A stretch of DNA of 64,000 nucleotides from a virus: positions 23,352-87,351 of IMG/VR virus record IMGVR_UViG_3300047323_000138; one strand, 5' to 3'. Of the stretch, positions 1 through 64,000 are shown piece by piece; position 1 is the first letter of the stretch, and each line of letters opens with the position of its first letter. The position numbers were made by a program, and so were the translations under genes. A model generated the notes under the pieces. It saw only the letters and a program-made list of their open reading frames with translations, searched no databases and was not told where the DNA came from.

Positions 1-533
1 TCTTTGGTCTTGTGATAACTAACGCCACGGTACTTTGATGTTGTATCACTTTGTTTTCTTTTATTTCTAAGATTAACTTTCCGAGTTACCCACCGGCAAT
101 TTTCTTTGCAGTAATTACCTTCGTTGTCTTCTCTATCTAAGTCATAACCTTTTATATAGGTTGGGGACATATCTTCAATAAATTGTTTTGGAGTTAAAAG
201 CCACTCATCACAAACACCAATTCCACGACCACCATAGTTATGGAAATCGGGATATTCTGGATTAGTGCAGCGCTTAACCATATCTACCCAAGCTTGGTAA
301 ATAACATCTTTTGACAGTCCGTGTGTTGTTAACCTTTCAGCAGATACTTTGTTTCGGTGGCATCCACAGGAGACTGTGCTTCCCTTCTTAATATCTTGAA
401 GGTTTGGGGATGTTTCCTTACCGCAATCACATAGGCATACGGCCACTTTCTTCCGGTATGTACCAAAATCTTTTGTGTAAATTTCTTGGATAGTAAGATA
501 ATTTACTTTATCACCAACTTCAAATGTACTCAT
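1..533 (-). CDS. HNH/AP2 homing endonuclease (C-terminus cut by window edge)
   Basis: Reading leftward from an ATG at 533, the frame stays open to the window edge (about 177 residues). The N-terminal part has a Cys cluster (CLCDCGKE, then VSCGCHR). The middle has the YGGRGIGVCDEW segment, then LDREDNEGNYCKENCRWV, typical of phage HNH endonucleases. The last visible residues (KYRGVSYHKTK) match the start of an AP2 DNA-binding domain. Such proteins are site-specific nickases or nucleases that spread their own gene. It starts 3 bp after a 28-codon reading frame that abuts terL, so it seems to have interrupted the gene that follows terL. Confidence 0.88.
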   Translation of the reverse strand, partial: MSTFEVGDKVNYLTIQEIYTKDFGTYRKKVAVCLCDCGKETSPNLQDIKKGSTVSCGCHRNKVSAERLTTHGLSKDVIYQAWVDMVKRCTNPEYPDFHNYGGRGIGVCDEWLLTPKQFIEDMSPTYIKGYDLDREDNEGNYCKENCRWVTRKVNLRNKRKQSDTTSKYRGVSYHKTK

Positions 534-535
534 TT

Positions 536-622
536 TTAATCTCCGTTCAGATTGAATAGGCGGTGACTATCTAGCGAACGGGCTAGAGGGAGTTGCAATC
601 TCTTTTCATCACCATGAAACAT
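536..622 (-). pseudogene. 28-residue stub abutting terL, probable 5' remnant of next gene
   Basis: The ATG at 622 lies one base after the terL stop, the usual spacing for the next gene of this operon. The frame encodes MFHGDEKRLQLPLARSLDSH plus eight residues, then TAA three bases before the endonuclease ATG. The layout matches the stubs at 6988-7062 and 58459-58521, which repeat the start of the gene beyond an endonuclease. I infer that this is the start of the original post-terL gene (often portal) and that an intact copy lies left of the window. The intact copy is not visible here. Confidence 0.6.
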
Positions 623-623
623 T

Positions 624-2051
624 TTAAAAATTAAACTCATTCATCTTACCGAGTGCCGGTATTGAGAATGTCGGAATATTCAGTTTTTGTGCAAGTGTGA
701 TAAATGCATCACTCGTAGCATCGACCTGATCATCCTTGTTATTTCTGGAGCCATCAAAGCCTTCCAACTCACTAAAATAGTCTTTATTCCACTCTGCGTC
801 AACATAATCAACTAGCCCTGCCTCAGCAGCAGCAGCAAATGGTTGAAATCTCACCGTTTTGCTCTTATTCGTTGGACGCATTCTTGCGTGGAAACCTTCA
901 GCTAGAAGGTCTTTAATCATCATTTGACCAGCAGCTTTACCGGCTTGACCGGGCTCCTGCGGGAGTAGGATGTTTGTCCCTTCAGGATCATTAACAGCAC
1001 ACTCAATAATCTTCTGCATTACTTCGCCGTAACGTGCTCTAAAACGAATAACATCTACAACAATATAGTGTAAAGATTTTGTCTTTGCCATTAGGACACC
1101 AACAGTCCAGTCAGGATTTGGATTCAAGTCACTAGGAAGTGTTCCTGCAATATCCCATGCTCTGCAATATGAAATAATGTTTTGTTCAAACATCTTCACA
1201 GGTTGCATCCAATCTTTTTTCAGCATGCCCGACCCGGAAGGCCGTACAAACCAGTTGCCGTAGAGGTAGCGTTGCACATCTACAAACGGCTTGGCTTTAA
1301 GTGTGGAGATGTAGCCCCTGTCATTCGCAAGAAGTACAGGGTTGTCATAGCAGGTTGCACTAATGAAAGTAAAAGTTTTAATACCACTCTCTTCACCTTC
1401 ACCATATATATCTTCTAATTCTTTTCTATCATCTGCCCAAATGTACTTACCGTCTTCAACTACATAGTAGCGAATTTGCCCATCTTTCGACTGATCAGGT
1501 GTACCATCTTCTTGTAGATAAGGTCGAATCCAATCTAGGGCAAACCAATCTGGATCAGGGTTGCACGTAAGCACCATCTGTTTCTTGTGCTTAGCTCTTG
1601 CAGAACGAATACGAAGTCCAAGATACTCAATACAAACTTGAGAGAAATGTGTGGCCTCGTCAAATAACACAAAAGTATATTGAGCGCCTTGGTGCTGGAA
1701 CCGATTTTGGTCGTGTTCCATGTGGGAGAACTTAATACTACCGCCTGATGGAAATGTAATCTTCAGGTGTTTTTGATTAACTTTAATGTTCTCTTTACCA
1801 AAAACATAGGCATAAAGTTCACAAGCTGTTTCCCACAGACCACCTTGAGCTGTAAGTTCGCCTGTGGTCTTACGAAAGATAACCCCACGCAGATATGGAT
1901 CTGATGCGAACTTAAGAGGATAAAGCAAACTTACGTAACTTTTTCCGGAGCCCATAGCTCCCCCTACAATAGCCGTGTCAGCCGACTGATGCAGGATGAG
2001 GTTTTGCTTAGGACTACTTGGCCCAATAGGAGTTTGTTCTAAATCGTCCAT
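624..2051 (-). CDS. terL: Terminase large subunit
   Basis: The ATPase-nuclease motor that packages DNA into the prohead. 475 residues, normal for the family. Near the N-terminus is Walker A (GGAMGSGKS, about residues 30-38), then Walker B (VLFDEA, about 128-133) and a coupling-type segment VLTCNPDPDWF. In the C-terminal half are acidic residues expected of the RNase H-like nuclease (WDIAGT near 298, DDQVDA near 448). Its Shine-Dalgarno AAAGGA is buried in a 10-bp hairpin just upstream. The terminase small subunit-like gene is 3.6 kb away, separated by tail genes. Confidence 0.96.
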   Translation of the reverse strand: MDDLEQTPIGPSSPKQNLILHQSADTAIVGGAMGSGKSYVSLLYPLKFASDPYLRGVIFRKTTGELTAQGGLWETACELYAYVFGKENIKVNQKHLKITFPSGGSIKFSHMEHDQNRFQHQGAQYTFVLFDEATHFSQVCIEYLGLRIRSARAKHKKQMVLTCNPDPDWFALDWIRPYLQEDGTPDQSKDGQIRYYVVEDGKYIWADDRKELEDIYGEGEESGIKTFTFISATCYDNPVLLANDRGYISTLKAKPFVDVQRYLYGNWFVRPSGSGMLKKDWMQPVKMFEQNIISYCRAWDIAGTLPSDLNPNPDWTVGVLMAKTKSLHYIVVDVIRFRARYGEVMQKIIECAVNDPEGTNILLPQEPGQAGKAAGQMMIKDLLAEGFHARMRPTNKSKTVRFQPFAAAAEAGLVDYVDAEWNKDYFSELEGFDGSRNNKDDQVDATSDAFITLAQKLNIPTFSIPALGKMNEFNF

Positions 2052-2057
2052 CTATAG

Positions 2058-2090
2058 TCCTTTAGAAAATTAGCTTCCTCTTCTAAAGGA
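2058..2090 (-). promoter_or_regulatory. Hairpin sequestering the terL ribosome-binding site
   Basis: TCCTTTAGAA (2058-2067) and TTCTAAAGGA (2081-2090) are exact inverse complements with a 13-nt loop. In the minus-strand RNA the downstream arm contains AAAGGA, the Shine-Dalgarno of terL, 6-7 nt from its ATG. A structure of this kind can lower terL translation. That function is inferred. Confidence 0.55.
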
Positions 2091-2099
2091 ATGCATTAC

Positions 2100-2438
2100 T
2101 TAAACTTTATTATTAACTTCCAAGAAATCTCGTATCATTTGATTTTTATCTCTTCCTGTAATCCCACGAGTGGCTACAATTGGACGTAGATCTTCAATAC
2201 GCATTTCTTGCAAGACTTCCTTAGTCCACTCCTCCCTAACAATCACAACCTCAACACTAGGCTCTGACTTAAGAAACTCTTCAGTCTCAATATTCATCAC
2301 ACATGCATGAGGGTAGTCATTAAAGAATCGCTCTTTCTTGTCCAACACACCACCCTTCACAGAGTATTTAATGATGTTGTCAATAAAGTTATGACCGTAG
2401 TAGTCTTGGCTTGTAATAAGCAATTTATATTTGTTCAA
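2100..2438 (-). CDS. Conserved-looking phage protein of unknown function
   Basis: 112 residues, soluble, no recognised domain. It lies between tail genes and terL and has its own strong upstream promoter (2475-2503), so it may be expressed at a different time from its structural neighbours. The text VIVREEWTKEVLQEMRIEDL suggests an alpha/beta fold, but I do not recognise the family. Confidence 0.7.
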   Translation of the reverse strand: MNKYKLLITSQDYYGHNFIDNIIKYSVKGGVLDKKERFFNDYPHACVMNIETEEFLKSEPSVEVVIVREEWTKEVLQEMRIEDLRPIVATRGITGRDKNQMIRDFLEVNNKV

Positions 2439-2474
2439 TTCTTCTCTCCGTTGTTTCTTTCTTTGATATTGGAG

Positions 2475-2503
2475 ATTCTACAGACTTTATATCTGGAAGT
2501 CAA
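2475..2503 (-). promoter_or_regulatory. Sigma-70-like promoter, leftward
   Basis: On the minus strand, TTGACT (2498-2503), 17 bp, TAGAAT (2475-2480). It points into the 112-residue gene and terL. Same -35/-10 class as the many promoters at 29.9-43.9 kb. Confidence 0.6.
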
Positions 2504-2537
2504 GCTTTTGGAATATTTATTTCAATTATTTTAATAA

Positions 2538-2561
2538 CAAGCACTCGATTAAGAATGCTTG
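2538..2561 (-). terminator. Weak terminator-like hairpin after the tail genes
   Basis: CAAGCA (2538-2543) pairs with TGCTTG (2556-2561). In the leftward RNA it is followed by TTATTAAAAT. The stem is short and the U-run broken, so termination may be partial. Confidence 0.35.
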
Positions 2562-2573
2562 CGATAAAACAAC

Positions 2574-2918
2574 TTAACCGCCAGTAGAAGTTTCACCAAT
2601 AACAGTGACTTGTATAACGGTGCCGTCTGGAACAGTCCTTGTGGTCGCACCAAGAGCTAGCAAGTTAGCACCTCTAAGTCCGTACCCACTAGCACCGGTA
2701 GTAGTTGGTGCAGTACTCAATGTAGCCCAAGCTCTATCATAAACGTTAGCTGAGGATAGAATTGCTGTAGCTTGTACAACAGGAGCACTAATAAAGCCTG
2801 CTGCTGTGTAGTCTACGCTCCAAGCACCACCAGAAGTTGTAGTTGTTCCAATCCAAACCACAGGACCGTTCATAATCCCATTAGAATTATAGCCCCAAAC
2901 AGCAACATGATCAGTCAT
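2574..2918 (-). CDS. Small Gly/Thr-rich virion protein, tail-fibre associated
   Basis: 114 residues rich in Gly, Thr, Ala and Ser with alternating beta-type stretches (PVVWIGTTTTSGGAWSVDYT, then TVIQVTVIGETSTGG). It lies 1 bp from the stop of the long tail fibre gene and on the same strand. Composition and position suggest a fibre tip, fibre accessory or chaperone-like virion component. No specific family is recognised. Confidence 0.7.
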   Translation of the reverse strand: MTDHVAVWGYNSNGIMNGPVVWIGTTTTSGGAWSVDYTAAGFISAPVVQATAILSSANVYDRAWATLSTAPTTTGASGYGLRGANLLALGATTRTVPDGTVIQVTVIGETSTGG

Positions 2919-2919
2919 C

Positions 2920-5130
2920 TTAAATTACCCTGTAAGTGAAGGTGAATACATGGTCACGAGCAGCGTTGGATCCAGCTTGGAACTCCATCAATGCCCTATC
3001 AGTTGTTGTATTGGCAGAGAGGGCACCAGATTGTGTAGTTTGCCCACAAGAGCTAACACCAACCAAATCACCGATAGCTCCAAGGTTGGATGTAACAGGA
3101 AGGGTCATTTCTATCGCTGTAGCACTGCCGTTGGTTGTTGGGTCAATGTTGATACGACCACTCACAGTAACCATTGTACCAATTTGAGTGAACATACACA
3201 CAGCGGCTGTCACAGCTTGGATGTTGCTAATGTTTGTGATTGTTGGTGTATATGTACTGGAAGTAATCCCAAGGTTTGTACGTGCATTTGCTGCTGTACT
3301 GGCTCCAGTGCCACCATCTGCTATATCTAGGTCAGTGATACCAGTAATGCTACCACCTGTAATGGTAACGCTATTACCGTTCTGTACAGCCATTGTACCA
3401 AGACCTAGTGTAGTCCTAGCAGATGGTGCATCCACATCATCAATCAAGCTACGACCATAAGTGGTCAGAGATGTTTCACCGTAAGCATCTACACCAGCAG
3501 AGTAGAACAATCTATCAGCCACAGTACCGAAGGTAGAGAACTGTTGTAGTGTATTATCCCAAGCCTGAACATCTGTACCAATAACCAATCCAAGATTGCT
3601 TCTAGCTGCGCTAGCAGTTGAAGCCCCTGTCCCGCCATCAGCTACAGTAATATCAGTGATGCCTGTTACAGAGCCACCAGTAATACTTACGCTGTTGCTA
3701 TTCTGAGTAGCGATAGTACCCAAGCCAAGATTAGTGCGTGCAGTAGGAGCATCACTTGCCCCAGTACCACCATCGGCAATAGTAATATCCGTAATCCCTA
3801 CGACACTACCACCTGTGATAGCCACATTAGCAGCATTCTGCAATGCCATGTCACCAAGGCCCAATGTTGCACGAGTAGTGGCAGCAGAAGTGTCATCTAG
3901 GATTGTACGTGCAAAAGGAGTGAGGACTGTTTGAGCAAAGGTATCTACACCAGTGCTATAGGTCAGTCCATCAGAGGCTGTAACTTGAGCAGCTAGAGCC
4001 GTCAGTGTAGCATCAACTGGTTGAGCACCGATAGAGGTAGTTGTGATAACCACATCACCCGTACCGCCATTGATTGTATTTACTACGTCTTGAATGGCAC
4101 TTTTACTGAGCTTATTAGGGCTCAAAAGCGTTTCTAGTTTAGTTTTGATATCTGTGGCAGAGTAGACACGATCAGTGATTACATCGTCGAAAACACCGCG
4201 TTGAATCATACTAGCGAAGTATGCACTTCCAGCCGGACTACCTTTCAAAGCTACGACATCAGCTCTAATTTCAAATTGAAGTTCAACACCCGCTGATAGG
4301 ATTACAGGGCTGTCTGTGAAATCGAATGTGTTATCACCCAACACCCAAGTAAGCCCATCAGTATCCTTCTCGAATGAGGTCTTGTTTGGGATGTATTTTA
4401 AAGCAACGCCATTACTGGTTTGACTAACTTTAATCCTGACATTAGTCATTGGAGCATAAGTGCGGAACTTAATAGCGTTGGTTCTGGCATTGTTCTGCAC
4501 AACGTACAAGAATGTCAGCGGATTGTCTGGGAGATTTGTACTGTCAATAGGCTGAGCACCAAATTCAAATTCAGGCTCAATCAAATGAAATACAGTAGGT
4601 TCAGAAGATGCAGCAGTACGTGGAGTATAGAAGTCCACAATCGTGTACTGACGATCATTAAGAAGGTTGGATATACCGAGGAAACCAGCTACTTCAGACA
4701 GCTTCAGAACATCGCCGAAGGTAACGGAGCCGCTCTCCACGCCGAAGCCGGGCGGGGCTAGAATTGTACCGTCTTCCAGTACTCGCATCCCGGAGCCAGA
4801 GAAAGTACCGTCAATAAGCTTATATGGAATCTCACCAATGGGCACTCCCGCTAAGGAGACTACTTCACCATTTGGACCTTGAACAACAGGAGTAATGTCT
4901 ACCCATTGTCCGGCAATACGTTGCATGAAGGCAGAGGTTAGCACTACATCCGTATAGATCAACCTACCCAGAAGATCGCTGTTACCATCATAAATGGCTA
5001 AGTTGGAAGGGTTGCTAGCAAAGTAGCTATCTCGTGCAGCTTCTGCTGCTGTCCTATCAGCACCCATGAAGTCATGAGTCTGTGGACCCATACGAAGGGA
5101 TCTATTAATTCTGGAATCTGTTGCACTCAT
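2920..5130 (-). CDS. Tail fibre protein with GTGAS/ARTNLGLG repeats
   Basis: 736 residues. About residues 415-620 hold three copies of a unit with ITGGSVxGITDIxIADGG, GTGAS and ARTNLGLG, a repeat common in trimeric phage tail fibre shafts. The N-terminal about 170 residues (TAAEARDSYFASNPSNLAIY) resemble a fibre base or attachment region. The C-terminal about 110 residues (from YTPTITNISNIQAVTAAVCM) are beta-rich and probably form a tip domain. The likely role is host recognition. It is flanked by two small beta-rich proteins that probably join the same structure. Confidence 0.88.
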   Translation of the reverse strand: MSATDSRINRSLRMGPQTHDFMGADRTAAEAARDSYFASNPSNLAIYDGNSDLLGRLIYTDVVLTSAFMQRIAGQWVDITPVVQGPNGEVVSLAGVPIGEIPYKLIDGTFSGSGMRVLEDGTILAPPGFGVESGSVTFGDVLKLSEVAGFLGISNLLNDRQYTIVDFYTPRTAASSEPTVFHLIEPEFEFGAQPIDSTNLPDNPLTFLYVVQNNARTNAIKFRTYAPMTNVRIKVSQTSNGVALKYIPNKTSFEKDTDGLTWVLGDNTFDFTDSPVILSAGVELQFEIRADVVALKGSPAGSAYFASMIQRGVFDDVITDRVYSATDIKTKLETLLSPNKLSKSAIQDVVNTINGGTGDVVITTTSIGAQPVDATLTALAAQVTASDGLTYSTGVDTFAQTVLTPFARTILDDTSAATTRATLGLGDMALQNAANVAITGGSVVGITDITIADGGTGASDAPTARTNLGLGTIATQNSNSVSITGGSVTGITDITVADGGTGASTASAARSNLGLVIGTDVQAWDNTLQQFSTFGTVADRLFYSAGVDAYGETSLTTYGRSLIDDVDAPSARTTLGLGTMAVQNGNSVTITGGSITGITDLDIADGGTGASTAANARTNLGITSSTYTPTITNISNIQAVTAAVCMFTQIGTMVTVSGRINIDPTTNGSATAIEMTLPVTSNLGAIGDLVGVSSCGQTTQSGALSANTTTDRALMEFQAGSNAARDHVFTFTYRVI

Positions 5131-5141
5131 TTAATATCTCC

Positions 5142-5417
5142 TTATACAAGTTGTTGTACGGAGACGTGAGTGTTACCAACTTTAATTGCTTTCCCCCAAA
5201 CAATATCTGTTTCGTTTTCGATATACAGGTATTTCAAAGGTTCAATTACTTGACCGTTTTCAGAAGATGCTGCTGGGAGGGATGCTGCAATAATAATACG
5301 TACAGGCTCACTACCCTTGTTCTGAATAGAAAGAGGAGTGCCAGTGATTAATGAGGTCGCGAGGTTAAGATTCTGGTATGCTGCACCAGTTAGAATTACA
5401 TCTGGCAATGATGCCAT
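5142..5417 (-). CDS. Small beta-rich virion protein upstream of tail fibre
   Basis: 91 residues (for example IQNKGSEPVRIIIAASLPAA), mostly beta-strand in character with no membrane segment. It is immediately upstream of the tail fibre gene in the same transcript. A role in the fibre or its attachment is inferred from position. The family is not recognised. Confidence 0.7.
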   Translation of the reverse strand: MASLPDVILTGAAYQNLNLATSLITGTPLSIQNKGSEPVRIIIAASLPAASSENGQVIEPLKYLYIENETDIVWGKAIKVGNTHVSVQQLV

Positions 5418-5653
5418 ATTATTCTCCCTTCAGAGATGGTGGTTCTTATGAACCGACCTTATTGTTATTGTTACAAAGGGGAATATACACTGCAATTACA
5501 AAGCTATAATCACTCTATAATTGTATATAAAAGGTGTTGAAAGCCACGGCTGCCTGCTAATCAACTTGAGAGAACAAAGGTTTTTCTCTCCTCACCACAC
5601 TTGGTTGCATTACGAGGAACCACTCCGTCCAGTTCTTAAGCTGGCTAAGATTT

Positions 5654-5671
5654 GTGAGTCGCCAGACTCAC
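5654..5671. repeat. Perfect 7-bp palindrome with 4-nt loop
   Basis: GTGAGTC, GCCA, GACTCAC. It lies in the 287-bp gene-free stretch between the terminase-small-like gene and the 91-residue gene. There is no U-run on either side, so it looks more like an RNA structure or operator than an intrinsic terminator. The rest of 5418-5704 shows no supported gene. Confidence 0.45.
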
Positions 5672-5704
5672 GGGTTTCCGAACTAGGCAGCTCAGAAATT
5701 CTTT

Positions 5705-6109
5705 TTATTCGTCTTCATCAGGTTCAACGAACACCAACGACAAACGAGGTTTCATCTCGGACTTAATCTGTTCCGGGGTTTGTTCTTCCTCTTCAGGATC
5801 ACGCTTCCCTTCAGCACGGGCTTTGAAGTTTGTAATCTCATCGCTGCTAGCTGCTTTTTCAACGCTAACAATCGAGTTGATCACCCACTTTGCACTTGCA
5901 ACGGATTCAGAGTTAACAGTTTCGTTGTTAAGACTCTTATCAATCAAAGCTAGAGCAATATCTTCTCGTGTACGAAGCTTATCAGCCAACTCACGAAGTT
6001 TACTCTTTTTGATACGAACCTTACTATTTCCTTTCAAGTTTTGATTAGAGCGTTCCGCCCCGAATCGTGTACTTGGGCTAGGGTTTGGATTTGTAATCTT
6101 CTTGGTCAT
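5705..6109 (-). CDS. Terminase small subunit-like protein
   Basis: 134 residues with a basic N-terminus (NPSPSTRFGAERSNQNLKG, similar in style to phage proteins beginning with an FxxGxxSNxxG element), helices in the middle, and a very acidic C-terminus (KRDPEEEEQTPEQ, ending EPDEDE). Size, charge layout and location suggest the DNA-recognition subunit of terminase, but no decisive motif is present. The ATG overlaps the stop of the HNH gene. Its first 22 codons are echoed, mostly with other codons, by a stub at 6988-7062 on the far side of that HNH gene. Confidence 0.6.
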   Translation of the reverse strand: MTKKITNPNPSPSTRFGAERSNQNLKGNSKVRIKKSKLRELADKLRTREDIALALIDKSLNNETVNSESVASAKWVINSIVSVEKAASSDEITNFKARAEGKRDPEEEEQTPEQIKSEMKPRLSLVFVEPDEDE

Positions 6110-6798
6110 ACTAGTTCCTTATACTTCTGATGGAATATTTTACGGGCTTGGATATCTTTAATACCAAGCTCTCTTTGAATTTGGATTATTTTATAACCTT
6201 TCTCAGCCAACTCACGTCCAAGTCTGTATCCTTTGCGAGTTAGAAATCCAAAGTGAGTTATCTTATCCAAATCTCTCCAATCAAAAGGTAGTACATCTGT
6301 ATGGACCGAGTAGTTGTCACCGTTAATTACTTTCTCAACAGCCCAGCGACCACAATCAAAGTATTTACTCAGTGCTTTCACATCTAGACGTTCTTCTCTA
6401 AATTCAGTTCGAATAAAGTAAACATCATCTTCCGTGAATAAAGCAGTTGCATTATTTTCACCTTGTTGACCAAACAACCACCTATCACGAGTGCCGTGCT
6501 TTACAGAATCAGCTTGATTCTCTTTGTGAGTGCCGGTTGCAAGATGCAGAGGGTTGTTGCACAGGCTGTTACCACACAAGTGGCGGACAACTAGTTCGTC
6601 TGGAACTTCACCTACGAACAACGTATAGAAAAGTCGATGTGTATGCCAATTTTTATTGTCGTGTTTTTGTTGACCATAACCATCACCTTGCTTGAAGATG
6701 CTTTTACGCCACAACCAACAGCCTTGATGATTCTCAATAACATTTTCCATCAAATGAATCTTTAATTCTTCAATACTTCTTGAGTTTGGACCGGCCAT
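6106..6798 (-). CDS. HNH homing endonuclease
   Basis: 230 residues. HNH core VRHLCGNSLCNNPLHLATGT (about 81-100), followed by THKENQADSVKHGTRDRW, typical of phage HNH endonucleases. C-terminal helix-turn-helix-like segments (TEDDVYFIRTEFREERLDVK and GLTRKG/GYKIIQIQRELGIKDIQ) probably contact DNA. It overlaps the terminase-small-like gene by 4 bp. It is a free-standing element inserted between a 5' stub and a re-encoded start of the same gene. Confidence 0.93.
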   Translation of the reverse strand: MAGPNSRSIEELKIHLMENVIENHQGCWLWRKSIFKQGDGYGQQKHDNKNWHTHRLFYTLFVGEVPDELVVRHLCGNSLCNNPLHLATGTHKENQADSVKHGTRDRWLFGQQGENNATALFTEDDVYFIRTEFREERLDVKALSKYFDCGRWAVEKVINGDNYSVHTDVLPFDWRDLDKITHFGFLTRKGYRLGRELAEKGYKIIQIQRELGIKDIQARKIFHQKYKELV

Positions 6799-6903
6799 TT
6801 TAAAACCCTTTTAGTCAAGTCACCGAATGTCGCAACGGGGACAATGTAACAAACCCACAAAAGGAGACTTGCTGAAAAGGTCTTACCGTTACGTTGTTTT
6901 TAA

Positions 6904-6966
6904 AGGTAGTTGCGCTACCTGATACACAATATCATACACTTAAAACTCAGGGCACATTGCGTGCCC
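6904..6966 (-). repeat. Two hairpins in the spacer between stub and HNH gene
   Basis: AGGTAG/CTACCT (6904-6920) and GGGCAC/GTGCCC (6950-6966). In the leftward transcript the second is followed by TGAGTTTT and the first by TTAAAAAC, so both are weak terminator candidates. The rest of 6799-6987 shows no reading frame worth naming. Confidence 0.4.
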
Positions 6967-6987
6967 GTTGTCTTATTCAACCACAAA

Positions 6988-7062
6988 TTACTTTCTATTC
7001 GAACGTGGTCCATCAAACCTAGTATCAGGTGATGGGTTCGGATTTGTAATTTTCTTAGCCAT
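6988..7062 (-). pseudogene. 24-residue stub repeating the N-terminus of the terminase-small-like protein
   Basis: The frame reads MAKKITNPNPSPDTRFDGPR then SNRK and TAA. The intact gene at 6109 begins MTKKITNPNPSPSTRFGAER SN. Aligned codons often differ while the residue is kept (Pro CCG/CCA, Ser TCA/AGC, Arg AGG/CGA, Phe TTT/TTC). The upstream ribosome-binding region is also shared (AAGGTACTAAAATG versus AAGGAACTAGTATG). The stub therefore looks like the original start of the gene, cut off by the HNH element. Confidence 0.75.
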
Positions 7063-7091
7063 TTTAGTACCTTACATTAAAGCAGCTTGAA

Positions 7092-9599
7092 TTATGAAAC
7101 ATAAAGGTCCCCCAAAGTGCTTGTAAAAAAGTTCCAAGTAGCATTAGGGTTTGTTGATCCAATAGGTGTAGCCTTCAATTGTGAAGAGGCGTCAATAGAC
7201 CATGTGAACGATGGGAATGTTCCACCAGCACCAGTTAGAAGCCCAACAGCACTGACAGTTACCAATTGAGGAGCAAGAGACGTGGCTCCCTTAGCTACCT
7301 GAAGGATGTAATGTGCTGTCTCAGAAGCATTTGCATCGACTTGTTTAACTGTAATGAACAATACACCGGAAAAGTTGGTTGCTGTACCATCTTGTGAAAC
7401 ACAAGTACCAACCACGTTTCCGGTGGTTGTCAGGTTCTTGGAGATTGTCTGTGATGCAGTGTTGATCCTTTTAGATGAATAGTCCCTACGTGCTGTGCTG
7501 TTCTCGTCACGATTACCCACACCAGTGATAAAATCATAGGAAGTTCCCAGCGGGACGTTAACGGTGTTATATCTTGCTCTTGCTCCTTTGGAACCCTCAG
7601 AGTCAGTGGAGATAGATATCCCAGATGCTCCAGCAACGCCTGAGTGTAGATAACAGCCCTCAACAATAGCCTTACCTTTGTTTACCCTAATACCAGACCC
7701 ATTGAATTGGTATGCTGTTACGTCTTTTACAACAACATCGGGAAGAAGCTCAAGACCTCCGGTGGGGGAGATGTCACCGGTGACATCTGCCACGTTGTTC
7801 AGGAATGCACTAGTAATCATGTAGGCATTAGCTTTACTACCTACGGCAGAGCAGTTCTCAATGCTTGCATTTTGAGCACCGTATACCGAGAACGAATGTG
7901 ATCCGGAGGTGGGGTTCCTCTCTATAATATCAACACCGCGCATGACAACATGCTCGTGGTAGCCGCCAGAGGCCGCCGCGATAATAGCCACACCTGTTGC
8001 GGAGCCTGCTGCTGGAACATCACCTACACTGAGGGCAGACGGAAGAACTTCAATATTACTGGCGATACCACACTTGTACAAACGATGAGTACCTGTGAAA
8101 GCACCAATAGTTTTGTAAGTACCTGTGATAGCATCTTCCTTGGTTTCAGCTACTTTAATAGTGTTAGCGTCAACTACAATAGCGAAATAGTAATTGGCCC
8201 GTCCAAAACCAGTAATCGCTGTGTTGTTCTGGCGGGAGTAAATTAAAGGGTAACCTGTAGTCAATCCGTGCGCTGTCAGGGTGAGAGCATTTGCGGAAGA
8301 TGTGGTAAAATCGTATTTACCTAAAGTGTATGGCTCTATACCAATAACTTCACGCATAGTGTCGGTAGAGAACACCTGCATACTACCATGATCTACGTTC
8401 CCATATTGAAGGCCGAAGTTACCGCCTTTCTCACAGATAAGTTTTCCATAGCAGTTAGTGGACGGTCTGTTATATGGATAAAAAGCACTAACGCCTACGG
8501 CTCCACCCAAAGCAGTGCCATCTGAAATTACTTTCAAATCTAGGAATAGACCATCTGTATTATCTAGCAATATACCATGTTCAGCATGAGTACCAATACG
8601 AGCTACAGTGAATCCCTTCAAGGATATGTTCTTAAGTCTTGGTCCAGTGAATGGGCTTGCAAAGAACAGCTTACCAGAAGATGGAAACTTACAATAAATT
8701 GCAGGAGAATAGCTATCATCCCCCAAGATATCCATTGAAGACCACACATGTATTGTATCAGTGATCATGTACTTCTTGTTTCTTTTAAGCTTGATTGGTA
8801 AGCCCGAAGCTTCTGCTGCAAGGAAGGCTGGCGTACAATCCGTGCCAATCTGGGTATCTGGGTCATAGTCACCAACTGCACCAAACAATTCAATAGGCAC
8901 ACGAGAGTCACCAAGTATGGAGTAGATAGTGGCTGGTGTGCCATCAAGGTCAATACCGATCAAGGCCGCGCCTTTTAAATGATCGGAGTTGTTGGATAGA
9001 TCTGCGATATCAGCTTTAGTAGAAAGAAGCCCTTCAGTATACACAGCACTAGCTTCAGCGGCATTAGCCGAATCCAAAGAATCCTGTGCAGATGTGGAAG
9101 CTTCAGCAGCCTTAGTGGTGGATACACCCGCAGAAGTACTAGCAGATGATGCACTATTAGCCGAGTTAGTTGCAGAGGTTTGACTGGCTGTAGCACTGTT
9201 TGCAGATTGAGTAGCTGACGTACTCGCATTCGTAGCACTTACAGCAGCAGCATTCTTACTAGCCAATGCAGCAGCAGCGTCAGCTGCCACTTGAGCTACA
9301 AGAGGGTCTGAATGAGCTGTTTGACCAATCATCAACAGAGCATTAATAGTTGTCTCTGTTGTATCATCTGTAATTTCAATATTACCAATGCTTGTAAATG
9401 CATGGTAATCATTTACGAATACACTTACTTTATACCAGCCATTAGGGACATCAATTTCATATGCTCCATCCACATTTGTCTTAAAATCTTTAGTGACAAA
9501 CTGGAGAACATCTGGAGATGTGTTGTTAGCTGTAATCCGTACAAGTGAATTTGAATATGGAACACCTGTAGGGGTTAGAAGAATACCTGAAAGAATCAT
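7092..9599 (-). CDS. Tail spike with beta-helix, probable surface polysaccharide depolymerase
   Basis: 835 residues. Residues 1-95 form a beta-sandwich-like head (ILLTPTGVPYSNSLVRITAN, a transthyretin-like type found at phage fibre bases). About 105-195 is an Ala/Ser/Thr coiled coil (repeated SAT, TSA and NSA). From about 235 (IELFGAVGDYDPDT, the usual start of phage pectate-lyase-type helices) to about 690 are short beta repeats (GILLDNTDG, MRGVDIIERN, GSGIRVNKG). About 700-835 is a C-terminal trimer or tip domain. Proteins of this build bind and usually cut capsule or O-antigen. The catalytic residues cannot be assigned by eye. Confidence 0.88.
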   Translation of the reverse strand: MILSGILLTPTGVPYSNSLVRITANNTSPDVLQFVTKDFKTNVDGAYEIDVPNGWYKVSVFVNDYHAFTSIGNIEITDDTTETTINALLMIGQTAHSDPLVAQVAADAAAALASKNAAAVSATNASTSATQSANSATASQTSATNSANSASSASTSAGVSTTKAAEASTSAQDSLDSANAAEASAVYTEGLLSTKADIADLSNNSDHLKGAALIGIDLDGTPATIYSILGDSRVPIELFGAVGDYDPDTQIGTDCTPAFLAAEASGLPIKLKRNKKYMITDTIHVWSSMDILGDDSYSPAIYCKFPSSGKLFFASPFTGPRLKNISLKGFTVARIGTHAEHGILLDNTDGLFLDLKVISDGTALGGAVGVSAFYPYNRPSTNCYGKLICEKGGNFGLQYGNVDHGSMQVFSTDTMREVIGIEPYTLGKYDFTTSSANALTLTAHGLTTGYPLIYSRQNNTAITGFGRANYYFAIVVDANTIKVAETKEDAITGTYKTIGAFTGTHRLYKCGIASNIEVLPSALSVGDVPAAGSATGVAIIAAASGGYHEHVVMRGVDIIERNPTSGSHSFSVYGAQNASIENCSAVGSKANAYMITSAFLNNVADVTGDISPTGGLELLPDVVVKDVTAYQFNGSGIRVNKGKAIVEGCYLHSGVAGASGISISTDSEGSKGARARYNTVNVPLGTSYDFITGVGNRDENSTARRDYSSKRINTASQTISKNLTTTGNVVGTCVSQDGTATNFSGVLFITVKQVDANASETAHYILQVAKGATSLAPQLVTVSAVGLLTGAGGTFPSFTWSIDASSQLKATPIGSTNPNATWNFFTSTLGDLYVS

Positions 9600-10101
9600 A
9601 TTGTCCCTACTGGAATAATTATTGTTTTAGAATTCTTAAGCGAACTTACAGGCAATGCCTTGCAATATTCATAATGAAGAAGAACGCTTAAGAAATGACC
9701 CTGTACTAAGCCTATACCGTAAGGAGAGGTACGTTACACGCTATCAAGGTCAGAAGACTAATTCACAGGAGAGGGAATGAATAGTCTTAATGCTGTCTGA
9801 GGAAGAGGAGAGAAAGACAGCTTTTGAAGATAATGCTTTATGTAGAATTTAAGTTCTTATCGCATTATCGGTGAAACTGGAATTAGTGCTCTGCTCACCC
9901 TCCCAACCGACATTCACTTTTGGAGGCTACGCGACCTAATAAGGTTTCGACTTATCACAAAGTCTCATCAGGCGTGTTAAATAAGTGCGAATGCTGGATA
10001 CCTACTTGCAGAGCGGTGGTATCGTACGCTCGTAAATTAATGCTGGTGTTGTTTATCTCGTCTTTATCACGAGGTGGCAGAATCCAGCAACTGCGCATTC
10101 T
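9600..10101. other. 502-bp gene-free stretch with nested inverted repeats
   Basis: No supported gene on either strand. TTCTTAAGCG (9633-9642) pairs exactly with CGCTTAAGAA (9685-9694). The enclosed 42 nt contain a small hairpin, AGGCAATGCCT (9650-9660). A plus-strand CAGGAGAGGGAATGAATG (9766 on) looks like a Shine-Dalgarno plus start but stops after seven codons. The stretch separates the tail spike from the small leftward genes and probably holds the late promoter of the spike, which I cannot identify. No tRNA cloverleaf was found. Confidence 0.5.
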
Positions 10102-10362
10102 TTAACAAGTGATCTGAACAGGACTTTGAAAGTCTGTCAACTTCCACTGTTTGAAGTAGTCTGAAGGATACACCCGAGTAGGTATGTCACCAACCCCTAC
10201 GAATACTTCTTTGTTACGATCAGGTGTACGCACTGGTGTGACCTTATCAAACACAAGCTTCAAATGATCTTTAATCATCAACCATTGGTTTTCAGAGATG
10301 GTGTCTGTGTCAGATAGTTCTACGAAGCCTTGAAGCCAGTATGTGAAGCTTTCGGAATTCAT
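10102..10362 (-). CDS. Conserved phage protein, unknown function
   Basis: 86 residues. The N-terminal text SFTYWLQGFVELSDTDTISE and the following WLMIKDHLKLVFDKV recall a small protein widespread in phages of Gram-negative hosts. No catalytic motif. It follows the 44-residue gene by 2 bp in the same leftward operon. Confidence 0.8.
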   Translation of the reverse strand: MNSESFTYWLQGFVELSDTDTISENQWLMIKDHLKLVFDKVTPVRTPDRNKEVFVGVGDIPTRVYPSDYFKQWKLTDFQSPVQITC

Positions 10363-10364
10363 GG

Positions 10365-10499
10365 TTATTCTTCCATGCCAATTTCTTCACAACCAATATC
10401 AAGATATTCAAACAAAGCTTCTGGAGATTCAAAGTGAATAAGATTTTCACCACGATCTGTTGCTTCCATTACTTCTAGAGTTTTAGCACTTGGAATCAT
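10365..10499 (-). CDS. 44-residue acidic protein, unknown
   Basis: ATG at 10499 with Shine-Dalgarno AAAGGA. Sequence MIPSAKTLEVMEATDRGENL continuing to an acidic end. It ends 2 bp before the next gene. Real by spacing, ribosome site and composition. Function unknown. Confidence 0.65.
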   Translation of the reverse strand: MIPSAKTLEVMEATDRGENLIHFESPEALFEYLDIGCEEIGMEE

Positions 10500-10558
10500 T
10501 TATATTTTCCTTTCGATATAAGAGTATAACATCTTTTAGATGAATTGTACACAATTAT

Positions 10559-10765
10559 TTAGTAGTCAATATGTTTTGAGCCGTCAGACTCAGATTCATA
10601 ATAAGCTTCAGTAATATCTTCAAATTGATATCGTTTAGGTTCATATTCATCAATATTGTAAACTACGTTTAGGCAAGCGGAGCAGAAATCCTCTTCTTGA
10701 CCATTTTCTTGCAACATTTTAAAGTTCCTCCACGTCAGAGGGACATTACAGCAACGACACCTCAT
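10559..10765 (-). CDS. Small zinc-ribbon-like protein
   Basis: 68 residues. N-terminal CRCCNVPLTW and then FCSACLNVV give two CxxC pairs about 23 residues apart, a likely zinc site. The C-terminus is acidic. Similar small zinc-ribbon proteins are common in phage early regions. A promoter-like site lies at 10801-10831. Confidence 0.8.
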   Translation of the reverse strand: MRCRCCNVPLTWRNFKMLQENGQEEDFCSACLNVVYNIDEYEPKRYQFEDITEAYYESESDGSKHIDY

Positions 10766-10800
10766 CGGTGGATTCCTTTTGTTAGTTCAGGTTAGGTTCC

Positions 10801-10831
10801 ATTATACTCACATGGATATGTGTTCTGTCAA
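10801..10831 (-). promoter_or_regulatory. Promoter-like site with long spacer, leftward
   Basis: On the minus strand TTGACA (10826-10831) and TATAAT (10801-10806), both perfect, but 19 bp apart. It drives the zinc-ribbon gene. The long spacer may make it weak or regulated. Confidence 0.5.
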
Positions 10832-10850
10832 GTAAATTGAAAAATAAATA

Positions 10851-10913
10851 TTATTTCTTATCTACCTTACAGAATGTTGTATCCCCCAATACTGTTTCCC
10901 AAGCTAAAAACAT
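10851..10913 (-). CDS. 20-residue micro-gene candidate
   Basis: ATG at 10913 preceded by an excellent Shine-Dalgarno (AGGAGA, 6 nt spacing). Encodes MFLAWETVLGDTTFCKVDKK. It could be a real micropeptide or the cut-off start of a lost gene, since a GIY-YIG element lies directly upstream. Confidence 0.4.
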   Translation of the reverse strand: MFLAWETVLGDTTFCKVDKK

Positions 10914-10952
10914 AGCTTCTCTCCTAAAAGCACATCCTTGTGCATAAATAAA

Positions 10953-11618
10953 TTATCTGCCGCATGAACCTACAAGGCTACAATTCGGAAAGTTTGGACA
11001 GCCAGCATGTAGGTAGGAAAACGCATCAGAATACCTCTTGTCCAAAACTAATGCTTTATTGTTACCTATTGATGCTAGATGAATTGTTAATCCGCACTTA
11101 TGCAACCAATGAGATAAATTCTCATATGAATGCTCATCAATGTCTGGTGAAACTTTAGCCAATTGCTTATAGAATTCCTCATGACTTGCATCTTGGTCAA
11201 TCACTATACCTTTAATTTTTGAGATTATAGGTTGAGATGCCATGTTAGGGTTCAACAATTTATTATAAATACCATTATCTTTTTCCTCCCAAATCATATC
11301 TGTCTCAATTCCTTGAGCCTCAGATTGGGTGAGCTTCTCTACCACCTTCGTAACAACCAACTCCTTCCCTTCGTGGAAATCTTTATTCAATTGAGAACAA
11401 GAGCTTTTACCACTTACACAGTGGCGGGATCTGTTTCCTTTACCCATCCCAATATATCTGAGTACACCATCAACGTGGCAAACATACACGTAGTAAATAT
11501 TCTGATGCTCTGGCGAAACAGGTGTTTGCATTTTAACTCTTTCTTCTTCGGTTGTCTTGCGGTTAGGACGCTCAATAACTCGTTTGATTGGGTCCATAAA
11601 GTCTTTACTAATTTTCAT
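10953..11618 (-). CDS. GIY-YIG homing endonuclease
   Basis: 221 residues. Residues about 41-60 (YYVYVCHVDGVLRYIGMGKG) carry the two beta strands of a GIY-YIG core, followed by NRSRHC and a Glu (GIETDMIWEE) suitable for metal binding. The C-terminal half is probably a DNA-binding extension, ending with a Cys-rich tail (AGCPNFPNCSLVGSCGR). It sits 8 bp after the wHTH gene at 11627 and seems to be a free-standing mobile gene. Confidence 0.88.
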   Translation of the reverse strand: MKISKDFMDPIKRVIERPNRKTTEEERVKMQTPVSPEHQNIYYVYVCHVDGVLRYIGMGKGNRSRHCVSGKSSCSQLNKDFHEGKELVVTKVVEKLTQSEAQGIETDMIWEEKDNGIYNKLLNPNMASQPIISKIKGIVIDQDASHEEFYKQLAKVSPDIDEHSYENLSHWLHKCGLTIHLASIGNNKALVLDKRYSDAFSYLHAGCPNFPNCSLVGSCGR

Positions 11619-11626
11619 GTTTCATC

Positions 11627-12109
11627 CTAAAAAGGTAGTTGTGAATCATCCCAATCATCAACGGGCTGGTGCTTGTATGGTTTTGGTGTTTGCGCGGGTT
11701 TAGGTACTACTTTCTCCACATACTTAGGCTTTTCTTCCTCAAGTATCTTGAAGGCTGCGACACTACCTTCCCACAAAACTAAATCAGAATGCACCTTGTA
11801 GTAAAACCACCGCCATTGACCAGAATCGGGCCTCAACTTCTGACCTTCCATAATTCCATGATCAAGAAAGGATCTTAGGATTGTTCCTGCGGATTTATAC
11901 TCTACACCACAACATTTAGCGATTGTTGCTTGTGCTTCATAATGTTGACCTTTCAAGGTTTCAGTAAAGAACTCATTCTTACTGAGCATATAGGCATAAA
12001 TAATCTTACCACTTGCTGAGAGCTTTACAGCTTCTCCTGTCTTCTTACTAATGTACCCATCTGCCAATGCTAGGCTTTTGGGTAGTTTATAGAATTCATC
12101 TGTGTTCAC
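11627..12109 (-). CDS. Winged-helix-like replication-associated protein with SSB-type C-terminal tip
   Basis: 160 residues, GTG start at 12109 with AAAGG about 8 nt upstream. The N-terminal 100 residues (KLSASGKIIYAYMLSKNEFF, then YEAQATIAKCCGVEYKSAGT) look like a winged helix similar to phage and plasmid replication initiator domains. The rest is a Pro/Lys linker and an acidic aromatic tail, DDWDDSQLPF, resembling the partner-binding tip of single-strand binding proteins. The phage SSB ends SSELPF, so both may bind the same replisome component. A role in replication initiation is inferred. Confidence 0.7.
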   Translation of the reverse strand: MNTDEFYKLPKSLALADGYISKKTGEAVKLSASGKIIYAYMLSKNEFFTETLKGQHYEAQATIAKCCGVEYKSAGTILRSFLDHGIMEGQKLRPDSGQWRWFYYKVHSDLVLWEGSVAAFKILEEEKPKYVEKVVPKPAQTPKPYKHQPVDDWDDSQLPF

Positions 12110-12165
12110 ATTGTTGTACCTTTAGTTATATTATTGTAAATCTAGAGTTTTTATGTTGCTATTTT

Positions 12166-12291
12166 CTATTTTGTCATATCTTGAATCTCCTTTAGTTTGA
12201 ACATGCATTTCAGAATAAAAGATTGTCGACTCATCTCACCACGATTCTCATCAATCCAAGAAAGTAGTGGTCGAGGGATAATCAAGCTCAT
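12166..12291 (-). CDS. 41-residue ribbon-helix-helix-like regulator candidate
   Basis: ATG at 12291 with AGGAG about 7 nt upstream. Sequence MSLIIPRPLLSWIDENRGEM followed by SRQSFILKCMFKLKE. A short strand, then a helix with RQSFI, is typical of Arc/CopG-type ribbon-helix-helix proteins, though on the short side. It is the first gene leftward from a palindrome-rich control region, so it may repress or tune the divergent promoters there. Confidence 0.6.
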   Translation of the reverse strand: MSLIIPRPLLSWIDENRGEMSRQSFILKCMFKLKEIQDMTK

Positions 12292-12317
12292 TTTGTATCT
12301 CCTACGTTATTTATCTC

Positions 12318-12344
12318 ATAGGTATAGGACAAAAGATCCCATAC
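12318..12344. repeat. Operator-like element 1
   Basis: ATAGGTATAGGAC (12318-12330), then GATCCCATAC (12335-12344). GTATAGGA and TCCCATAC form a 7-of-8 inverted repeat. The 13-mer recurs inverted as ATAGGTATGGGAC near 12572-12584, inside element 3. Confidence 0.5.
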
Positions 12345-12439
12345 TCGTTTCTTTCTCTATCACTTCGTTCTTGCACCAAACAATGAATAAAAGAACAAAA
12401 GCTTTGCACTCTTAAATCAAGATCTTGCTGAATACCACA

Positions 12440-12468
12440 ATCTTACGCTCTACCGAGCTGTTTGTAAA
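12440..12468 (-). promoter_or_regulatory. Leftward promoter of the RHH / wHTH operon
   Basis: On the minus strand TTTACA (12463-12468), 17 bp, TAAGAT (12440-12445). The palindrome at 12471-12489 lies just upstream of the -35 box, where an activator or repressor could act. Confidence 0.5.
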
Positions 12469-12470
12469 GT

Positions 12471-12489
12471 ATAGGATATTAAATCCTAT
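12471..12489. repeat. Operator-like element 2, perfect 7-bp palindrome
   Basis: ATAGGAT, 5-nt spacer, ATCCTAT. It shares the TAGGAT core with elements 1 and 3 and abuts the leftward promoter. Confidence 0.5.
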
Positions 12490-12545
12490 TAGCTTTTAAA
12501 ATCTATATTTTCTTTCTATCTTAATCATTCTATATAAAGAGACAT

Positions 12546-12592
12546 TTTATCCTATACATATAACCTTAAATGTCCCATACCTATAGGATAAA
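12546..12592. repeat. Operator-like element 3, perfect 11-bp inverted repeat
   Basis: TTTATCCTATA (12546-12556) and TATAGGATAAA (12582-12592) are exact inverse complements around 25 nt. The right part also contains the inverted copy of the element 1 13-mer. The three elements together form a small repeat family found only in this control region. Confidence 0.55.
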
Positions 12593-12737
12593 TTAAGTAG
12601 CTTTTTAATTCCTTTCATCTTTGTTTCTTCATTCCCATAAAGATTAGCACCCTTCCCATGTATCTGTCAACCCTCACACCAAAATAATCCCTATTCCAAA
12701 TCAACCTAACCAAATATAAATTCTTTTAGCAATCCGC

Positions 12738-12766
12738 TTGCTTTCCACAAATCTGTAGCGTAATAT
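12738..12766 (+). promoter_or_regulatory. Rightward early promoter
   Basis: TTGCTT (12738-12743), 17 bp, TAATAT (12761-12766), 37 bp before the first rightward gene. The stretch GTAGCGTAATATAGG around the -10 resembles GTAGCGTAGATTAGG of the rightward promoter at 44029-44057. Confidence 0.6.
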
Positions 12767-12803
12767 AGGTTCATCAAATACAGAAACACACAGGAGAGAA
12801 GAA

Positions 12804-13085
12804 ATGAATGTGCATTTTGAAGTCTGGACAACTGAAATTACACTGAACAAAGAGATGACCTTCTATAATCATTTGTGGTGGGATATGAAATCCAATCGAT
12901 ACGGTATCACACATTTTATTGAAAAATACGATGACGTTTGTGAGCACACCGCTTCGTATGAATTCTTCAGGAATGGTGAGATGTTGTGTTCAGGTGAAGG
13001 TGATCCAATTCCTCAAGATAAAATTGGTACAGGTGGGGTTAGTGTTATGGTGCAGATTGATTATGCGGAGTACGTGTTCAAATGA
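12804..13085 (+). CDS. Unknown protein, first gene of rightward operon
   Basis: 93 residues, ATG preceded by AGGAGAGAAGAA. Mixed alpha/beta (MNVHFEVWTTEITLNKEMTF), no known motif. It overlaps the next gene by 4 bp. As first gene after the early promoter it may be among the earliest products. Confidence 0.8.
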   Translation: MNVHFEVWTTEITLNKEMTFYNHLWWDMKSNRYGITHFIEKYDDVCEHTASYEFFRNGEMLCSGEGDPIPQDKIGTGGVSVMVQIDYAEYVFK

Positions 13086-13540
13086 GATATACACGCGGTA
13101 AATGGGTCGCTAGCTACCGAGATACATTCTCCCTAGACATCACCCTATCCCCAATCATCTACGCCGGACTCTCACGTTTCCACGATGTCTTAGAACAAAA
13201 GAATCGCGAAGGGAGATGTCTAGGTATCCCAAACGAATATATGAAAGACGAATCCAAGTGGGTGACAGACTCTGACGTACAAAATTGGCTAGACGACATC
13301 AAGAAGATGATGTATGCTTTCGAGAACAAAGAGCCTGATATAAGTTTGTATGGGTTTAAGCTAGAGATGGTGCCAGTTCCGGGAGGTGTTGCTAAAGAAG
13401 GCTGCTCAGTTCCCTACACAATCGAGTGTGATAATCTGGAAGAGAAAGCTAGATATCGTGCTGATTGTGTTGAGCATGAGAGGTTGGTGCAAGAAGGGTT
13501 GAATCTACTAGCACTTCGCTGGAAGTCTCTTTGGTGGTAA
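13082..13540 (+). CDS. Unknown phage protein
   Basis: 152 residues. DITLSPIIYAGLSRFHDVLE and later GIPNEYMKDESKW resemble proteins annotated as hypothetical in other phages. Ends in RWKSLWW. No catalytic motif seen. It overlaps the preceding stop by 4 bp, so the two are translationally coupled. Confidence 0.8.
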   Translation: MRYTRGKWVASYRDTFSLDITLSPIIYAGLSRFHDVLEQKNREGRCLGIPNEYMKDESKWVTDSDVQNWLDDIKKMMYAFENKEPDISLYGFKLEMVPVPGGVAKEGCSVPYTIECDNLEEKARYRADCVEHERLVQEGLNLLALRWKSLWW

Positions 13541-13563
13541 ATTAATTTAATAGGAGAAAGGAA

Positions 13564-13728
13564 ATGAGTGATTATATTGAAGCTGGCTACGAAACACGCA
13601 AACACTATCTAGAATCTCTAGCTGATGAATATAATGTAGATATTGAGGTAGTGTTTGCACTAGCTTCTCTACTTGGACGGAATGAAGACTTTGATGGTTT
13701 GATTAGCGCTTTGGAGGATTCACAGTGA
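13564..13728 (+). CDS. 54-residue acidic helical protein
   Basis: ATG after AGGAGAAAGGAA. Sequence MSDYIEAGYETRKHYLESLA continues with an acidic helix-loop-helix. The stop overlaps the methyltransferase GTG. Function unknown. Confidence 0.75.
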   Translation: MSDYIEAGYETRKHYLESLADEYNVDIEVVFALASLLGRNEDFDGLISALEDSQ

Positions 13729-14402
13729 TTGACTTGTATCATGGTGATTGCATTGAACAACTTATGAATGTTTCAGATAATTCGGTTAACCTTATTCTAA
13801 CTGACCCACCCTATAATATTGCACGAAAGAATAATTTTCATACAATGGGGCGAGCTGGGATTGACTTTGGTGACTGGGATAAAGGCTTTGATTTATTCTC
13901 GTATATTAAAGAAATTCCCCGTATCTTGCACAAAGACGGATCTGTGATTATATTTAATGACTGGAAAAATATTGGCGAGATTGCACGTTGCTGTGAAGAG
14001 AACGGTTTGGTGATTAAAGATATGTTGCGTTGGGAGAAACTTAACCCTATGCCTCGTAATAAAGATCGTCGTTATATTACAGATTATGAAGTTGCTGTTT
14101 GGTGTACTAATACCAAAGCTAAATGGACATTTAACCCTCAGGCTGATACATATGATCGTCCAAAGTTTGTTGGTAGCCTGACTCCGGGAAAAGAAAAGAC
14201 TGGACATACTACACAGAAGCCAGTATATCTTATGGAGCAACTATTGAAAATTCATAGTAATCCTGAAGATGTTGTATTGGATATGTTTATGGGTAGTGGT
14301 ACAACTGGTGTAGCTTGTAAGAATCTTAATCGTAAATTTATTGGTATTGAGCTGGACGAAGCTTATTTCAACATTGCAAAGAATCGTATTATGGAAGTAT
14401 AA
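13725..14402 (+). CDS. DNA adenine-type methyltransferase (beta class)
   Basis: 225 residues, GTG start overlapping the previous stop (GTGA). Catalytic DPPY near residue 27 comes before the S-adenosylmethionine motif FMGSGTT near residue 190, the order of beta-class N6-adenine (or N4-cytosine) methyltransferases. DPPY favours adenine. HTTQKP (near 164) is also typical. It probably protects phage DNA from host restriction. No partner nuclease is nearby, and the target sequence cannot be read from the protein. Confidence 0.93.
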   Translation: MIDLYHGDCIEQLMNVSDNSVNLILTDPPYNIARKNNFHTMGRAGIDFGDWDKGFDLFSYIKEIPRILHKDGSVIIFNDWKNIGEIARCCEENGLVIKDMLRWEKLNPMPRNKDRRYITDYEVAVWCTNTKAKWTFNPQADTYDRPKFVGSLTPGKEKTGHTTQKPVYLMEQLLKIHSNPEDVVLDMFMGSGTTGVACKNLNRKFIGIELDEAYFNIAKNRIMEV

Positions 14403-14404
14403 TA

Positions 14405-14641
14405 ATGATCTACATTCTCTACTACCTAATCTGTGCAGTATCGAGCTTTTATATCACTAAAAACTACGTTGAGTCCAACCTTAGACGTGTAGGCATCCAA
14501 GACGCTAGCATCGCTACCGCTATGAGAAATGCCGCTAAGAAAGACGAAACAATTGATCCAATGCATGATTGTCCAGACCATGTAGCTTCAGCTTTGTTTT
14601 GGACTATTCTTTTGGTGTACACTGGTGTATTGGCAAATTAA
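14405..14641 (+). CDS. Small membrane protein, two segments
   Basis: 78 residues. Hydrophobic MIYILYYLICAVSSFYIT at the N-terminus and ALFWTILLVYTGVLA at the C-terminus flank a charged loop. Probably sits in the host inner membrane. Function unknown. It starts 2 bp after the methyltransferase stop. Confidence 0.75.
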   Translation: MIYILYYLICAVSSFYITKNYVESNLRRVGIQDASIATAMRNAAKKDETIDPMHDCPDHVASALFWTILLVYTGVLAN

Positions 14642-14675
14642 TAAACAAGACTTTTCAGATTTTAGGGGGTAATAT

Positions 14676-14876
14676 ATGATTACTAAAACTGACGACAAGA
14701 AACACAAATACCAAAGCTGGGAAACTCTCCTGACACTTAGCTATGGAGGTGCTATGGATTATATTACATTTGATTTAGCTGCTTGGGGTTCTACAGAACA
14801 AGAGTCGGTAGACAATTTCAAATTGGCTTGGGAGACACTAAAGGATAAAGTAGATGAATTGGTGGCTCAAGAATGA
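14676..14876 (+). CDS. 66-residue unknown protein
   Basis: Preceded by TAGGGGG. Contains YITFDLAAWGSTEQESVDNF, a pattern of a small beta-hairpin-helix protein. The end overlaps the next gene (ATGA). No known family. Confidence 0.75.
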   Translation: MITKTDDKKHKYQSWETLLTLSYGGAMDYITFDLAAWGSTEQESVDNFKLAWETLKDKVDELVAQE

Positions 14877-15082
14877 AACGTCTAATCATGTACCGCTACA
14901 GTTCTTGGACAGAAGGTTGTGGATGTTGCTCAAATAGTGAATCACTCTATGATGTCTATGAAGATGGTGTGTTAGTGTCAGAAGCTAATTGGTGTGATCT
15001 ATTTAGTAACGAGCAAGAATTACGTGAAGGTTTGAAACACCTTGAACCTTTTTATGTTGATCCTGATTGTTGGTGGTTTTGA
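14873..15082 (+). CDS. 69-residue Cys-containing protein
   Basis: N-terminal MKRLIMYRYSSWTEGCGCCS, then an acidic half. The CGCC cluster could bind metal, but there is no second pair. It overlaps both neighbours by 1-4 bp. Confidence 0.75.
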   Translation: MKRLIMYRYSSWTEGCGCCSNSESLYDVYEDGVLVSEANWCDLFSNEQELREGLKHLEPFYVDPDCWWF

Positions 15083-15300
15083 TGATTGATCCCTTTAACA
15101 GTGTAAATTGGAACAAAGAAATTATTGGTGTAGATGCTGAAGGTGAGCATCTAAAGGTTATGATTAGTAATGTGACAGGTACACCAACTATGTGGGGCTG
15201 GTCAGTATTTCGTAGACAAGGAGGTTACAGGACTTACGGTTTGAGTGTAGAGACTATGCTGAGTAGAGGTTGGAGGTTTTATGAAAGTATGTTGCGGTAG
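15082..15300 (+). CDS. 72-residue unknown protein
   Basis: The ATG at 15082 overlaps the preceding TGA by 1 bp, and I prefer it to an upstream in-frame start at 15067. Text GTPTMWGWSVFRRQGGYRTY. It overlaps the next gene by 20 bp. Confidence 0.7.
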   Translation: MIDPFNSVNWNKEIIGVDAEGEHLKVMISNVTGTPTMWGWSVFRRQGGYRTYGLSVETMLSRGWRFYESMLR

Positions 15301-15622
15301 TGGTAAACCTTATGACACTCAAACAGATATCCAAAAACTTGGTTGTTATTCTACAGATCACTGTGTAGGACCAATTGAAGTGGAAGACTTCGATCTTCTG
15401 CTGACAGGGCTTGGAACATTCGACACAAACGATTGCATTAGTCACGAAGACATGCGACATTTATTTAACAAGGCTGACAGTTGGGAAGAATGGATAACCT
15501 CACAGGTTGAACAAGAAGGGATTGAGAAATATAAGGCGTGGTATGCTAGAATGAATTCTCGCTGTGATCTACACCCTGAGTTGATTGAAGCTCATAATGA
15601 ATTATTTGGAGAGGAAGGATGA
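15281..15622 (+). CDS. 113-residue unknown protein with N-terminal Cys
   Basis: Starts MKVCCGSGKPYDTQTDIQKL. The rest is acidic and helical (DSWEEWITSQVEQEGIEKYK). The first CCGSGK is glycine-rich but is not a full P-loop. It overlaps the preceding gene by 20 bp and the next by 4 bp. Confidence 0.75.
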   Translation: MKVCCGSGKPYDTQTDIQKLGCYSTDHCVGPIEVEDFDLLLTGLGTFDTNDCISHEDMRHLFNKADSWEEWITSQVEQEGIEKYKAWYARMNSRCDLHPELIEAHNELFGEEG

Positions 15623-15765
15623 CACAAGAACAGAAAGAAGAGATTCTTAAACAGTACCTTCAATGGGTTGATCAAGTGTGTGATGATTTCCCTGAAAAGA
15701 TGCATTTCAACCCAGAGGAAATCGTTATGAAAGTGTTAGGGTTGGTGGAGGAATATTCTGAATGA
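15619..15765 (+). CDS. 48-residue acidic helical protein
   Basis: ATG overlaps the previous TGA (AAGGATGA). MTQEQKEEILKQYLQWVDQV, ending VEEYSE. The next ATG overlaps its stop. Unknown. Confidence 0.7.
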   Translation: MTQEQKEEILKQYLQWVDQVCDDFPEKMHFNPEEIVMKVLGLVEEYSE

Positions 15766-16010
15766 AGCAACAAGAGATTCAGAAGATCAGGGCTTTAGAT
15801 CCTACACAATGTAACGGGACTTTTGCGAGTGTACTCTTAGACCCCAACATTAACCAAGCACATTATGCAGAAGTGTTGTATTATTTGTTGAGTAAGGTGC
15901 TTGAAGAGAAATCGTATCTAGAACGCGTCAGTAATGCTATGACGCGAGTATTGCAGTCGAATGGGTTGCTGGATGAATTGAATAAATGTCTTGAGTTGGA
16001 GGAGAAATAA
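15762..16010 (+). CDS. 82-residue helical protein
   Basis: Mostly alpha-helical (NINQAHYAEVLYYLLSKVLE). No recognised domain. Coupled to both neighbours. Confidence 0.75.
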   Translation: MKQQEIQKIRALDPTQCNGTFASVLLDPNINQAHYAEVLYYLLSKVLEEKSYLERVSNAMTRVLQSNGLLDELNKCLELEEK

Positions 16011-16304
16011 GTGAAGATTAATTTTGAAGCTACAGCGGCAGAGTTGCAAGCAGCATATGGTGATGACTTTGATTGTACAAAGCCTATTGAAATCACATTT
16101 GGTAAAGAAACGTTTACTTGCTGGGTGACTAATTATGACTTGCGAAAAGAACATTGGAGGAATGAAACACTGATTCAAGTTCATTCTGAAGGACGTTCTA
16201 AGCGGCTACAGGATATTACTGATGCTAAGGATCTTGTGAACAAGACTAAAGAAGCTCACAAGGAAGCGCAGCGTAAACTGGCAGAGCTTCAGGAGGGTAA
16301 ATGA
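16011..16304 (+). CDS. 97-residue protein with C-terminal coiled coil
   Basis: GTG start right after the previous stop, with GGAGGAG upstream. Beta-rich front (IEITFGKETFTCWVTNYDLR) and a charged C-terminal helix (KTKEAHKEAQRKLAELQEGK). Unknown. Confidence 0.75.
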   Translation: MKINFEATAAELQAAYGDDFDCTKPIEITFGKETFTCWVTNYDLRKEHWRNETLIQVHSEGRSKRLQDITDAKDLVNKTKEAHKEAQRKLAELQEGK

Positions 16305-16531
16305 GAAAGTCTAATATGGAAGTGAGTGTGTCGTTCCTAGCCGGTACATCATTCCAAGACGCTTGCGAGGAAGCTAAGGGTTATGCAATAAAGAACAACC
16401 TTGCATACGTTCGGTTTGACTTTAATGGAATTCATTGTGCAATTAGTCAGCGAGCTGATGTTGACAAAGCTTATGATAAGTTCATGAATGCGCTTAAAAC
16501 TGAATCAAAGTATAAATTCTTTTGTGAATAA
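16301..16531 (+). CDS. 76-residue unknown protein
   Basis: Small alpha/beta protein (GYAIKNNLAYVRFDFNGIHC). Overlaps the previous gene by 4 bp. It is the last gene before the endonuclease at 16647. The 115 bp between them hold no supported feature. Confidence 0.75.
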   Translation: MRKSNMEVSVSFLAGTSFQDACEEAKGYAIKNNLAYVRFDFNGIHCAISQRADVDKAYDKFMNALKTESKYKFFCE

Positions 16532-16646
16532 ATATGTGAAGGATTTGTTTAGAAAAAGCTTTACAAAGCAACACAGGTGTGAGATTCTAGGTTCGTAGGA
16601 AATGTGAAGCAAAGAAAGGCGGTATAATTTAAATAACGTAAGTGAG

Positions 16647-17294
16647 GTGGTATCTTGGGCGCACGTGGGGGGCAGTCAAAAGGGTCGGACTGTTAATCGA
16701 CCTAAATTTGAAAAAGGATATAAGCGAACTAGACTTATCCAAGGTTTTGGTGTTAATGATGCTGATTATTCTTTGGGTAATAGTAAAGGAGACACTAAAT
16801 GCCCTATACATAAGAAGTGGTTAGATATGATTTATAGGTGCTATCGGCCAAATAATGAAGAAACGTCTTATAGGGACAAGACAGTCTCACTAAAGTGGAA
16901 GCGTTTCTCTGACTTTAAGATGTGGGTAGATATGCAAGTCTTTAGTAAAGAAATGGATTTAGATAAAGATATTCTAATCAAAGGTAACAAAGAGTATGGT
17001 CCAGATACTTGCGCATTTGTACCGGAATATGTAAACCTATCCATCAGTGGATTTAAATCTAAAGAAATAAACCCTTGGCCTATTGGTGTACATTGGTCAA
17101 CACACCTTAAAGGTCGACCCTTCGAATCGATGTGTCAGATTGGAGATAAAAGAAAACGACTAGGTAGGTTTGCAACTCCGGAAGAAGCTCATGCTGCATG
17201 GCAGCTAGGTAAAGTAGAGGCTTTAGAACTTGTTATTAATCGCTACGCAAAAGAGGAGTGTTTTCGTACAGACGTTGCAGATGCTTTGATGTGA
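16647..17294 (+). CDS. Putative homing endonuclease, LDKD family (copy 1)
   Basis: 215 residues from GTG 16647. The exact start is uncertain because no good ribosome site is visible. Middle part WLDMIYRCYRPN, KWKRFSDFKMWVDMQ, then MDLDKDILIKGNKEYGPDTC and FVPEYVN. The C-terminal part (IGVHWSTHLKG, LGRFATPEEAHAAWQLGKVE) is like an AP2-type DNA-binding fold. The 51843 and 58509 products share the whole layout. Widespread in phages as free-standing mobile genes. It lies between small early genes and phoH. Confidence 0.8.
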   Translation: MVSWAHVGGSQKGRTVNRPKFEKGYKRTRLIQGFGVNDADYSLGNSKGDTKCPIHKKWLDMIYRCYRPNNEETSYRDKTVSLKWKRFSDFKMWVDMQVFSKEMDLDKDILIKGNKEYGPDTCAFVPEYVNLSISGFKSKEINPWPIGVHWSTHLKGRPFESMCQIGDKRKRLGRFATPEEAHAAWQLGKVEALELVINRYAKEECFRTDVADALM

Positions 17295-17362
17295 AGAGTT
17301 TGGGATTTGAGGTTGGACCATGCAAACGGCGTAGAAACTAAATCATTGTAAGGAATTAAATT

Positions 17363-18109
17363 ATGGCAAAGCGTAGCTTGGAACAAACTGTTCAGAATCG
17401 TTGGGAAAAGAAAGCGGATGTTGGGCGTGTAATTAAAAGCAAGTTTCAAGATGAAAATTATCTTGCTGTTCCAGTTACCGCAAAGACTGAAGTTCAAAAA
17501 CAGTTCCTTAATGCGTTGAAAGAGTTTGATGTTGTAGTCTTTTCAGCTCCGGCTGGCGTAGGTAAGAGCTACCTTGCTATGAGCGAAGCTTCAGACTGGT
17601 TGAAGAAAGGACTTTACGATAAGATTACTTTGTCTCGTGCAGTAATCCCGATGGGTCGTAGTCTGGGTATGCTTCCTAATAATCTTCAGCAGAAGTTCGA
17701 ACCGTTTCTAATGCCTTTGTTGGAAGTATTGTGGAAACGTTACGGGAAAAGTTACTACGAAAATTGCTTGGCACTAGGTACTGTCGAATTGTTGGCGCCA
17801 GAATATGCTCGCGGTCGGTCGGTATCTGGGGTAATGATCATCGACGAAGTACAATGTATGGATCAGAATGAACTCTACACAATGCTTACTCGTATGGAGG
17901 CCGGTGCTAAGTTGATTCTCATCGGTGATGGCACTGGACACCAAACAGATATTAAAGGTGTCAATGGTATTGAGTGGCTTACTAAGTTTGTAGAGAAGAA
18001 TCCAGAACTTCAGAAGCATATTAAAGTAATTACAGCAACTAGCGAAGATATTGTTCGCGGTGGTTTGTGCAAAGCAATGGTTAAAGCCAAAGAAAAGGAG
18101 AGTAAATAA
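17363..18109 (+). CDS. phoH: PhoH-like ATPase
   Basis: 248 residues. Walker A SAPAGVGKSY (about 61-70) and Walker B MIIDEVQ (about 158-164), with the PhoH-type segments RAVIPMGRSLGMLPNN and MLTRMEAGAKLILIGDGTGH. PhoH-family proteins are RNA-acting P-loop ATPases or helicases that are common in phages. Their role in infection is unsettled. ATG follows AAGGAATTAAATT. The next gene, a ClpP-like protease, starts 1 bp after its stop, so they form one unit. Confidence 0.93.
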   Translation: MAKRSLEQTVQNRWEKKADVGRVIKSKFQDENYLAVPVTAKTEVQKQFLNALKEFDVVVFSAPAGVGKSYLAMSEASDWLKKGLYDKITLSRAVIPMGRSLGMLPNNLQQKFEPFLMPLLEVLWKRYGKSYYENCLALGTVELLAPEYARGRSVSGVMIIDEVQCMDQNELYTMLTRMEAGAKLILIGDGTGHQTDIKGVNGIEWLTKFVEKNPELQKHIKVITATSEDIVRGGLCKAMVKAKEKESK

Positions 18110-18110
18110 T

Positions 18111-18884
18111 ATGAAAAACGAAGATCTGATGTTGTTGCCACAGAAGTCCCGTATCTCGTCCAGTCACAATGGTGGTATGACTCACGTCATCCGAATTCAT
18201 GAGGATATCTCCGAGCCAAGTAACTGGAGCGATGAACTTGACTTGATTAACGGAGCATCTGAACAGGACACAATTGTATTAGACGTATGCTCGCCGGGTG
18301 GATATCTTGACACAGCAATGCTCTTTCATCGTTCATTGAATAGTTGTGCAGCACACACTGTTGCAATTATTGGTCCTGAATGTGCAAGTGCTGCCAGCGT
18401 GATTAGTTTGAGCTGTCGGGAATGGATTCTTGACGACACTTCAAGCCTAATGATTCACACATCGAGCTATTCACTCGGAGGAAAAGATACAGACATTCTG
18501 GAACATGCAAACTTCTCCCGTGGTCAGTTGAAGCGTCTTTATGAAAATGTGTATTCGGGCTTTCTCAGCCCAGATGACCTTAGCGATGTAATCAAAGGAA
18601 CACCATTTTACTTTGACGCGGAGAACATTGCTGACCGATTGGATAATTTGCAAGAATACCGTGCAAGCCTTCCTTGCCCTTGCGGTGATAGTAATTGTGG
18701 GAAGAATCCTCCAGTTGAAGACGAAGAAGACTTTGACGAAATGCCTTCGCTAGCCGACATCGTTGCCGGTGCAGTAAAAGATGGAATTGCAGCCTATGAG
18801 AAGTCTCGCCTTGCTGCCGAACGTAAAGCTTCTAAGCCAAAGGCTGCACCAAAAGCTACAAAAGTAATAGAAAAAGTCGAATAA
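18111..18884 (+). CDS. ClpP-like serine protease with C-terminal extension
   Basis: 257 residues from ATG 18111 (AAGGAG upstream). ClpP/crotonase fold signs: VLDVCSPGGYLDTAMLFHRS with the oxyanion SPGG, the nucleophile Ser in PECASAASVISL (about residues 89-92), and the catalytic His in LMIHTSS (about 116). The C-terminal 60 residues are unusual: a Cys cluster (CPCGDSNCGKN), an acidic stretch and an Ala/Lys-rich tail. In phages ClpP-like enzymes are either prohead proteases or non-structural. The location beside phoH in the early block favours the second. Confidence 0.88.
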   Translation: MKNEDLMLLPQKSRISSSHNGGMTHVIRIHEDISEPSNWSDELDLINGASEQDTIVLDVCSPGGYLDTAMLFHRSLNSCAAHTVAIIGPECASAASVISLSCREWILDDTSSLMIHTSSYSLGGKDTDILEHANFSRGQLKRLYENVYSGFLSPDDLSDVIKGTPFYFDAENIADRLDNLQEYRASLPCPCGDSNCGKNPPVEDEEDFDEMPSLADIVAGAVKDGIAAYEKSRLAAERKASKPKAAPKATKVIEKVE

Positions 18885-18889
18885 AGAGC

Positions 18890-18933
18890 TTGCATAGAAC
18901 CGATGTCCGGGCTTACAATAGACGGACATTAAC
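18890..18933 (+). promoter_or_regulatory. Rightward promoter with overlapping inverted repeat
   Basis: TTGCAT (18890-18895), 18 bp, TACAAT (18914-18919). ATGTCCG and CGGACAT, a 7-bp inverted repeat around the -10 box, could be an operator or a hairpin. It lies in the short gap after the protease gene. Confidence 0.45.
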
Positions 18934-18952
18934 AAACAAAGGAGAGCATATT

Positions 18953-19165
18953 ATGGGTGAATTTTTCGGATGTATGTTTATACTTGCTGTAGTTATTATA
19001 ACGACAGTCTCTAACACAACATTCCGCTTTGATGCAAACGAAACAGTGAAGATGTTGAATGAAGTTTGTATTAAGAATAGTGGGATTGAATTCTCAAAGA
19101 TTGATGTTGACTCGTGGCAGTTCAAATGTAAAGATGGTGCAAGTTTTGTGGTCAAGCGCCCATGA
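18953..19165 (+). CDS. Membrane-anchored or exported 70-residue protein
   Basis: ATG 18953 follows AGGAGAG. Hydrophobic N-terminus (FFGCMFILAVVIITTV), then a soluble domain with two Cys (NEVCIKNSG, WQFKCKDG), which suggests a periplasmic disulfide. Unknown role. Confidence 0.75.
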   Translation: MGEFFGCMFILAVVIITTVSNTTFRFDANETVKMLNEVCIKNSGIEFSKIDVDSWQFKCKDGASFVVKRP

Positions 19166-19284
19166 ACGACTACGAATACAATGATCAACAAGAAGACTTA
19201 GCTTGTTTGAATGAACCAGTATTTGATATTGACCCATATATCTATCTAGAATACGATTTGGAATATATGCAAGGAGAAATGTAA
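19162..19284 (+). CDS. 40-residue very acidic protein
   Basis: ATG overlaps the previous stop. MNDYEYNDQQEDLACLNEPV then Asp/Tyr-rich. The stop overlaps the next ATG (TAATG). Strongly acidic small proteins often mimic DNA, but that is speculation here. Confidence 0.65.
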   Translation: MNDYEYNDQQEDLACLNEPVFDIDPYIYLEYDLEYMQGEM

Positions 19285-19568
19285 TGACAAATGAAATTAT
19301 CAGCAAGTTTATTGAACATCTAGTAAAACCAGATATGTTTCTTGAAGAAATTTGGTTTGAAGATAAATATGGAAATGTCCACTGGAATGGTGAAAACAAT
19401 ATTGACGACCTGATAAATGGAGATGGGGATACCTACTCTGGCGATATCCGTACAGAAGTAGTTGAGATAGATGGTTTTGCGCTATACACTATGGGTGATG
19501 ACTGTGGTGGTGAAGGGCAGCTGATCTTTAAACTTAGTAATAAAATTGACCCAAAGGATTACGAATGA
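19284..19568 (+). CDS. Paralogue family member A (TYS/DGFxxYT family)
   Basis: 94 residues. Shares INGDGDTYSGDI, VEIDGFALYTMGDDCGGEG and a final IFKL-type strand with the products at 36816-37091 and 54633-54944. All three are acidic and about the same length. Function unknown, but three copies spread over both early blocks point to a useful, duplicated role. Confidence 0.8.
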   Translation: MTNEIISKFIEHLVKPDMFLEEIWFEDKYGNVHWNGENNIDDLINGDGDTYSGDIRTEVVEIDGFALYTMGDDCGGEGQLIFKLSNKIDPKDYE

Positions 19569-19708
19569 ATTACGAAAACAACGAAGTAGTTATTGAAGGT
19601 TTGGAAAGTTCGATGAACACTTGGATCTTGTCTGATGAGAATGATGTACGAGATACGTTTGGAGAAGACCTAGTATCTGCTGTAAAGGAAGCACTAGATG
19701 AGCAGTGA
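19565..19708 (+). CDS. 47-residue acidic protein
   Basis: ATG overlaps the previous stop by 4 bp. MNYENNEVVIEGLESSMNTW, then a helix (FGEDLVSAVKEALDEQ). Overlaps the next gene by 11 bp. Unknown. Confidence 0.65.
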   Translation: MNYENNEVVIEGLESSMNTWILSDENDVRDTFGEDLVSAVKEALDEQ

Positions 19709-19820
19709 TTACGACAGGTGGCTTGAAGAGGGTGATTATTATCTAGATGAAATTTATGTTCCTGAAGAAGACTGGAATGATTACGAACCGAATGAATATC
19801 CAGATGAGGATTGTGATTAA
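19698..19820 (+). CDS. 40-residue very acidic protein
   Basis: MSSDYDRWLEEGDYYLDEIY, then more Asp/Glu/Tyr, resembling the 19162 product in composition. The TAA overlaps the next ATG. Unknown. Confidence 0.6.
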   Translation: MSSDYDRWLEEGDYYLDEIYVPEEDWNDYEPNEYPDEDCD

Positions 19821-20032
19821 TGGAAGAGCCTGTTGGTCCACTTTGTGGGAAAGTAAATAAAATCATCCCTCACATCCCTTATTACTTAGCCGAAGGAAAC
19901 GTTGTACAAAAGAAATGGACAGAACCTTTCGTAGACAGAGTTGGAAACAAAGCAATACTTACAAAAGTAGAAGTGCTTACGAAGAAAGGTAAGTTGGTGG
20001 AGTATGTTATTCAAGTGGCTTGGGAGAATTGA
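19820..20032 (+). CDS. 70-residue unknown protein
   Basis: Starts MEEPVGPLCGKVNKIIPHIP. Beta-rich C-terminus (AILTKVEVLTKKGKLVEYVI). Coupled to the previous gene by a 1-bp overlap. Confidence 0.7.
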   Translation: MEEPVGPLCGKVNKIIPHIPYYLAEGNVVQKKWTEPFVDRVGNKAILTKVEVLTKKGKLVEYVIQVAWEN

Positions 20033-20036
20033 GATA

Positions 20037-20324
20037 ATGGTTAAAGAAAAAGATATTGATGTTGTAATTGTTTCCTTTACAGACTACACTTCATATGACT
20101 TTGTTGAGCCGGGGACTTATTTCAGTGTTAGTGCAATGCAGGATTATTATTTCTACAAAACATCCGACAGAGCTGCTGCCCAGTTAAAATGTGACGAAAT
20201 CTTTGGCCCAAATCGTTACGTGGTCAAAACGTCAAAGATTATAAAGACTAAATCTAAACTAGAGTCAGGAGGCCAGAGCGTTTACGCGACGGCAACAACT
20301 AAAGGTCAAAAGAAGTATAACTAG
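20037..20324 (+). CDS. Unknown phage protein
   Basis: 95 residues from ATG 20037, the start nearest the previous stop. Contains YYFYKTSDRAAAQLKCDEIF and GPNRYVVKTS, a pattern seen in small phage proteins of unknown role. Ends ATTKGQKKYN. No membrane segment. Confidence 0.75.
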   Translation: MVKEKDIDVVIVSFTDYTSYDFVEPGTYFSVSAMQDYYFYKTSDRAAAQLKCDEIFGPNRYVVKTSKIIKTKSKLESGGQSVYATATTKGQKKYN

Positions 20325-20333
20325 GGTGGGATT

Positions 20334-20837
20334 ATGGCAACAACACACGGAATGTCTGAGACGAAGGTGTACTTCTCTTGGTGGGAAATGAAAAGACGTT
20401 GCACCAATGACAGTAGGTCCGAATTTGTAAACTACGGAGGAAGAGGGATCAACTTTCCAGAGAAATGGCTAACATTCGAAGGTTTCTGGGAGGATATGGG
20501 TGATACTTACTCACTCGGATTAACCTTGGAAAGAAAGGATGTTAATGGAAGCTACTCTAAAGAAAATTGTGAGTGGATACCACTAGAAGAGCAGGCTAAG
20601 AATAAAAGAGCTTATAAAAGTAACACAGTGGGTTTAGGAGGGTGTTGTCTTTTTGAGTCTAGGGGGAGAGTTTACTTGCGGGCGAGAATTCAAGACTCGA
20701 CAACAAAGAAAAGAGTAAGTAAACTTTATAATCTAGCAAAGGTGCATATCTCAGAGGCAATAATTCTTGCAGAAGAGTGGTTGAAAGTTAATCGTCTGCA
20801 AATGGGATATAAAGAGGGTCACGGCAGTGAAGGATAA
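20334..20837 (+). CDS. HNH/AP2 homing endonuclease
   Basis: 167 residues. HNH-type core: TKVYFSWWEMKRRCTN, NYGGRGINFPEKW, LTLERKDVNGSYSKENCEWI. Then an AP2-like stretch (NTVGLGGCCLFESRGRVYLR). Same class as the genes at 1-533 and 34482-35177. The C-terminus overlaps the start of the dCMP deaminase gene by 11 bp, so the element is inserted tightly upstream of that gene. Confidence 0.88.
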   Translation: MATTHGMSETKVYFSWWEMKRRCTNDSRSEFVNYGGRGINFPEKWLTFEGFWEDMGDTYSLGLTLERKDVNGSYSKENCEWIPLEEQAKNKRAYKSNTVGLGGCCLFESRGRVYLRARIQDSTTKKRVSKLYNLAKVHISEAIILAEEWLKVNRLQMGYKEGHGSEG

Positions 20838-21231
20838 ACACATTCAAGCCTGCATGAAATGTGCTGAAGCTTGGGCTGAATGTTCTTCAGCAGAACGCCT
20901 AAAGGTTGGTGCAATTGCGTATAAGAATGGTCATATTATCGCAGAGGGGTATAATGGACTCCCAAGCTCAATGCAAGGCTCTTGTGAGGATGAACACGGA
21001 CATACAAAATCAGAAGTTACTCATGCAGAAGATAACCTTTTGAGAAAGCTGACTCGTAGCACAGAAAGCAGTGTTGGTGCCTACATCTTCATCACTCATG
21101 CTGCCTGTAAAAATTGTTCAATTAAAATTGTTGACGCAGGCATCACAAAAGTCTACTATCGTAATGAGTATCGCAGCACTGAAGGATTAGAATATCTTCG
21201 TGCAAACAATATTGAAGTAATTAAAATTTAA
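20827..21231 (+). CDS. dCMP / cytidine deaminase family enzyme
   Basis: 134 residues, GTG start inside the end of the endonuclease gene. Zinc site HAEDN (about residue 67) with ACKNCSIKI (about 96-99), and substrate-side PSSMQGSCED. Expected reaction: dCMP to dUMP plus ammonia, which feeds thymidylate synthesis by the phage ThyX at 59846. AERLKVGAIAYKNGHIIAEG is typical of the N-terminal strands. Confidence 0.9.
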   Translation: MKDKHIQACMKCAEAWAECSSAERLKVGAIAYKNGHIIAEGYNGLPSSMQGSCEDEHGHTKSEVTHAEDNLLRKLTRSTESSVGAYIFITHAACKNCSIKIVDAGITKVYYRNEYRSTEGLEYLRANNIEVIKI

Positions 21232-21242
21232 AGGAGAACAAA

Positions 21243-21668
21243 ATGAGAACCAATGAATCGTTGTGGGCGGCAGAAGACATTGTAGACACTAAACATCTCC
21301 AATTCTTCAGTCTGTGTCAAGTAATGCGTGCCTTACATTATGACTATGTAGAATATCGGTCTTGTGCATCTCGATTTGAGAGCAAACACTATTCCAATAA
21401 AGGTCGTGAAGTAATCTCAATCTCTAAAGCTGTAAAATTATATAATGGTGACACAGCTAAATGTGTATTTGGTCGTCCTCCCAGTCACCTAACAATCTGG
21501 AGCTTTAACGACTATCAAGTTGCACAGGCTAAGGCTGCACGTATTGTCAAGAAAGTTAAGATCCAGCATTGTCGTGCTACAAATACTCTGATTATTCAAG
21601 ACCACCGAGTAGAGTTCGTTCTTCCTTCATTCTCAAAGTTGTTTCTCAATAATAAGTATTTAGGGTGA
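21243..21668 (+). CDS. 141-residue unknown protein
   Basis: ATG after AAGGAGAAC. Basic (KAARIVKKVKIQHCRATNTL). No motif recognised. Its charge might suit nucleic-acid binding. Confidence 0.75.
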   Translation: MRTNESLWAAEDIVDTKHLQFFSLCQVMRALHYDYVEYRSCASRFESKHYSNKGREVISISKAVKLYNGDTAKCVFGRPPSHLTIWSFNDYQVAQAKAARIVKKVKIQHCRATNTLIIQDHRVEFVLPSFSKLFLNNKYLG

Positions 21669-21671
21669 CCC

Positions 21672-21860
21672 ATGAATCGCTCAATCATATACGTTTGGTC
21701 ATCAGGATTTTGGCTTTATGGTGTAGACTACCATCACGGTACGCATTCAGCTCTGGGTAAGTATCAAGAAGTTATTATTGGCGAGGGGTGGCATAAACAA
21801 GAGATTACTTTGATGGTGAATGATTTCATTGAAGAGAATCTATTGATGTGGGAAGATTGA
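21672..21860 (+). CDS. 62-residue unknown protein
   Basis: MNRSIIYVWSSGFWLYGVDY, aromatic-rich. Last gene before a strong terminator. Start 3 bp after the previous stop. Confidence 0.7.
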   Translation: MNRSIIYVWSSGFWLYGVDYHHGTHSALGKYQEVIIGEGWHKQEITLMVNDFIEENLLMWED

Positions 21861-21871
21861 TAAGAATTTAT

Positions 21872-21905
21872 AAGGACTCTGGCGCTTGCTTGAGTCCTTT
21901 TCTTT
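21872..21905 (+). terminator. Rho-independent terminator
   Basis: AAGGACTC (21872-21879) pairs with GAGTCCTT (21892-21899), 12-nt loop, followed by TTCTTTT. It closes the 12.8-21.86 kb operon. The next promoter -35 box lies in its loop and stem. Confidence 0.85.
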
Positions 21906-21914
21906 TGCCATAAT
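21886..21914 (+). promoter_or_regulatory. Promoter nested in the terminator
   Basis: TTGCTT (21886-21891), 17 bp, CATAAT (21909-21914). The -35 box lies in the loop and the spacer covers the 3' arm and U-run of the terminator, so one 43-bp segment ends one operon and starts the next. Confidence 0.55.
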
Positions 21915-21938
21915 GAATCACAAATTAAAGGAGGCTAC

Positions 21939-22442
21939 ATGGCTAACGTATGGTTCACATCAGATTTACATTTAGGTCACAAAAACATTGCTAACTTCCG
22001 CACTCAGTTTGAATCTGAACTACACCACCGAGAAGTTATCAAAGAGAACTACCACAAGGTTGTAACGAAACGAGATAAAGTGTTCTTCTTAGGTGATGTT
22101 GCATTCACACAGGAAACCCTTGAGGATGTCAGCACTTGGGTTGCTGAGAAGAGGGTGTTAATTGTTGGTAATCACTGTACAGATCAGGTGAGTATGAAAG
22201 AAGTGGTTAAACACTTTGATGAAGTGTACAGTCTAAAGAAGTACAAGGAGTTCTGGTTATCTCATGCACCTATCCACCCACAGGAGTTACGAGGTAAGTA
22301 TAACTTACATGGTCATATGCACTTTGAGACAGTAGACGATCCTCGTTACTTGAATTTGTGTCTTGAACATACTGATTACACACCAATTGACTTGAGTGAA
22401 GTTCGCAAACGACTCAATATTACTGAAAAGGTTTACAAATGA
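21939..22442 (+). CDS. Metallophosphoesterase
   Basis: 167 residues with the full calcineurin-type motif series: DLHLGH (about 9-14), GDVAF (about 51), GNHC (about 76, normally GNHD), SHAPIHP and GHMH near the C-terminus. Short phage versions of this type are predicted phosphodiesterases or phosphatases. Substrate not known. The Cys in GNHC is an unusual replacement. Confidence 0.88.
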   Translation: MANVWFTSDLHLGHKNIANFRTQFESELHHREVIKENYHKVVTKRDKVFFLGDVAFTQETLEDVSTWVAEKRVLIVGNHCTDQVSMKEVVKHFDEVYSLKKYKEFWLSHAPIHPQELRGKYNLHGHMHFETVDDPRYLNLCLEHTDYTPIDLSEVRKRLNITEKVYK

Positions 22443-22639
22443 CACCAGACAAAATCAAGAAACAAATAGAACTGCTCTGCTCGGACCTTGAGCGCTGCGA
22501 TAAACGTTGCCGTAAGATATCCAAAGCAATCGGCCTAGAAGATAATCATCTTATTTCTTGGGCTAGGAAAGAGGCTGAGAGTGTGTTAGAGTATATTGAA
22601 TTGTTGAAGGAGAAAGAAGGTGCTGATAAAGAGATTTAA
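22439..22639 (+). CDS. 66-residue charged helical protein
   Basis: Lys/Glu-rich (MTPDKIKKQIELLCSDLERC), probably a helical hairpin. Overlaps the neighbours on both sides, between two phosphatase genes. Unknown. Confidence 0.7.
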   Translation: MTPDKIKKQIELLCSDLERCDKRCRKISKAIGLEDNHLISWARKEAESVLEYIELLKEKEGADKEI

Positions 22640-23291
22640 AGAAAATACTGCCGGAAGGGACTTCTTCACAACAGATATACATGGTTGCTTTGACCTGTTG
22701 CATGAACAAATGAGGCTACATGCTTTTGATACAACCAAGGATAGATTGTTTGTAGGAGGGGACAACGCGGACAGGGGTCCATATTCAGACACAGTATTAG
22801 ATTACATCTATGAACCTTGGTTTCACAGTATTAGATCTAACCATGAAGAGATGCTAATCACTGCTTTTGAGAATCCAACAAGCCGTAACGCTTATGAGAT
22901 GCTCTATTGTAATGGTGGTGAATGGTTCTATGATTGTACACATGAGAAGCAGAAAGCTATCTATGAGGCTTTCAAGTCTTTACCATTAGCAATTGAAATT
23001 GAAAATCCTCAAGGCCTGATCGGTATCATACATGCCCAAGTTCCTATGGATGATTGGGAAAAGTTTAGAGGCATGTCTGAACAGGATCTTTACTGGAGTG
23101 GGTACGCTATTGCACAATGGTCGAGAACCAAGTATGATAAACAAGATGTAACAGATGTGAAGGGTTTGTATAAGTGTTTCGTGGGACATAGCCCAACTAA
23201 CTCAGGCGAGGTTGAACAATTAGGTAACACTTACTACTCGGATCTGGGCAGCTTCTTTCGAGATAAAATATCTTTCATTGAGATCAACTAA
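22620..23291 (+). CDS. Serine/threonine protein phosphatase-like metallophosphatase
   Basis: 223 residues, GTG start at 22620 (AAGGAGAAAGAAG upstream). PPP-type motifs: DIHGC (about 19-23), GGDNADRGP (about 42-50), RSNHEEM (about 69-75), a late His in GIIHAQVP, and VGHSPT. Closest known type is the lambda-like protein phosphatase of phages, which dephosphorylates phosphoproteins or cyclic nucleotides in vitro. GGDNADRG replaces the usual GDxxDRG with an Asn. It is coupled to a second phosphatase gene upstream. Confidence 0.9.
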   Translation: MLIKRFKENTAGRDFFTTDIHGCFDLLHEQMRLHAFDTTKDRLFVGGDNADRGPYSDTVLDYIYEPWFHSIRSNHEEMLITAFENPTSRNAYEMLYCNGGEWFYDCTHEKQKAIYEAFKSLPLAIEIENPQGLIGIIHAQVPMDDWEKFRGMSEQDLYWSGYAIAQWSRTKYDKQDVTDVKGLYKCFVGHSPTNSGEVEQLGNTYYSDLGSFFRDKISFIEIN

Positions 23292-23292
23292 A

Positions 23293-23460
23293 ATGACACA
23301 AGAACAATATTACCTTCTAGAACGACTACGTACAAACCTCCTAGACGCTGCATCTGAGCTAGAACTTCTAGGCAAACTGCCAAGGTTTACACAGAATATT
23401 GATTGGATGTTGGATGAACTTGAAGAGTATATTAAATTGCAGAAGGAGGTTGATAAATGA
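23293..23460 (+). CDS. 55-residue acidic helical protein
   Basis: ATG 23293, one base after the phosphatase stop. MTQEQYYLLERLRTNLLDAA and a second helix. Unknown. Confidence 0.65.
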   Translation: MTQEQYYLLERLRTNLLDAASELELLGKLPRFTQNIDWMLDELEEYIKLQKEVDK

Positions 23461-23630
23461 AAGAGAAATCAGACGGTGAGATTTATGAAGATGTTAGCCG
23501 TAAAGCTAATCCAGAGCTACATGCACAAATAGATGCTTGGATACAAAGTCTTCATGAAGGGCAACAACAGCTCATCAATGAAGATGCACAATTGATTGAA
23601 GATAATTATTGGGAGTTAATATTGAAATGA
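23457..23630 (+). CDS. 57-residue acidic helical protein
   Basis: ATG overlaps the previous TGA. MKEKSDGEIYEDVSRKANPE then a long Gln/Glu helix. The stop overlaps the next ATG. Unknown. Confidence 0.65.
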   Translation: MKEKSDGEIYEDVSRKANPELHAQIDAWIQSLHEGQQQLINEDAQLIEDNYWELILK

Positions 23631-23986
23631 GTAATGTAAACTTTAAACCGATGGATGATAAGCAACGAGAGCAGGTGCGGCTCAAAAGGGCTGCTGACCA
23701 AGCTTATGCTAAAGAGAACTTGATTACAGATTTCAAAGACGAGCAGTTCTGGCGAGAGAATGCCTCCAAAGTGGCGCTACGCCTCCCCGGTTGGTGGATT
23801 CCTAGTAGCGAAACAAAATACATTCGACGTGCATGTAAAGCTTTAGGTGTAGATATTAATTTATTTGTGGAAAGCACAGGCTTTTCTAACTTAAATCAGC
23901 TCGTAAAGGCTAATTCTAAGTGGTCGGCTGTGGGTATGGTTGGGTTGTGTGTGGAATTTGCCATCGAAACTGGAAAGTTGGCGTAG
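23627..23986 (+). CDS. 119-residue unknown protein
   Basis: ATG 23627 overlaps the previous stop. Basic N-terminal helix (DDKQREQVRLKRAADQAYAK), later LRLPGWWIPSSETKYIRRAC. No known family. Confidence 0.72.
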   Translation: MSNVNFKPMDDKQREQVRLKRAADQAYAKENLITDFKDEQFWRENASKVALRLPGWWIPSSETKYIRRACKALGVDINLFVESTGFSNLNQLVKANSKWSAVGMVGLCVEFAIETGKLA

Positions 23987-24047
23987 TTTTTACCCTGCCA
24001 ATCAACGAAAAACTAAAATTCATCTCCGTACACAGGGGTATACTAAA

Positions 24048-24242
24048 ATGACAATTCTTGCTATATATTTAATCGGTGTAATCTTCACATTCTATTATGA
24101 GACAGAGGATATCTTCCTTGGATCGCTCCCTACATCTATTCAAGGGACAATTATATTCTCTTTATGTTGGCCCTTTAGCATAATCTTCGGAGCTGCTATC
24201 ATGTGGAAAGAGATTATTAAGAAACGTGGAGAGAAGAAATGA
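24048..24242 (+). CDS. Two-segment membrane protein
   Basis: 64 residues from ATG 24048. MTILAIYLIGVIFTFYYE and TIIFSLCWPFSIIFGAAIMW are membrane helices, with a Lys-rich tail inside. Unknown. Confidence 0.75.
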   Translation: MTILAIYLIGVIFTFYYETEDIFLGSLPTSIQGTIIFSLCWPFSIIFGAAIMWKEIIKKRGEKK

Positions 24243-24640
24243 CTGCTAATCGCACACTTGCTGAACAACGTGGATTATCTGAGTCCCAAATCCAAGAGAT
24301 TGATCGTCTGCACGAACATCTTGACAAAACAATAAACTATTTCATTGAACAAGGCTGGACACAGGCACGAGAAGATGAAATTCATGATATCGAATACCTC
24401 CTACAACAAGCTTGGGGATTTCCTAAAGACTGTGGATATCATCGTTATGCACACCAATATGCTTTTGTCTGTCAGTGGTTTGGTCGGACATTCAAGTGTG
24501 TAGAAACTGGGAATCAAATTACGTTAGGGAAGGACATCTACGAACGTCAGTATATTCCTTTCGGTAATTGTGCAATTGACTTGGGTGTCTTGAATGGCTA
24601 CTCTCGTCGTATTGGAAATATGGAGGAAATTAAGAAATGA
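24239..24640 (+). CDS. 133-residue unknown protein
   Basis: Helical N-terminal half (SQIQEIDRLHEHLDKTINYF). Later a His/Tyr/Cys-rich stretch (CGYHRYAHQYAFVCQWFGRT). No family recognised. ATGA overlap with the previous gene. Confidence 0.75.
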   Translation: MTANRTLAEQRGLSESQIQEIDRLHEHLDKTINYFIEQGWTQAREDEIHDIEYLLQQAWGFPKDCGYHRYAHQYAFVCQWFGRTFKCVETGNQITLGKDIYERQYIPFGNCAIDLGVLNGYSRRIGNMEEIKK

Positions 24641-24819
24641 CCCAACAATATTCACCCGAGAAACAATTGATCAAAGACTTCATCCGCTACATTTCTGATA
24701 ATCATAAGTGCTGTGTGGTGAGTTTTCCAGATGAGTTTGCTGCTGACAGCTATTTGAACTACAAATTTGTCAATACGTGTGAATTGCTGGATGAATTTAT
24801 TAGGGAGAGAAAGACATGA
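24637..24819 (+). CDS. 60-residue unknown protein
   Basis: MTQQYSPEKQLIKDFIRYIS, helical, two Cys in KCCVVSF. Coupled on both sides by 4-bp overlaps. Confidence 0.7.
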   Translation: MTQQYSPEKQLIKDFIRYISDNHKCCVVSFPDEFAADSYLNYKFVNTCELLDEFIRERKT

Positions 24820-25007
24820 GTTGGGTTCAAGTAGATGAAAAGACTGCTGAGTGGTTGTTACGACAACGTAATGACGACAACATCCTATACTCTTCGAACT
24901 CTTTGCACTGCTGGGATGAGATATTCACAGCAGGAGGTTGTAGATTTAAGGTGGAAGGTTCGTTCTACTCAGATGAAGTATCAGTCTATAAGGAAGAACA
25001 ACTATGA
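24816..25007 (+). CDS. 63-residue unknown protein
   Basis: MSWVQVDEKTAEWLLRQRND, then a beta-rich end with Cys (GGCRFKVEGSFYSDEVSVYK). Coupled overlaps. Unknown. Confidence 0.7.
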   Translation: MSWVQVDEKTAEWLLRQRNDDNILYSSNSLHCWDEIFTAGGCRFKVEGSFYSDEVSVYKEEQL

Positions 25008-25132
25008 ACCAAACAATTGAAGAAAGATTCCAATCCATAGAAGACCAACTCAAAGAGCTTCGCAAGGAATTGGAGAGTGACCTTGCGAAATATAGGGATA
25101 GTAGTTATTTAATTAAGAGGGAGAAATCATGA
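25004..25132 (+). CDS. 42-residue coiled-coil protein
   Basis: MNQTIEERFQSIEDQLKELR followed by more heptads. Overlaps the previous stop and the next ATG. Unknown. Confidence 0.65.
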   Translation: MNQTIEERFQSIEDQLKELRKELESDLAKYRDSSYLIKREKS

Positions 25133-25227
25133 ACAAAACAGAACTCATTGGAGTGGCAATAGCTATAACACTTATGCCTTATATTATTGGGGTGTGGTTA
25201 GTTTACAACATCAGGGGTGGGAAATGA
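25129..25227 (+). CDS. 32-residue single-pass membrane protein
   Basis: MNKTELIGVAIAITLMPYII then GVWLVYNIRGGK. One membrane helix. ATGA overlaps at both ends. Confidence 0.65.
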   Translation: MNKTELIGVAIAITLMPYIIGVWLVYNIRGGK

Positions 25228-25424
25228 ATCAGAAAGCTATTGAAACTTATGCGGTACATCTCTATAGAACACGAAAGCCTTGGTCTGATCCGTATGCATA
25301 TTACATTGAGTACACTGGTAACTATTATGGAGAAGACTCCGATGGAACAAGGATCTACAATTGGCAAGAATACGAACAAGAGTCTAGCGATGCTGTGGAT
25401 TATTGGTCAGGAGAAAGTAAATGA
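25224..25424 (+). CDS. 66-residue acidic Tyr-rich protein
   Basis: ATG 25224, chosen because it overlaps the preceding TGA. Text YAYYIEYTGNYYGEDSDGTR. Unknown. Confidence 0.68.
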   Translation: MNQKAIETYAVHLYRTRKPWSDPYAYYIEYTGNYYGEDSDGTRIYNWQEYEQESSDAVDYWSGESK

Positions 25425-25576
25425 AAGGTGAGCCACCAAAACCTCCACTTATGCGTGTAGGTGCTAACGGCAATCCATGCCCTCTATGTGGTAGTGGAAT
25501 GAAGCCTAATTGGCTGTGGCTAAAATCTAAGGGATGTTATCAGCCCGAGTGTGAGAATTATTGGAGGAACAGATGA
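25421..25576 (+). CDS. 51-residue zinc-finger-like protein
   Basis: NPCPLCGSGMKPNWLW, then GCYQPECENYW. CxxC plus CxxxxC about 19 residues apart suggests a single zinc site. Overlaps at both ends. Confidence 0.72.
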   Translation: MKGEPPKPPLMRVGANGNPCPLCGSGMKPNWLWLKSKGCYQPECENYWRNR

Positions 25577-25893
25577 CAGACACATACGAACGTTGTTCCT
25601 GTGGTGCTAGAGATAGGGCTAAGTGTAGTAAAGAGAGTGAACATGGTGGGAAGCTGTGTTTGAAGACAGAAGACAGTCTGTTTAAGAACTTTCGAGAAAC
25701 ACTTAATGGTGGCTTCTGTGCTGATATTGATTACGAGTCAGATGCTTGGCAGAAGGTTGTTGATGATTGGTCTGAGTTTAAAAGTCAGTGCGTGCCTATT
25801 CCTAAAGAGTTGTTTGAACGTATGGGTGTGATTAAAAAGAAAGCTGAAGAGAATAGGAAGAAGGACTTAGACAATGAAACCACTAATCATTAA
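25573..25893 (+). CDS. 106-residue Cys-rich unknown protein
   Basis: ATG 25573 overlaps the previous stop. N-terminus YERCSCGARDRAKCSKE with further Cys (GKLCLK) may bind metal. The second half is helical and charged. Unknown. Confidence 0.72.
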   Translation: MTDTYERCSCGARDRAKCSKESEHGGKLCLKTEDSLFKNFRETLNGGFCADIDYESDAWQKVVDDWSEFKSQCVPIPKELFERMGVIKKKAEENRKKDLDNETTNH

Positions 25894-26053
25894 AACACCA
25901 GAAGGACTTTACGTCTGTGAAATACCAATAGAGAATGAACCTGAAGACAATGCAACAGATGCGGAATGGTGGATATGGGCTGCAACTGGTGTTGGCAGTA
26001 GTCCTGTAGAGGCTTATAATAATTGGGTGAAGGATTGGGAGGATAAGGTGTGA
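25874..26053 (+). CDS. 59-residue protein, phage-type DAEWWIWAATG element
   Basis: MKPLIIKTPEGLYVCEIPIE, a beta hairpin, then AEWWIWAATGVGSSPVEAYN. Overlaps the previous gene by 20 bp. Unknown. Confidence 0.7.
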   Translation: MKPLIIKTPEGLYVCEIPIENEPEDNATDAEWWIWAATGVGSSPVEAYNNWVKDWEDKV

Positions 26054-26256
26054 ATCTTAAACCAGAAGACTTAGAAATCACCACATACCCACCCTATAAA
26101 ACTGGAGGACAACATGTAGGACTTACACATAGTGGTGTTCTTATTGTGCATAAACCTACAGGATTGGGTGTTGTGTCTATTAGTGAGAGAAGTCAGTATA
26201 GGAACAAAGATAGGGCTTTAGTTATGTTGGAAATATTGGTTGAGTTGGAGCTATGA
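26050..26256 (+). CDS. Miniature release-factor-like protein with GGQ motif
   Basis: 68 residues, GTG start overlapping the previous TGA. TGGQHVGLTHSGVLIVHKPT (residues 18-37) and ISERSQYRNKDRAL (44-57) match the catalytic domain of bacterial class I release factors and ArfB-type hydrolases: GGQ, the His/Thr strand, the HxPTG turn and the RSQxxNK segment. GGQ enters the ribosomal peptidyl-transferase centre and hydrolyses peptidyl-tRNA. There are no codon-recognition domains and only an 11-residue tail. It may rescue ribosomes or act on free peptidyl-tRNA. Confidence 0.82.
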   Translation: MNLKPEDLEITTYPPYKTGGQHVGLTHSGVLIVHKPTGLGVVSISERSQYRNKDRALVMLEILVELEL

Positions 26257-26414
26257 AAGGTCTATTCATACTAGCGTGCTGTTGTCTTTTCGCATATTGT
26301 ATAGCTGAGAGTTTAGACCAAGCTAGAAAAGAATGTGATAAGAAGCAAGGGTATGAATTTATTAAACCCATTGGTAGAAACCAACCTTGGCAGTGTATAC
26401 GGGAGGGTAGGTAA
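26253..26414 (+). CDS. 53-residue exported or lipoprotein-like protein
   Basis: MKGLFILACCCLFAYCIAES is a signal-like start with a possible lipobox (ILAC). The rest has two Cys. Coupled to both neighbours. Unknown. Confidence 0.65.
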   Translation: MKGLFILACCCLFAYCIAESLDQARKECDKKQGYEFIKPIGRNQPWQCIREGR

Positions 26415-26560
26415 TGTACGATAGACAACCACAAAGCTATGCTGAGATGTTTCAAATGGCAATGCAAGAGTTAAAGAAACAAACAGACTTGTACTTTGAA
26501 TTTAAGAAGAAAGAGTTTGATGCGTATGTGGATAGGAAGTTAGAGGAGGTGAAACAATGA
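26414..26560 (+). CDS. 48-residue charged helical protein
   Basis: MYDRQPQSYAEMFQMAMQEL then Lys/Glu-rich helix. TAATG overlap before, ATGA after. Unknown. Confidence 0.65.
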   Translation: MYDRQPQSYAEMFQMAMQELKKQTDLYFEFKKKEFDAYVDRKLEEVKQ

Positions 26561-27117
26561 AATACTATAGTGGAATAGGGAGCAGACAAACACCAAAAGA
26601 TATCCTAAAGCTTATGGAAGACATTGCATTCAAGCTTGCACAGAAAGGCTATATCTTACGGTCAGGCGCAGCAGGTGGTGCAGATACTGCATTTGAGACT
26701 GGTGCTAAATATTACGCTGAACAGATTGATGAACGTGTAACACTTGCTCAGTTGTATATTCCTTGGGCTAGCTTTGTTAGCTATGATGAATACTATAAAG
26801 ATTGGTATAAGGTGTTGGACAGAATGACCAAGAAAGAGGAAGCTTATCAATTAGCCTCTGAGACACACCCAGCTTGGGATAAGTGTTCTAAGGGAGCTAA
26901 AGCTCTACATGCACGTAATACGTTTCAGATACTAGGACCAAACCTTAACAATCCAAGTAGCTTTCTTATCTGTTGGGCTAAGGTAGATAAACATGGGCAA
27001 CTGAAAGGTGGTACCAGGACAGCTTGGGAGTTGGCTAAGGCTCATGGTGTTCCTTGTTTTAATTTGTACAATGAAGAAGATAAACAACGATTGATTAAAT
27101 TTGTGGAGAGTGAATGA
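26557..27117 (+). CDS. SLOG-fold (DprA/YspA-like) nucleotide-binding protein
   Basis: 186 residues. YYSGIGSRQTPKDILKLMED, then GYILRSGAAGGADTAFETGA and WAKVDKHGQLKGGTRTAWEL. This is the Rossmann-like layout of phage SLOG proteins related to DprA and YspA, which bind nucleotides or nucleotide-derived ligands. The biochemical role in phages is unknown. Confidence 0.88.
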   Translation: MKYYSGIGSRQTPKDILKLMEDIAFKLAQKGYILRSGAAGGADTAFETGAKYYAEQIDERVTLAQLYIPWASFVSYDEYYKDWYKVLDRMTKKEEAYQLASETHPAWDKCSKGAKALHARNTFQILGPNLNNPSSFLICWAKVDKHGQLKGGTRTAWELAKAHGVPCFNLYNEEDKQRLIKFVESE

Positions 27118-27347
27118 TGGAAAAGTATAAACTGACTTACGAGATTACTGAGTACGGCGGAAGTATTCAACTGCTGAGTGTTGAACCTAAATCTAATTAT
27201 GTAGAGCAATGCTTCTATGAAGGAGAGATTCTACAGCAGGTGTACTTGGATGATGACGGTGTGTATGAACTAACTGTGGTTCACGTCTTTGAAGAGGACT
27301 ACGATCACTTCGGTATTGTTAATCTAGAGAAGGTGTATGGACGTTAA
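27114..27347 (+). CDS. 77-residue acidic beta-rich protein
   Basis: MEKYKLTYEITEYGGSIQLL (reading starts with MM). Acidic, beta-rich. Overlaps its neighbours by 4 and 11 bp. Unknown. Confidence 0.7.
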   Translation: MMEKYKLTYEITEYGGSIQLLSVEPKSNYVEQCFYEGEILQQVYLDDDGVYELTVVHVFEEDYDHFGIVNLEKVYGR

Positions 27348-27891
27348 GGAACAAGCTGTAGCCCTGCGAAAGCAGGGATTAACGTATGCCCAAATATCAA
27401 GCTCCTTAAACGGGGCTTTGTCTGTTGATTGGTGTAAGAGAAATCTGAAGGGTGTAAAAGCTGTAGATAAATACACACTACTTTACGAACAATCCCTTAT
27501 ACTTTCTAAAAGACAAGAGGGTGTAACAGATAAAGAGCTTAAGGATATTGCATTCAAGGTATTAGGGACAGTTGAGAAAGGAGATATATCCAGATTGAAA
27601 GCCAAGATTAAACGGAAGAAAAATGATGACCAAAACTCGGTACTTGTTCGACCTGCATGGATGTCGCCCACCACTCCAGCAAAGAGCTTAGTTATGATGA
27701 ACGAACTATCTCATGAGTTATATGAAAATATCCAGCACCTAGTGGACATGTACATTGAGCAATACCCAGACACGGATAGAAAGAAGGCTTTAGAAGAGAT
27801 GGTGTACCTATCCAATGGATGGGCATTAAAAGAGAGTCTGGAACGTCGTATGGAAAGGAACTACAGGACAGTAGAACGTATAGAGAAGTAG
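27337..27891 (+). CDS. Helix-turn-helix protein, last gene of rightward block
   Basis: 184 residues. The N-terminal AVALRKQGLTYAQISSSLNG is a helix-turn-helix of the resolvase/transposase-like kind, with WCKRNLKGV after it. The rest is basic then acidic helix. It ends right before the GCAC repeat cluster, so it might bind those repeats. That link is inferred from position only. Confidence 0.75.
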   Translation: MDVKEQAVALRKQGLTYAQISSSLNGALSVDWCKRNLKGVKAVDKYTLLYEQSLILSKRQEGVTDKELKDIAFKVLGTVEKGDISRLKAKIKRKKNDDQNSVLVRPAWMSPTTPAKSLVMMNELSHELYENIQHLVDMYIEQYPDTDRKKALEEMVYLSNGWALKESLERRMERNYRTVERIEK

Positions 27892-27893
27892 CC

Positions 27894-28070
27894 TGCACTT
27901 TCTTTACTCCTATACAACACAAGAGTGCACGACCTGATTACACTGGTCTTTAGGTGCACTTTATCCGCACCTTTTGTCTACGCACTTTACTGAAAGCCTT
28001 GTAAATTAAGGGCTGTAGGTGAGTGCACTTCTTTTACTATAATATTAATACTCTCACAGTAGTGCACCTT
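27894..28070 (+). repeat. Cluster of seven GTGCAC(T)TT-type repeats
   Basis: GCAC cores start at 27895, 27927, 27956, 27967, 27982, 28025 and 28064. Most are extended as GTGCACTTTACT-like sequence (for example TGCACTTTCTTTACT, GTGCACTTCTTTTACT, GCACTTTACTG). All have the same orientation. Between the sixth and seventh is the AT-rich TACTATAATATTAATACT. Iteron-like and candidate for a replication origin or a binding array. Confidence 0.55.
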
Positions 28071-28113
28071 ACTAAATAAAATCACATGGGAAATATCCCA
28101 ACCCCTCCAGAAG

Positions 28114-28146
28114 GCACTTAGCTTGTATCAGTAAGTGTCTATTTCT
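28114..28146 (+). terminator. Terminator candidate for the rightward block
   Basis: GCACTTA (28114-28120) pairs with TAAGTGT (28132-28138, one G-U pair), followed by CTATTTCTTT. Confidence 0.5.
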
Positions 28147-28788
28147 TTGTCTAGAAAATATGGCAGTTGGTCTGTAAGCCTTTATTTATAAGGATCTTCT
28201 AGTTTCCTATAATTACCAGAGTTCTAGTTGTAGCGTTTAACAGCTTACTACCCCGTCACCTATATGTCAACCATAATATCAAAATATCTGAAGAATTCAT
28301 TAATCGGCCTGCCCTGATAGAGACAATGAATAAAATGCAATCCATGTACCAACCCCTCCATCGATAGCTATAACTCATCATCTACCGTTCCATAACGTAA
28401 CACTACGCAGAACATAGCTTATGTTAAATGCTACTGAATAGACTCATCCTATCAACATACTGAGCGACTACCACACCTGTAGCTACCTTGTCAAGAACAT
28501 CTATTAGCCTACATGTATAGGGCTGGATAGTGTGTTGGTGAGGTAATGTCAAGGGTTTATTGGGAAGTTTATAGTGTAAAGGAATCGTTACGGTGTGTTA
28601 ACGCGCTCAGGAGGGCGCTATGCTTAACTTGATACGTAGTATCGACTATGCTTATGAAAGACTAAATAGTGACTAATACATCTATTTCAGTCACATTGTA
28701 GACTAGAGAGAATAAAGCTTAGGAGGAGTTTAGAAGGTTATAGGAGGGTGGTATTTGAAAGGATACATGTTGATACTCATAAACAACT

Positions 28789-28808
28789 AAGGCCCCGTGA
28801 GGGGCCTT
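28789..28808 (-). terminator. Strong terminator for the leftward block
   Basis: AAGGCCCC, GTGA, GGGGCCTT: perfect 8-bp stem with a 4-nt loop, 19 bp beyond the stop at 28828. In the leftward RNA it is followed by AGTTGTTT. The near-symmetric A/T flanks could let it work in both directions. Confidence 0.8.
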
Positions 28809-28827
28809 GTAGACTTTCCTGCTTGAA

Positions 28828-29133
28828 TTACTTAGCTACAAGTAACTCTTTAGGAATGTATGCAACACCATCACATACATAAACTTGATCAAAGAACTTA
28901 GTTTCAGAGTAGCCGTAGGTGCGAACAATCTTAAAGCCTTCCACTTTAGCTGCAAAGTGCCATTTAGCAAAACCTTCCTCCTGCTGAATTGCAAACTCAT
29001 CAGCCACTACATACTCAGTCTTCACGCGTTTCTGTGCAGGAGCCACTTTCTTGATGCAAGTGTAGCCATAAGGCTTGCCATTGAAGAACTGTGGGCAGGT
29101 AACTTCAGAACCACAGCAAGTGCAAGTAATCAT
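28828..29133 (-). CDS. 101-residue Cys-rich protein
   Basis: ATG 29133 (GGGAG upstream), chosen over an upstream in-frame start at 29184. N-terminus MITCTCCGSEVTCPQFFNGK and later YGYTCIKKV give a zinc-ribbon-like head. The remainder is beta-rich. Last gene of the leftward early block. Upstream a TACAAT lies at 29191-29196 (minus strand) without a good -35 box. Confidence 0.75.
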   Translation of the reverse strand: MITCTCCGSEVTCPQFFNGKPYGYTCIKKVAPAQKRVKTEYVVADEFAIQQEEGFAKWHFAAKVEGFKIVRTYGYSETKFFDQVYVCDGVAYIPKELLVAK

Positions 29134-29209
29134 GGCTAAATCTCCCGAAGAGGGTGGATCTGGATGACCCTGTCTCCCTTTCATGTTTAAATTGTAGCAC
29201 AGCTAATGG

Positions 29210-29365
29210 TTATGTACAGGAGAATTTGAAAGAAAATAAAGATATTTTTATTATAGACAGGTGGCGCTCATCCCTACCATTCATTGAAGACGCATATCCA
29301 CCACAATTACAATAATTCTTATAGCTTGTGATACCTTTTGTAGACAACCAGAGTAGATAAGTCAT
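29210..29365 (-). CDS. 51-residue candidate, perhaps a decayed zinc-binding gene
   Basis: ATG 29365 with AGGA 8-12 nt upstream. MTYLLWLSTKGITSYKNYCN then CGGYASSMNGRDERHL. The CxCGGYAxSMNGR stretch is like the core of small phage metal-binding proteins. After it the text turns to Ile/Ser/Phe-rich, as if the frame had been lost. Apart from this frame, 29134-29542 is empty. Confidence 0.4.
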   Translation of the reverse strand: MTYLLWLSTKGITSYKNYCNCGGYASSMNGRDERHLSIIKISLFSFKFSCT

Positions 29366-29542
29366 TTCTCTATTCCTATGTTTTCTGATTCGGTAGGCAC
29401 CTTATATAGATTTGTCTACCCTGTAAAGCTTTTTATTCAATTTCTTTCAAAGCTTCTCAAACCTAACAGCCGTATGCTCCAAATAATCATCTGTCATACA
29501 TAGGAATGATTTGTACATGGAAGCTCTGAATGAATGGCCTCA

Positions 29543-29689
29543 CTAGAATTGTTTCAAGATAGAACGGATGTTAGACACATCATCAATCAGACTGTGCAGC
29601 TTCTCGATAGCTTCCCGCTCAGAGTATGAATGTATGAGTATCCACAAGTGTCCTTTGCAGTATGAGGTGTCATAATTGATGATGTACAT
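29543..29689 (-). CDS. 48-residue unknown protein
   Basis: ATG 29689 with AAGGGTG upstream. MYIINYDTSYCKGHLWILIH then a charged helix. Unknown. Confidence 0.6.
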   Translation of the reverse strand: MYIINYDTSYCKGHLWILIHSYSEREAIEKLHSLIDDVSNIRSILKQF

Positions 29690-29714
29690 GTTATCACCCT
29701 TTTAGAAGTAGTTA

Positions 29715-29864
29715 TTAGTGGACGATTGTTTGCAGGCCTTTAGCATAATCAGAGGCTGGATAGCCTTCCACTTCGTCTTTCCATGTTTTGTGATATATTG
29801 GTGCTGGTTTTGATGAGCTATCTTGAAATAAGACTTTGTAGAGGACTACTAGTGAGATGATCAT
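29715..29864 (-). CDS. 49-residue protein with hydrophobic start
   Basis: ATG 29864 with AAGGAAA upstream and a near-consensus promoter 39 bp before it. MIISLVVLYKVLFQDSSSKP suggests a short signal anchor. Unknown. Confidence 0.62.
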   Translation of the reverse strand: MIISLVVLYKVLFQDSSSKPAPIYHKTWKDEVEGYPASDYAKGLQTIVH

Positions 29865-29902
29865 GACAATTTCCTTCTTGTATGTTTTGTTTCAGTAAGA
29901 TA

Positions 29903-29930
29903 ATTATAGCTTATCTCAGAGAGCAGTCAA
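29903..29930 (-). promoter_or_regulatory. Early leftward promoter
   Basis: TTGACT (29925-29930), 16 bp, TATAAT (29903-29908) on the minus strand. The 20 nt after the -10 box (29883-29902) match 18 of 20 those after the promoter at 34468-34496. Confidence 0.7.
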
Positions 29931-29933
29931 CCT

Positions 29934-30179
29934 TTATTTCACTTCAGGAATACAATTAATTTCCCAGGCCACCACTTCGCCAGCCATATGCTCTGCCTTG
30001 AAACTTGTCATGTACTGCCGATAGGCTTCCTCTACAGGCATAGACATAATGAATTTACGTTCTTCTTGCATACGTTCGATGCAGTCAGAGTGTGTTAGGG
30101 AAGAGGCTTTGCCTCCGTCAACAATGTACTCTTCACAAGTGATGACAGAGCAGAACGAGATAGCTAGTAGGAGGGACAT
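29934..30179 (-). CDS. 81-residue exported protein candidate
   Basis: ATG 30179 chosen: it has AGGAA upstream and starts a signal peptide (MSLLLAISFCSVITCEEYIV), whereas the longer frame to 30275 crosses a promoter. The mature part has Cys residues (HSDCIERMQ, EINCIPEVK). Unknown role. Confidence 0.7.
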   Translation of the reverse strand: MSLLLAISFCSVITCEEYIVDGGKASSLTHSDCIERMQEERKFIMSMPVEEAYRQYMTSFKAEHMAGEVVAWEINCIPEVK

Positions 30180-30234
30180 GATTGTGATTCCTGTGTTTGT
30201 CTGAGAGAATCTCTTTCCTCTCTTCTTGTGTTCT

Positions 30235-30262
30235 ATTGTACAGCTTCTGGTGTGGTGTGCAA
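30235..30262 (-). promoter_or_regulatory. Early leftward promoter
   Basis: TTGCAC (30257-30262), 16 bp, TACAAT (30235-30240), 56 bp before the signal-peptide gene. Confidence 0.6.
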
Positions 30263-30295
30263 GGGATCCTTTCATAAAGTTTAATTTATTTTTTA

Positions 30296-30323
30296 AACAA
30301 AAGAAAGCCCCATAATTGGGGCT
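30296..30323 (-). terminator. Rho-independent terminator
   Basis: AGCCCC (30318-30323 read leftward) pairs with GGGGCT (30306-30311), 6-nt loop, followed by TTCTTTTGTTT. It closes the 30333 gene. Confidence 0.8.
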
Positions 30324-30332
30324 GTCCGCTAG

Positions 30333-30611
30333 TTAACCTTTAGAAACTTCTTCGTGAAACCTCTCAGGTACTTTTGCAACCTTAACACCGTAAGCGTCTT
30401 CAAAGTGACTGGGAAGCTCTCCGTCTTCAAGATAGGCCCAAGATCTGCCTTTGTCATCGTCTCGCACTAAGACAATACGAGATGTCATACCCTCTTCACA
30501 AGGGATTTCATTAATAGCTTTGGCTTTAGCAAAGCTGTCTGTATGGTTGTGATTCTGGATGTCCTCATGCTCATCCACTTCCTCTACATCCCACTCATAG
30601 TATACAGTCAT
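30333..30611 (-). CDS. 92-residue acidic unknown protein
   Basis: MTVYYEWDVEEVDEHEDIQN, later RIVLVRDDDKGRSWAYLEDG. Reads as a small beta protein found in several phages as hypothetical. It has its own promoter and terminator, so it is a single-gene unit. Confidence 0.8.
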   Translation of the reverse strand: MTVYYEWDVEEVDEHEDIQNHNHTDSFAKAKAINEIPCEEGMTSRIVLVRDDDKGRSWAYLEDGELPSHFEDAYGVKVAKVPERFHEEVSKG

Positions 30612-30656
30612 TTTGTGTCTCTCCTTTGGAAGCTGTTTTGCTTCCTTCTGGTTTTA

Positions 30657-30685
30657 ATTCTAATGACCTTCACACCACACGTCAA
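30657..30685 (-). promoter_or_regulatory. Early leftward promoter with leader hairpin
   Basis: TTGACG (30680-30685), 17 bp, TAGAAT (30657-30662). The leader contains GGAAGC, AAAACA, GCTTCC, a 6-bp hairpin just before the ribosome site AAAGGAGAG. Confidence 0.7.
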
Positions 30686-30738
30686 CAAGTATTTCAAACA
30701 TTATTCATTGAAAGATTCTATCAGGTAAGCTTGTCTCA

Positions 30739-31017
30739 TCACTCCAAATAATCATAAATCACCGTAACATCTTCAGGCTTGTATTTAGCCATCACACCCT
30801 CTTCACTCAAACTCCCTTCCACAATGTCATAAGCCTGCACCTTCGCATTAAACACATATAGCTTCTTTGACTTCCTGTCGTATTTGTATAGGAGGATTGT
30901 GTCAGAGCTTGGATAGCTGTCGGATTTAAGCCAGATTGTATTGTCTTCGATGTATGTGCAAACTAGCTTTAGAGGGCCAAGTGTGTAGACAGCATCTGTT
31001 TTGAATTGGATAGTCAT
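30739..31017 (-). CDS. 92-residue beta-rich protein
   Basis: MTIQFKTDAVYTLGPLKLVC, later KKLYVFNAKVQAYDIVEGSL. Probably a small beta barrel. Overlaps the gene before it by 4 bp. Unknown. Confidence 0.75.
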   Translation of the reverse strand: MTIQFKTDAVYTLGPLKLVCTYIEDNTIWLKSDSYPSSDTILLYKYDRKSKKLYVFNAKVQAYDIVEGSLSEEGVMAKYKPEDVTVIYDYLE

Positions 31018-31211
31018 GATTGTTTATACTCATTAGAAAATCGTCTATTCCAACGCTCAACTAGTTCAAAAGCTTTATCTCTAGATTGAATGAATCGTAA
31101 AGGTTTGTCTACTTCATCTGTGTATTCCATAGCACTAATCTCTTTATCAGAGTAGCACAGGCTAATGGCGTAGCCTTTACGCACAGCATGACCTTCAATA
31201 AAGAGTTTCAT
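31014..31211 (-). CDS. 65-residue unknown protein
   Basis: ATG 31211 overlaps the upstream stop (ATGA). MKLFIEGHAVRKGYAISLCY. Unknown. Confidence 0.7.
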   Translation of the reverse strand: MKLFIEGHAVRKGYAISLCYSDKEISAMEYTDEVDKPLRFIQSRDKAFELVERWNRRFSNEYKQS

Positions 31212-31423
31212 ACTTTGCACACCTCTTTTTCTTTAGACATCTTGACAAGGTTTGTTTCTTTGTGTTCATGAGAGTAAAGGTAAACTTCAATAAATTTAGC
31301 TGTCTCTTTACCAAAACCTTCAACTGTACTGAGCAAGCCGAAGTTAAACATCAGGACATCACCTTTCACAAGCTCTTTAACCTTAACTGTGTCCACTTGA
31401 CCTACGTTCTGGATGCTGATCAT
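31208..31423 (-). CDS. 71-residue beta-rich protein
   Basis: ATG 31423 (AGGGA upstream) preferred to 31501. Text VKELVKGDVLMFNFGLLSTV and KFIEVYLYS resemble a small phage protein with a GDVLMFNFG strand-turn. Unknown. Confidence 0.7.
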   Translation of the reverse strand: MISIQNVGQVDTVKVKELVKGDVLMFNFGLLSTVEGFGKETAKFIEVYLYSHEHKETNLVKMSKEKEVCKV

Positions 31424-31505
31424 GATGTCTGTCCCTATGGTTTGCTTGGGTGTGGGGTAATTATAATCTACCCTCAAGCTCTCGTAAACACATATTTTCA
31501 ATTAT

Positions 31506-31766
31506 TTACGGATAATCCACGTAAATAATCTTCCTAGATTTCTTCTTGTTTAGTTTGACAACAGACTCAGCTCTGTATTCAGCTTGCCTGATGATCCATT
31601 GATCAATGTGACGTTGTGCTTCTTTGATTGTGTCAAAATCAGCTAAGGTTTCAAGGTCTAGGTGCATGTCTTGCCACCACCAAAAGAAGCCACAATAATA
31701 CTGACACTGATAAGACACACTGTTGCAGTCTGTTGTAATCTTGATTCTTGTTTTGTTCATTATCAT
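31506..31766 (-). CDS. 86-residue unknown protein
   Basis: ATG 31766 overlaps the upstream stop and has GGAG 6 nt before it. Trp/Tyr/Cys-rich QCQYYCGFFWWWQDMHLDLE, then helix. Unknown. Confidence 0.72.
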   Translation of the reverse strand: MIMNKTRIKITTDCNSVSYQCQYYCGFFWWWQDMHLDLETLADFDTIKEAQRHIDQWIIRQAEYRAESVVKLNKKKSRKIIYVDYP

Positions 31767-31933
31767 TCACCACTCCAATTCCGCTTCATATCCCTACTCA
31801 TCCTCCAACCTCGCTTAACACAGATATGCTTATTGTGTCGTTCGCTGTGTTCGTCTAAGGGTGTGTCTAGAGAGTGTTTGCTAGGACGTTTACGTTCGTA
31901 TTTTTGGAATGTTTCTGTTGTGTAGGTGTTCAT
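31763..31933 (-). CDS. 56-residue basic protein
   Basis: MNTYTTETFQKYERKRPSKH, rich in Arg/Lys/His, so nucleic-acid binding is possible. 4-bp overlaps at both ends support it as a real gene. Confidence 0.65.
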   Translation of the reverse strand: MNTYTTETFQKYERKRPSKHSLDTPLDEHSERHNKHICVKRGWRMSRDMKRNWSGE

Positions 31934-32112
31934 TTGGTTTGTGTCCGTTTAAGGTTATGAAAAGATTCATTGTAACCAAACTCAATCAGACGTTTTTCTA
32001 ACTCTCCAATGTACTCTAGTAAGGAATCTTCAGAACGCTTCCACACATCAGGATTCCCGCCTACATCCCAAACTAATTCTGCCACCAGATTCATTGCATG
32101 TTCGCTAATCAT
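31930..32112 (-). CDS. 60-residue helical protein
   Basis: MISEHAMNLVAELVWDVGGN, then acidic helix and basic tail. Coupled overlaps. Unknown. Confidence 0.7.
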   Translation of the reverse strand: MISEHAMNLVAELVWDVGGNPDVWKRSEDSLLEYIGELEKRLIEFGYNESFHNLKRTQTK

Positions 32113-32392
32113 TTGTAGCTACTCCAATACCACCCCATTCAGAATTCATATGGTGCAAGATCTTACCTTTTGCTGTCAAGATATAAAACTCTTCGGCGTC
32201 CCAATCGATGTTATCGGTTTTCCATTGCTTGCTGTAGCTTTCTTCGTGGCGGTACACTGCTACATACTCAGTCTCAAGCGTGTTATTCAAGCTTCTGCAT
32301 GCCCGATTGTCCTTCTTGAATACGCCGTTGTATTTAGTGCGAAACTCTAATACGCCTTGAGGTTCTTTCAAGAAATCTTCATAGCTAATCAT
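32105..32392 (-). CDS. 95-residue unknown protein
   Basis: MISYEDFLKEPQGVLEFRTK, later NIDWDAEEFYILTAKGKILH. Alpha/beta, soluble. Unknown. Confidence 0.75.
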   Translation of the reverse strand: MISYEDFLKEPQGVLEFRTKYNGVFKKDNRACRSLNNTLETEYVAVYRHEESYSKQWKTDNIDWDAEEFYILTAKGKILHHMNSEWGGIGVATND

Positions 32393-32402
32393 TTCCTTCT
32401 CC

Positions 32403-32555
32403 TTAGCTCATTGTGTGGACAGCATTAACAATTACGTTCCAGACCTTCCCTTCACTGCGATATAATTTGAAGCTCTGGTGGCCTTGTGAGATTAGGTCTT
32501 CGATGGTTGATAGGGCTGCGTTGAGGGTATCATACTGAGTGTGTTGAGTGCTCAT
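32403..32555 (-). CDS. 50-residue unknown protein
   Basis: ATG overlaps the stop of the tiny membrane-protein gene upstream. MSTQHTQYDTLNAALSTIED then beta strands (HQSFKLYRSEGKVWNVIVNA). Unknown. Confidence 0.65.
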   Translation of the reverse strand: MSTQHTQYDTLNAALSTIEDLISQGHQSFKLYRSEGKVWNVIVNAVHTMS

Positions 32556-32644
32556 TGTTGGTTTCTCCATCCGGGACCATGTCCGATAGTATCATGTATT
32601 GAAATTGCCAACATTAAATAACAGATAGATAGAAGAACTACCAT
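32552..32644 (-). CDS. 30-residue hydrophobic micro-protein
   Basis: ATG 32644 with a near-perfect AGGAGGTAAAGAGTT before it. Encodes MVVLLSICYLMLAISIHDTI plus ten residues, a single membrane helix or signal peptide. The TGA overlaps the next ATG. The ribosome site and coupling make it credible despite its size. Confidence 0.65.
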   Translation of the reverse strand: MVVLLSICYLMLAISIHDTIGHGPGWRNQQ

Positions 32645-32658
32645 AACTCTTTACCTCC

Positions 32659-32871
32659 TCATGCATCCCTGTCATCCTCAGATGGTGCTTTCGGCATCTG
32701 CATCCAATGAGTGTAGAATTTAACCTGATCAAGACGTTGCAAGGATGTCCACTGAATAGCTGTCCAGATGTTATCACCGTAAGCTAGTACTTGTCCACGT
32801 TCGTCTGCATCAGCTTTGTACGGCTGAATGTCAGAGGTTTTGAAGTAGTACATTTGTTTGTGCTCGATCAT
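32659..32871 (-). CDS. DUF551-like small protein
   Basis: 70 residues. QVLAYGDNIWTAIQWTSLQR and KFYTHWMQMPKAPSEDD follow the strand-loop-THWMPLP layout of the DUF551 family, which is common in phages. Function unknown. Confidence 0.75.
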   Translation of the reverse strand: MIEHKQMYYFKTSDIQPYKADADERGQVLAYGDNIWTAIQWTSLQRLDQVKFYTHWMQMPKAPSEDDRDA

Positions 32872-32880
32872 TTTAAAGCC

Positions 32881-33033
32881 TCAAGGTTGATAAATAATTA
32901 CAGTGGTTTCTGGGTCAATCTTATAAGTTACTCCACCGCAACCCGGTTTACAGCCACCACGAACTCTTACAAACACCGCACCATTTTGTTCAAATTGGAA
33001 TGGAGTTCCAATTTTAATAGATTTAAATTTCAT
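32881..33033 (-). CDS. 50-residue beta-rich protein
   Basis: MKFKSIKIGTPFQFEQNGAV, then FVRVRGGCKPGCGGV and a final strand. CxxxC may bind metal. It starts directly after the upstream gene. Unknown. Confidence 0.7.
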   Translation of the reverse strand: MKFKSIKIGTPFQFEQNGAVFVRVRGGCKPGCGGVTYKIDPETTVIIYQP

Positions 33034-33034
33034 C

Positions 33035-33778
33035 TCACACCGCCTTCAATTCATTCCAGTAGGATCTTGCTTTGTGTGACCAGTGTAATGCTGTCTTGAT
33101 CAAGGTGCAAGCTATTTTTAAAGGTTTCTTGAAAGAATTATTCGAAGACAATTCATCGATAAATTCCACACCGCAATCTTCGTATTCCTCTGAAGCATAT
33201 CCGTCATTAGGCTGAGGGCTAAAGCCGCTGGATGGGGTGTATTCTGCCTGCACAAGTGCAGAATCTTCGTCTGTTTCTGATGACTTTGGCTTAACAGATG
33301 CAGCACGTTTGTACAAGACCTCTTGACGTTGGATCTTCGTGACAATGATATCCCTCAAAAGGCTGTACTCAGAGATATTCATCTCACCAGCACGATAGCT
33401 AGTTTCGAGTTCAAACATCTGGTCACGTAATACAGACAGGCGTTTAAGCTGAGGTAAGATCTTATCTTTAATGCTGACTTTAGAGATTGGTTTACGAACC
33501 ACAACAGGATCACCATAAGCAGCCAAGTTTGCCTTACCTGATGGCAATACATGGGCAAGACTAACAGTCTCATTGACAGCATGCAGTTCTTCAGGGACAT
33601 CATAGCTATCAGTCAGTTGCTTTCTCATATGCCAATAATCAGCACCAGAAAGGTCACGGGTTTGCATGGTGATAGGGTTCTTCCATTGCTTGCCATTACG
33701 AGACAGGCAAGACCAGTCATCGTAATCGCCTAGAGTGGATGATTCACCGTAGCCTGACCTTCCTTTACCTTTCCACAT
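33035..33778 (-). CDS. 247-residue unknown protein
   Basis: Longest unknown of the early leftward block. Gly/Ser/Asp-rich start (MWKGKGRSGYGESSTLGDYD), a central helical region (ILPQLKRLSVLRDQMFELET), an acidic linker and a basic C-terminus (HWSHKARSYWNELKAV). No catalytic motif seen. It has its own promoter fused to the previous terminator. Confidence 0.78.
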   Translation of the reverse strand: MWKGKGRSGYGESSTLGDYDDWSCLSRNGKQWKNPITMQTRDLSGADYWHMRKQLTDSYDVPEELHAVNETVSLAHVLPSGKANLAAYGDPVVVRKPISKVSIKDKILPQLKRLSVLRDQMFELETSYRAGEMNISEYSLLRDIIVTKIQRQEVLYKRAASVKPKSSETDEDSALVQAEYTPSSGFSPQPNDGYASEEYEDCGVEFIDELSSNNSFKKPLKIACTLIKTALHWSHKARSYWNELKAV

Positions 33779-33817
33779 GTTACACCTCTAAAGCTTTGTT
33801 TGTTTCTGATAAGACTA

Positions 33818-33853
33818 ATTCTATAGGTATAAAGAAGCCCCGTCAAGCGGGGC
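33818..33853 (-). promoter_or_regulatory. Fused terminator and promoter
   Basis: Read leftward, GCCCCG, CTTGA, CGGGGC (33837-33853) followed by TTCTTTAT is a terminator. TTGACG (33841-33846) inside that hairpin, 17 bp, TAGAAT (33818-33823) is a promoter. The same DNA ends the upstream unit and starts the 247-residue gene. Confidence 0.68.
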
Positions 33854-33956
33854 GTAGTGTTTATTTCAAAGTTTATTTATCGTTCCATCCCTTCCATTTA
33901 CCTACTCGGGCAAGTTCCTCAAGTGCGGCTGTCTGCCGTTCCTGAAGCTGTCTATC

Positions 33957-34067
33957 TTACCGCTTCTTAGTGTTACCAGCACTTACTGCGCAGATGATCC
34001 ACAGCAAGGCAAATGGTGGGAAGATGATTGTTAGAATCAGGAACACCACATGACTTAGGCCGCTCAT
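33957..34067 (-). CDS. 36-residue membrane protein with possible in-frame extension
   Basis: ATG 34067 overlaps the upstream stop. MSGLSHVVFLILTIIFPPFA then LLWIICAVSAGNTKKR and TAA. After the TAA the same frame runs on to 33873 as a charged helix (DRQLQERQTAALEELARVGK), as expected of a cytoplasmic tail. So the gene may be shortened by a nonsense mutation. Confidence 0.65.
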   Translation of the reverse strand: MSGLSHVVFLILTIIFPPFALLWIICAVSAGNTKKR

Positions 34068-34258
34068 GACAACACCTCATATTTAAAGTAAACATTCCAA
34101 GCATCAGGACCACTAGCCCGGAACATATGAACACCGGTTTCAGTCTTCTGATAAATTTCACCGTGAGCATTGAGCGAGAAGTCATACACTCCCCCGGCTT
34201 TGAAAGCTACACGGGCATCTTTGGTCATTACGACATCACGGATACATTTGAGTTTCAT
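34064..34258 (-). CDS. 64-residue beta-rich protein
   Basis: ATG 34258 chosen because it follows the upstream stop closely. MKLKCIRDVVMTKDARVAFK, later GGVYDFSLNAHGEIYQ. Unknown. Confidence 0.7.
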   Translation of the reverse strand: MKLKCIRDVVMTKDARVAFKAGGVYDFSLNAHGEIYQKTETGVHMFRASGPDAWNVYFKYEVLS

Positions 34259-34259
34259 G

Positions 34260-34427
34260 TTACACCTCTTTCGAGTAGATGGAACGGACCACGTATCGAA
34301 CTGCTCCGTACTGCAAATCTTTCTTGTTAGCAAAGGCACGAGCAGTGCTACCTTTACCTTCGCCGTACGACTTGACAACAGCTTTGGTTTGGTTGTCGAT
34401 TACGTCGTAGCCGATTACTGTGTTCAT
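34260..34427 (-). CDS. 55-residue basic protein
   Basis: ATG 34427 with GGAGAACGAC before it. MNTVIGYDVIDNQTKAVVKS, then ARAFANKKDLQYGAVRYVVR. A small alpha/beta protein typical of phage early regions. First gene after a near-consensus promoter. Confidence 0.7.
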   Translation of the reverse strand: MNTVIGYDVIDNQTKAVVKSYGEGKGSTARAFANKKDLQYGAVRYVVRSIYSKEV

Positions 34428-34467
34428 GTCGTTCTCCGTGATTCGTTTGTTTTGCTTCAGTAAGGTA

Positions 34468-34496
34468 ATAATAGGCTCCTTTCAGAGTTCTGTCAA
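34468..34496 (-). promoter_or_regulatory. Near-consensus early promoter overlapping the HNH stop
   Basis: TTGACA (34491-34496), 17 bp, TATTAT (34468-34473). The -35 box is read as codons LeuThr of the HNH gene, whose TGA lies in the spacer. Confidence 0.75.
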
Positions 34497-35177
34497 CAGG
34501 TATTTCCAAGAAAGTCTTCGTTCGGGATAGTAGAACAACTCAGCAGATTTCCTAGCACACGCAGCGTCCAAAATGTTGTTGTAAGCTCCGAGTTGAATCT
34601 CTTTACCCATGAATGTGATACGAGCAACCCAAGGATTGTAGATGTTCCTCACACTATACTTTACTCCAGATACGCCCGTCTTGTTTCTAGAGCTAATCCT
34701 TTTATTGAACCCTTGGATTGATAGTGTAGCCCACAGGCAATTGTCTGGTGAATAGTCACCATTAACATCAACCCTGTCTAGAGACATACCCTCTGGTGGA
34801 TGCCCCATATCCTCAATAAAGTTTTGCAGACCTTCGATATCTGGCCCTTTCCACCTATCACAGATACTGATCCCCCGACCACCGTAGTATGGATACGCTG
34901 CATCCTCTATATTATTACATCGTTGGTGCATACTGTTCCATCTCCAGTACATCGTAGTTGCTGAAAGTCCGTGCTCTGGTAAGCTACCACGAGTGCAACC
35001 ACATCCAGCTTTAAGATTATCTTTTATACATTTCCTCAGCCGCTTGGTAGTGTGGACACATTCGTTACCACAAGCACAAATACAATTCCACCATCTGTAA
35101 TCTCCTTTTTGGTGAGAGAAGGATATCACTTTTAGTCCGTTTACTTCTACTCCAACCATGTCTATCGCTACTGGCAC
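34482..35177 (-). CDS. HNH/AP2 homing endonuclease
   Basis: 231 residues from GTG 35177 (GAGG 8 nt upstream), preferred to GTG 35207, which lies in a terminator loop. Cys-rich front (NCICACGNECVH, AGCGC), HNH-type core (MYWRWNSMHQRCNN, YYGGRGISICDRW, LDRVDVNGDYSPDNCLW), AP2-like tail (TGVSGVKYSVRNIYNPWVAR). It sits exactly between an old terminator and the promoter of the next unit. Confidence 0.9.
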   Translation of the reverse strand: MPVAIDMVGVEVNGLKVISFSHQKGDYRWWNCICACGNECVHTTKRLRKCIKDNLKAGCGCTRGSLPEHGLSATTMYWRWNSMHQRCNNIEDAAYPYYGGRGISICDRWKGPDIEGLQNFIEDMGHPPEGMSLDRVDVNGDYSPDNCLWATLSIQGFNKRISSRNKTGVSGVKYSVRNIYNPWVARITFMGKEIQLGAYNNILDAACARKSAELFYYPERRLSWKYLLTEL

Positions 35178-35197
35178 TTTACTTTCCTCATAGATTA

Positions 35198-35218
35198 AAC
35201 CCCGCACGAGACGGGGTT
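35198..35218 (-). terminator. Rho-independent terminator
   Basis: AACCCCG and CGGGGTT (7-bp stem, 7-nt loop), followed leftward by TAATCT. It ends the unit containing 35250-35709. Confidence 0.75.
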
Positions 35219-35249
35219 ATTTTGTAGACTGAAAATCAGTCAGTTAGTT

Positions 35250-35492
35250 TTACTTCTCTACCTCTTTTAGTCTATCACGCAAAGCTTTAATTTCAGCCTC
35301 TTGCAACAGATAAAGCTCCATCAACAACTGTCTACTATCTTCACACTCAGCATAAGCTGTTGACTGTTCACCTTTAGCGACAAGCTCCGTCACCTTGTAA
35401 TTGACATCCTCAACAGCCCACTCAACCTCTGAGCGTTCACGTAGAAACAAGGTTCTTCCTTCACACTGGACAAGCCAACCTAGAGTTTTCAT
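35250..35492 (-). CDS. 80-residue helical protein
   Basis: ATG 35492 preferred to 35606, which would overlap the 35503 gene. MKTLGWLVQCEGRTLFLRER, then charged coiled coil to LRDRLKEVEK. Unknown. Confidence 0.7.
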   Translation of the reverse strand: MKTLGWLVQCEGRTLFLRERSEVEWAVEDVNYKVTELVAKGEQSTAYAECEDSRQLLMELYLLQEAEIKALRDRLKEVEK

Positions 35493-35502
35493 AGTCTTAG
35501 CC

Positions 35503-35709
35503 TCAATTTTCGCGACGGATAGTTTTGAACGCATCGGCCAGCAGGCGTTTGGTTCTCCTTTTTCCATCTTTGAGGCGAAACACACTGTAGCCTTTGTTAC
35601 TATCAAGCTTCGTGATCGTACCTAAGAACATGCCTGAGTCGTTGAAGACTCGACGGACTTTGCTACCGGCTACAGGACTGAAGCTGCTGTTGATTTGTGT
35701 AGTGCTCAT
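35503..35709 (-). CDS. 68-residue basic beta-rich protein
   Basis: SKVRRVFNDSGMFLGTITKL and GYSVFRLKDGKRRTKRLLAD, a small SH3/KOW-like strand layout with many Arg/Lys. Nucleic-acid binding is plausible. A 120-nt leader separates it from its promoter. Confidence 0.72.
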   Translation of the reverse strand: MSTTQINSSFSPVAGSKVRRVFNDSGMFLGTITKLDSNKGYSVFRLKDGKRRTKRLLADAFKTIRREN

Positions 35710-35826
35710 GATATCACCTTAAAGAGTAAGATAACCAACCTAAAGAACCATTTCTTCAGGCTTGTCTCCATGTCTGTCAGATGGCTAACTTCTTAATCGC
35801 CGTCTCTTTGCTCCTTTCATGACTTA

Positions 35827-35855
35827 ATAGTAGCCGATGTCCTACACGGCGTCAA
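35827..35855 (-). promoter_or_regulatory. Early leftward promoter
   Basis: TTGACG (35850-35855), 17 bp, TACTAT (35827-35832). Confidence 0.65.
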
Positions 35856-35875
35856 GAAAATTGTTAGGATTTATT

Positions 35876-36121
35876 TCAGTCATTGTAAATCAATGATTCT
35901 TCTACCAATTTCTCCTCAATCACCCCAAGCTGAATCACATAATCCAGCTCACCACCCTCATAAGCTGGTGTATCCTCGCTGACCCACAGCCAGCTCAGCA
36001 GGTGCTCCTCCAAGGTTTTTTTAGATAGATTCAGCAGATTACGACAATCCACCAAAGCTTGGTTGTACACATTAGGATTGTGCAGGGTTTCCAAAGCTTG
36101 CTTGATTTCTTCATTGATCAT
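35876..36121 (-). CDS. 81-residue helical protein
   Basis: MINEEIKQALETLHNPNVYN, later LLSWLWVSEDTPAYEGGELD. Acidic. Unknown. Confidence 0.75.
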   Translation of the reverse strand: MINEEIKQALETLHNPNVYNQALVDCRNLLNLSKKTLEEHLLSWLWVSEDTPAYEGGELDYVIQLGVIEEKLVEESLIYND

Positions 36122-36187
36122 TTCTAAGCCCTCTACGTTGGTATTAACTGTCGTTGTGTTACGTTCTTAAGACGCTTTGTAAAGCAG

Positions 36188-36215
36188 ATCTTACACTGAT
36201 TTAGGATCCAATCAA
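36188..36215 (-). promoter_or_regulatory. Early leftward promoter
   Basis: TTGATT (36210-36215), 16 bp, TAAGAT (36188-36193), in the 123-bp gap before the 81-residue gene. Confidence 0.5.
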
Positions 36216-36244
36216 CAATTATTTCACAAGATTTTCATGAATTT

Positions 36245-36502
36245 TTAAAACAGCCCGGTAATCTGGTGCCACTTTTCTTCTACAAATGCAACACCTTGTA
36301 AGTATTTCTCATCTATTTGACAGTCAATAGGTAGCTCGTCGTTTGCTGTCCAAGCCTCACACCAGCCTTCTAGTGCTTCATGTGAGCCGAGAGTACAAGC
36401 ATAAATACCATCATGAATAGCTTGTCTGTAGTAATCGTTCTCAGGCGATTCATTCAGAGATTTCTGTAGCTGTTCTTTCAGGAATTCAAGAGGACTTGTC
36501 AT
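36245..36502 (-). CDS. 85-residue acidic helical protein
   Basis: MTSPLEFLKEQLQKSLNESP, later GSHEALEGWCEAWTANDELP. ATGA overlap with the gene upstream. Layout recalls the 81-residue neighbour (helix, LxxW, acidic end), perhaps distant relatives. Confidence 0.72.
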   Translation of the reverse strand: MTSPLEFLKEQLQKSLNESPENDYYRQAIHDGIYACTLGSHEALEGWCEAWTANDELPIDCQIDEKYLQGVAFVEEKWHQITGLF

Positions 36503-36819
36503 ATCTTCTCCACAATTTTTGTACTCAAGTATTGGACTAACTCAGTAAAACTAAAATCACCCCGTTCATGCCGCTTACGCAAATTCCCTTGTGCTGTGTG
36601 GTGACAGATAATTTTCCTTGCACCTCTTCCAACCTCTACACTGAATCCGTCTAAACCATAGTAAATCTCATCCAACTGCGTCCAACCAAGAGGGTTAGGA
36701 TAAAGTTCTTCATACTCTTGTTTGGTGATGATGCTGGTGATTGTGTAAATACCATTCCCTTCAGGGTAATTCTGTGCTTGGCGTATGACTGATTCGCCTA
36801 TTGAGAATAGTTGTTTCAT
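36499..36819 (-). CDS. 106-residue unknown protein
   Basis: MKQLFSIGESVIRQAQNYPE, GIYTITSIITKQEYEELYPN and a basic region (CHHTAQGNLRKRHERGDFSF). Unknown. Confidence 0.75.
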   Translation of the reverse strand: MKQLFSIGESVIRQAQNYPEGNGIYTITSIITKQEYEELYPNPLGWTQLDEIYYGLDGFSVEVGRGARKIICHHTAQGNLRKRHERGDFSFTELVQYLSTKIVEKI

Positions 36820-37091
36820 TCTTCATAGTCCACTTTCAAAGCTAATGAAAAGATGGCTTGATAATCCCAACCGCATTCAGAATCAAGAGTGTACATCACA
36901 TAACCGTCAAGCTCAACAGCTTGCCCTTTGATAAGACCTGAATAAGTATTTCCATTCTGCTCAATCAAATCCTCCAGTTTGTTATCCGTGTTGTAGATAA
37001 CTTGACAGTCGTCAGCATACCAACATACTTCCGTACAGTCTTCTGGAAAGTTAATATGATCTTGAAACAGCTCTAATAGTTTACTATTCAT
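36816..37091 (-). CDS. Paralogue family member B (TYS/DGxxMYT family)
   Basis: 91 residues. EQNGNTYSGLIKGQAVELDG, YVMYTLDSECGWDYQAIF align with the 19284 and 54633 products. Acidic. Unknown. Confidence 0.8.
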   Translation of the reverse strand: MNSKLLELFQDHINFPEDCTEVCWYADDCQVIYNTDNKLEDLIEQNGNTYSGLIKGQAVELDGYVMYTLDSECGWDYQAIFSLALKVDYEE

Positions 37092-37282
37092 CAGGCACCA
37101 TCCTCACAAAATAAAGTTTCTTCAACATAATCACGACAGGCCAGTGCATAATTATAGCGACACTGCTTCAACTCTTCTTTGGCCAAAATCAGGGCCAAAG
37201 ATCCCTCTAAGGACGAGTGAGCCCCTTTGTATTCTTGTTCAGCAATAAGAAGTTTATTGCGTAGTTCTGTTAGGGTTTTCAT
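37091..37282 (-). CDS. 63-residue helical protein
   Basis: MKTLTELRNKLLIAEQEYKG, helical with several Cys at the end (CRDYVEETLFCEDGA). Overlaps its neighbours. Unknown. Confidence 0.7.
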   Translation of the reverse strand: MKTLTELRNKLLIAEQEYKGAHSSLEGSLALILAKEELKQCRYNYALACRDYVEETLFCEDGA

Positions 37283-37428
37283 TTACTCATCTCCCAACGC
37301 TCTAAATGAATTCGATCACTAATGCAGACATGAAACTTATCACAGGCTTTACCTACACCATCTCGCCTGTCATCTGCTTGAACGTGACCTAGAAACTTGT
37401 TGTTGATATAGACTGCGTAAGTGATCAT
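37279..37428 (-). CDS. 49-residue unknown protein
   Basis: MITYAVYINNKFLGHVQADD, then GKACDKFHVCISDR. ATGA overlaps at both ends. Unknown. Confidence 0.65.
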   Translation of the reverse strand: MITYAVYINNKFLGHVQADDRRDGVGKACDKFHVCISDRIHLERWEMSK

Positions 37429-37640
37429 TTAACACCCCTAGCCAAATCAATCGCCTTGTTAATATCCTCTTCGGACGACTGTGTATTTCCCATCACTGCA
37501 AAGAAGTCTTTAGAATGATCTGTCAAATTATCCCATTCGACTGCACACTGAGATAGAAAGAAGTTCCAGCGATCAGAGTTTTTAAGCTGACTGTCCGACA
37601 CCTTCTTAGACACAACGGCAGTCTTTGTTTTAACGGCCAT
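37425..37640 (-). CDS. 71-residue unknown protein
   Basis: Basic N-terminus (MAVKTKTAVVSKKVSDSQLK), then helical acidic part. Ribosome site AGGAGAAAT. Unknown. Confidence 0.72.
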   Translation of the reverse strand: MAVKTKTAVVSKKVSDSQLKNSDRWNFFLSQCAVEWDNLTDHSKDFFAVMGNTQSSEEDINKAIDLARGVK

Positions 37641-37652
37641 AATTATTTCTCC

Positions 37653-38051
37653 TTACCAGTCAATATCAATAGTGTATGTGCCAGCTTCAATCAAACCTTT
37701 TTCATGTAGATCATTTGCGATCATTTCAACAGTTGGGTAGAAATTTCGTTCCCACCACATACTCAGACCATTTTTACGATCCCACTCATCAGGTGAATTA
37801 AGTGTTTGCTGAGAATCACGTTCAATCCAAGCTTTGAAACTAACACCCATATCATCGTGGTTTACAACTTCAGGAACAGTATCATTCTCATAATCTTCAG
37901 CGTATTCATCGGGAATTGTAACCTCAACACGTTGACGCTCTTTACAACCATCTTGTTGTTGAAAGCTGTAAGGACGCTCATAAGTGGTTTTTACCAAATT
38001 ATCCCAATCACCTACATCAATGACTTGTTCTGTTCGGGTTGTAATCTTCAT
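37653..38051 (-). CDS. 132-residue acidic unknown protein
   Basis: MKITTRTEQVIDVGDWDNLV, later WDRKNGLSMWWERNFYPTVE and GTYTIDIDW. Its own promoter lies just upstream. Unknown. Confidence 0.78.
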   Translation of the reverse strand: MKITTRTEQVIDVGDWDNLVKTTYERPYSFQQQDGCKERQRVEVTIPDEYAEDYENDTVPEVVNHDDMGVSFKAWIERDSQQTLNSPDEWDRKNGLSMWWERNFYPTVEMIANDLHEKGLIEAGTYTIDIDW

Positions 38052-38104
38052 AATCTTCTCCTAAATAATTTGTTTTACACATGTCTGTTGTGTGCATGGC
38101 TGTA

Positions 38105-38133
38105 AGATTAGCCGATTAGATTGGATGCGTCAA
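38105..38133 (-). promoter_or_regulatory. Early leftward promoter
   Basis: TTGACG (38128-38133), 17 bp, TAATCT (38105-38110). The -35 box lies in the last codons of the 38108 gene. Confidence 0.6.
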
Positions 38134-38299
38134 GCTTTTCTTCATTATCTACAAACCATTTACATTTCTCGTTCGGATTCTTGCAAGCCACGCACATAAC
38201 CAAGAACGCTTGGTACTTTGGTAATGATTCTTGTGTGAATCTGGTGCAGGATAGGCGTCTATCACAATCTGTACCGTGGCATTTGACGAGCTTTGTCAT
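38108..38299 (-). CDS. 63-residue Cys-rich protein
   Basis: LVKCHGTDCDRRLSCTRF, then MCVACKNPNEKCKWF: six or seven Cys suggest two metal sites. ATGA overlap upstream. Confidence 0.75.
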   Translation of the reverse strand: MTKLVKCHGTDCDRRLSCTRFTQESLPKYQAFLVMCVACKNPNEKCKWFVDNEEKLDASNLIG

Positions 38300-38502
38300 T
38301 GTGTCCCCTTGATCGTATCGGTAATCCTCTGATAAGCAAGCGTTGCATTCTCTTGAGTGTCAAACTGTAGAGTTTCCCAAGTGTCGCTATATTCAAAATA
38401 CACCCGTCTGTCTGTACCGAGATAGAATGAACGCATGTGTGCAAGGTTCAATGCAAAGGACTTGTTACCAATACCACTATAATCATCACTAAAAATGTAC
38501 AT
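38296..38502 (-). CDS. 68-residue unknown protein
   Basis: MYIFSDDYSGIGNKSFALNL, then YLGTDRRVYFEYSDTWETLQ. Alpha/beta. Overlap by one base with the gene upstream. Confidence 0.7.
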   Translation of the reverse strand: MYIFSDDYSGIGNKSFALNLAHMRSFYLGTDRRVYFEYSDTWETLQFDTQENATLAYQRITDTIKGTQ

Positions 38503-38678
38503 TAATTACTCCAAAAGAATTTAGATTCTGTATCAACTTCATATGGACCCTCTGAGACATGAACATCACCACCTTCTGCCTCAATCTCATCAGCGAAGTC
38601 TTGTGCCTCTTTCTCTGTCTTGAATCGATTAGGTGTGTAATAGCCGTCACAACCTGTTGTCACTTCAAACCATTTCAT
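38502..38678 (-). CDS. 58-residue unknown protein
   Basis: ATG 38678. MKWFEVTTGCDGYYTPNRFK then an acidic helix (EAQDFADEIEAEGGDV). A small hairpin-helix protein. Unknown. Confidence 0.68.
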   Translation of the reverse strand: MKWFEVTTGCDGYYTPNRFKTEKEAQDFADEIEAEGGDVHVSEGPYEVDTESKFFWSN

Positions 38679-38679
38679 T

Positions 38680-38877
38680 TTATTCTACTCCTAAAATCAA
38701 AGACCTTTTTGTTTGACGTGATTGCATTTGAGGATCATCAAAACACACAGCTTCTGTAACAGAGACTTCCTCGCTACCGAATGCACCATCTTCAGTTTGA
38801 GTACTGTTTTCAATAACACTCACCTCTAGGTGTTGTGGTTGCTTCTCAAGCCATTTAATAAAAGTTGCTACGTTCAT
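38680..38877 (-). CDS. 65-residue unknown protein
   Basis: MNVATFIKWLEKQPQHLEVS, a pattern seen in small phage proteins (helix, then VSVIEN strand). Unknown. Confidence 0.7.
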   Translation of the reverse strand: MNVATFIKWLEKQPQHLEVSVIENSTQTEDGAFGSEEVSVTEAVCFDDPQMQSRQTKRSLILGVE

Positions 38878-39029
38878 TCTTCCTCTCCAAGATCAAACTC
38901 TAACGACTCAATAATATTCTCAATCTCGTCTGTCACTGAATAGTCATATTGCAACTCTTTTTCCAACAAGTGTTTAGCCTGTTGGAGTAGGGCAATAGCG
39001 TCTTCGATAGTTTCTTTACGTTGGGTCAT
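38874..39029 (-). CDS. 51-residue acidic helical protein
   Basis: MTQRKETIEDAIALLQQAKH, two acidic helices. 4-bp overlaps at both ends. Similar in style to the 23293 product. Confidence 0.66.
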   Translation of the reverse strand: MTQRKETIEDAIALLQQAKHLLEKELQYDYSVTDEIENIIESLEFDLGEEE

Positions 39030-39193
39030 TTGGGAGACTCCTCTTCAGGATGTTGTTCGTTAAACCACTCATAGATTTCATCATTAACGTATTTGTTCAC
39101 ACGTTCCATTGTATGTCCGGGATTGTTGGCTTGAAGTTTATTCAAGATTTCAATTACCACATCCCAAGGGATCATCTTTTTATCACTCACCAT
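39026..39193 (-). CDS. 55-residue helical protein
   Basis: Start taken as ATG 39193, just inside the end of the upstream gene. A GTG one codon later fits the GGAGG better. MVSDKKMIPWDVVIEILNKL. Unknown. Confidence 0.6.
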   Translation of the reverse strand: MVSDKKMIPWDVVIEILNKLQANNPGHTMERVNKYVNDEIYEWFNEQHPEEESPK

Positions 39194-39377
39194 AACCTCC
39201 AAACTCATAAGGAATTGCATTCAAGAAAGAGATAAGACTTTTTATAACAACTTTAGCATCCTCCGGTGTACGAATATCAACCACACCATGATTCTTGTCT
39301 ATGATAGCACAGATAGGCTGCGGATACTCAAAGATTTTAATGTTGTCTGATTCATAAAATGGCTTGAAGTCTGTCAT
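39183..39377 (-). CDS. 64-residue unknown protein
   Basis: MTDFKPFYESDNIKIFEYPQ, then ICAIIDKNHGVVDIRTPEDA, alpha/beta. One base from the next gene. Unknown. Confidence 0.7.
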   Translation of the reverse strand: MTDFKPFYESDNIKIFEYPQPICAIIDKNHGVVDIRTPEDAKVVIKSLISFLNAIPYEFGGYGE

Positions 39378-39578
39378 TTAAGCTTTCTCCTCAAAACTAT
39401 AACAGTGGTTTATCCCATCATGATTTCTGATATATGTACACGTCAAGTGATTCATCCTACCACCGACGTTAGTCATATCATTCGTATACTTAGGTGATGT
39501 ACATCTCCACTCAAACAGCTTTATGTATCGCCATTGTGTTGTTAGGGAGCGGTGTTTGCAATCTGAGCATTTGTTCAT
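39378..39578 (-). CDS. 66-residue Cys/His-rich protein
   Basis: MNKCSDCKHRSLTTQWRYIK, later CTSPKY, HLTCTYIRNH, HCYSF. A likely zinc-binding phage protein (CxxC plus later Cys/His). Confidence 0.75.
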   Translation of the reverse strand: MNKCSDCKHRSLTTQWRYIKLFEWRCTSPKYTNDMTNVGGRMNHLTCTYIRNHDGINHCYSFEEKA

Positions 39579-39784
39579 TTAAGCTCCACAGTAGGACGAG
39601 CTGTCCACTGCCATTCTTTACAGTTCTCTTGCCAAGCTTCTTGGAACCAATCGTTGGTGTTTTCAAGACATGCCCAATATTTCCCATCATCCTCGTCTTT
39701 GTAAAACCAAGCTGCGTTAACCAAACCTGTAGCTGGTTGATACCATTGTGCCTCTTTAGGTGCTTTGTTCCAATCAATATTCAT
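39575..39784 (-). CDS. 69-residue Trp-rich protein
   Basis: DWNKAPKEAQWYQPATGLVN, later WFQEAWQENCKEWQW. Such W/P-rich small proteins recur in phages. Function unknown. Confidence 0.7.
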   Translation of the reverse strand: MNIDWNKAPKEAQWYQPATGLVNAAWFYKDEDDGKYWACLENTNDWFQEAWQENCKEWQWTARPTVELK

Positions 39785-40056
39785 TTAATCAACTCCTTAA
39801 GTTTTTCTGCATCAACATGATAACCTAGATCAATCCACTCTGCATAGGAATATAGATTACCATCAGGGTATTTTAGTCCCGGATGTTGTATGTGCCATTC
39901 GTCCCAATGCTCATCAAACGTCTGAGGATTCAACACTTCCAAAGTGATTTGCATAGGACCACCACTGTAGCTATCTCCTTCGATTTCTAGATTGGCTTTG
40001 TATCCTTCTAGTAGTCTGGAAAGTTTTGTTAAGAATTCTTTGGTGTGGGTGTTCAT
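39781..40056 (-). CDS. 91-residue unknown protein
   Basis: Helical start (EFLTKLSRLLEGYKANLEIE), then GGPMQITLEVLNPQTF. Coupled overlaps. Confidence 0.72.
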   Translation of the reverse strand: MNTHTKEFLTKLSRLLEGYKANLEIEGDSYSGGPMQITLEVLNPQTFDEHWDEWHIQHPGLKYPDGNLYSYAEWIDLGYHVDAEKLKELIK

Positions 40057-40283
40057 ACATCACCATACACAGGATTTTCTAAGTCTTCAATAAAGTTCAG
40101 TAATTCCTGAATAGCTTCAATTCGACCAAGATCCCAACCGATATCAAAACCACCCTCTTCTGCACCTGACTGGTATGCATCAAGATTGTTAGTTTCATAT
40201 TGATTCCAAAGCTGTGCATCTTCTTCAGTAATCAGTCCTTGGAAGTGTTCTTTAAGCCAAACCATTTTCTTTGGTAGCTTCAT
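40053..40283 (-). CDS. 76-residue acidic protein
   Basis: MKLPKKMVWLKEHFQGLITE, later GGFDIGWDLGRIEAIQELLN. Coupled overlaps. Unknown. Confidence 0.7.
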   Translation of the reverse strand: MKLPKKMVWLKEHFQGLITEEDAQLWNQYETNNLDAYQSGAEEGGFDIGWDLGRIEAIQELLNFIEDLENPVYGDV

Positions 40284-40480
40284 TCTATAATTTCCTCAAA
40301 ATCTTCTTCTAGAAATACTTTATTGATCCTTATACTTCCAAAGTTCTCACCACATCGCTCTACACTTAGGTAATAAAAATCCGCATCCTGATTAGTTATA
40401 GAGATAATATCATTCTCAAGTACTGGGTCATTATTAGTTGTATGCCACCAACCATCACCACCTATCTTATACTTCATCAC
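40280..40480 (-). CDS. 66-residue acidic beta protein
   Basis: MMKYKIGGDGWWHTTNNDPV, later DADFYYLSVERCGENFGSIR. Coupled overlaps. Unknown. Confidence 0.7.
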   Translation of the reverse strand: MMKYKIGGDGWWHTTNNDPVLENDIISITNQDADFYYLSVERCGENFGSIRINKVFLEEDFEEIIE

Positions 40481-40674
40481 TTACACTCCTCACTTCCCGT
40501 ATGCAAAACATAACATTTGCCGCTAGTTTTGTCCACTCCAATCACGCAGACATGCATCCCCTTACCTAGCTCATCAGGAGTTGTTCCAACCTTAATTAGT
40601 AGCTCTTTTCCCGCCAACTCTTGCCATTTGAAGATGGATTTGGATAGGATGTCTTGGCTGAATACCTCACTCAT
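40477..40674 (-). CDS. 65-residue unknown protein
   Basis: ATG 40674 preferred to a TTG six bases upstream. MSEVFSQDILSKSIFKWQEL, later HVCVIGVDKTSGKCYVLHTG. Unknown. Confidence 0.68.
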   Translation of the reverse strand: MSEVFSQDILSKSIFKWQELAGKELLIKVGTTPDELGKGMHVCVIGVDKTSGKCYVLHTGSEECK

Positions 40675-40840
40675 AGTCAACCTCTAATTCGTCTAGGTCA
40701 AACTCTGCAAAACCGATCAGCTCATTGATAGCATCAATTACCTCATATCCATAACACAACAACTCTGCCCTGAGTTTTGCAGAGATAAGATGTTCACGCA
40801 TTTTTAACAAGTGGCGTTCTCGTTCATTGATTGTAGTCAT
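40667..40840 (-). CDS. 57-residue helical protein
   Basis: MTTINERERHLLKMREHLIS, helical, acidic end. Overlaps both neighbours. Unknown. Confidence 0.66.
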   Translation of the reverse strand: MTTINERERHLLKMREHLISAKLRAELLCYGYEVIDAINELIGFAEFDLDELEVDYE

Positions 40841-41028
40841 TCTATCAAATCTCCCTTAAACACAAAACAGTCTTCGCAAGCATATACATACAATCGCTGC
40901 TCAGTTCTGTCTGATGGACAATCACGTTCAAATGGGTGTCCTGTTGATTTCGCTTCAAGTCCAGATGTCTGTAGCTCTTTACCACAAGCTGTGCAGATTG
41001 GTGTGATCTTAATGTTGATTGTATGCAT
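40837..41028 (-). CDS. 63-residue zinc-ribbon protein
   Basis: PICTACGKELQTSG and YACEDCFVFKG form a CxxC...CxxC ribbon with a basic/Pro linker. ATGA and 1-bp overlaps with the neighbours. Confidence 0.78.
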   Translation of the reverse strand: MHTINIKITPICTACGKELQTSGLEAKSTGHPFERDCPSDRTEQRLYVYACEDCFVFKGDLIE

Positions 41029-41252
41029 TATTTTTCTACTCCCAACATATTAAATAAAGCTTCTCGCTGTTTACCAACGATGCCTTGTTCATCTGCAAAA
41101 TCTTTATATCGTTGAATATGGAGGTCATCAAGGATAGGTTTGTACTTGTTAATAATCTCAACCATTCGTTTGAAATCTCCAGCACAAGAAATCAAACCAA
41201 AGAAGCCGTTAGTTTCTTCGTGCCACTTTTCTAAAAACTCTGTTCTAGTCAT
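41028..41252 (-). CDS. 74-residue helical protein
   Basis: MTRTEFLEKWHEETNGFFGL, then helices. 1-bp overlap on both sides. Unknown. Confidence 0.7.
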   Translation of the reverse strand: MTRTEFLEKWHEETNGFFGLISCAGDFKRMVEIINKYKPILDDLHIQRYKDFADEQGIVGKQREALFNMLGVEK

Positions 41253-41437
41253 TAGTCTTTCTCCACAGCAATGATTTTAAAGTCCACATTATCAGCCATA
41301 GCCTTAGCTCTGTCCAGAATATCCATAAACTGATATCCACTCTGCCTACTCCACACAAGGACAATAGCATTTCCTAGATGCTTGCGTAAAGACTGGGCAT
41401 CTTGTCCATAGGGTGTGAAGTTTTTAATTGAGTACAT
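41252..41437 (-). CDS. 61-residue unknown protein
   Basis: MYSIKNFTPYGQDAQSLRKH, later NVDFKIIAVEKD. Alpha/beta. Overlaps the upstream gene by 14 bp. Unknown. Confidence 0.7.
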   Translation of the reverse strand: MYSIKNFTPYGQDAQSLRKHLGNAIVLVWSRQSGYQFMDILDRAKAMADNVDFKIIAVEKD

Positions 41438-41690
41438 TCAATTCTTCCTTAATCTCTTTCCAATGCTTTGGTTTACGATCATTCCTACGACGACCATATT
41501 CATACTTATGCTGATTAGACTCATAGATGGTTGTACTGCAATCATCGTCTGACCAATCTACATAAGCAATCCAACCAAGTTCCTCATCCTCAACAATTTT
41601 AGTTACAATGAAGTCACTAGTGGCGGTTTCACCTTCAGACCAATGCCGGATGATTCGTGAACCTATCTTAAGCTTACTGATATCAATCAT
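41424..41690 (-). CDS. 88-residue unknown protein
   Basis: Beta-rich (KIGSRIIRHWSEGETATSDF, WIAYVDWSDDDCS), then basic (YEYGRRRNDRKPKHWKEIKE). Possibly an SH3-like fold. Unknown. Confidence 0.72.
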   Translation of the reverse strand: MIDISKLKIGSRIIRHWSEGETATSDFIVTKIVEDEELGWIAYVDWSDDDCSTTIYESNQHKYEYGRRRNDRKPKHWKEIKEELNVLN

Positions 41691-41698
41691 TTAGCACC

Positions 41699-43024
41699 TC
41701 AAACAATAATTTTATATTCTTGCACAATACCAAATTCATCCCGATACCCAACGCCGACTGGAACAGGAACGTCAACCTGAAATAACTTCCTGAAGCATTC
41801 CCCCATTGTTTCCTCAAGGATTCGTTGGTACTGACGCTCACATATTACGCTATCATGAATAGGTAAGCAAGGGATATTCTTGTTAGCCATGACATCCAGC
41901 ACACAAGCTGTTAGCTCACTATCATAATTCTGTAGTACACTACCATAGCCATCACCTTGACAAAACACATTCTCAAACTGCGGGTATGCTTTCTTGATAC
42001 GATTGAAAACTTCAGCTCCGGTCTTAAGCGTAAGGTCTTGTTTTCCGTTGAATTTGAAATTAATTTCTTTCTGAATTGCGCTGATTGCCTTCTCATCTTT
42101 TAGTGAATTAAACATGATATTGACACCAAGCTTCACTATCGCACGATTAGAATCTGTCTTTTCATGCTCTTCAAGAATTCCCATATAGACATCAGATGCA
42201 ACATCACTTAAATCAATTCGCTCTCTGATAGCAGCTATACGAAAGTGAAGATTACCATAATCAATTTCTACTACAGGATTACCATTGATAGTAATATCAT
42301 ATCGACCTAGACGCCCTTCGCTGTGTGGAAGTCGGAGAACATCAGCACGATAGAATCTACCACCGTGACCAAAATCATTGTTAAATACCCGACAATAGAA
42401 GTTGTTCAACACATTTCCAAACTTATCGCGTACTGTGCAGATGTCATTCAGAAGGTTGATCTTCTTTACTACTTCCTCAAGTCGTTGTGTTTGTTTGGTA
42501 TTGCGAAATGGAACAGGCTCTTTGTCCTCGTTACGAAGTTCGATATAAGCATAAGCTTCTTGATACGCAAGTTCAGCCATACGCTGTACCTCTGTTGAAT
42601 CACAGAATTCTTCTACAAATTTCAGTGTGGGGACGATATAGCTCACTTTACGTTCATCCTTATCTCTATTGGGTGGTGCAATAAAGTTGACAATATACCC
42701 TTGTTGCTCAAGCCAGTCAACCACTTTCTTTACTTTATAGACGGAAATCTTCTTCTTGTTCTTGCATTTCTCTGCTGTATTACGAGAATACACAAGCTTT
42801 CTGTTCTTACGAATACAAGAAATAAGATTATAGATGATACAAGCTAGGGTGTTGTATTCCTTATGCTCTAACATCTTAACCTTCTCAGATACATCTCTCT
42901 TTACTACGATATCGTATATCATTAACCTTGTATTGGTTACATTATATTCTATCTTCTGATTCTCTATTACTTCATATTTATCCTCGTCTATCCTGTAGGT
43001 ATTCCATTCTTCCTCTACATCCAT
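41699..43024 (-). CDS. Divergent family-A-polymerase-like protein with N-terminal winged helix
   Basis: 441 residues. About 55-125 look like a winged helix (TLACIIYNLISCIRKNRKLV, KVKKVVDWLEQQGYIV). From about 220: FNNDFGHGGRFYRADVLRLP, then PVVEIDYGNLHFRIAAI, RAIVKLGVNIMFNSL, GYGSVLQNYDSELTACVLDV and IPCLPIHDSVICE. Asp in EIDYGNLH and HDS resemble polymerase motifs A and C, and the R..K...N stretch motif B, of a small mobile-element palm family I recognise only by pattern. It has no exonuclease. The phage has a separate T7-like polymerase, so this may be a primase, a repair enzyme or something else. Confidence 0.72.
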   Translation of the reverse strand: MDVEEEWNTYRIDEDKYEVIENQKIEYNVTNTRLMIYDIVVKRDVSEKVKMLEHKEYNTLACIIYNLISCIRKNRKLVYSRNTAEKCKNKKKISVYKVKKVVDWLEQQGYIVNFIAPPNRDKDERKVSYIVPTLKFVEEFCDSTEVQRMAELAYQEAYAYIELRNEDKEPVPFRNTKQTQRLEEVVKKINLLNDICTVRDKFGNVLNNFYCRVFNNDFGHGGRFYRADVLRLPHSEGRLGRYDITINGNPVVEIDYGNLHFRIAAIRERIDLSDVASDVYMGILEEHEKTDSNRAIVKLGVNIMFNSLKDEKAISAIQKEINFKFNGKQDLTLKTGAEVFNRIKKAYPQFENVFCQGDGYGSVLQNYDSELTACVLDVMANKNIPCLPIHDSVICERQYQRILEETMGECFRKLFQVDVPVPVGVGYRDEFGIVQEYKIIV

Positions 43025-43101
43025 ACATAATCTCTCTATATCAAGAAAAAACTAGCTAATAAAATGTCCTCTAGGCCACGTCCCATAAGGGCTGTAGCCA
43101 T

Positions 43102-43130
43102 ATTCGATGGAATTTAAATTTGAAAGTCAA
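43102..43130 (-). promoter_or_regulatory. Leftward promoter candidate for the polymerase-like gene
   Basis: TTGACT (43125-43130), 17 bp, TCGAAT (43102-43107). Weak -10. The 209-bp gap 43025-43233 holds no other feature I can support. Confidence 0.45.
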
Positions 43131-43233
43131 GCACTGTTCTCTCAAATTCATAAGTGAATTGTCTCATATCTCAGACTACAGGTGCAAGTCAAATTATCTT
43201 TTGTTTGGGGTATTTAGAGAGAATTTATCTTAT

Positions 43234-43386
43234 TTAATCCTCACCCTCCAACACCCTCAACATCTCTTCAAGATCCTCCCTACTCAGCCACAGTGGAGGC
43301 ACCATTTCATGGTAATCTTGCTGTTGGTGATAGATGATAATTGCATTACCTACTTTGTCCCAATCTGTACCGTTGACTGTGTTCAT
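43234..43386 (-). CDS. 50-residue acidic protein
   Basis: ATG overlaps the upstream stop. MNTVNGTDWDKVGNAIIIYH, later a Leu/Glu-rich helix (REDLEEMLRVLEGED). Unknown. Confidence 0.66.
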   Translation of the reverse strand: MNTVNGTDWDKVGNAIIIYHQQQDYHEMVPPLWLSREDLEEMLRVLEGED

Positions 43387-43625
43387 TTCCAAACTCCTGC
43401 CGTCTCTTCATGGAATTTCTCAGCATATCCATTGTAGTCTGTCCAACCAGAAACAACCACTTGGTAGTCAACATTCTTAGCATCGTAACTGATCAGAGCA
43501 AACTTGTCTGTCTTAGGGTTAATGATGAAATAATAATCACGGCCTCGTACGGTTTGATAATTCCAATCATTCGCTGTAATGTGCCCAGTTCTATCACACC
43601 AATCTTTAAATTCTTTCTTGTTCAC
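43383..43625 (-). CDS. 80-residue unknown protein
   Basis: GTG 43625 overlaps the stop of the 23-residue gene. MNKKEFKDWCDRTGHITAND, then beta strands (GRDYYFIINPKTDKFALISY). Unknown. Confidence 0.72.
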   Translation of the reverse strand: MNKKEFKDWCDRTGHITANDWNYQTVRGRDYYFIINPKTDKFALISYDAKNVDYQVVVSGWTDYNGYAEKFHEETAGVWK

Positions 43626-43693
43626 GCTTTCCCCTCCCCAAGCTTAAGTTTCTCTCCAGAAGAGGTGTCAATAATTTTAAATTTGTTTTTCAT
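43622..43693 (-). CDS. 23-residue micro-protein
   Basis: ATG 43693 with GAGG about 7 nt upstream. MKNKFKIIDTSSGEKLKLGE then GKA. The stop overlaps the next GTG (GTGA). Coupling suggests that it is translated. Confidence 0.5.
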   Translation of the reverse strand: MKNKFKIIDTSSGEKLKLGEGKA

Positions 43694-43701
43694 TTCAAGC
43701 C

Positions 43702-43914
43702 TCACACATTCCAGTCAAGGAATATTTTAATTTGATCTAGCTTGGAAATCTCATCAATCTTCTTGTAGATGTACTCTACAAACAACACCCTACCACGACC
43801 ATCTGACGGAAGGTCTACAAGATCCCCAACTGAAGGAATAATGTCAGACCTAACCCAATGATTCCAATTCTCAGAAACCATGTCTGTGTATTCAATATAG
43901 TATAAATCTTTCAT
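43702..43914 (-). CDS. 70-residue beta-rich protein
   Basis: MKDLYYIEYTDMVSENWNHW, later GDLVDLPSDGRGRVLFVEYI, a small barrel-like layout. First gene of a short leftward unit with its own promoter. Unknown. Confidence 0.72.
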   Translation of the reverse strand: MKDLYYIEYTDMVSENWNHWVRSDIIPSVGDLVDLPSDGRGRVLFVEYIYKKIDEISKLDQIKIFLDWNV

Positions 43915-43943
43915 GTTGTTGTCTCCTCAATTAATGTAGGCCA

Positions 43944-43971
43944 ATCATAACAGATCAAGGGGTGAAGTCAA
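43944..43971 (-). promoter_or_regulatory. Leftward promoter of a divergent pair
   Basis: TTGACT (43966-43971), 16 bp, TATGAT (43944-43949). Confidence 0.65.
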
Positions 43972-44028
43972 GGGGGAGATGTGAATAAATTCACAAAGAT
44001 TCTTGGGATATTTTTGTTGGGATGAGGC

Positions 44029-44057
44029 TTGACAGGTGGTTTTGAGTAGCGTAGATT
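44029..44057 (+). promoter_or_regulatory. Rightward promoter of the replication block
   Basis: TTGACA (44029-44034), 17 bp, TAGATT (44052-44057), 31 bp before the 76-residue gene. The -10 context GTAGCGTAGATTAGG resembles that of the 12738 promoter. Confidence 0.72.
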
Positions 44058-44088
44058 AGGACGTATCAACCAAGCAGAGGAACAGACC

Positions 44089-44319
44089 ATGTACTTTCAA
44101 ATCACTTACAAAGCTGGTAATGGCGAGCTTCTGAACGATTACCTTATGGAAGAAGACAACCTCAAGAAAGCTCGTTGGTTTGCTGAACACAAGGTTGATG
44201 GTAGCTATGGAGAGACAGACCTGAAGCTCCATGCTGTCAAGCGTATCTCGAAAGCACAAGCAATAAAAATGTTTGACAGCAACTGCGTAGCATGGTGTAA
44301 TGAACCGTATTGGGATTAA
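44089..44319 (+). CDS. 76-residue unknown protein
   Basis: MYFQITYKAGNGELLNDYLM, then KARWFAEHKVDG and a charged helix. First gene after the rightward promoter. An AATGTC/GACATT inverted repeat follows at 44326-44340. Confidence 0.75.
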   Translation: MYFQITYKAGNGELLNDYLMEEDNLKKARWFAEHKVDGSYGETDLKLHAVKRISKAQAIKMFDSNCVAWCNEPYWD

Positions 44320-44405
44320 CCTCTCAATGTCGCTGACATTTCGAAGAAACAATATACGTATGTGGTGTATGCAAGATTAATTTAAATATAGGGGTGGAGA
44401 GAAAG

Positions 44406-45263
44406 ATGAACATTGAAGCTTACGCATGCCAGCACTGTGAAAGTATCTACAAGACTCAACAGAAAGCTGTAGCCTGTGAGAAGAAATGCGTTGCACGAAA
44501 TAAAGAAGAGATTGCAGAACAAGAACGCAAAGACAATCTTGAAACTCTTATGCATTACGTCAGGCTGAATGCTGAGTCTGTTGAGGATGTCTGCAAGCTG
44601 TCTAAGGAAGTGTCTGAAAAGCTATTTCCTAAGTCAACGATTAAAGACATGAAGCTTCGTGTGGGCTATAGTGTTCATGCAAGCAACTCTCATTCTAGCC
44701 CGTTCGGTGGTGTTAGTAATTTTAGTCCAAGGCAGAATCCAGAGAAACCTAAAGGCTATCCTGCACTGACAGGTACAATTAAAGTTGTCTTCAACAAAGA
44801 GCCTAAAGGTTTTAGTTCGGATGTCTTTGACAAATACAACGGCATTGCAGGAATCAATACAGGTTCAGGCGGTTATCGAGGTAATGAAGGTGGCTACACC
44901 GTAGAATATGGTGTGACATTGTGGCTCAATGATTTTCCTAAAATCAAAGATAGGATTGAAAAGCAGTTGCAGGCTAATGAAGATTATGAAACACTGCGAA
45001 AATCGTTGTACGAAGAGTACACTGATGCTGTGAGTTGCAATGAAGAGATTAATGCTTCCAAGAAAGCTATGTCGGAATGGCATAAACAGATCGCAACCCT
45101 CCAAGCTAAAGTCCGTGAAGAGGAAACAAAGATTGCTCAAGTGAAAGAGAGTATTGGCAGTCCTAAACAAGACATCTTGAATGTTGAGTATGAGAAAACT
45201 TTGAATGACTTTGGTCTGCCAAGTGTAACTAAGAACCTCTGCAATTATTGGAGCTATCAATGA
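44406..45263 (+). CDS. 285-residue protein with Cys finger and coiled coil
   Basis: ATG 44406 (GGAGAGAAAG upstream). Residues 1-30 carry YACQHCESIY and ACEKKC, a possible zinc finger. The middle is Gly/Ser/Pro-rich (SNSHSSPFGGVSNFSPRQNP). About 215-260 is a coiled coil (WHKQIATLQAKVREEETKIA). A DNA-associated role is possible. Family not recognised. Confidence 0.78.
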   Translation: MNIEAYACQHCESIYKTQQKAVACEKKCVARNKEEIAEQERKDNLETLMHYVRLNAESVEDVCKLSKEVSEKLFPKSTIKDMKLRVGYSVHASNSHSSPFGGVSNFSPRQNPEKPKGYPALTGTIKVVFNKEPKGFSSDVFDKYNGIAGINTGSGGYRGNEGGYTVEYGVTLWLNDFPKIKDRIEKQLQANEDYETLRKSLYEEYTDAVSCNEEINASKKAMSEWHKQIATLQAKVREEETKIAQVKESIGSPKQDILNVEYEKTLNDFGLPSVTKNLCNYWSYQ

Positions 45264-45427
45264 GTACAATCTACGAAATATATTACGAAAATAAACAAGG
45301 TGAAGTAGTATTCTGTAGCGACTTCATCACCACTGAAATGAGTGCATGGAAAGAGATTGAGCAGTTGCGCGCTGATTTCCCTGAGCATGATTATTGGTAT
45401 GAATGTATTTATGAGGATGAGCAATAA
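45260..45427 (+). CDS. 55-residue acidic protein
   Basis: MSTIYEIYYENKQGEVVFCS then an acidic helix. 4-bp and 1-bp overlaps. Unknown. Confidence 0.68.
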   Translation: MSTIYEIYYENKQGEVVFCSDFITTEMSAWKEIEQLRADFPEHDYWYECIYEDEQ

Positions 45428-45912
45428 TGATGCTACGAACAGAAAGTGATTTCATTATTGCAAGCAATCAAGCGTATGATCTTGCTGGGATTGTTGTTGC
45501 ATATTTAAAATTGCACAGGCAATATGTGAACGGATACAATGGCGTCAGTGTTCCTGATAAAGAATTTGCAGTGACGTTCAAGCCACCATCCAAAGAAGGG
45601 TTTGTGACAACTATTCTACATTGGACTGACTGGCAAACGCACACTGAAACTCAATATTATGATGTAGACAGCGACTACTTTAGTGAGTCTTGGGGTGCTG
45701 ATAACTCTTGTGGGGAAACGTCTTACACTGTAGACTATGCTGAATCTAAAGGGATCGATATTCCTATTAAACACCTTATGATGACTAAAGATCAGATGGT
45801 GGGTTTCTTCAAGGATAAGAAGATTAAGGTTGAAGCTGAGTATAAGGAAATTGCTCGCAAGAAAGAGATTGAAAGGCTTGAGAATGAACTTAATAAATTG
45901 AAGGTGATATAG
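45427..45912 (+). CDS. 161-residue unknown protein
   Basis: ATG at 45427 or 45430. Text VAYLKLHRQYVNGYNGVSVP, AVTFKPPSKEGFVTTILHWT and a C-terminal charged helix. Looks like a soluble beta/alpha protein. Unknown. Confidence 0.74.
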   Translation: MMLRTESDFIIASNQAYDLAGIVVAYLKLHRQYVNGYNGVSVPDKEFAVTFKPPSKEGFVTTILHWTDWQTHTETQYYDVDSDYFSESWGADNSCGETSYTVDYAESKGIDIPIKHLMMTKDQMVGFFKDKKIKVEAEYKEIARKKEIERLENELNKLKVI

Positions 45913-46175
45913 TGGCCATAATCGACATCAAGAAATCCTACAGACACATTAGTCCTGAAGAACTTCGCTCAGCGGCTTATTCGGGGATTTTGTATTGTGG
46001 ATCTAGTGATCTTAGTGACTTCTTGGAATATATTTTTCAAGACTTCTACACTCAACAAGACATTGACAAGCTAGTCAAAGAAGCTGTAGAAGAAGGTCGT
46101 GATTCGTATTCTTCTGTGGAGAGTCTTAAACAGAATATTCGTGAGGCTATTGAGATTTTGGAAGATAGTCTGTAA
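45912..46175 (+). CDS. 87-residue acidic protein
   Basis: GTG start overlapping the previous stop. MAIIDIKKSYRHISPEELRS, later helices (DIDKLVKEAVEEGRDSYSSV). Unknown. Confidence 0.72.
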   Translation: MAIIDIKKSYRHISPEELRSAAYSGILYCGSSDLSDFLEYIFQDFYTQQDIDKLVKEAVEEGRDSYSSVESLKQNIREAIEILEDSL

Positions 46176-46216
46176 GCTTGAAGATTGTGGCGAAGAATAT
46201 TGATTAGGAGATTGGT

Positions 46217-47956
46217 GTGGCTGAATACGTTGTAGGTAAGAATCCTTGCCCCAAATGTAGGCGCCAAGGAAATGACCGGGCAGGTAATAACTTCCATTTC
46301 TACGGGGAGGGTCTTGGAGGTTATTGCTTTGTTTGTGAGTGGACCCTTCCAAGTGATGCTTGGCTGGAAGAGAATGGTGAAATTAAAGATGAAGAAGAGG
46401 AGTTTGTAGTGGGAAGTTATTTCGATCTAGAAGTTAATGAGAAAATTAAGAAACAAACGGGGACAGACAGTAAAGGTTATCGGGGAATTCGTAGCGATAT
46501 CTCCCGACCTTTTGGTGTTCGTTACTCTTACGACGAGGCAGATGGTAGTGTGGCAGCAACCTACTACCCGGCTACTCAGAACTATGAGATTTCAGGGTAT
46601 AAGGTTAGACATCACCCCAAGCGATTCGAGGCAATTGGTGAAACTGGGAAGGGCTGTGAGTTGTTTATGCAACATGCGTTTAAGAACACCACTGAACAGC
46701 GTGTAGTTATCGCTGCTGGTGAAATTGACGCCCTCAGTTGTTTCCAAATGCTGGCTGACTATCAGAAAACAAAAGGTTATGAACCAATTCCAGTTGTAAG
46801 TTCAACCATTGGTGAGGCTGGCACAGCAAAGCAGATTCAAGCTCAATATGAGTGGTTTTCTCGGTTCACCAAAATCATCATTTGCGCAGATCAAGATGAG
46901 GCAGGTAAGAAAGCTGTAGATAAAATTGCAAAAGTTCTGCCCAAGGGTAAAGTTTTTGTAATGAATCTGTCAATGAAAGATGCAAATGAGCTTTTGATGG
47001 CAGGCCGTGAGAAACAATTTGTTAATTCGTTTTTTACAGCTAACTCCTACACACCGGACGGTATTGTGGGCAGTGGTGAACTGATGGATCGGATTAAGGA
47101 AGCTGCGCTGGTTCCTCGTATTCCGTTGCCACCTTTTATGCATCGTCTCCAAACTCTGATGGCCGGGGGGATTCCACTTGGAACCATCCTAACTATGGGG
47201 TCAATGAGTGGTGCAGGTAAGTCAACTATCTCAGAGGAAATGGTTTACTATTGGGTTTTCAATAGTCCTCATAAAATTGGGATCGTGAGTCTGGAAAGTG
47301 ATTGTGCCCAATACGGTACAAAAATTCTCTCTCGGCATATTAGTAAGAAGATTGACCTTATTGATGATTCTCAGTTAAAGGTTAACTTCCTTAGCTCTGA
47401 AGAAGTTGAAGAAAAAGCAAATGAACTATTCCGAAACAATGACGGTTCACACCGTTTCCACTTGATTGATGAACGGGACGGCGGGCTTGATAGTCTTAAA
47501 AATCAGATCATGGAATTGATTGTTGCATGTGATTGTCGTGTGTTGATTCTTGACCCACTGACTGATGTTCTTGATGGAATGAGTAATGATGAGCAGTCAG
47601 TATTTATGAAGTGGCTGAAGGGAATGGTGAAGAGTCACCAAGTTACTTTTATTCTGATTAGTCATGTCAGAAAAAGCTCTTCGGGAGCAAAAGCAAACTC
47701 AACAGGGGCAGATTTGCATGAAGAGGATTTTATGGGGTCTTCTTCGATTTTTAAGAGTAGTGCATGTAATTTGCTGTTTACCCGAAACAAAGAACATGAG
47801 GATGATGTACTCAGGAATGTAACTACAATGAAAATGACTAAATGTCGATGGACTGGGCGAACTGCACCGATTGCCGGACAGTTCTTTTATTCAAATGAAA
47901 CACACACACTTTCTGATTATGAAGATTGGTTGTTGGAAAATCCACAGGAGTTTTAA
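46217..47956 (+). CDS. T7 gp4-like primase-helicase
   Basis: 579 residues, GTG start (GGAG upstream). Zinc-binding domain CPKC...CFVC (Cys 11, 14, 37, 40), then TOPRIM primase with AAGEIDALS and ICADQDEAGKKA (about 163-235), then the RecA-like helicase: Walker A SMSGAGKST (about 331-339), Walker B VLILDPLTD (about 442-450) and HVRKSSS. It unwinds DNA 5'-3' and makes RNA primers. The polymerase, SSB and exonuclease follow in the same operon. An HNH element starts directly after its stop. Confidence 0.94.
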   Translation: MAEYVVGKNPCPKCRRQGNDRAGNNFHFYGEGLGGYCFVCEWTLPSDAWLEENGEIKDEEEEFVVGSYFDLEVNEKIKKQTGTDSKGYRGIRSDISRPFGVRYSYDEADGSVAATYYPATQNYEISGYKVRHHPKRFEAIGETGKGCELFMQHAFKNTTEQRVVIAAGEIDALSCFQMLADYQKTKGYEPIPVVSSTIGEAGTAKQIQAQYEWFSRFTKIIICADQDEAGKKAVDKIAKVLPKGKVFVMNLSMKDANELLMAGREKQFVNSFFTANSYTPDGIVGSGELMDRIKEAALVPRIPLPPFMHRLQTLMAGGIPLGTILTMGSMSGAGKSTISEEMVYYWVFNSPHKIGIVSLESDCAQYGTKILSRHISKKIDLIDDSQLKVNFLSSEEVEEKANELFRNNDGSHRFHLIDERDGGLDSLKNQIMELIVACDCRVLILDPLTDVLDGMSNDEQSVFMKWLKGMVKSHQVTFILISHVRKSSSGAKANSTGADLHEEDFMGSSSIFKSSACNLLFTRNKEHEDDVLRNVTTMKMTKCRWTGRTAPIAGQFFYSNETHTLSDYEDWLLENPQEF

Positions 47957-48532
47957 ATGCAAGAAGAAGTTTGGAAAGATTACCCGCCGTATCCAGATCG
48001 ATATCAAGTGAGTAACTTTGGAAATGTGAGAAACAAACCTTTTATGAAGCAGTCTTCGAACAAGGGAGGCCCATATAGTTTCTTAACTAAACAAAAACAG
48101 TTGATTCCGCTATTAAACGAAGACGGTTATTGGCAACTTCGCTTGATGGTTGATGGCTTTAAATTTACAAGAAAGATACATAGGATGGTGGCAGAGACTT
48201 TTATTGAAAATCCTGAGAATTTACCTTGTGTAAATCATAAGAATTCCAATAGAGGTGACAACTCCCTAGAAAACTTGGAATGGTGTACAGAACAATACAA
48301 TGTGAAGCACAGCTATGACACGGGAAGTAATTCAAATGCTGGTGAAAAACATCCTAAAGCTTTGCTGAACAATGAAATTGTTTTAAGTATTAAAGAGCTT
48401 GAAATTGAGGGTTTGACCTGTAAAGAGATTTCTGATAAGCTTGATTTCAAATATCATACCGTCCACAAAGTATTGCATAGGAAGAATTGGAAAAATGTTG
48501 AACCAGAAGGCAGCAAGTGGGTTTTTCTATGA
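47957..48532 (+). CDS. NUMOD4-HNH homing endonuclease between helicase and polymerase
   Basis: 191 residues. NUMOD4-like start (VWKDYPPYPDRYQVSNFGNV), HNH core (HRMVAETFIENPENLPCVNH, then NSLENLEWCTEQYNVKHS), and a C-terminal helix-turn-helix (LTCKEISDKLDFKYHTVHKV). It begins at the base after the helicase stop, and its last 38 bases overlap the polymerase start, which squeezes it between two essential genes. Confidence 0.93.
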   Translation: MQEEVWKDYPPYPDRYQVSNFGNVRNKPFMKQSSNKGGPYSFLTKQKQLIPLLNEDGYWQLRLMVDGFKFTRKIHRMVAETFIENPENLPCVNHKNSNRGDNSLENLEWCTEQYNVKHSYDTGSNSNAGEKHPKALLNNEIVLSIKELEIEGLTCKEISDKLDFKYHTVHKVLHRKNWKNVEPEGSKWVFL

Positions 48533-50615
48533 CATAGAATGTAATGGATTCATTTTTGAATCAACAGTCATTTGGACAATTTGCTTCACTGATCTAGATA
48601 CGGGTGAGAAACTTAAGCTAAACCCATTCAAAGATAGTGAAGCAAAATCCAAGTTCCTAAAATGGTTGGACAGGTATGACACTCCAATTGTGGGGGGCCA
48701 TAACATTCTGGGCTTTGACCAGTTTGTATTGCTTAATCTGATGGACCTGAACTTTTCTGTTGGTAAGGATTTCATTGAAGGCCGCCCAGTTCAGTTTGTC
48801 GATACATATTATCTCAGCATGTTCCTCAACCCTGATCGTGTTGGACACAGTGTTGAGGCTTTTGGTGAAACTCTTGGACTGCCTAAGATTGACTGGCGAG
48901 AGAAAGCTATTGAGCTTGGCCTTATTGAAAAAGATAGTCCAAAAGGCCAGGAGTTTATGCAGTGGCATCCTGAGATGGATGTCTACTGTGAGCGAGATAC
49001 TGACGTAAACGTTTTGCTGTACCAATATCTTGCAAAAGAATGGAAAGATGTTTATGGGAAAGATTTCACAATCACTGATGCATTTAAGTGCGGGCAAAAG
49101 TCTTTCTACCTGATGTCCTGCCAAGAGCTTACAGGCTTTAAGTTTGATGTTGAAGGTGGCTTGAAGCTTAAAGAACGTATTGGTTTGATGATGGAAGAGA
49201 TTCGTGCAGAGGTTGAACCTAAACTTCCCCCAAGGGCTTTGAAGAAGTCTGAGGAAAAGTATTACAGTATGCCAGCTAAACCTTGGAAGAAATCGGGGGA
49301 TTATTCTTCTGCGTGGGAAAAGTTTGTTGAGAGGCATAGTGGTGTTCTAGATACAAACACAGGGTTGTGGGAATTCTATGGTGAAAAGTATCCGGTAGTT
49401 GCAGGAGCTATGCTGAACATTAAGCTCCCGATGGAGATGGCTAACCAAGATCAGATGAAAGATTGGTTTCTTGAACAGGGCTGGAAACCTACGCTCTGGA
49501 ATTTCCAGCGTGGTCCGGACGGTAAGCCAATGCGCGATCCTAAGACACGGCAATTGATTCAGACAAGTCCTAAGATTCAAGAGCAGGGTAAGATTTGCCC
49601 TAACCTTATGAAACTTGAGGGCGATATTGTTAAGTTGGTGGTAAAGTGGCTGAGTCTTCGTAATCGTCAATCTGTACTGGAAGGTTGGCTTACTAATGAT
49701 CGTTTGCAGATGGATGGCCGTATTGGTGCAGGACGTACAGGGATAGCCTCAACCCACAGACAAAAGCATAAAACCTGCGTCAATGTACCGAAAGCATCGG
49801 AGAAAGTATTACTCGGCAAGGAGTTCCGTTCTTTGTGGATTTCAGGCGATGGGATGCTTATTGCTGCCGGGGATGCCGCTGCGTTAGAGGGAAGGGTTCA
49901 AGGACATTACTGTTTTAAATACGATGATGGTGCAACTGCTGAAGAATTGCTGAAAGGTGATGTACACTCTAAGAATGCTTTTGCTTTCTTCGGTCACGAA
50001 ACTGATCTGCAACAATTTGATTTGCACAGTCCTGACTTCAACAAGGAACATCCTAAGTTCAAGCCATATCGGGATAAGAGTAAAAACGGGTATTATGCCT
50101 GTATGTATGGGTGTGCTGGGCCTAAATTAGCGTCCACTCTTGGACTCCCTGTTAAGATGGGGAATGACAAGTTGGAAGCTTTTTGGGAGGCAAATCCCGC
50201 TACAAAAGCCTTGAAAGAGAACTTGGAAAAGTATTGGACAAGTACAGGACGTGAGAAGTATCTTCCTGCAATTGATGGGCGTATGCTTTGCACCCGTAAG
50301 AAGTCTGCACTGCTCAATACAATTTTTCAAAGCTGTGGTGGTATTTCCATGGATTATGCGCTATGCTTCATGGACGCATGGCTTGGTGGTTTGAAGTGGA
50401 AAGATCGTAAACCTTACTATTTGTATAAAGGGCATTTGGTAATGCGTGTTTGCTATCAGCACGATGAGGTGGAATTTGAGTGTGAAGAAGTGATTGCTGG
50501 CGAGATTTCTCAGATGATTGAGAAAGCGATTGAAAAAGCTGGACTATATTTGAAACTTAAAGTACCATTAGCTGGTGAAGGGAAGACTGGAAAATCGTGG
50601 TGTGAAGTTCACTGA
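48495..50615 (+). CDS. Family A DNA polymerase (T7 gp5 type) with 3'-5' exonuclease
   Basis: 706 residues from ATG 48495. Longer in-frame starts lie deep in the HNH gene. Exonuclease: YDIECNG (Asp13, Glu15), HNILGFDQFV, and YCERDTDV. Polymerase: motif A GDAAALEGRV (about 459-468), motif B RDKSKNGYYACMYG (about 527-540), motif C YQHDEVEF (about 654-661). It replicates phage DNA with the primase-helicase and SSB. There is no long T7-type thioredoxin-binding loop that I can point to. Confidence 0.95.
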   Translation: MLNQKAASGFFYDIECNGFIFESTVIWTICFTDLDTGEKLKLNPFKDSEAKSKFLKWLDRYDTPIVGGHNILGFDQFVLLNLMDLNFSVGKDFIEGRPVQFVDTYYLSMFLNPDRVGHSVEAFGETLGLPKIDWREKAIELGLIEKDSPKGQEFMQWHPEMDVYCERDTDVNVLLYQYLAKEWKDVYGKDFTITDAFKCGQKSFYLMSCQELTGFKFDVEGGLKLKERIGLMMEEIRAEVEPKLPPRALKKSEEKYYSMPAKPWKKSGDYSSAWEKFVERHSGVLDTNTGLWEFYGEKYPVVAGAMLNIKLPMEMANQDQMKDWFLEQGWKPTLWNFQRGPDGKPMRDPKTRQLIQTSPKIQEQGKICPNLMKLEGDIVKLVVKWLSLRNRQSVLEGWLTNDRLQMDGRIGAGRTGIASTHRQKHKTCVNVPKASEKVLLGKEFRSLWISGDGMLIAAGDAAALEGRVQGHYCFKYDDGATAEELLKGDVHSKNAFAFFGHETDLQQFDLHSPDFNKEHPKFKPYRDKSKNGYYACMYGCAGPKLASTLGLPVKMGNDKLEAFWEANPATKALKENLEKYWTSTGREKYLPAIDGRMLCTRKKSALLNTIFQSCGGISMDYALCFMDAWLGGLKWKDRKPYYLYKGHLVMRVCYQHDEVEFECEEVIAGEISQMIEKAIEKAGLYLKLKVPLAGEGKTGKSWCEVH

Positions 50616-50700
50616 TTATTTTTGATTAAAAAATAGTGCTTTACAGAGTTTCAAAATCGTGTCAAACTAGATGTACAAATTAAATCTGAGGAGAAATAAA

Positions 50701-50871
50701 ATGAAAACTATCTACACCTACCTGATTGCAGATGACAGCAATGTATACGCTGAAGCATCTACGCGAGAGTCCGCACGACAGTACTTGAAAGAAGTGAAAG
50801 CTACGGGTAATAAATCTGTGAAAATCTTTCGGGAAGAGTATGTCCGTCTTTCCTCTACACAGGTGCGATAA
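50701..50871 (+). CDS. 56-residue unknown protein
   Basis: ATG 50701 after GAGGAGAAATAAA. MKTIYTYLIADDSNVYAEAS, then a helix and a basic end. Unknown. Confidence 0.7.
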   Translation: MKTIYTYLIADDSNVYAEASTRESARQYLKEVKATGNKSVKIFREEYVRLSSTQVR

Positions 50872-50876
50872 GAAGC

Positions 50877-51113
50877 ATGGGTAAAATCACAGTAAAAACA
50901 AAAGAAAGTGCTGGACAAGTGTGTTACGAAACTGAGACAATCTACGAAAGCTCTGAAGATTACTTCTATATTGAGGAAGAGAAACGAGCAGCTTTGAGTA
51001 AAAATATTCAAAGTTTCGTTGGTGGTTTGTATCCAGATGGGTATAATGAAGAACCAGAGCCGATGGTTGCTGATGTAGTGGTAACTAGGAAAGCTAAAGA
51101 AACGAAACACTAA
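50877..51113 (+). CDS. 78-residue unknown protein
   Basis: MGKITVKTKESAGQVCYETE, beta front and acidic helical middle. Located between polymerase and SSB genes, so perhaps replication-linked. Confidence 0.72.
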   Translation: MGKITVKTKESAGQVCYETETIYESSEDYFYIEEEKRAALSKNIQSFVGGLYPDGYNEEPEPMVADVVVTRKAKETKH

Positions 51114-51169
51114 AAGAATTTGTGAGAAATCACAGATAGCCATAAAGGCAAAAGCGACAACAAATGTTT

Positions 51170-51183
51170 GGGGAACGATCCCC
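51170..51183 (+). promoter_or_regulatory. Leader hairpin of the SSB gene
   Basis: GGGGA, ACGA, TCCCC, 30 bp before the SSB ATG, with no U-run. Probably an RNA element affecting stability or translation. Confidence 0.4.
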
Positions 51184-51212
51184 GTCAATAGAAATAAATG
51201 AGGATTCACAAG

Positions 51213-51821
51213 ATGGCTTTGATTGAAAACGTTGTATATCTGTACGCTAAAGTTCAGAACCCAGTTCCAGCATTCAACAAGATTGATAGTGAGTGGTCTG
51301 TAGATGTTGTGGCTTCTAAGGCTGATGCCAAGAAGATCAAGAAAGAGTTTCCTAAGACTTCGTTGAAGGAATTTGATAACGCTGACTTCACTGAGAAGTT
51401 TGGTATTGAACCACCATTCCCAAAACAAGATGAACAGTTTATCCTGAAATTTAAGAAGTCTCACATCAAGAACGGTAAAGAAACTCCTGAGAAATATCGT
51501 CCACGAGTTATCCAACAACTGGAAGATGGTTCTCGTGAAGACATCACCTTTGATAAATTGGTTGGTAATGGTAGTAAGGGTACTCTGAGCTATCGCATTA
51601 AAGAGACTGACTCTTATGGTAACTTTGCAGAACTTCAAGCAATTCTGGTAACTGATTTGGTTGAATATCAGTCTAAAGCTGGCGGTGTTACTGATGACTT
51701 CGGGCCTGTAAAGCTAAAGGATGCTCCCGTACAAGAACGAGTAGCACCGAAACAAGGTCCAGTACCAGTTGTGCAGGAAGAGGTTGAAGAAGAGGATATG
51801 TCCTCGGAATTACCGTTCTGA
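51213..51821 (+). CDS. Single-stranded DNA-binding protein (T7 gp2.5-like)
   Basis: 202 residues from ATG 51213 (GAGG 8-9 nt upstream), preferred to 51198. OB-fold-like text ENVVYLYAKVQNPVPAFNKI, SEWSVDVVASKADAKKIKKE and EQFILKFKKSHIKNGKETPE. The linker is Pro/Val-rich and the tail very acidic, ending EEEDMSSELPF with the aromatic last residue typical of SSB and gp2.5. It binds ssDNA and recruits replication partners through the tail. Confidence 0.9.
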   Translation: MALIENVVYLYAKVQNPVPAFNKIDSEWSVDVVASKADAKKIKKEFPKTSLKEFDNADFTEKFGIEPPFPKQDEQFILKFKKSHIKNGKETPEKYRPRVIQQLEDGSREDITFDKLVGNGSKGTLSYRIKETDSYGNFAELQAILVTDLVEYQSKAGGVTDDFGPVKLKDAPVQERVAPKQGPVPVVQEEVEEEDMSSELPF

Positions 51822-51842
51822 TCTAACTTATAAAGGCCAAGG

Positions 51843-52511
51843 ATGGCCATTTCTCAAGAGAGTGTAGTTATGCGTGATATTATAAAGATTCTTAATGTTC
51901 CTGATTTCCAAGATGATAATGGTTTGTGGTGTAGAGAAAAGACTACAACAGAGGGTGATGTATATGTCCGGAGAGTTACACGCTCAGGATTACTTTGGGG
52001 TAATGTGACTTCAAGATGTAAACAACCTTACTGGAACCAATATCCAACTTACTCAGGAACACAGAACAACTTTGATGACTATCAAGATTTTACTGAGTGG
52101 TGTCAAAGTCAGTTTGGATACATGAATAAGGATAGGAGTGGGAGATATTGGGCGTTAGATAAGGATCTAATTGACCCGAATGCAAAGTCCTACTCAAAAG
52201 AGAGTTGTATTTTCGCCCCTAATTGGATTAATACGATTTTGATTTCTTGTAATTCTGTCAGGGGTGAATACCCGATAGGTGTAAACCTTCACAAAACAAC
52301 CGGTAAATTCATTGGTAAGTGTGAACAGTATCTGGGTTTATTTGATACTCCGATGGAAGCACACAGAACTTGGCAAGAAAAGAAGTTAGATATTTTGCAA
52401 GATGCTGTTAGGCATTCAGATATTGAGAATCATGACGCTCTCGTAAAGGCAATTTATAATCAAGCTGTAAAACTACGTTATCAGTTCGATAACAATTTAG
52501 AAACTATCTAG
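51843..52511 (+). CDS. Putative homing endonuclease, LDKD family (copy 2)
   Basis: 222 residues. LLWGNVTSRCKQPYWNQYPT, YQDFTEWCQSQFGYMN, WALDKDLIDPNAKSYSKESC, then PIGVNLHKTTGKFIGKCEQY and PMEAHRTWQEKKLD. Aligns over its length with the 58509 product and more loosely with 16647. The ATG at 51843 lies in a small hairpin (GGCCA, AGGA, TGGCC at 51835-51848) that may be the SSB terminator. An ATG at 51870 is the alternative start. Confidence 0.82.
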   Translation: MAISQESVVMRDIIKILNVPDFQDDNGLWCREKTTTEGDVYVRRVTRSGLLWGNVTSRCKQPYWNQYPTYSGTQNNFDDYQDFTEWCQSQFGYMNKDRSGRYWALDKDLIDPNAKSYSKESCIFAPNWINTILISCNSVRGEYPIGVNLHKTTGKFIGKCEQYLGLFDTPMEAHRTWQEKKLDILQDAVRHSDIENHDALVKAIYNQAVKLRYQFDNNLETI

Positions 52512-52520
52512 GAGAACACC

Positions 52521-52754
52521 ATGATTAAATATTACGCAGACCTCACACTTGAAGAAATTCAAGCAGTACAAAAGCTTCTGGGGTTCGTTTTGTTCCACAC
52601 AAGTGAAGAGCTGTACTCAGTATCTGGTAAGCTTGAGAGGCTGAGTAATCCAGATAAAGTTGACTATGATTCGGTTGTGTTTTATAAGAATGATAAAGGC
52701 GGAAGTCCAAGTAAAGAATACCAACACAATCGCATTTCGATTGCAATTAAATAA
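52521..52754 (+). CDS. 77-residue unknown protein
   Basis: MIKYYADLTLEEIQAVQKLL, then a helix and a beta end. AGGAGAACACC before the ATG. Unknown. Confidence 0.74.
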   Translation: MIKYYADLTLEEIQAVQKLLGFVLFHTSEELYSVSGKLERLSNPDKVDYDSVVFYKNDKGGSPSKEYQHNRISIAIK

Positions 52755-52767
52755 TTAGGAGATTCAC

Positions 52768-53019
52768 ATGAAAGAGAAACAAGCGCTGTTTGATCGTACC
52801 TATCAACTAGAACAAGAAATCCTGACTCTTCAAGAAGATCTGAAGGAGCTAAAAGGTGAATTTGTATATCATAAAGAATACAATACCGATGGCTTCGACA
52901 AAGATGAAGTAAGTGATTTGATGAAAGCGACTAAAGCCAAAGCTAAGTCCGACGACTTGAAAGGTAAGGCTGATGAGTTGAATAAACTTCAAGAGTTGCA
53001 AGACTTGTATTCTAAGTAA
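52768..53019 (+). CDS. 83-residue coiled-coil protein
   Basis: RTYQLEQEILTLQEDLKELK and a second helix (DDLKGKADELNKLQELQDLY). Unknown. Confidence 0.74.
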   Translation: MKEKQALFDRTYQLEQEILTLQEDLKELKGEFVYHKEYNTDGFDKDEVSDLMKATKAKAKSDDLKGKADELNKLQELQDLYSK

Positions 53020-53027
53020 ATTTGATT

Positions 53028-53048
53028 GCCCCGGAAGGGGCTTCATTT
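53028..53048 (+). terminator. Rho-independent terminator
   Basis: GCCCC, GGAA, GGGGC followed by TTCATTT. Confidence 0.75.
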
Positions 53049-53060
53049 CAGGAGAAAGTT

Positions 53061-53369
53061 ATGGGTATTGAATATCGTGGTGTTGTTTGTGTTGGCTACA
53101 ATCATGACCAAATGGAAAACCTTATGGAAGAGGTTGAATATGAAGAGGGAGTTTATGAATTCTATGAGAGTCACAACCTAGAGTCTTTCAGCCCTTATTA
53201 TGATGCAGACTCTGAAGATTGTATTTATGGCGTAGTTGTTGCAAAGTCTGGCGACTATCAACATAGAGAAGTTTCTGATCTAGATAGTAAAATTGCAGAA
53301 GCTCAAGCCAAACTTCTGAAACAGTTTGGGATTCAACCTAAAGCTTATCTTATGGCTCATGGGTGGTAG
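53061..53369 (+). CDS. 102-residue acidic protein
   Basis: ATG 53061 after AGGAGAAAGTT, which excludes the longer frame crossing the terminator. MGIEYRGVVCVGYNHDQMEN, acidic. C-terminal helix. Unknown. Confidence 0.76.
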   Translation: MGIEYRGVVCVGYNHDQMENLMEEVEYEEGVYEFYESHNLESFSPYYDADSEDCIYGVVVAKSGDYQHREVSDLDSKIAEAQAKLLKQFGIQPKAYLMAHGW

Positions 53370-53370
53370 G

Positions 53371-54291
53371 ATGAGTAAGCTTCTACTGATCGATGCAGAT
53401 ACGATTCTGTATGCTGCTGCACAACAACAGCAAAGTAATCAATGTCTAGCTACAAACATTGCACAACAACGAACTAAACTCTTCGAGTCCAAGACTGCAT
53501 TCAATGAGTGGGCTAAAGAGAACAACCGAGATAAATCAAACTACTCGTTTGAAACAGTGAGTGAGATTACTGGGGAACCTCGATTTGCTTTCCAGACAAT
53601 CAAACAAAAGATTGACACGATTGTTGAAGCTTCAGGTTGTAAAGATTACCGTGTGTGCATTCAGGGTGATGGGAACTTCAGGAAGTTCTATGAGTCAAAG
53701 TTTGTAGATTATAAAGGGCAACGTACTGCAAAGCCTTTACTGTTTCACGAATGCTTTGATTACATGGAAAAGAAATATAAAGCAAAATGTATTGTCAGCA
53801 AAGGCCAAGAAACGGATGACTATGTAAACATCGTTGCTTGGAATGCTCTGCGAGAAAGCACAAGCGAGAATCTTGTGGTCGCATACTGCGATAAAGACAT
53901 CACAGCGAATGGACAAGGACAATATCTCAACTACAATAAGCTTGATAAAGGTGTGTTCTGGCAAGACGAAGTTACACAGTACACAGAATATTGGACTCAA
54001 GTAATTTGTGGAGATTCAGCAGACAACCTGATGGGATTGGAAGCAGTTCATAAGGACACTAAAGCGAAGTATGGAATCAAGACAAATGGTGCTGGACCAG
54101 TAGCTGCAAGTAAGCTTCTAAACGGTATTACATCGGAGAAAGAGGCTGCTGAAAGGGTGATGGAAGCCTACTCCTTGTCATGGCCCGAAGATTGGTTTGA
54201 AAGGCTTTCAGACAACGCTTTCTTCCTATACTTACGCCGTAAAGAAGATGAAATGTTTAACTTTAAAGACTATATGGAGAGTTTGAAATGA
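53371..54291 (+). CDS. 5'-3' exonuclease (T7 gp6 / FEN type)
   Basis: 306 residues from ATG 53371. LLIDADTILYAAA (metal-binding Asp), KGQETDDYVNIVA, VVAYCDKDI and VICGDSADNLMGL, the standard FEN-type order of acidic motifs, followed by a helix-hairpin-helix-like GAGPVAASKLL. Expected to remove RNA primers and degrade host DNA. Its neighbours are SSB and an HNH nuclease, as in other phages of this type. Confidence 0.92.
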   Translation: MSKLLLIDADTILYAAAQQQQSNQCLATNIAQQRTKLFESKTAFNEWAKENNRDKSNYSFETVSEITGEPRFAFQTIKQKIDTIVEASGCKDYRVCIQGDGNFRKFYESKFVDYKGQRTAKPLLFHECFDYMEKKYKAKCIVSKGQETDDYVNIVAWNALRESTSENLVVAYCDKDITANGQGQYLNYNKLDKGVFWQDEVTQYTEYWTQVICGDSADNLMGLEAVHKDTKAKYGIKTNGAGPVAASKLLNGITSEKEAAERVMEAYSLSWPEDWFERLSDNAFFLYLRRKEDEMFNFKDYMESLK

Positions 54292-54629
54292 ATAAAATTA
54301 CCGAAGATTACCTGCTGGAATACGTATCAGACGTAGGTGAGTTTGAAAAAGAACATCGCAAATATTCTAGCTTCTGGTGTACAGTTACACACCGAATCAC
54401 TCAGGAAGATGTTGACGCACTTGCAGAAGATGACGTTGATGCAAGTGACTTCCTGAATGTATTGATTACACGTAATGGTATGTGGAGTGATAGTAACGGT
54501 ACTGATTGGGATAGCACTACTTACGAGAAGCTGCAAGAGTATCAAGAGCTTGTTCCAGAAGTTGTGATTCCTGAGCACTACGTGACGAAGTATAAGACTT
54601 CAGCTTTTAAGCCTGTGTTCGGGGAGTAA
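54288..54629 (+). CDS. 113-residue acidic protein
   Basis: MNKITEDYLLEYVSDVGEFE, then HRITQEDVDALAEDDVDASD. Acidic alpha/beta protein coupled to the exonuclease gene. Unknown. Confidence 0.74.
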   Translation: MNKITEDYLLEYVSDVGEFEKEHRKYSSFWCTVTHRITQEDVDALAEDDVDASDFLNVLITRNGMWSDSNGTDWDSTTYEKLQEYQELVPEVVIPEHYVTKYKTSAFKPVFGE

Positions 54630-54632
54630 ATT

Positions 54633-54944
54633 ATGACCGATATTTATAAGCTGTTTGAAAAAGAAACTTGGACACCTGATGATTGCACACCATATATTTG
54701 GTACAGAGCGTGTGTTGATGAGTTGTCCTTTAACAAAGATGATGATGTCAATAATCTAATGAATGGTGATGGTCTTACTTACTCTTATAATGTAAGCAGC
54801 GAAGTCGAACGTGATGGCTTTGTAATCTACACCCTACAGAATGATTATGGTGGCGAATCGTTTCAAGCTATCTTTGATATTTCTAAGAAAGTTGATGAGG
54901 ACAAGTACTGGGAAGAAGTTGATAGTGAAGATGAAGAAGAATGA
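54633..54944 (+). CDS. Paralogue family member C (TYS/DGFxxYT family)
   Basis: 103 residues. LMNGDGLTYSYNVSSEVERD then GFVIYTLQNDYGGESFQAIF, matching 19284 and 36816. C-terminal acidic tail. Unknown. Confidence 0.8.
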   Translation: MTDIYKLFEKETWTPDDCTPYIWYRACVDELSFNKDDDVNNLMNGDGLTYSYNVSSEVERDGFVIYTLQNDYGGESFQAIFDISKKVDEDKYWEEVDSEDEEE

Positions 54945-55471
54945 AAGAACCTTGGCTAAACTACCCTCACATCTGGCCGACTAAAAGTTCTTTTCTTAGT
55001 TTTCTGCGTGGTGGTATCAGACGTGCTTTATGGAACCGCTCACCGATTAAATTAGAATTCATTAAGAAGTACAGACGTAGGATTAAGAATCCAAACCCCA
55101 GAGGTAAGGTGAAAGAAGTTTGGGGTGGTACTTGCAATCTGTGCGGAGATGAATTTCCAAGCAATCAGTTGAATGTTGACCATCGGGAAGGACAGAACAG
55201 TCTCAAGGAGCTTTCTGATTTACAATCTTTTATGGAAAGTATTGTACTTGTGCAGGAAAGTGATCTACAATTCGTTTGTCTGCCTTGCCATAAGATTAAG
55301 AATTTACAGGAAAGAACAGGAGTAGATTTCGAGACAGCAAGAATTGAGAAAGCTGTAATTGAAATATGTAAAAATAAGCAAGATAAACAGTGGTTACTTG
55401 ACAGAGGCATCGCACCACTTGGTAATGCTAAGTTGAGACGCCAACAAATAACTGAGGAGATGATGAAATGA
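54941..55471 (+). CDS. HNH endonuclease (resident, recombination/processing type)
   Basis: 176 residues. CNLCGDEFPSNQLNVDHREG and FVCLPCHKIKNLQERTG form a zinc-bound HNH (two CxxC and DH). Basic N-terminus. It lacks the NUMOD or AP2 modules of the mobile endonucleases here and is coupled to its neighbours, so I take it as a resident gene, perhaps acting on replication intermediates. Confidence 0.85.
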   Translation: MKEPWLNYPHIWPTKSSFLSFLRGGIRRALWNRSPIKLEFIKKYRRRIKNPNPRGKVKEVWGGTCNLCGDEFPSNQLNVDHREGQNSLKELSDLQSFMESIVLVQESDLQFVCLPCHKIKNLQERTGVDFETARIEKAVIEICKNKQDKQWLLDRGIAPLGNAKLRRQQITEEMMK

Positions 55472-55683
55472 CTAAGTTCACCAAAGAGAAGCTCTATACG
55501 GAGTTGTCCATTAAGATTGCAACGCTTGACATGAAACTTGATGCTATTTTGAAGTTGCTGAATAAGCCTGAAGTAGAATATGAGATTGACCAACAAATTC
55601 GTATCATGGGTGCTCGACCCGGACATGGTGCAAGTTGGAGTGGTGTTATTGATACAGAAACTTTTGACAGGGAGTTTAAATAA
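55468..55683 (+). CDS. 71-residue unknown protein
   Basis: MTKFTKEKLYTELSIKIATL, helical, then QQIRIMGARPGHGASW. Unknown. Confidence 0.7.
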   Translation: MTKFTKEKLYTELSIKIATLDMKLDAILKLLNKPEVEYEIDQQIRIMGARPGHGASWSGVIDTETFDREFK

Positions 55684-55776
55684 ATGATTAAAGATTATTG
55701 GACAGCAATCTTCTGGTGTGAATTTATCCAGTTTAGTACGATGTTTCACATCTGGACACAACAACTTGGTGTTTAG
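55684..55776 (+). CDS. 30-residue aromatic micro-protein
   Basis: ATG directly after the preceding TAA, GGGAG about 10 nt upstream. MIKDYWTAIFWCEFIQFSTM plus ten residues, amphipathic or membrane-active. Unknown. Confidence 0.5.
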   Translation: MIKDYWTAIFWCEFIQFSTMFHIWTQQLGV

Positions 55777-55790
55777 CTTGAGAGGTGGGT

Positions 55791-56009
55791 ATGTCAGTTA
55801 TAGAGATGTTTCCGAAGAAAGAAGTTAAGGGTGAAGTAACAGTAGAAGTTGATCCTCTGACGTATTGGAAGCTGCGTAACGACCTGATTTCTGATGAATT
55901 TGTGCGATACAATGCACATGAGAAACAGGGGATTCTTGACACTGTTTTGCAAATGAATCTGGAACTGTACACTTTGGTAGTTAAATTGAAGGAGAGACTT
56001 GGTGAGTAA
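55791..56009 (+). CDS. 72-residue unknown protein
   Basis: ATG 55791 with GAGGTGGGT upstream. MSVIEMFPKKEVKGEVTVEV, then a helix. Overlaps the next gene. Unknown. Confidence 0.72.
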   Translation: MSVIEMFPKKEVKGEVTVEVDPLTYWKLRNDLISDEFVRYNAHEKQGILDTVLQMNLELYTLVVKLKERLGE

Positions 56010-56208
56010 AGAACTACTAGAATACGCAATCGAAAGTTATTTAAATACAATCATTGATTTAAGTGAACATAGGCTACCTCTTGATTCTCCAACTTTGCAC
56101 TATCTTAGCCAAAGGATTTATAGCGCATTCAGCTATGAGCTTAAGGGGCAACAAGTTAGTTTGCAACCAGATGAAAATCGGAATATTATTTTGACATTAA
56201 TTAACTAG
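56002..56208 (+). CDS. 68-residue helical protein
   Basis: GTG 56002 with AAGGAGAGACTTG. MSKELLEYAIESYLNTIIDL after the start. Unknown. Confidence 0.7.
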   Translation: MSKELLEYAIESYLNTIIDLSEHRLPLDSPTLHYLSQRIYSAFSYELKGQQVSLQPDENRNIILTLIN

Positions 56209-56218
56209 GAGAAATTTA

Positions 56219-56386
56219 ATGAAAGATTCACGACAACATGAAATTCTGTTTCTACTGTGGGTGTTGTTTGGTACAGTTCCACCAACAAGTCCTTTCATTA
56301 TGATTGCAAGCGGTATTGTTGCGTTTGGTCACTTGGCTGCTGGTTTGTACTATGTTTATAAAGAAGGTAAGGAGAAAACAGTTTGA
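56219..56386 (+). CDS. 55-residue two-segment membrane protein
   Basis: EILFLLWVLFGTVPPTSPFI and MIASGIVAFGHLAAGLYYVY are membrane helices. AGGAGAAATTTA before the ATG. Unknown. Small two-helix phage membrane proteins can be holins, but there is no lysin nearby. Confidence 0.7.
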   Translation: MKDSRQHEILFLLWVLFGTVPPTSPFIMIASGIVAFGHLAAGLYYVYKEGKEKTV

Positions 56387-57324
56387 TTAGTAAAGAATGG
56401 CACAAAGAAGCTTTGAGTCTGCGTGATAAAGGTTTTAGTGGTCGAGCTATTGCCAACATTATTGGAAAGAGTAAATCACAAGTTAACGAGTTTCTTAAGA
56501 ATAGTATTTACACATGGGTGGACGATGTTGTTGAACTTAGCAACTCCATTATTCCAGACGGTCCAAAGGTTCTTGTATATGATATTGAAACGGCTCCAAT
56601 GCTTAGTTATTGCTGGGGTTTGTGGGATCAAAACATTGGCCTGAATCAAATTCATACAGATTGGCACCTATTGAGCTGGGCAGCTAAATGGTTGCACAAT
56701 GACGATATCTTTTATGAAGACCAGCGTAATGCTGAAAACATTGAAGATGACTTTGTAATTCTACAGGGTATTTGGAAGCTGTTGGATGAGGCTGATTTTG
56801 TTATTACTCAGAACGGTAAGAAGTTCGACCAGAAAAAGCTGAACAGCCGCTTTGTATTTCATGGTATGAAGCCACCCAGTAGCTATCGGCATATTGACGT
56901 ACTACTGATTGCAAGGGCTCAGTTTGGCTTCAGCTCAAATAAACTTGCTTTTATGACAGACAAGCTTTGTACCAAATATAAGAAGTCTACTCATGCTAAG
57001 TTTCACGGTTTTGAGTTGTGGCGGGAGTGTCTAGCTAAGAATGAAGAAGCTTTTGATGAGATGATGGATTACAACTGTCTTGACATTCTCAGTCTTCAGG
57101 AGTTGTTTGAAATTCTCGCTCCGTGGGACACTAAACTCCCTGTGTTTGAAGTGTATAAGGAAGAAGTTGTAGAAAACGATGAGTGGGTTAAGTCTGGGTA
57201 TGTGTACTCCAATGCGGGTAAATATGACCGATATCGGAATACTAAAACTGGACAACAACGACGAGGTAAGGTAAACTTGTTGTCGAAAGATAAACGCAAC
57301 AGTTTATTGTCTAATATTGTGTAG
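56383..57324 (+). CDS. DEDD-type 3'-5' exonuclease with N-terminal HTH
   Basis: 313 residues, TTG start (AAGGAGAAAACAG). N-terminal helix-turn-helix (LRDKGFSGRAIANIIGKSKS), then VLVYDIETAP (DxE), FVITQNGKKFDQKKLNSRFV, and YNCLDILSLQELF, the Exo I, II and III pattern of PolB-type/DnaQ-like exonucleases. The C-terminus is basic. Probably a DNA repair or recombination nuclease. The HTH fusion suggests a sequence or structure preference. Confidence 0.85.
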   Translation: MISKEWHKEALSLRDKGFSGRAIANIIGKSKSQVNEFLKNSIYTWVDDVVELSNSIIPDGPKVLVYDIETAPMLSYCWGLWDQNIGLNQIHTDWHLLSWAAKWLHNDDIFYEDQRNAENIEDDFVILQGIWKLLDEADFVITQNGKKFDQKKLNSRFVFHGMKPPSSYRHIDVLLIARAQFGFSSNKLAFMTDKLCTKYKKSTHAKFHGFELWRECLAKNEEAFDEMMDYNCLDILSLQELFEILAPWDTKLPVFEVYKEEVVENDEWVKSGYVYSNAGKYDRYRNTKTGQQRRGKVNLLSKDKRNSLLSNIV

Positions 57325-57333
57325 AGGGTTTAA

Positions 57334-57426
57334 GTGGAAGACTACAAACTAAAGAACACTGTCAATCGCTTGGAGAATTCGGTTGACAGCCTGACTAAAG
57401 AAGTCTATACTTTGAAACAACAGTAG
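57334..57426 (+). CDS. 30-residue coiled coil ending at an amber codon
   Basis: GTG start with AGAGGG. MEDYKLKNTVNRLENSVDSL TKEVYTLKQQ, then TAG. The same frame continues to 57489 with KDLIEQIRRLKEMNND, which keeps the heptad pattern. The TAG may be a mutation in a longer coiled-coil gene, or readthrough may occur. Confidence 0.5.
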   Translation: MEDYKLKNTVNRLENSVDSLTKEVYTLKQQ

Positions 57427-57469
57427 AAAGACTTGATCGAACAAATTCGCAGACTAAAGGAGATGAATA

Positions 57470-58009
57470 ATGACGGTAGCGGAAAATAAAAGATTTGCAG
57501 AGGGTGATCGTGTAATCTCCGTAAGAGATACATCAGATGTTCCAGAAGGTTTTATTGGCACTTTGCAGCACAATTGGGGTGTGTTTGATTATGAAGTGAC
57601 TGATGACAAAGGTAAGATGGAATTGTTTAATGATGATGAACTTGAGTTGTTGAGTGTTAGTCAAAGTTCTATTGCTCGACCGGTTCTAGAAGAACGTAAA
57701 GTTGGTAAAGTTCAAATGGATTTGTTTGACCAAGGCTTTCCTAACGCCGTCTTTGAAGTTGCAAAGGTAATGACTTGGGCTGCTGAGAATAAAGGTTATA
57801 AACCTCATGATTGGGTGAACCTTCCAGACGCCGAAAGTTCCTTTCCAGCAGCAGCTAGTCGTCACCGAGTAAAAGGTTTGATTCAAAAGGTCAGTGGAGT
57901 TTCTGTAAATGAGCGTGTAGACGAAGAGTCTGCAATTCTTCATAAAGCCCACGAAGCTTTCAACGTACTTGCTGAGCTTGAGTTGATGGTACGAGGGAAG
58001 ATTAAATGA
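57470..58009 (+). CDS. dATP/dGTP diphosphohydrolase-like protein
   Basis: 179 residues. N-terminal small beta domain (GDRVISVRDTSDVPEGFIGT), then AVFEVAKVMTWAAENKGYKP, AAASRHRVKGLI and DEESAILHKAHEAFNVLAEL, the layout of the phage dATP/dGTP diphosphohydrolase N-terminal (DUF5664-type) fold. Such MazG-like enzymes hydrolyse purine dNTPs. Next to a deoxynucleotidase and another MazG-like gene, so it is part of nucleotide pool control. Confidence 0.8.
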   Translation: MTVAENKRFAEGDRVISVRDTSDVPEGFIGTLQHNWGVFDYEVTDDKGKMELFNDDELELLSVSQSSIARPVLEERKVGKVQMDLFDQGFPNAVFEVAKVMTWAAENKGYKPHDWVNLPDAESSFPAAASRHRVKGLIQKVSGVSVNERVDEESAILHKAHEAFNVLAELELMVRGKIK

Positions 58010-58443
58010 GACTACTCGGCATTGACGTAGACGGCGTAGTTGTAGACACACTAACCCTCTACAAACAAGCTTCACCTCACTTGGAAGATCCTCTAGACTT
58101 CTGGCGAGATGAAAACCTTTATGATAACCTTGTTCCAATGGAAGGTGCTGTAGAGAAACTTGAGCAGCTTAGTAAATACTTTGGTATAGTGTTTGTGAGC
58201 CGGTTGAAAGGTAATCATCACCGTTCGAAGGTTTACTTTCTGAAGAAGCACTTTCCGTTTATGACTGGCTTTATTGGTAGCCATGAGAAGTGGATCCTTA
58301 ATGATTCGTTAGTAGCTATGATTGACGACCTACCCGAGAATCTGGTAAAGTTCGATCCTGACAAGCGAGTACTGTTTGGTAGTAAAGACTTTAAAGATTG
58401 GAAGTCGTTTGATGTTAAATATTTCTGTGAAAAATATTTGTAA
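58006..58443 (+). CDS. HAD-type 5'(3')-deoxyribonucleotidase
   Basis: 145 residues. LGIDVDGVVVDTL (nucleophile Asp), FVSRLKGNH (motif II), and MIDDLPENLVKF (motif IV). Expected to dephosphorylate dNMPs. ATGA overlap with the diphosphohydrolase gene. Its stop is 15 bp before the MazG stub. Confidence 0.85.
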   Translation: MRLLGIDVDGVVVDTLTLYKQASPHLEDPLDFWRDENLYDNLVPMEGAVEKLEQLSKYFGIVFVSRLKGNHHRSKVYFLKKHFPFMTGFIGSHEKWILNDSLVAMIDDLPENLVKFDPDKRVLFGSKDFKDWKSFDVKYFCEKYL

Positions 58444-58458
58444 TTAAGGAGAGTTTTG

Positions 58459-58521
58459 GTGTCAAAGAAAGAATGTATTAAGTTTGGTTATGCAATCGGT
58501 AATCAACAATGGCAAGATTAA
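58459..58521 (+). pseudogene. 20-residue stub repeating the start of the MazG-like gene
   Basis: GTG with AAGGAGAGTTTTG. Encodes MSKKECIKFGYAIGN then QQWQD and TAA. The intact gene at 59195 encodes the identical MSKKECIKFGYAIGN, but 10 of the 14 codons after the start differ (for example Ser TCA/AGT, Cys TGT/TGC, Gly GGT/GGA, Tyr TAT/TAC, Asn AAT/AAC). The endonuclease ATG (58509) lies in its last codons. Original gene start cut off by the element. Confidence 0.82.
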
Positions 58522-59183
58522 AGACAAAATCACAAAGGGGTCTATCAGACTTCAAAGATGCTAATGGCTTGTGGGTTCGAAGTTATACGCTGAGAACAGA
58601 CGAAGATACCCAGACTCAGTACCACACAAGGGCTGGTGTTTTATTTTCTCACATCAAAGATCGTTGTAGATCCGACAGTTACTATGTAAAGAACAAACCG
58701 GCATACAAAGATTGTGAAAATGATTTTAAAGACTTTCAAAGTTTTACTGACTGGTGCCAAGATCAGTATGGGTACATGAATAGAGAGGATAAGCTCAATC
58801 AATATTGGTCAATTGATAAAGATATTCTAGTGCCCGGCAACAAAGTCTACAGTGAAAGCACTTGTATTTTTGTGCCGTCTTATATAAACTCTGTATTTGC
58901 ATACAGTCAGGCAACAAGAGGCGAGTACCCAATTGGTGTAGACTTTAAATCTAGGGAAGGTAAATTCAGAAGTTCCTGTAGAGACAATGATGGGAAACAG
59001 AGGCACCTTGGGTATTTTACAGAGCCCTTTGAAGCACACCGAGCATGGCAGCTATTTAAAGTGGGAGTTATTAGGAAATGGTCAGAAGACATTGACCTAG
59101 GAGTAAAACTACAAACTGCTTTAGTGGATAGAGCTGAAATCATTGAAAAAGATCACGCCAATAAAATCATTACGTTATACTGA
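58509..59183 (+). CDS. Putative homing endonuclease, LDKD family (copy 3)
   Basis: 224 residues. VLFSHIKDRCRSDSYYVKNK, FQSFTDWCQDQYGYMN, WSIDKDILVPGNKVYSESTC, FVPSYIN, then PIGVDFKSREGKFRSSCRDN and LGYFTEPFEAHRAWQLFKVG. Inserted after codon 15 of the MazG-like gene with a re-encoded start downstream. Confidence 0.85.
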   Translation: MARLKTKSQRGLSDFKDANGLWVRSYTLRTDEDTQTQYHTRAGVLFSHIKDRCRSDSYYVKNKPAYKDCENDFKDFQSFTDWCQDQYGYMNREDKLNQYWSIDKDILVPGNKVYSESTCIFVPSYINSVFAYSQATRGEYPIGVDFKSREGKFRSSCRDNDGKQRHLGYFTEPFEAHRAWQLFKVGVIRKWSEDIDLGVKLQTALVDRAEIIEKDHANKIITLY

Positions 59184-59194
59184 GGGGAAGGGTT

Positions 59195-59680
59195 TTGAGT
59201 AAGAAAGAGTGCATCAAATTTGGATACGCAATTGGGAACATGCCTGCAATGGGCGACCACTGGGAAGTTTGGAAGCAAGTGAAATCTCAATCCAAACTTA
59301 TCCTAGAAGAAGTGAATGAACTTGAGGATGCTTGTTCAGAGGAAGACCTTCTAGAAGTGTTGGACGCTGTAATGGATATCAAATATCTGAACACATACCT
59401 TGAACATTTGTTGGAAGCTTACGGCTGCAAAACTAAGCTTGCTTGGGAAACAGTATGTTCGAATAATGCTCAGAAGATTACAACTAGCTACACCTACGCA
59501 CAAAGTAGTAAAGAATATCTAGAATCTCGTGAAGATGGTGAATTCTATATTGATGAAACTTTGTTTGAAGGTGAACGTCTGTACACTGTGAAGCGTATGT
59601 CTGATAATAAAGTAATGAAGCTGAAATCCCATGTACGGCCTGAGCTTAATGGTTGTATCCCTGAAGAGTTTAAAGTATGA
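59195..59680 (+). CDS. MazG-like nucleotide pyrophosphohydrolase
   Basis: 161 residues, TTG start (GAGGGGAAGGG). The MazG-type acidic pairs are visible: LILEEVNELEDA and LLEVLDAVMDIKYL, i.e. ExxxE and ExxxD for magnesium. Hydrolyses NTP or dNTP to monophosphate. The C-terminal 60 residues are beta-rich and of unknown use. Its first 15 residues are also encoded by the upstream stub. Confidence 0.82.
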   Translation: MSKKECIKFGYAIGNMPAMGDHWEVWKQVKSQSKLILEEVNELEDACSEEDLLEVLDAVMDIKYLNTYLEHLLEAYGCKTKLAWETVCSNNAQKITTSYTYAQSSKEYLESREDGEFYIDETLFEGERLYTVKRMSDNKVMKLKSHVRPELNGCIPEEFKV

Positions 59681-59853
59681 TCCACGCACATGTCCCAACA
59701 CCGCGACCAAAGCTTGTATGGCAAGATATTATAAAGTCGAAAGAAGACTATACAAACCTAGCTAAGTCAGGCATGATGTACGTATACTTTCCAGATATTG
59801 GTACTTGGAAAGATTGTGAAGAATATTTGAATAAGGGGATAGAAGTTGTTTGA
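59677..59853 (+). CDS. 58-residue unknown protein
   Basis: ATG overlaps the previous stop. MIHAHVPTPRPKLVWQDIIK then an acidic helix. Overlaps the thyX start by 8 bp. Unknown. Confidence 0.68.
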   Translation: MIHAHVPTPRPKLVWQDIIKSKEDYTNLAKSGMMYVYFPDIGTWKDCEEYLNKGIEVV

Positions 59854-60505
59854 TTTTATCAAATGTAAAGTTATTGGTGTAACACAACCTGTAGTAGACT
59901 TCATTCCAGACAGTGAAGGTATCATTTCATACGCAGCACGAGTCAGCGCACCACAGAATCAAAGTAATTTCGACACAGCAGCAAAGCTTCTCAAGTATTG
60001 TGTAGACCATCAACATTATTCAGTGTTTGAGACTTGTAACATTACAATGGAAATTGAAGCACCACGGGACATTGCAAGGCAGATTCTTCGTCACCGTAGT
60101 TTCAGTTTTCAAGAGTTTAGCCAACGTTATGCAGAATCTACAGACTTCATTACTCGTGAATGTCGTTTGCAAGATGAAAAGAATCGTCAGAACAGTATTA
60201 GTACAGAAGATTGGATGCTGATAGACTATTGGGAAATTGCACAGCAAGAAGTGTTAGAGCTTGTAAAGTTTCATTATGAAAAAGCTTTGATGTTGGGTAT
60301 TGCTAAAGAAGTTTCTCGTTGTCTCTTGCCAGAAGGTCTTGCAATGAGTAAGATGTACATGAATGGCACAGTGAGGAGTTGGTTGCATTACATTCAACTT
60401 CGTGAAGAGAACGGTACACAGCTTGAACATACTGATGTAGCTAAGAAGGCTAAAATAGAAGTATTGAAGTATTTTCCATTCCTTGAGAATGTATTGGAGA
60501 AATAA
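59846..60505 (+). CDS. thyX: FAD-dependent thymidylate synthase
   Basis: 219 residues, TTG start (AAGGGG upstream). ThyX signature RHRSFSFQEFSQRY (about residues 82-95), with LPEGLAMSKMYMNGTVRSWL later. Makes dTMP from dUMP with methylene-tetrahydrofolate and FAD, using dUMP from the phage dCMP deaminase. Confidence 0.95.
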   Translation: MFDFIKCKVIGVTQPVVDFIPDSEGIISYAARVSAPQNQSNFDTAAKLLKYCVDHQHYSVFETCNITMEIEAPRDIARQILRHRSFSFQEFSQRYAESTDFITRECRLQDEKNRQNSISTEDWMLIDYWEIAQQEVLELVKFHYEKALMLGIAKEVSRCLLPEGLAMSKMYMNGTVRSWLHYIQLREENGTQLEHTDVAKKAKIEVLKYFPFLENVLEK

Positions 60506-60506
60506 A

Positions 60507-60707
60507 ATGAGTTTCCAGAACGTAGAAGATTCACCAATTGAATATTACATCCTTGAAGCTGCTGCACTGATTGCCGTTAGAGAAGGTATTCAGAAGCGTG
60601 AAGCTCATATAAAGATTCTTGAGACACTGAGTGAATGGATTAGTTATTACGAGGCCGCGCTGCCAGTAAAGAGTGCTTATAATAAATTTCGGAGTAGTAC
60701 TGTATGA
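60507..60707 (+). CDS. 66-residue helical protein
   Basis: ATG 60507. SPIEYYILEAAALIAVREGI, helical. Overlaps the next gene by 4 bp. Unknown. Confidence 0.72.
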   Translation: MSFQNVEDSPIEYYILEAAALIAVREGIQKREAHIKILETLSEWISYYEAALPVKSAYNKFRSSTV

Positions 60708-61069
60708 GTGTAGGATTTAATCTTTCTTTGTCAGATTTGCTTTTGGTTCAAGGGTTTGCCCAAGCATTTGGTGAAGATAATAAACCAGCAATTAATAAGT
60801 TTCTTTTTGATAACGGTCTAGATGTTTCGATGGGGGTAGATGAAGTAGTTTGCAAGCATCGTAATCTTCGTGGGAATGTTGTAGACTGTTTGATGTATCA
60901 AGGGCATGAACGTAGTTGCAAAGAGTGGTTGTCTGGTGGCTCAGCCAGTTGGGATAATGTTGTGGACAACTGTAGTTTGGATCTTCGGATTGATCTTAAG
61001 ACAATAGGCGCTCAGTCTAATAACACAGGTATGATCCTTGATCAACTAGAACGACATGCAAGTAAATAA
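60704..61069 (+). CDS. 121-residue unknown protein
   Basis: MSVGFNLSLSDLLLVQGFAQ, helical N-terminus. DEVVCKHRNLRGNVVDCLMY and ERSCKEWL give several Cys. Between thyX and the reductase. Unknown. Confidence 0.75.
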   Translation: MSVGFNLSLSDLLLVQGFAQAFGEDNKPAINKFLFDNGLDVSMGVDEVVCKHRNLRGNVVDCLMYQGHERSCKEWLSGGSASWDNVVDNCSLDLRIDLKTIGAQSNNTGMILDQLERHASK

Positions 61070-61109
61070 GCTTAAAGAATTAATTAGAAATTATTAAATA
61101 AGGAGTTGT

Positions 61110-63329
61110 ATGAATACCGCTGGCAAAGATATGATGTCGTCCTCTAAATTTTACATGGGCTATTCTCGTTGGGATGAAGCTAAGGCTGGATACGAAACTT
61201 GGGAAGAATCTGTTGAACGTGTAATGAATATGCACCGACAGAAATATGCTACTGTAATGACACCAGAACTTGAAGAGTATATTTCTTTCGCAGAACAAGC
61301 TTATAAAGATAAGGCTGTGTTGGGGGCACAACGAGCACTTCAGTTTGGTGGAGAACAACTGTTTAAACATGAAGCTCGTATGTACAACTGCTCTGTTAGT
61401 CATTGTGACCGAGCAACATTCTTTCAAGAGTGCATGTACCTTCTGTTGTGCGGATGTGGGGTTGGGTTCTCTGTTCAATCACATCACATTGCAAAGCTTC
61501 CAAAAGTACACAAACGTTATGAAAAGAAAGTAAAAGTATTCCAAGTTCCAGATACAATTGAAGGTTGGGCTGATGCTTTCGGTGTACTGTTCAGTAGTTA
61601 CTTTGTAGATGGTGGTAGCTTCCCTGAATACAAAGGTTGTCAAGTACACTTTGACTTCAACAAGATTCGTCCTAAAGGATCTTTGATTAGTGGTGGTTTT
61701 AAAGCTCCCGGTCCAGATGGTTTGCGTAGTGCGTTGGTCAAGTGTGAAGCGTTGCTAGAAGCATTAGTTGAGGGGAAAACAGAAGCTGTTAGCGTTCCTA
61801 CCATCACAGCTTATGACTTTGTTATGCACATGTCTGACGCAGTTTTGAGTGGTGGTGTTCGTCGGTCTGCAACTATCTGCATGTTTGACAAAGACGATGA
61901 GTTGATGTTGAAAGCGAAGACTGGTGATTGGTTTGTTGATAACCCACAACGTGGTCGAAGCAATAACTCTGTAATGCTTGTTCGTCACGAACTGAGTCGT
62001 GAGGAGTGGGCTAATATTATGAAGTCTGTTAAGGACTTTGGTGAACCCGGTTTTATCTTCACGGAGAATAAAGAGTTCTGTTTTAATCCTTGCGTAGAAA
62101 TTGGGATGTTGCCAGTTGCAGAGAATGGTGAATCAGGCTTTCAATTCTGTAATCTTACGGAGATTAATGGTGGTCAGTGCGTAGATAAAGAATCGTTCTT
62201 CCGGGCTTGTAAAGCTGGTGCAATTCTTGGTACTCTCCAAGCTGGCTACTCTAACTTTAAATATCTTTCTGATGCTACACGGCGTATTACAGAGAAAGAA
62301 GCTTTGCTTGGTGTGAGCATTACGGGTTGGATGAATAATCCAGATGTACTGTTTGATCCACAAAACATGATTGATGGTGCAACTGTAGTTAAAGATATTA
62401 ACTCTGTTGTTTCTATTCTTCTTGGTATCAATCAGGCAGCACGAACTACAGCAGTAAAACCAAGTGGCAATGCTTCTGTTGTATTGGGTACAGCTTCAGG
62501 TATTCACGGGGAACACAGTCCTAAATACTTGCGTAATGTTCAGATGAATGTGGGAGATGAAGTTACTCGTATCATCACTAAGACTAACCCTAAAATGGTT
62601 GAACCTAGCGTATGGAGTAGTAATGGCACAGACGTTGTAGTTAGCTTCCCAGTTGAGAGTAAAGAAGGTAGTATTTACAAATCTGATTTGATGGGCGTGA
62701 AACAGCTTGACTATGTTAAAACTGCTCAGGAATATTGGATTGAACATGGTACTAACTACGAACTGTGCGTTGACCCTGATCTTCGTCACAACGTAAGTAA
62801 TACTATTACAGTTGATGATTGGGACGAAGTAGAGGAGTATATCTACAATAACCGTAAATGGTTTGCTGGTATCTCCCTTCTGAGTTCGATGGGTGATCGT
62901 GCATATGCTCAAGCACCATTCACTGAAGTATTCACCGCACAACAGATTGTTGATATGTATGGTGACTCTTCCATGTTTGCATCTGGCCTGATTGTTGGAG
63001 CATTGCAAGCATTTGGTAATAACCTGTGGATGGCGTGTGATACGGCACTTGGGTTTGGGTTGAAACTTGACCCAGAAGATTCCAGTGATTTGCTCAAACG
63101 TGATTGGGTACGTCGAGTTAAGAAGTTTGCAGAACGCAACTTTGATGGGGATGTTATGAAGCTTACTTTTATGTTGAAGGATTGTCATAACCTTCACAAA
63201 TGGGTTGGTATTAATAGTAACTTCGTTGATGTGGACTTCTCGACTGATCTTTCTCAACAAAGTTACACAGAAGTAGACACAATGGGTGCTGTAGCCTGTA
63301 GTGGGGGGATTTGTGAAATCAGCTTTTGA
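61110..63329 (+). CDS. nrdJ: Class II (B12-dependent) ribonucleoside-triphosphate reductase
   Basis: 739 residues. Finger-loop radical Cys in FCFNPCVEIGM (about residue 328), NCSVSHCDRATFFQE and VLSGGVRRSA are typical. The C-terminal pair CSGGIC (Cys 730 and 735, with FISE-type end) matches the spacing of the monomeric Lactobacillus-type enzyme, which is also 739 residues. Makes dNTPs from NTPs without oxygen-dependent radical generation. Cobalamin must come from the host. Confidence 0.93.
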   Translation: MNTAGKDMMSSSKFYMGYSRWDEAKAGYETWEESVERVMNMHRQKYATVMTPELEEYISFAEQAYKDKAVLGAQRALQFGGEQLFKHEARMYNCSVSHCDRATFFQECMYLLLCGCGVGFSVQSHHIAKLPKVHKRYEKKVKVFQVPDTIEGWADAFGVLFSSYFVDGGSFPEYKGCQVHFDFNKIRPKGSLISGGFKAPGPDGLRSALVKCEALLEALVEGKTEAVSVPTITAYDFVMHMSDAVLSGGVRRSATICMFDKDDELMLKAKTGDWFVDNPQRGRSNNSVMLVRHELSREEWANIMKSVKDFGEPGFIFTENKEFCFNPCVEIGMLPVAENGESGFQFCNLTEINGGQCVDKESFFRACKAGAILGTLQAGYSNFKYLSDATRRITEKEALLGVSITGWMNNPDVLFDPQNMIDGATVVKDINSVVSILLGINQAARTTAVKPSGNASVVLGTASGIHGEHSPKYLRNVQMNVGDEVTRIITKTNPKMVEPSVWSSNGTDVVVSFPVESKEGSIYKSDLMGVKQLDYVKTAQEYWIEHGTNYELCVDPDLRHNVSNTITVDDWDEVEEYIYNNRKWFAGISLLSSMGDRAYAQAPFTEVFTAQQIVDMYGDSSMFASGLIVGALQAFGNNLWMACDTALGFGLKLDPEDSSDLLKRDWVRRVKKFAERNFDGDVMKLTFMLKDCHNLHKWVGINSNFVDVDFSTDLSQQSYTEVDTMGAVACSGGICEISF

Positions 63330-63337
63330 GGTGTGAA

Positions 63338-63529
63338 ATGGACTACATTGAACTAATGGAAAAGGTTGGTACACAATCTAACGTAACCCACTCTTGCCCA
63401 CGCTGTAATTCGCCAGTTAGATGCGACATTATGCAAGGAAAGAACTTGTGCTGGTGTTTCAACGTACAGAGCAAGGGGCTAGAGCTGAACGACGTTTGTA
63501 TGTGTAAAAACTGCCTTAATAAAGCTTGA
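63338..63529 (+). CDS. Cysteine-rich CWC-type protein
   Basis: 63 residues from ATG 63338. HSCPRCNSPVRCDIMQGKNL then CWCFNV and CMCKNCLNKA. The layout CPxC, C, CWC, CxCxxCL fits the Cys-rich CWC family. Probably metal-binding. The role is unknown. Confidence 0.8.
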   Translation: MDYIELMEKVGTQSNVTHSCPRCNSPVRCDIMQGKNLCWCFNVQSKGLELNDVCMCKNCLNKA

Positions 63530-63553
63530 CACCATAATCTGATATGCTATATT
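63526..63553 (+). promoter_or_regulatory. Promoter directly before a terminator
   Basis: TTGACA (63526-63531), 16 bp, TATATT (63548-63553). The hairpin starts at the next base, so the start point should fall in the hairpin. Confidence 0.6.
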
Positions 63554-63587
63554 GGCTCATATCTCTTCGGGGATGTGGGCCTTTTAT
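63554..63587 (+). terminator. Rho-independent terminator with UUCG loop
   Basis: GGCTCATATCTC, TTCG, GGGATGTGGGCC (some G-U pairs), then TTTTATT. The UUCG loop is very stable. Confidence 0.8.
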
Positions 63588-63599
63588 TGGGAGAAATTT

Positions 63600-63845
63600 A
63601 TGTTAACCGAAGATTGGAACAAACTAGAAATAGGTAGCGTTGTCTACGCACTCAAGAACCTTTATAATTCTTGTGATGTTTATGGTAATTCGTGCTATGC
63701 TAAGAAACATGATAAGCTGATTGTACGTGGATTCTCAGAATACAGAGCACACAGTCCTTGGGTAAGTCATGAGGATGTTACAGACAACACAGGATTTTAT
63801 ATCAGTAAGAATGAAGTCTCAATGATGAAACACTTTGAGCACTAG
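63600..63845 (+). CDS. 81-residue unknown protein
   Basis: ATG 63600 after GGGAGAAATTT. MLTEDWNKLEIGSVVYALKN, Tyr/Cys-containing beta-rich text. Unknown. Confidence 0.74.
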   Translation: MLTEDWNKLEIGSVVYALKNLYNSCDVYGNSCYAKKHDKLIVRGFSEYRAHSPWVSHEDVTDNTGFYISKNEVSMMKHFEH

Positions 63846-63856
63846 GAGAATAAATC

Positions 63857-64000
63857 ATGAAAGGTTATGAAGACATTGCAGCCACACTAGCTTTACTAGT
63901 CGTTGTACTAGTAGGAGGTTACGTTTACCTGAACAGTGAAGTAATCAAACAACAACGAGAAGAATTACGTACAGCACCAAAGAAACATGTAGAGATGAAG
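63857..64000 (+). CDS. Membrane protein, cut by window edge
   Basis: ATG 63857 after AGGAGAATAAATC. One membrane helix (LALLVVVLVGGYVYLNSEV) then basic tail. Open to the window end. Unknown. Confidence 0.65.
   Translation, partial: MKGYEDIAATLALLVVVLVGGYVYLNSEVIKQQREELRTAPKKHVEMK

What the first reader, a model, noticed from the sequence alone, without database searches (positions are those of the whole stretch)
58459..59680. Endonuclease inside a MazG-like gene, with a stub and a synonymously re-encoded gene start
Seen directly: GTG-started stub encoding MSKKECIKFGYAIGN, then the LDKD-family endonuclease, then the intact MazG-like gene whose first 15 residues are identical, although 10 of the 14 codons after the start use another synonymous triplet (about 12-13 of 42 bases changed, no residue changed). 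A fresh duplication would keep the DNA. Either the element brought a diverged start that it cannot cut, restoring the gene, or homing replaced the gene with that of a distant donor and left the recipient start behind.
Basis: partly seen in the sequence, partly recalled or inferred. Interest (0 to 1): 0.93.

Follow-up and report, generated by a model that had tools for sequence, protein, structure and literature searches.

The report
Nuclease that replaces gene ends
In a bacteriophage, a homing-type DNA-cutting gene sits inside the start of a MazG-like gene and is followed by a complete copy of that gene whose start encodes the same amino acids in different DNA letters, while the original start is left behind as a stub; the same layout recurs at other genes and in other phages, suggesting a natural "cut, insert and repair the damaged gene" element.

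Summary
The stub (58459-58503) differs from the mazG starts of six distinct endonuclease-free relatives by only 1-5 of 42 nt. The intact gene's start differs from the stub by 12 of 42 nt (10 of 14 codons), all synonymous, while the rest of the gene is ordinary. So the stub is the native start, and the intact copy's start arrived with, or diverged alongside, the endonuclease. Natural homologues down to about 58% overall identity show no comparable start.

The layout recurs. A second element in the same window (6106-6798, minus strand, a different HNH family) sits between a native start stub and an intact terminase-linked gene with a diverged start on a lineage-typical body. Two IMG/VR loci repeat it with gene starts (L059, L235), one less cleanly (L150), and one mirror-image locus repeats it with a gene end (L162). 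That is six of 214 endonuclease flanks examined, and none of 30 in isolated phages.

Best explanation: homing cuts the native gene end, and repair inserts endonuclease plus a diverged, presumably uncuttable, gene end that restores the gene. In three cases the stub overlaps the endonuclease start codon. Close precedents exist in fungal mitochondria (Allomyces, Glomus, Tremella); I found none in phages. Cutting, immunity and selected recoding remain untested.

The parts
58443..58458 (+). native leader with Shine-Dalgarno (AATTAAGGAGAGTTTTG), retained upstream of the stub
   Evidence: near-identical leader before the intact mazG start of most endonuclease-free relatives (L002, L004-L008); L003 has a different leader
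58459..58521 (+). stub ORF: native mazG start (native through about 58507, AATCAAC), then non-mazG sequence to the TAA at 58519-58521
   Evidence: 1-5 of 42 nt different from the mazG starts of six distinct endonuclease-free relatives
58509..59183 (+). HNH-AP2-type homing endonuclease (224 aa, phrog_953); its ATG overlaps the stub stop by 13 nt
   Evidence: phrog_953 E 1.7e-52; model pLDDT 94.6; C-terminal AP2/ERF match by profile and by fold
59183..59194 (+). new Shine-Dalgarno-like leader AGGGGAAGGGTT for the intact gene
   Evidence: read directly from sequence; inference
59195..59242 (+). diverged start of the intact gene (codons 1-16): 10 of 14 codons synonymously changed, plus Q16M
59195..59680 (+). 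intact MazG-like / PRA-PH-type pyrophosphohydrolase gene, lineage-typical from codon 17
   Evidence: Pfam PRA-PH; 93-97% aa identity to L002-L006
6988..7062 (-). second element: stub MAKKITNPNPSPDTRFDGPRSNRK*, native start of a terminase-linked small gene
   Evidence: 1 of 22 codons silently different and 0 aa changes from endonuclease-free L017; left flank 95.8-100% identical to L017's record
6106..6798 (-). second element: HNH_3 endonuclease of a different family
   Evidence: Pfam HNH_3 E 9e-13; phrog_59
5705..6109 (-). second element: intact terminase-linked gene with diverged start (10 of 16 same-residue codons changed, 6 aa changed) on a lineage-typical body

Best explanation
This is a homing endonuclease element that carries, fused behind it, a diverged copy of the start of its own target gene. 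Proposed steps: (1) the endonuclease cuts the native mazG near codons 15-17 in an endonuclease-free phage during co-infection (inferred from where the stub ends); (2) break repair copies endonuclease plus diverged start from the donor, joining at the gene body on the right (inferred; that the divergence stops at codon 16/17 is shown); (3) the native leader and first 15 codons stay behind as a stub, overlap the endonuclease ATG, and could deliver ribosomes to it by termination-reinitiation (overlap shown, coupling inferred); (4) the new start has its own ribosome site and restores a full gene (reading frame shown); (5) neither half should be cut again, because the stub lacks the right half of the site and the intact copy lacks the DNA of the left half, and the two starts share no more than 8 nt, too little for easy looping-out (sequence shown, consequences inferred). 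How long the converted tract runs into the gene varies between cases.
For: Stub DNA is native and the intact start is not. The divergence is confined to the duplicated segment. Same layout with a second, unrelated endonuclease in the same genome, where the body is lineage-typical and the start is not. Same layout in L059, where the stub matches the allele in L073 and the gene matches the allele type of L086/L056/window; in L235; in L150, less cleanly; and mirror-imaged at a gene's 3' end in L162. Six of 214 unique endonuclease flanks; best mismatched-pair null scores in that pooled run were 42 (sense) and 40 (antisense), against 51-102 for the five cases found by score; the sixth, L059, was recognised from its flanks and alleles, not by score. 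Endonuclease ATG overlaps the stub stop by 13, 11 and 14 nt in the window, L059 and L235; overlaps of this kind are described for T4 segF, segC, mobA and mobC (PMC2988022). Across the six stub/intact pairs, same-residue codons differ at 42 versus 43.1 expected at synonymous saturation. Fungal mitochondrial elements show the same signature (PMC3630166, PMC7315562).
Against: No cleavage or homing was observed. No donor phage carrying this endonuclease and start was found. The layout is a minority among endonucleases (6 of 214; 0 of 30 in isolated phages), so it is not how this family usually sits. Expression by coupling is inferred from overlaps only. L223 and other weak candidates were not distinguishable from the null, and L150 looks like nested insertions that are hard to order.
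Confidence: 0.72

Rival explanations
1. The diverged start was selected: synonymous changes accumulated in the element because they prevent self-cutting and prevent recombination between stub and intact copy, which would delete the endonuclease. (A refinement of the best explanation, not an alternative to the layout.)
For: 10 of 14 synonymous changes with no residue change exceeds every natural homologue pair, including pairs at 58-70% identity; longest shared run is 8 nt; changes spread evenly to the start codon, farther than a half-site needs.
Against: Over six cases synonymous change is at saturation, not beyond it (42 versus 43.1 expected, P = 0.66; mazG alone P = 0.07-0.13); several other cases also changed residues, so plain divergence suffices for them.
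Confidence: 0.4
2. The diverged start is simply the natural mazG start of an unsampled, distant donor lineage, transferred with a short conversion tract; the silent changes are ordinary drift. (Also a refinement of the best explanation.)
For: L059 carries a whole foreign allele after its endonuclease and keeps the native stub; the second window case has a start whose residues resemble L016; aggregate divergence equals saturation.
Against: No such mazG allele among nine loci found by scanning IMG/VR for KFGYAIG and MSKKECI in every codon spelling, nor in bacterial genome contigs; distant homologues L187 and L189 differ by three residues in this stretch from the query lineage.
Confidence: 0.5
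3. Plain tandem duplication of the gene start during insertion, followed by divergence of one copy.
For: A real example of such a repeat with identical DNA exists in a relative (L055, 30 nt, no endonuclease), so the process occurs.
Against: Divergence is far above that of the gene body, and it falls on the functional copy while the dispensable stub stayed native.
Confidence: 0.05
4. Assembly chimera or an unrelated small gene upstream.
For: These are metagenome-derived records; reads were not available.
Against: Two cases in one record and others in independent records; no relative carries the stub as a separate gene.
Confidence: 0.03
5. A group I intron with an internal endonuclease.
For: Endonuclease inside a gene; L150 and the second window case have about 200 nt of noncoding sequence after the stub.
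Against: No Rfam intron match; in the mazG case there is no room for an intron before the endonuclease, and the downstream gene is complete.
Confidence: 0.02

Closest known systems
Mobile endonuclease elements of fungal mitochondria with duplicated gene ends (Allomyces atp6; Glomus atp6, atp9, cox2, nad3; PMC3630166)
   Same: Endonuclease inserted in a gene; a foreign gene end carried alongside; native end displaced and 91-98% identical to a relative while the carried end is 64-81% in DNA but 94-100% in protein.
   Different: Fungal mitochondria, C-terminal, in-frame fusion in some; here phage, mainly N-terminal, HNH-AP2 or HNH_3 endonucleases, stub upstream overlapping the endonuclease start.
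[quoted passage not shown]
   Same: N-terminal fragment of the host gene carried and exchanged.
   Different: Introns; here no intron was detected and the genes are complete without splicing.
T4 free-standing homing endonucleases, intronless homing (SegF, SegG, MobE; PMC2988022)
   Same: Phage endonuclease next to its target gene, spread with co-conversion of diverged flanking alleles, short overlaps with the upstream gene.
   Different: Mostly inserted beside the target, or splitting it (mobA, Aeh1 mobE); no native gene-end stub plus carried replacement end is described in the passages read.
IPA-HNH (HNH plus AP2) homing endonucleases of ICP1 and other phages (PMC10448857)
   Same: Probable same endonuclease class: HNH family with C-terminal AP2 domain, near terminase, polymerase and nucleotide-metabolism genes.
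   Different: Gene-end replacement was not reported in the passages read.
Engineered home-and-rescue gene drives (own knowledge)
   Same: Insert into a target gene and carry a recoded rescue copy that resists cutting.
   Different: Designed; here natural, and resistance and drive are untested.

Membership tests
HNH-AP2 (IPA-HNH type) homing endonuclease | Match to a phage HNH endonuclease family | tested here: met
   phrog_953, E 1.7e-52
HNH-AP2 (IPA-HNH type) homing endonuclease | C-terminal AP2 DNA-binding domain | tested here: met
   AP2/ERF by profile, E 6e-5, and by fold, 1gcc probability 1.00 though E 0.034
HNH-AP2 (IPA-HNH type) homing endonuclease | Recognisable HNH catalytic core | tested here: inconclusive
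   No Pfam HNH hit and no HNH structure among the best PDB fold matches; only conserved DKD..N..Y..C..F..N columns
HNH-AP2 (IPA-HNH type) homing endonuclease | Cuts an endonuclease-free allele and is copied into it | not testable with these tools
   needs protein and phage crosses
Gene-end-replacing mobile endonuclease element (Allomyces/Glomus/Tremella kind) | Endonuclease inserted within a protein gene relative to empty relatives | tested here: met
Gene-end-replacing mobile endonuclease element (Allomyces/Glomus/Tremella kind) | Displaced native end is closer to relatives in DNA than the functional carried end | tested here: met
   1-5 versus 9-12 of 42 nt
Gene-end-replacing mobile endonuclease element (Allomyces/Glomus/Tremella kind) | Carried end keeps protein sequence | tested here: met
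   residues 2-15 identical; less so in other cases
Gene-end-replacing mobile endonuclease element (Allomyces/Glomus/Tremella kind) | Donor lineage of the carried end identified | tested here: inconclusive
   no mazG donor found; partial likeness to L016 in the second case only
Group I intron | Intron RNA structure | tested here: not met
   no Rfam match
T4-type intronless homing | Free-standing endonuclease absent from close relatives, linked to its presumed target | tested here: met
T4-type intronless homing | Excess inheritance with co-conversion in mixed infection | not testable with these tools
   needs co-infection; mosaic tract in the second case is consistent

The most novel reading that the evidence does not exclude
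A natural rescue drive in phages: endonucleases of at least two families travel as a unit with a selected, silently recoded end of their target gene, cutting the wild-type gene, restoring its function and protecting the restored copy from cutting and from repeat recombination.
Probability: 0.35. Interest if true: 0.88.

Novelty: new variant of a known kind. Interest (0 to 1): 0.72.

Why it matters
If right, it explains how a phage endonuclease can sit inside a functional gene without an intron, intein or a split protein: it brings its own version of the gene end. It would be a phage counterpart of the fungal mitochondrial gene-hybrid elements, and a natural parallel to engineered rescue drives. 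It also makes directly testable predictions: the stub marks the cut site, the intact start should resist cutting, and restoring identity between the two starts should make the endonuclease gene unstable. It may be a route by which phage gene ends are exchanged between lineages, which would mislead gene trees and gene calling.

Tried and rejected
Rfam search for introns around the second window case and L150: nothing. Search for the exact endonuclease elsewhere in IMG/VR: none. mazG donor in bacterial genome contigs: none. Relatives' other repeats: L055 is an identical-DNA duplication without an endonuclease; L054 and L070 hits are ordinary small-gene similarities; L068's endonuclease is intergenic. 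Isolated phages: 20 single loci plus ten endonuclease-like genes in Pseudomonas phage KIL2 gave no clear case; the Vibrio phage 1.119.O small ORF before its endonuclease is not a portal-gene stub. An alignment of the L059-type endonucleases was too diverse to scan with. Over-avoidance of identity (recoding beyond saturation) is not supported in aggregate. Fold search found no HNH structure, only the AP2 part.

Full report
Setting. The window is part of an 87,351-base IMG/VR virus record. Its MazG-like protein has distant relatives (about 30-36% identity) in Felix O1-type and similar phages. No isolated phage has similar DNA at this locus.

The stub begins at 58459 (GTG) and encodes MSKKECIKFGYAIGN; native sequence runs to about 58507, after which the frame stops at 58519-58521. 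The endonuclease ATG is at 58509, so the two reading frames overlap by 13 nt. The endonuclease ends at 59183 and the intact gene starts with TTG at 59195. Residues 2-15 match exactly, 10 of 14 codons differ and 12 of 42 nt differ. Residue 16 is M instead of the Q found in the close relatives.

Which start is native? Nine endonuclease-free mazG loci were found; two of them (L007, L008) are identical here, six distinct ones are close (81-97% identity) and two are distant (L187 at 69%, L189 at 59%). In the six close ones the start differs from the stub by 1, 5, 2, 2, 2 and 1 of 42 nt, and from the intact copy by 12, 9, 12, 10, 12 and 11. The leader AATTAAGGAGAGTTTTG before the stub is also the relatives' leader in all but one. 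The stub is therefore the original start. From codon 17 on, the window gene differs from its relatives no more than they differ from one another.

How unusual is the intact start? Third-position sites invariant in stub and relatives changed at 6 of 9 in the start versus 2 of 48 in the body (p = 6e-5); codons seen in no relative are 8 of 16 versus 10 of 145. Natural pairs of this gene, down to 58% identity, show at most 6 of 11 synonymous changes in the start, and those pairs also carry three residue changes; the pair L187/L189 (64% identity) shows 4 of 14 and none. The window start shows 8-10 of 14 and no residue change against its own 94-97% identical lineage. Against full synonymous saturation the excess is only suggestive (P = 0.07 to 0.13).

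The layout recurs. An unbiased scan of the window for nearby translated repeats found, apart from tail-gene repeats and weak hits, just two pairs, both flanking endonucleases. The second is the HNH_3 gene at 6106-6798 (minus). Upstream lies a stub MAKKITNPNPSPDTRFDGPRSNR that matches endonuclease-free L017 with one silent codon change; downstream the intact gene has a start with 10 of 16 same-residue codons changed and six residues changed, on a body that is ordinary for L009, L012 and L014. The C-terminal end and the flanks resemble L017's record again, so the converted stretch looks like endonuclease plus most of the gene, from a donor whose gene already had a start out of step with its body. 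In L059 an exonuclease-like gene shows a stub matching the allele in L073, then an endonuclease, then a gene of the other allele type. L235 repeats the layout for a 94-residue gene. L150 repeats it for a gene next to the large terminase, though with extra leader-like sequence that suggests nested insertions. L162 is the mirror image: a minus-strand gene whose last 15 codons are repeated beyond an oppositely oriented endonuclease, 13 of 15 residues and 34 of 45 nt alike. In total six of 214 unique endonuclease flanks, with highest mismatched-pair null scores of 42 and 40 in that pooled run (54 in one earlier subset); five of the six score 51-102, while L059 was recognised from flank and allele comparison and not by score. 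Nativeness of the stub is firm for the window's two cases and L059, moderate for L235 and L150, and untested for L162. None of 30 endonuclease loci in isolated phages showed it.

The endonuclease. It matches phrog_953, models with high confidence (pLDDT 94.6), and its C-terminal part matches plant AP2/ERF domains by profile and fold, as in the HNH-AP2 class described for ICP1 (PMC10448857). Pfam finds no HNH domain and no HNH structure was matched, so the catalytic core is inferred from family membership.

Mechanism. The common features are a native gene end left as a stub, an endonuclease directly beside it or separated by about 200 nt, and a complete gene carrying a diverged end. Homing explains these: the stub marks where the recipient was cut, and repair copied endonuclease plus the donor's gene end. 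The donor end must differ from the recipient's where the enzyme reads it. The stub lacks the right half of the presumed site and the intact copy lacks the DNA of the left half, so both should be immune. The two mazG starts share no run longer than 8 nt, which should also keep the element from being looped out. Overlap of the endonuclease ATG with the stub stop (13, 11 and 14 nt in the window, L059 and L235) resembles overlaps described for T4 segF, segC, mobA and mobC, where reinitiation is proposed (PMC2988022). Cutting, immunity, stability and coupling are inferences.

Selected recoding or a distant donor? For mazG neither can be excluded. The lack of any residue change with 10 of 14 silent changes, beyond any sampled natural pair, favours recoding within the element. 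The aggregate of six cases, at but not beyond saturation (42 versus 43.1), and the plain allele swap in L059 favour ordinary divergence in donors. I hold these near even, with a slight lean to a distant donor.

Comparison with the known. Fungal mitochondrial elements in Allomyces and Glomus carry foreign C-termini with displaced native ends and the same DNA-versus-protein contrast, and Tremella introns carry N-termini. T4 free-standing endonucleases replace diverged alleles but sit beside their targets or split them. My literature searches found no phage description of this layout; the library lacks most subscription journals, so this is weak evidence of absence. I file it as a new variant of a known kind.

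Noticed in passing
window 47957-48532 and 48441-50615: A NUMOD4/HNH_3 endonuclease ORF overlaps the first codons of the DNA polymerase ORF in another frame; whether the polymerase start was replaced was not worked out.
   Followed up: no
L055:9538-10400 (minus): A small gene start (MKKKFKIIDT) is repeated with 30 identical nt on either side of a non-endonuclease insertion of about 0.6 kb: a plain duplication, useful as a contrast.
   Followed up: partly
L150:2230-2345: Between stub and endonuclease lies sequence resembling the leader of the same gene in L274, as if two insertions were nested.
   Followed up: partly
L162:2190-3013: The last 24 nt of the endonuclease ORF read antisense through the end of the neighbouring gene, so the carried gene end and the endonuclease share DNA.
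   Followed up: partly
window 10953-11618 (minus): An ORF with a GIY-YIG-like start (YYVYVCHVDGVLRYIGMG); window and relatives are dense in endonuclease genes, with 5-8 phrog_953 matches in most near-complete records.
   Followed up: no
own record 23153-25581 versus G012: The large-terminase stretch of this genome does not align with G012, although both sides do at 89-90%, so it too may have been exchanged.
   Followed up: no
L223:1370-2160: Weak stub-like similarity (7 of 12 residues) in the expected positions around an endonuclease; not distinguishable from the null.
   Followed up: partly
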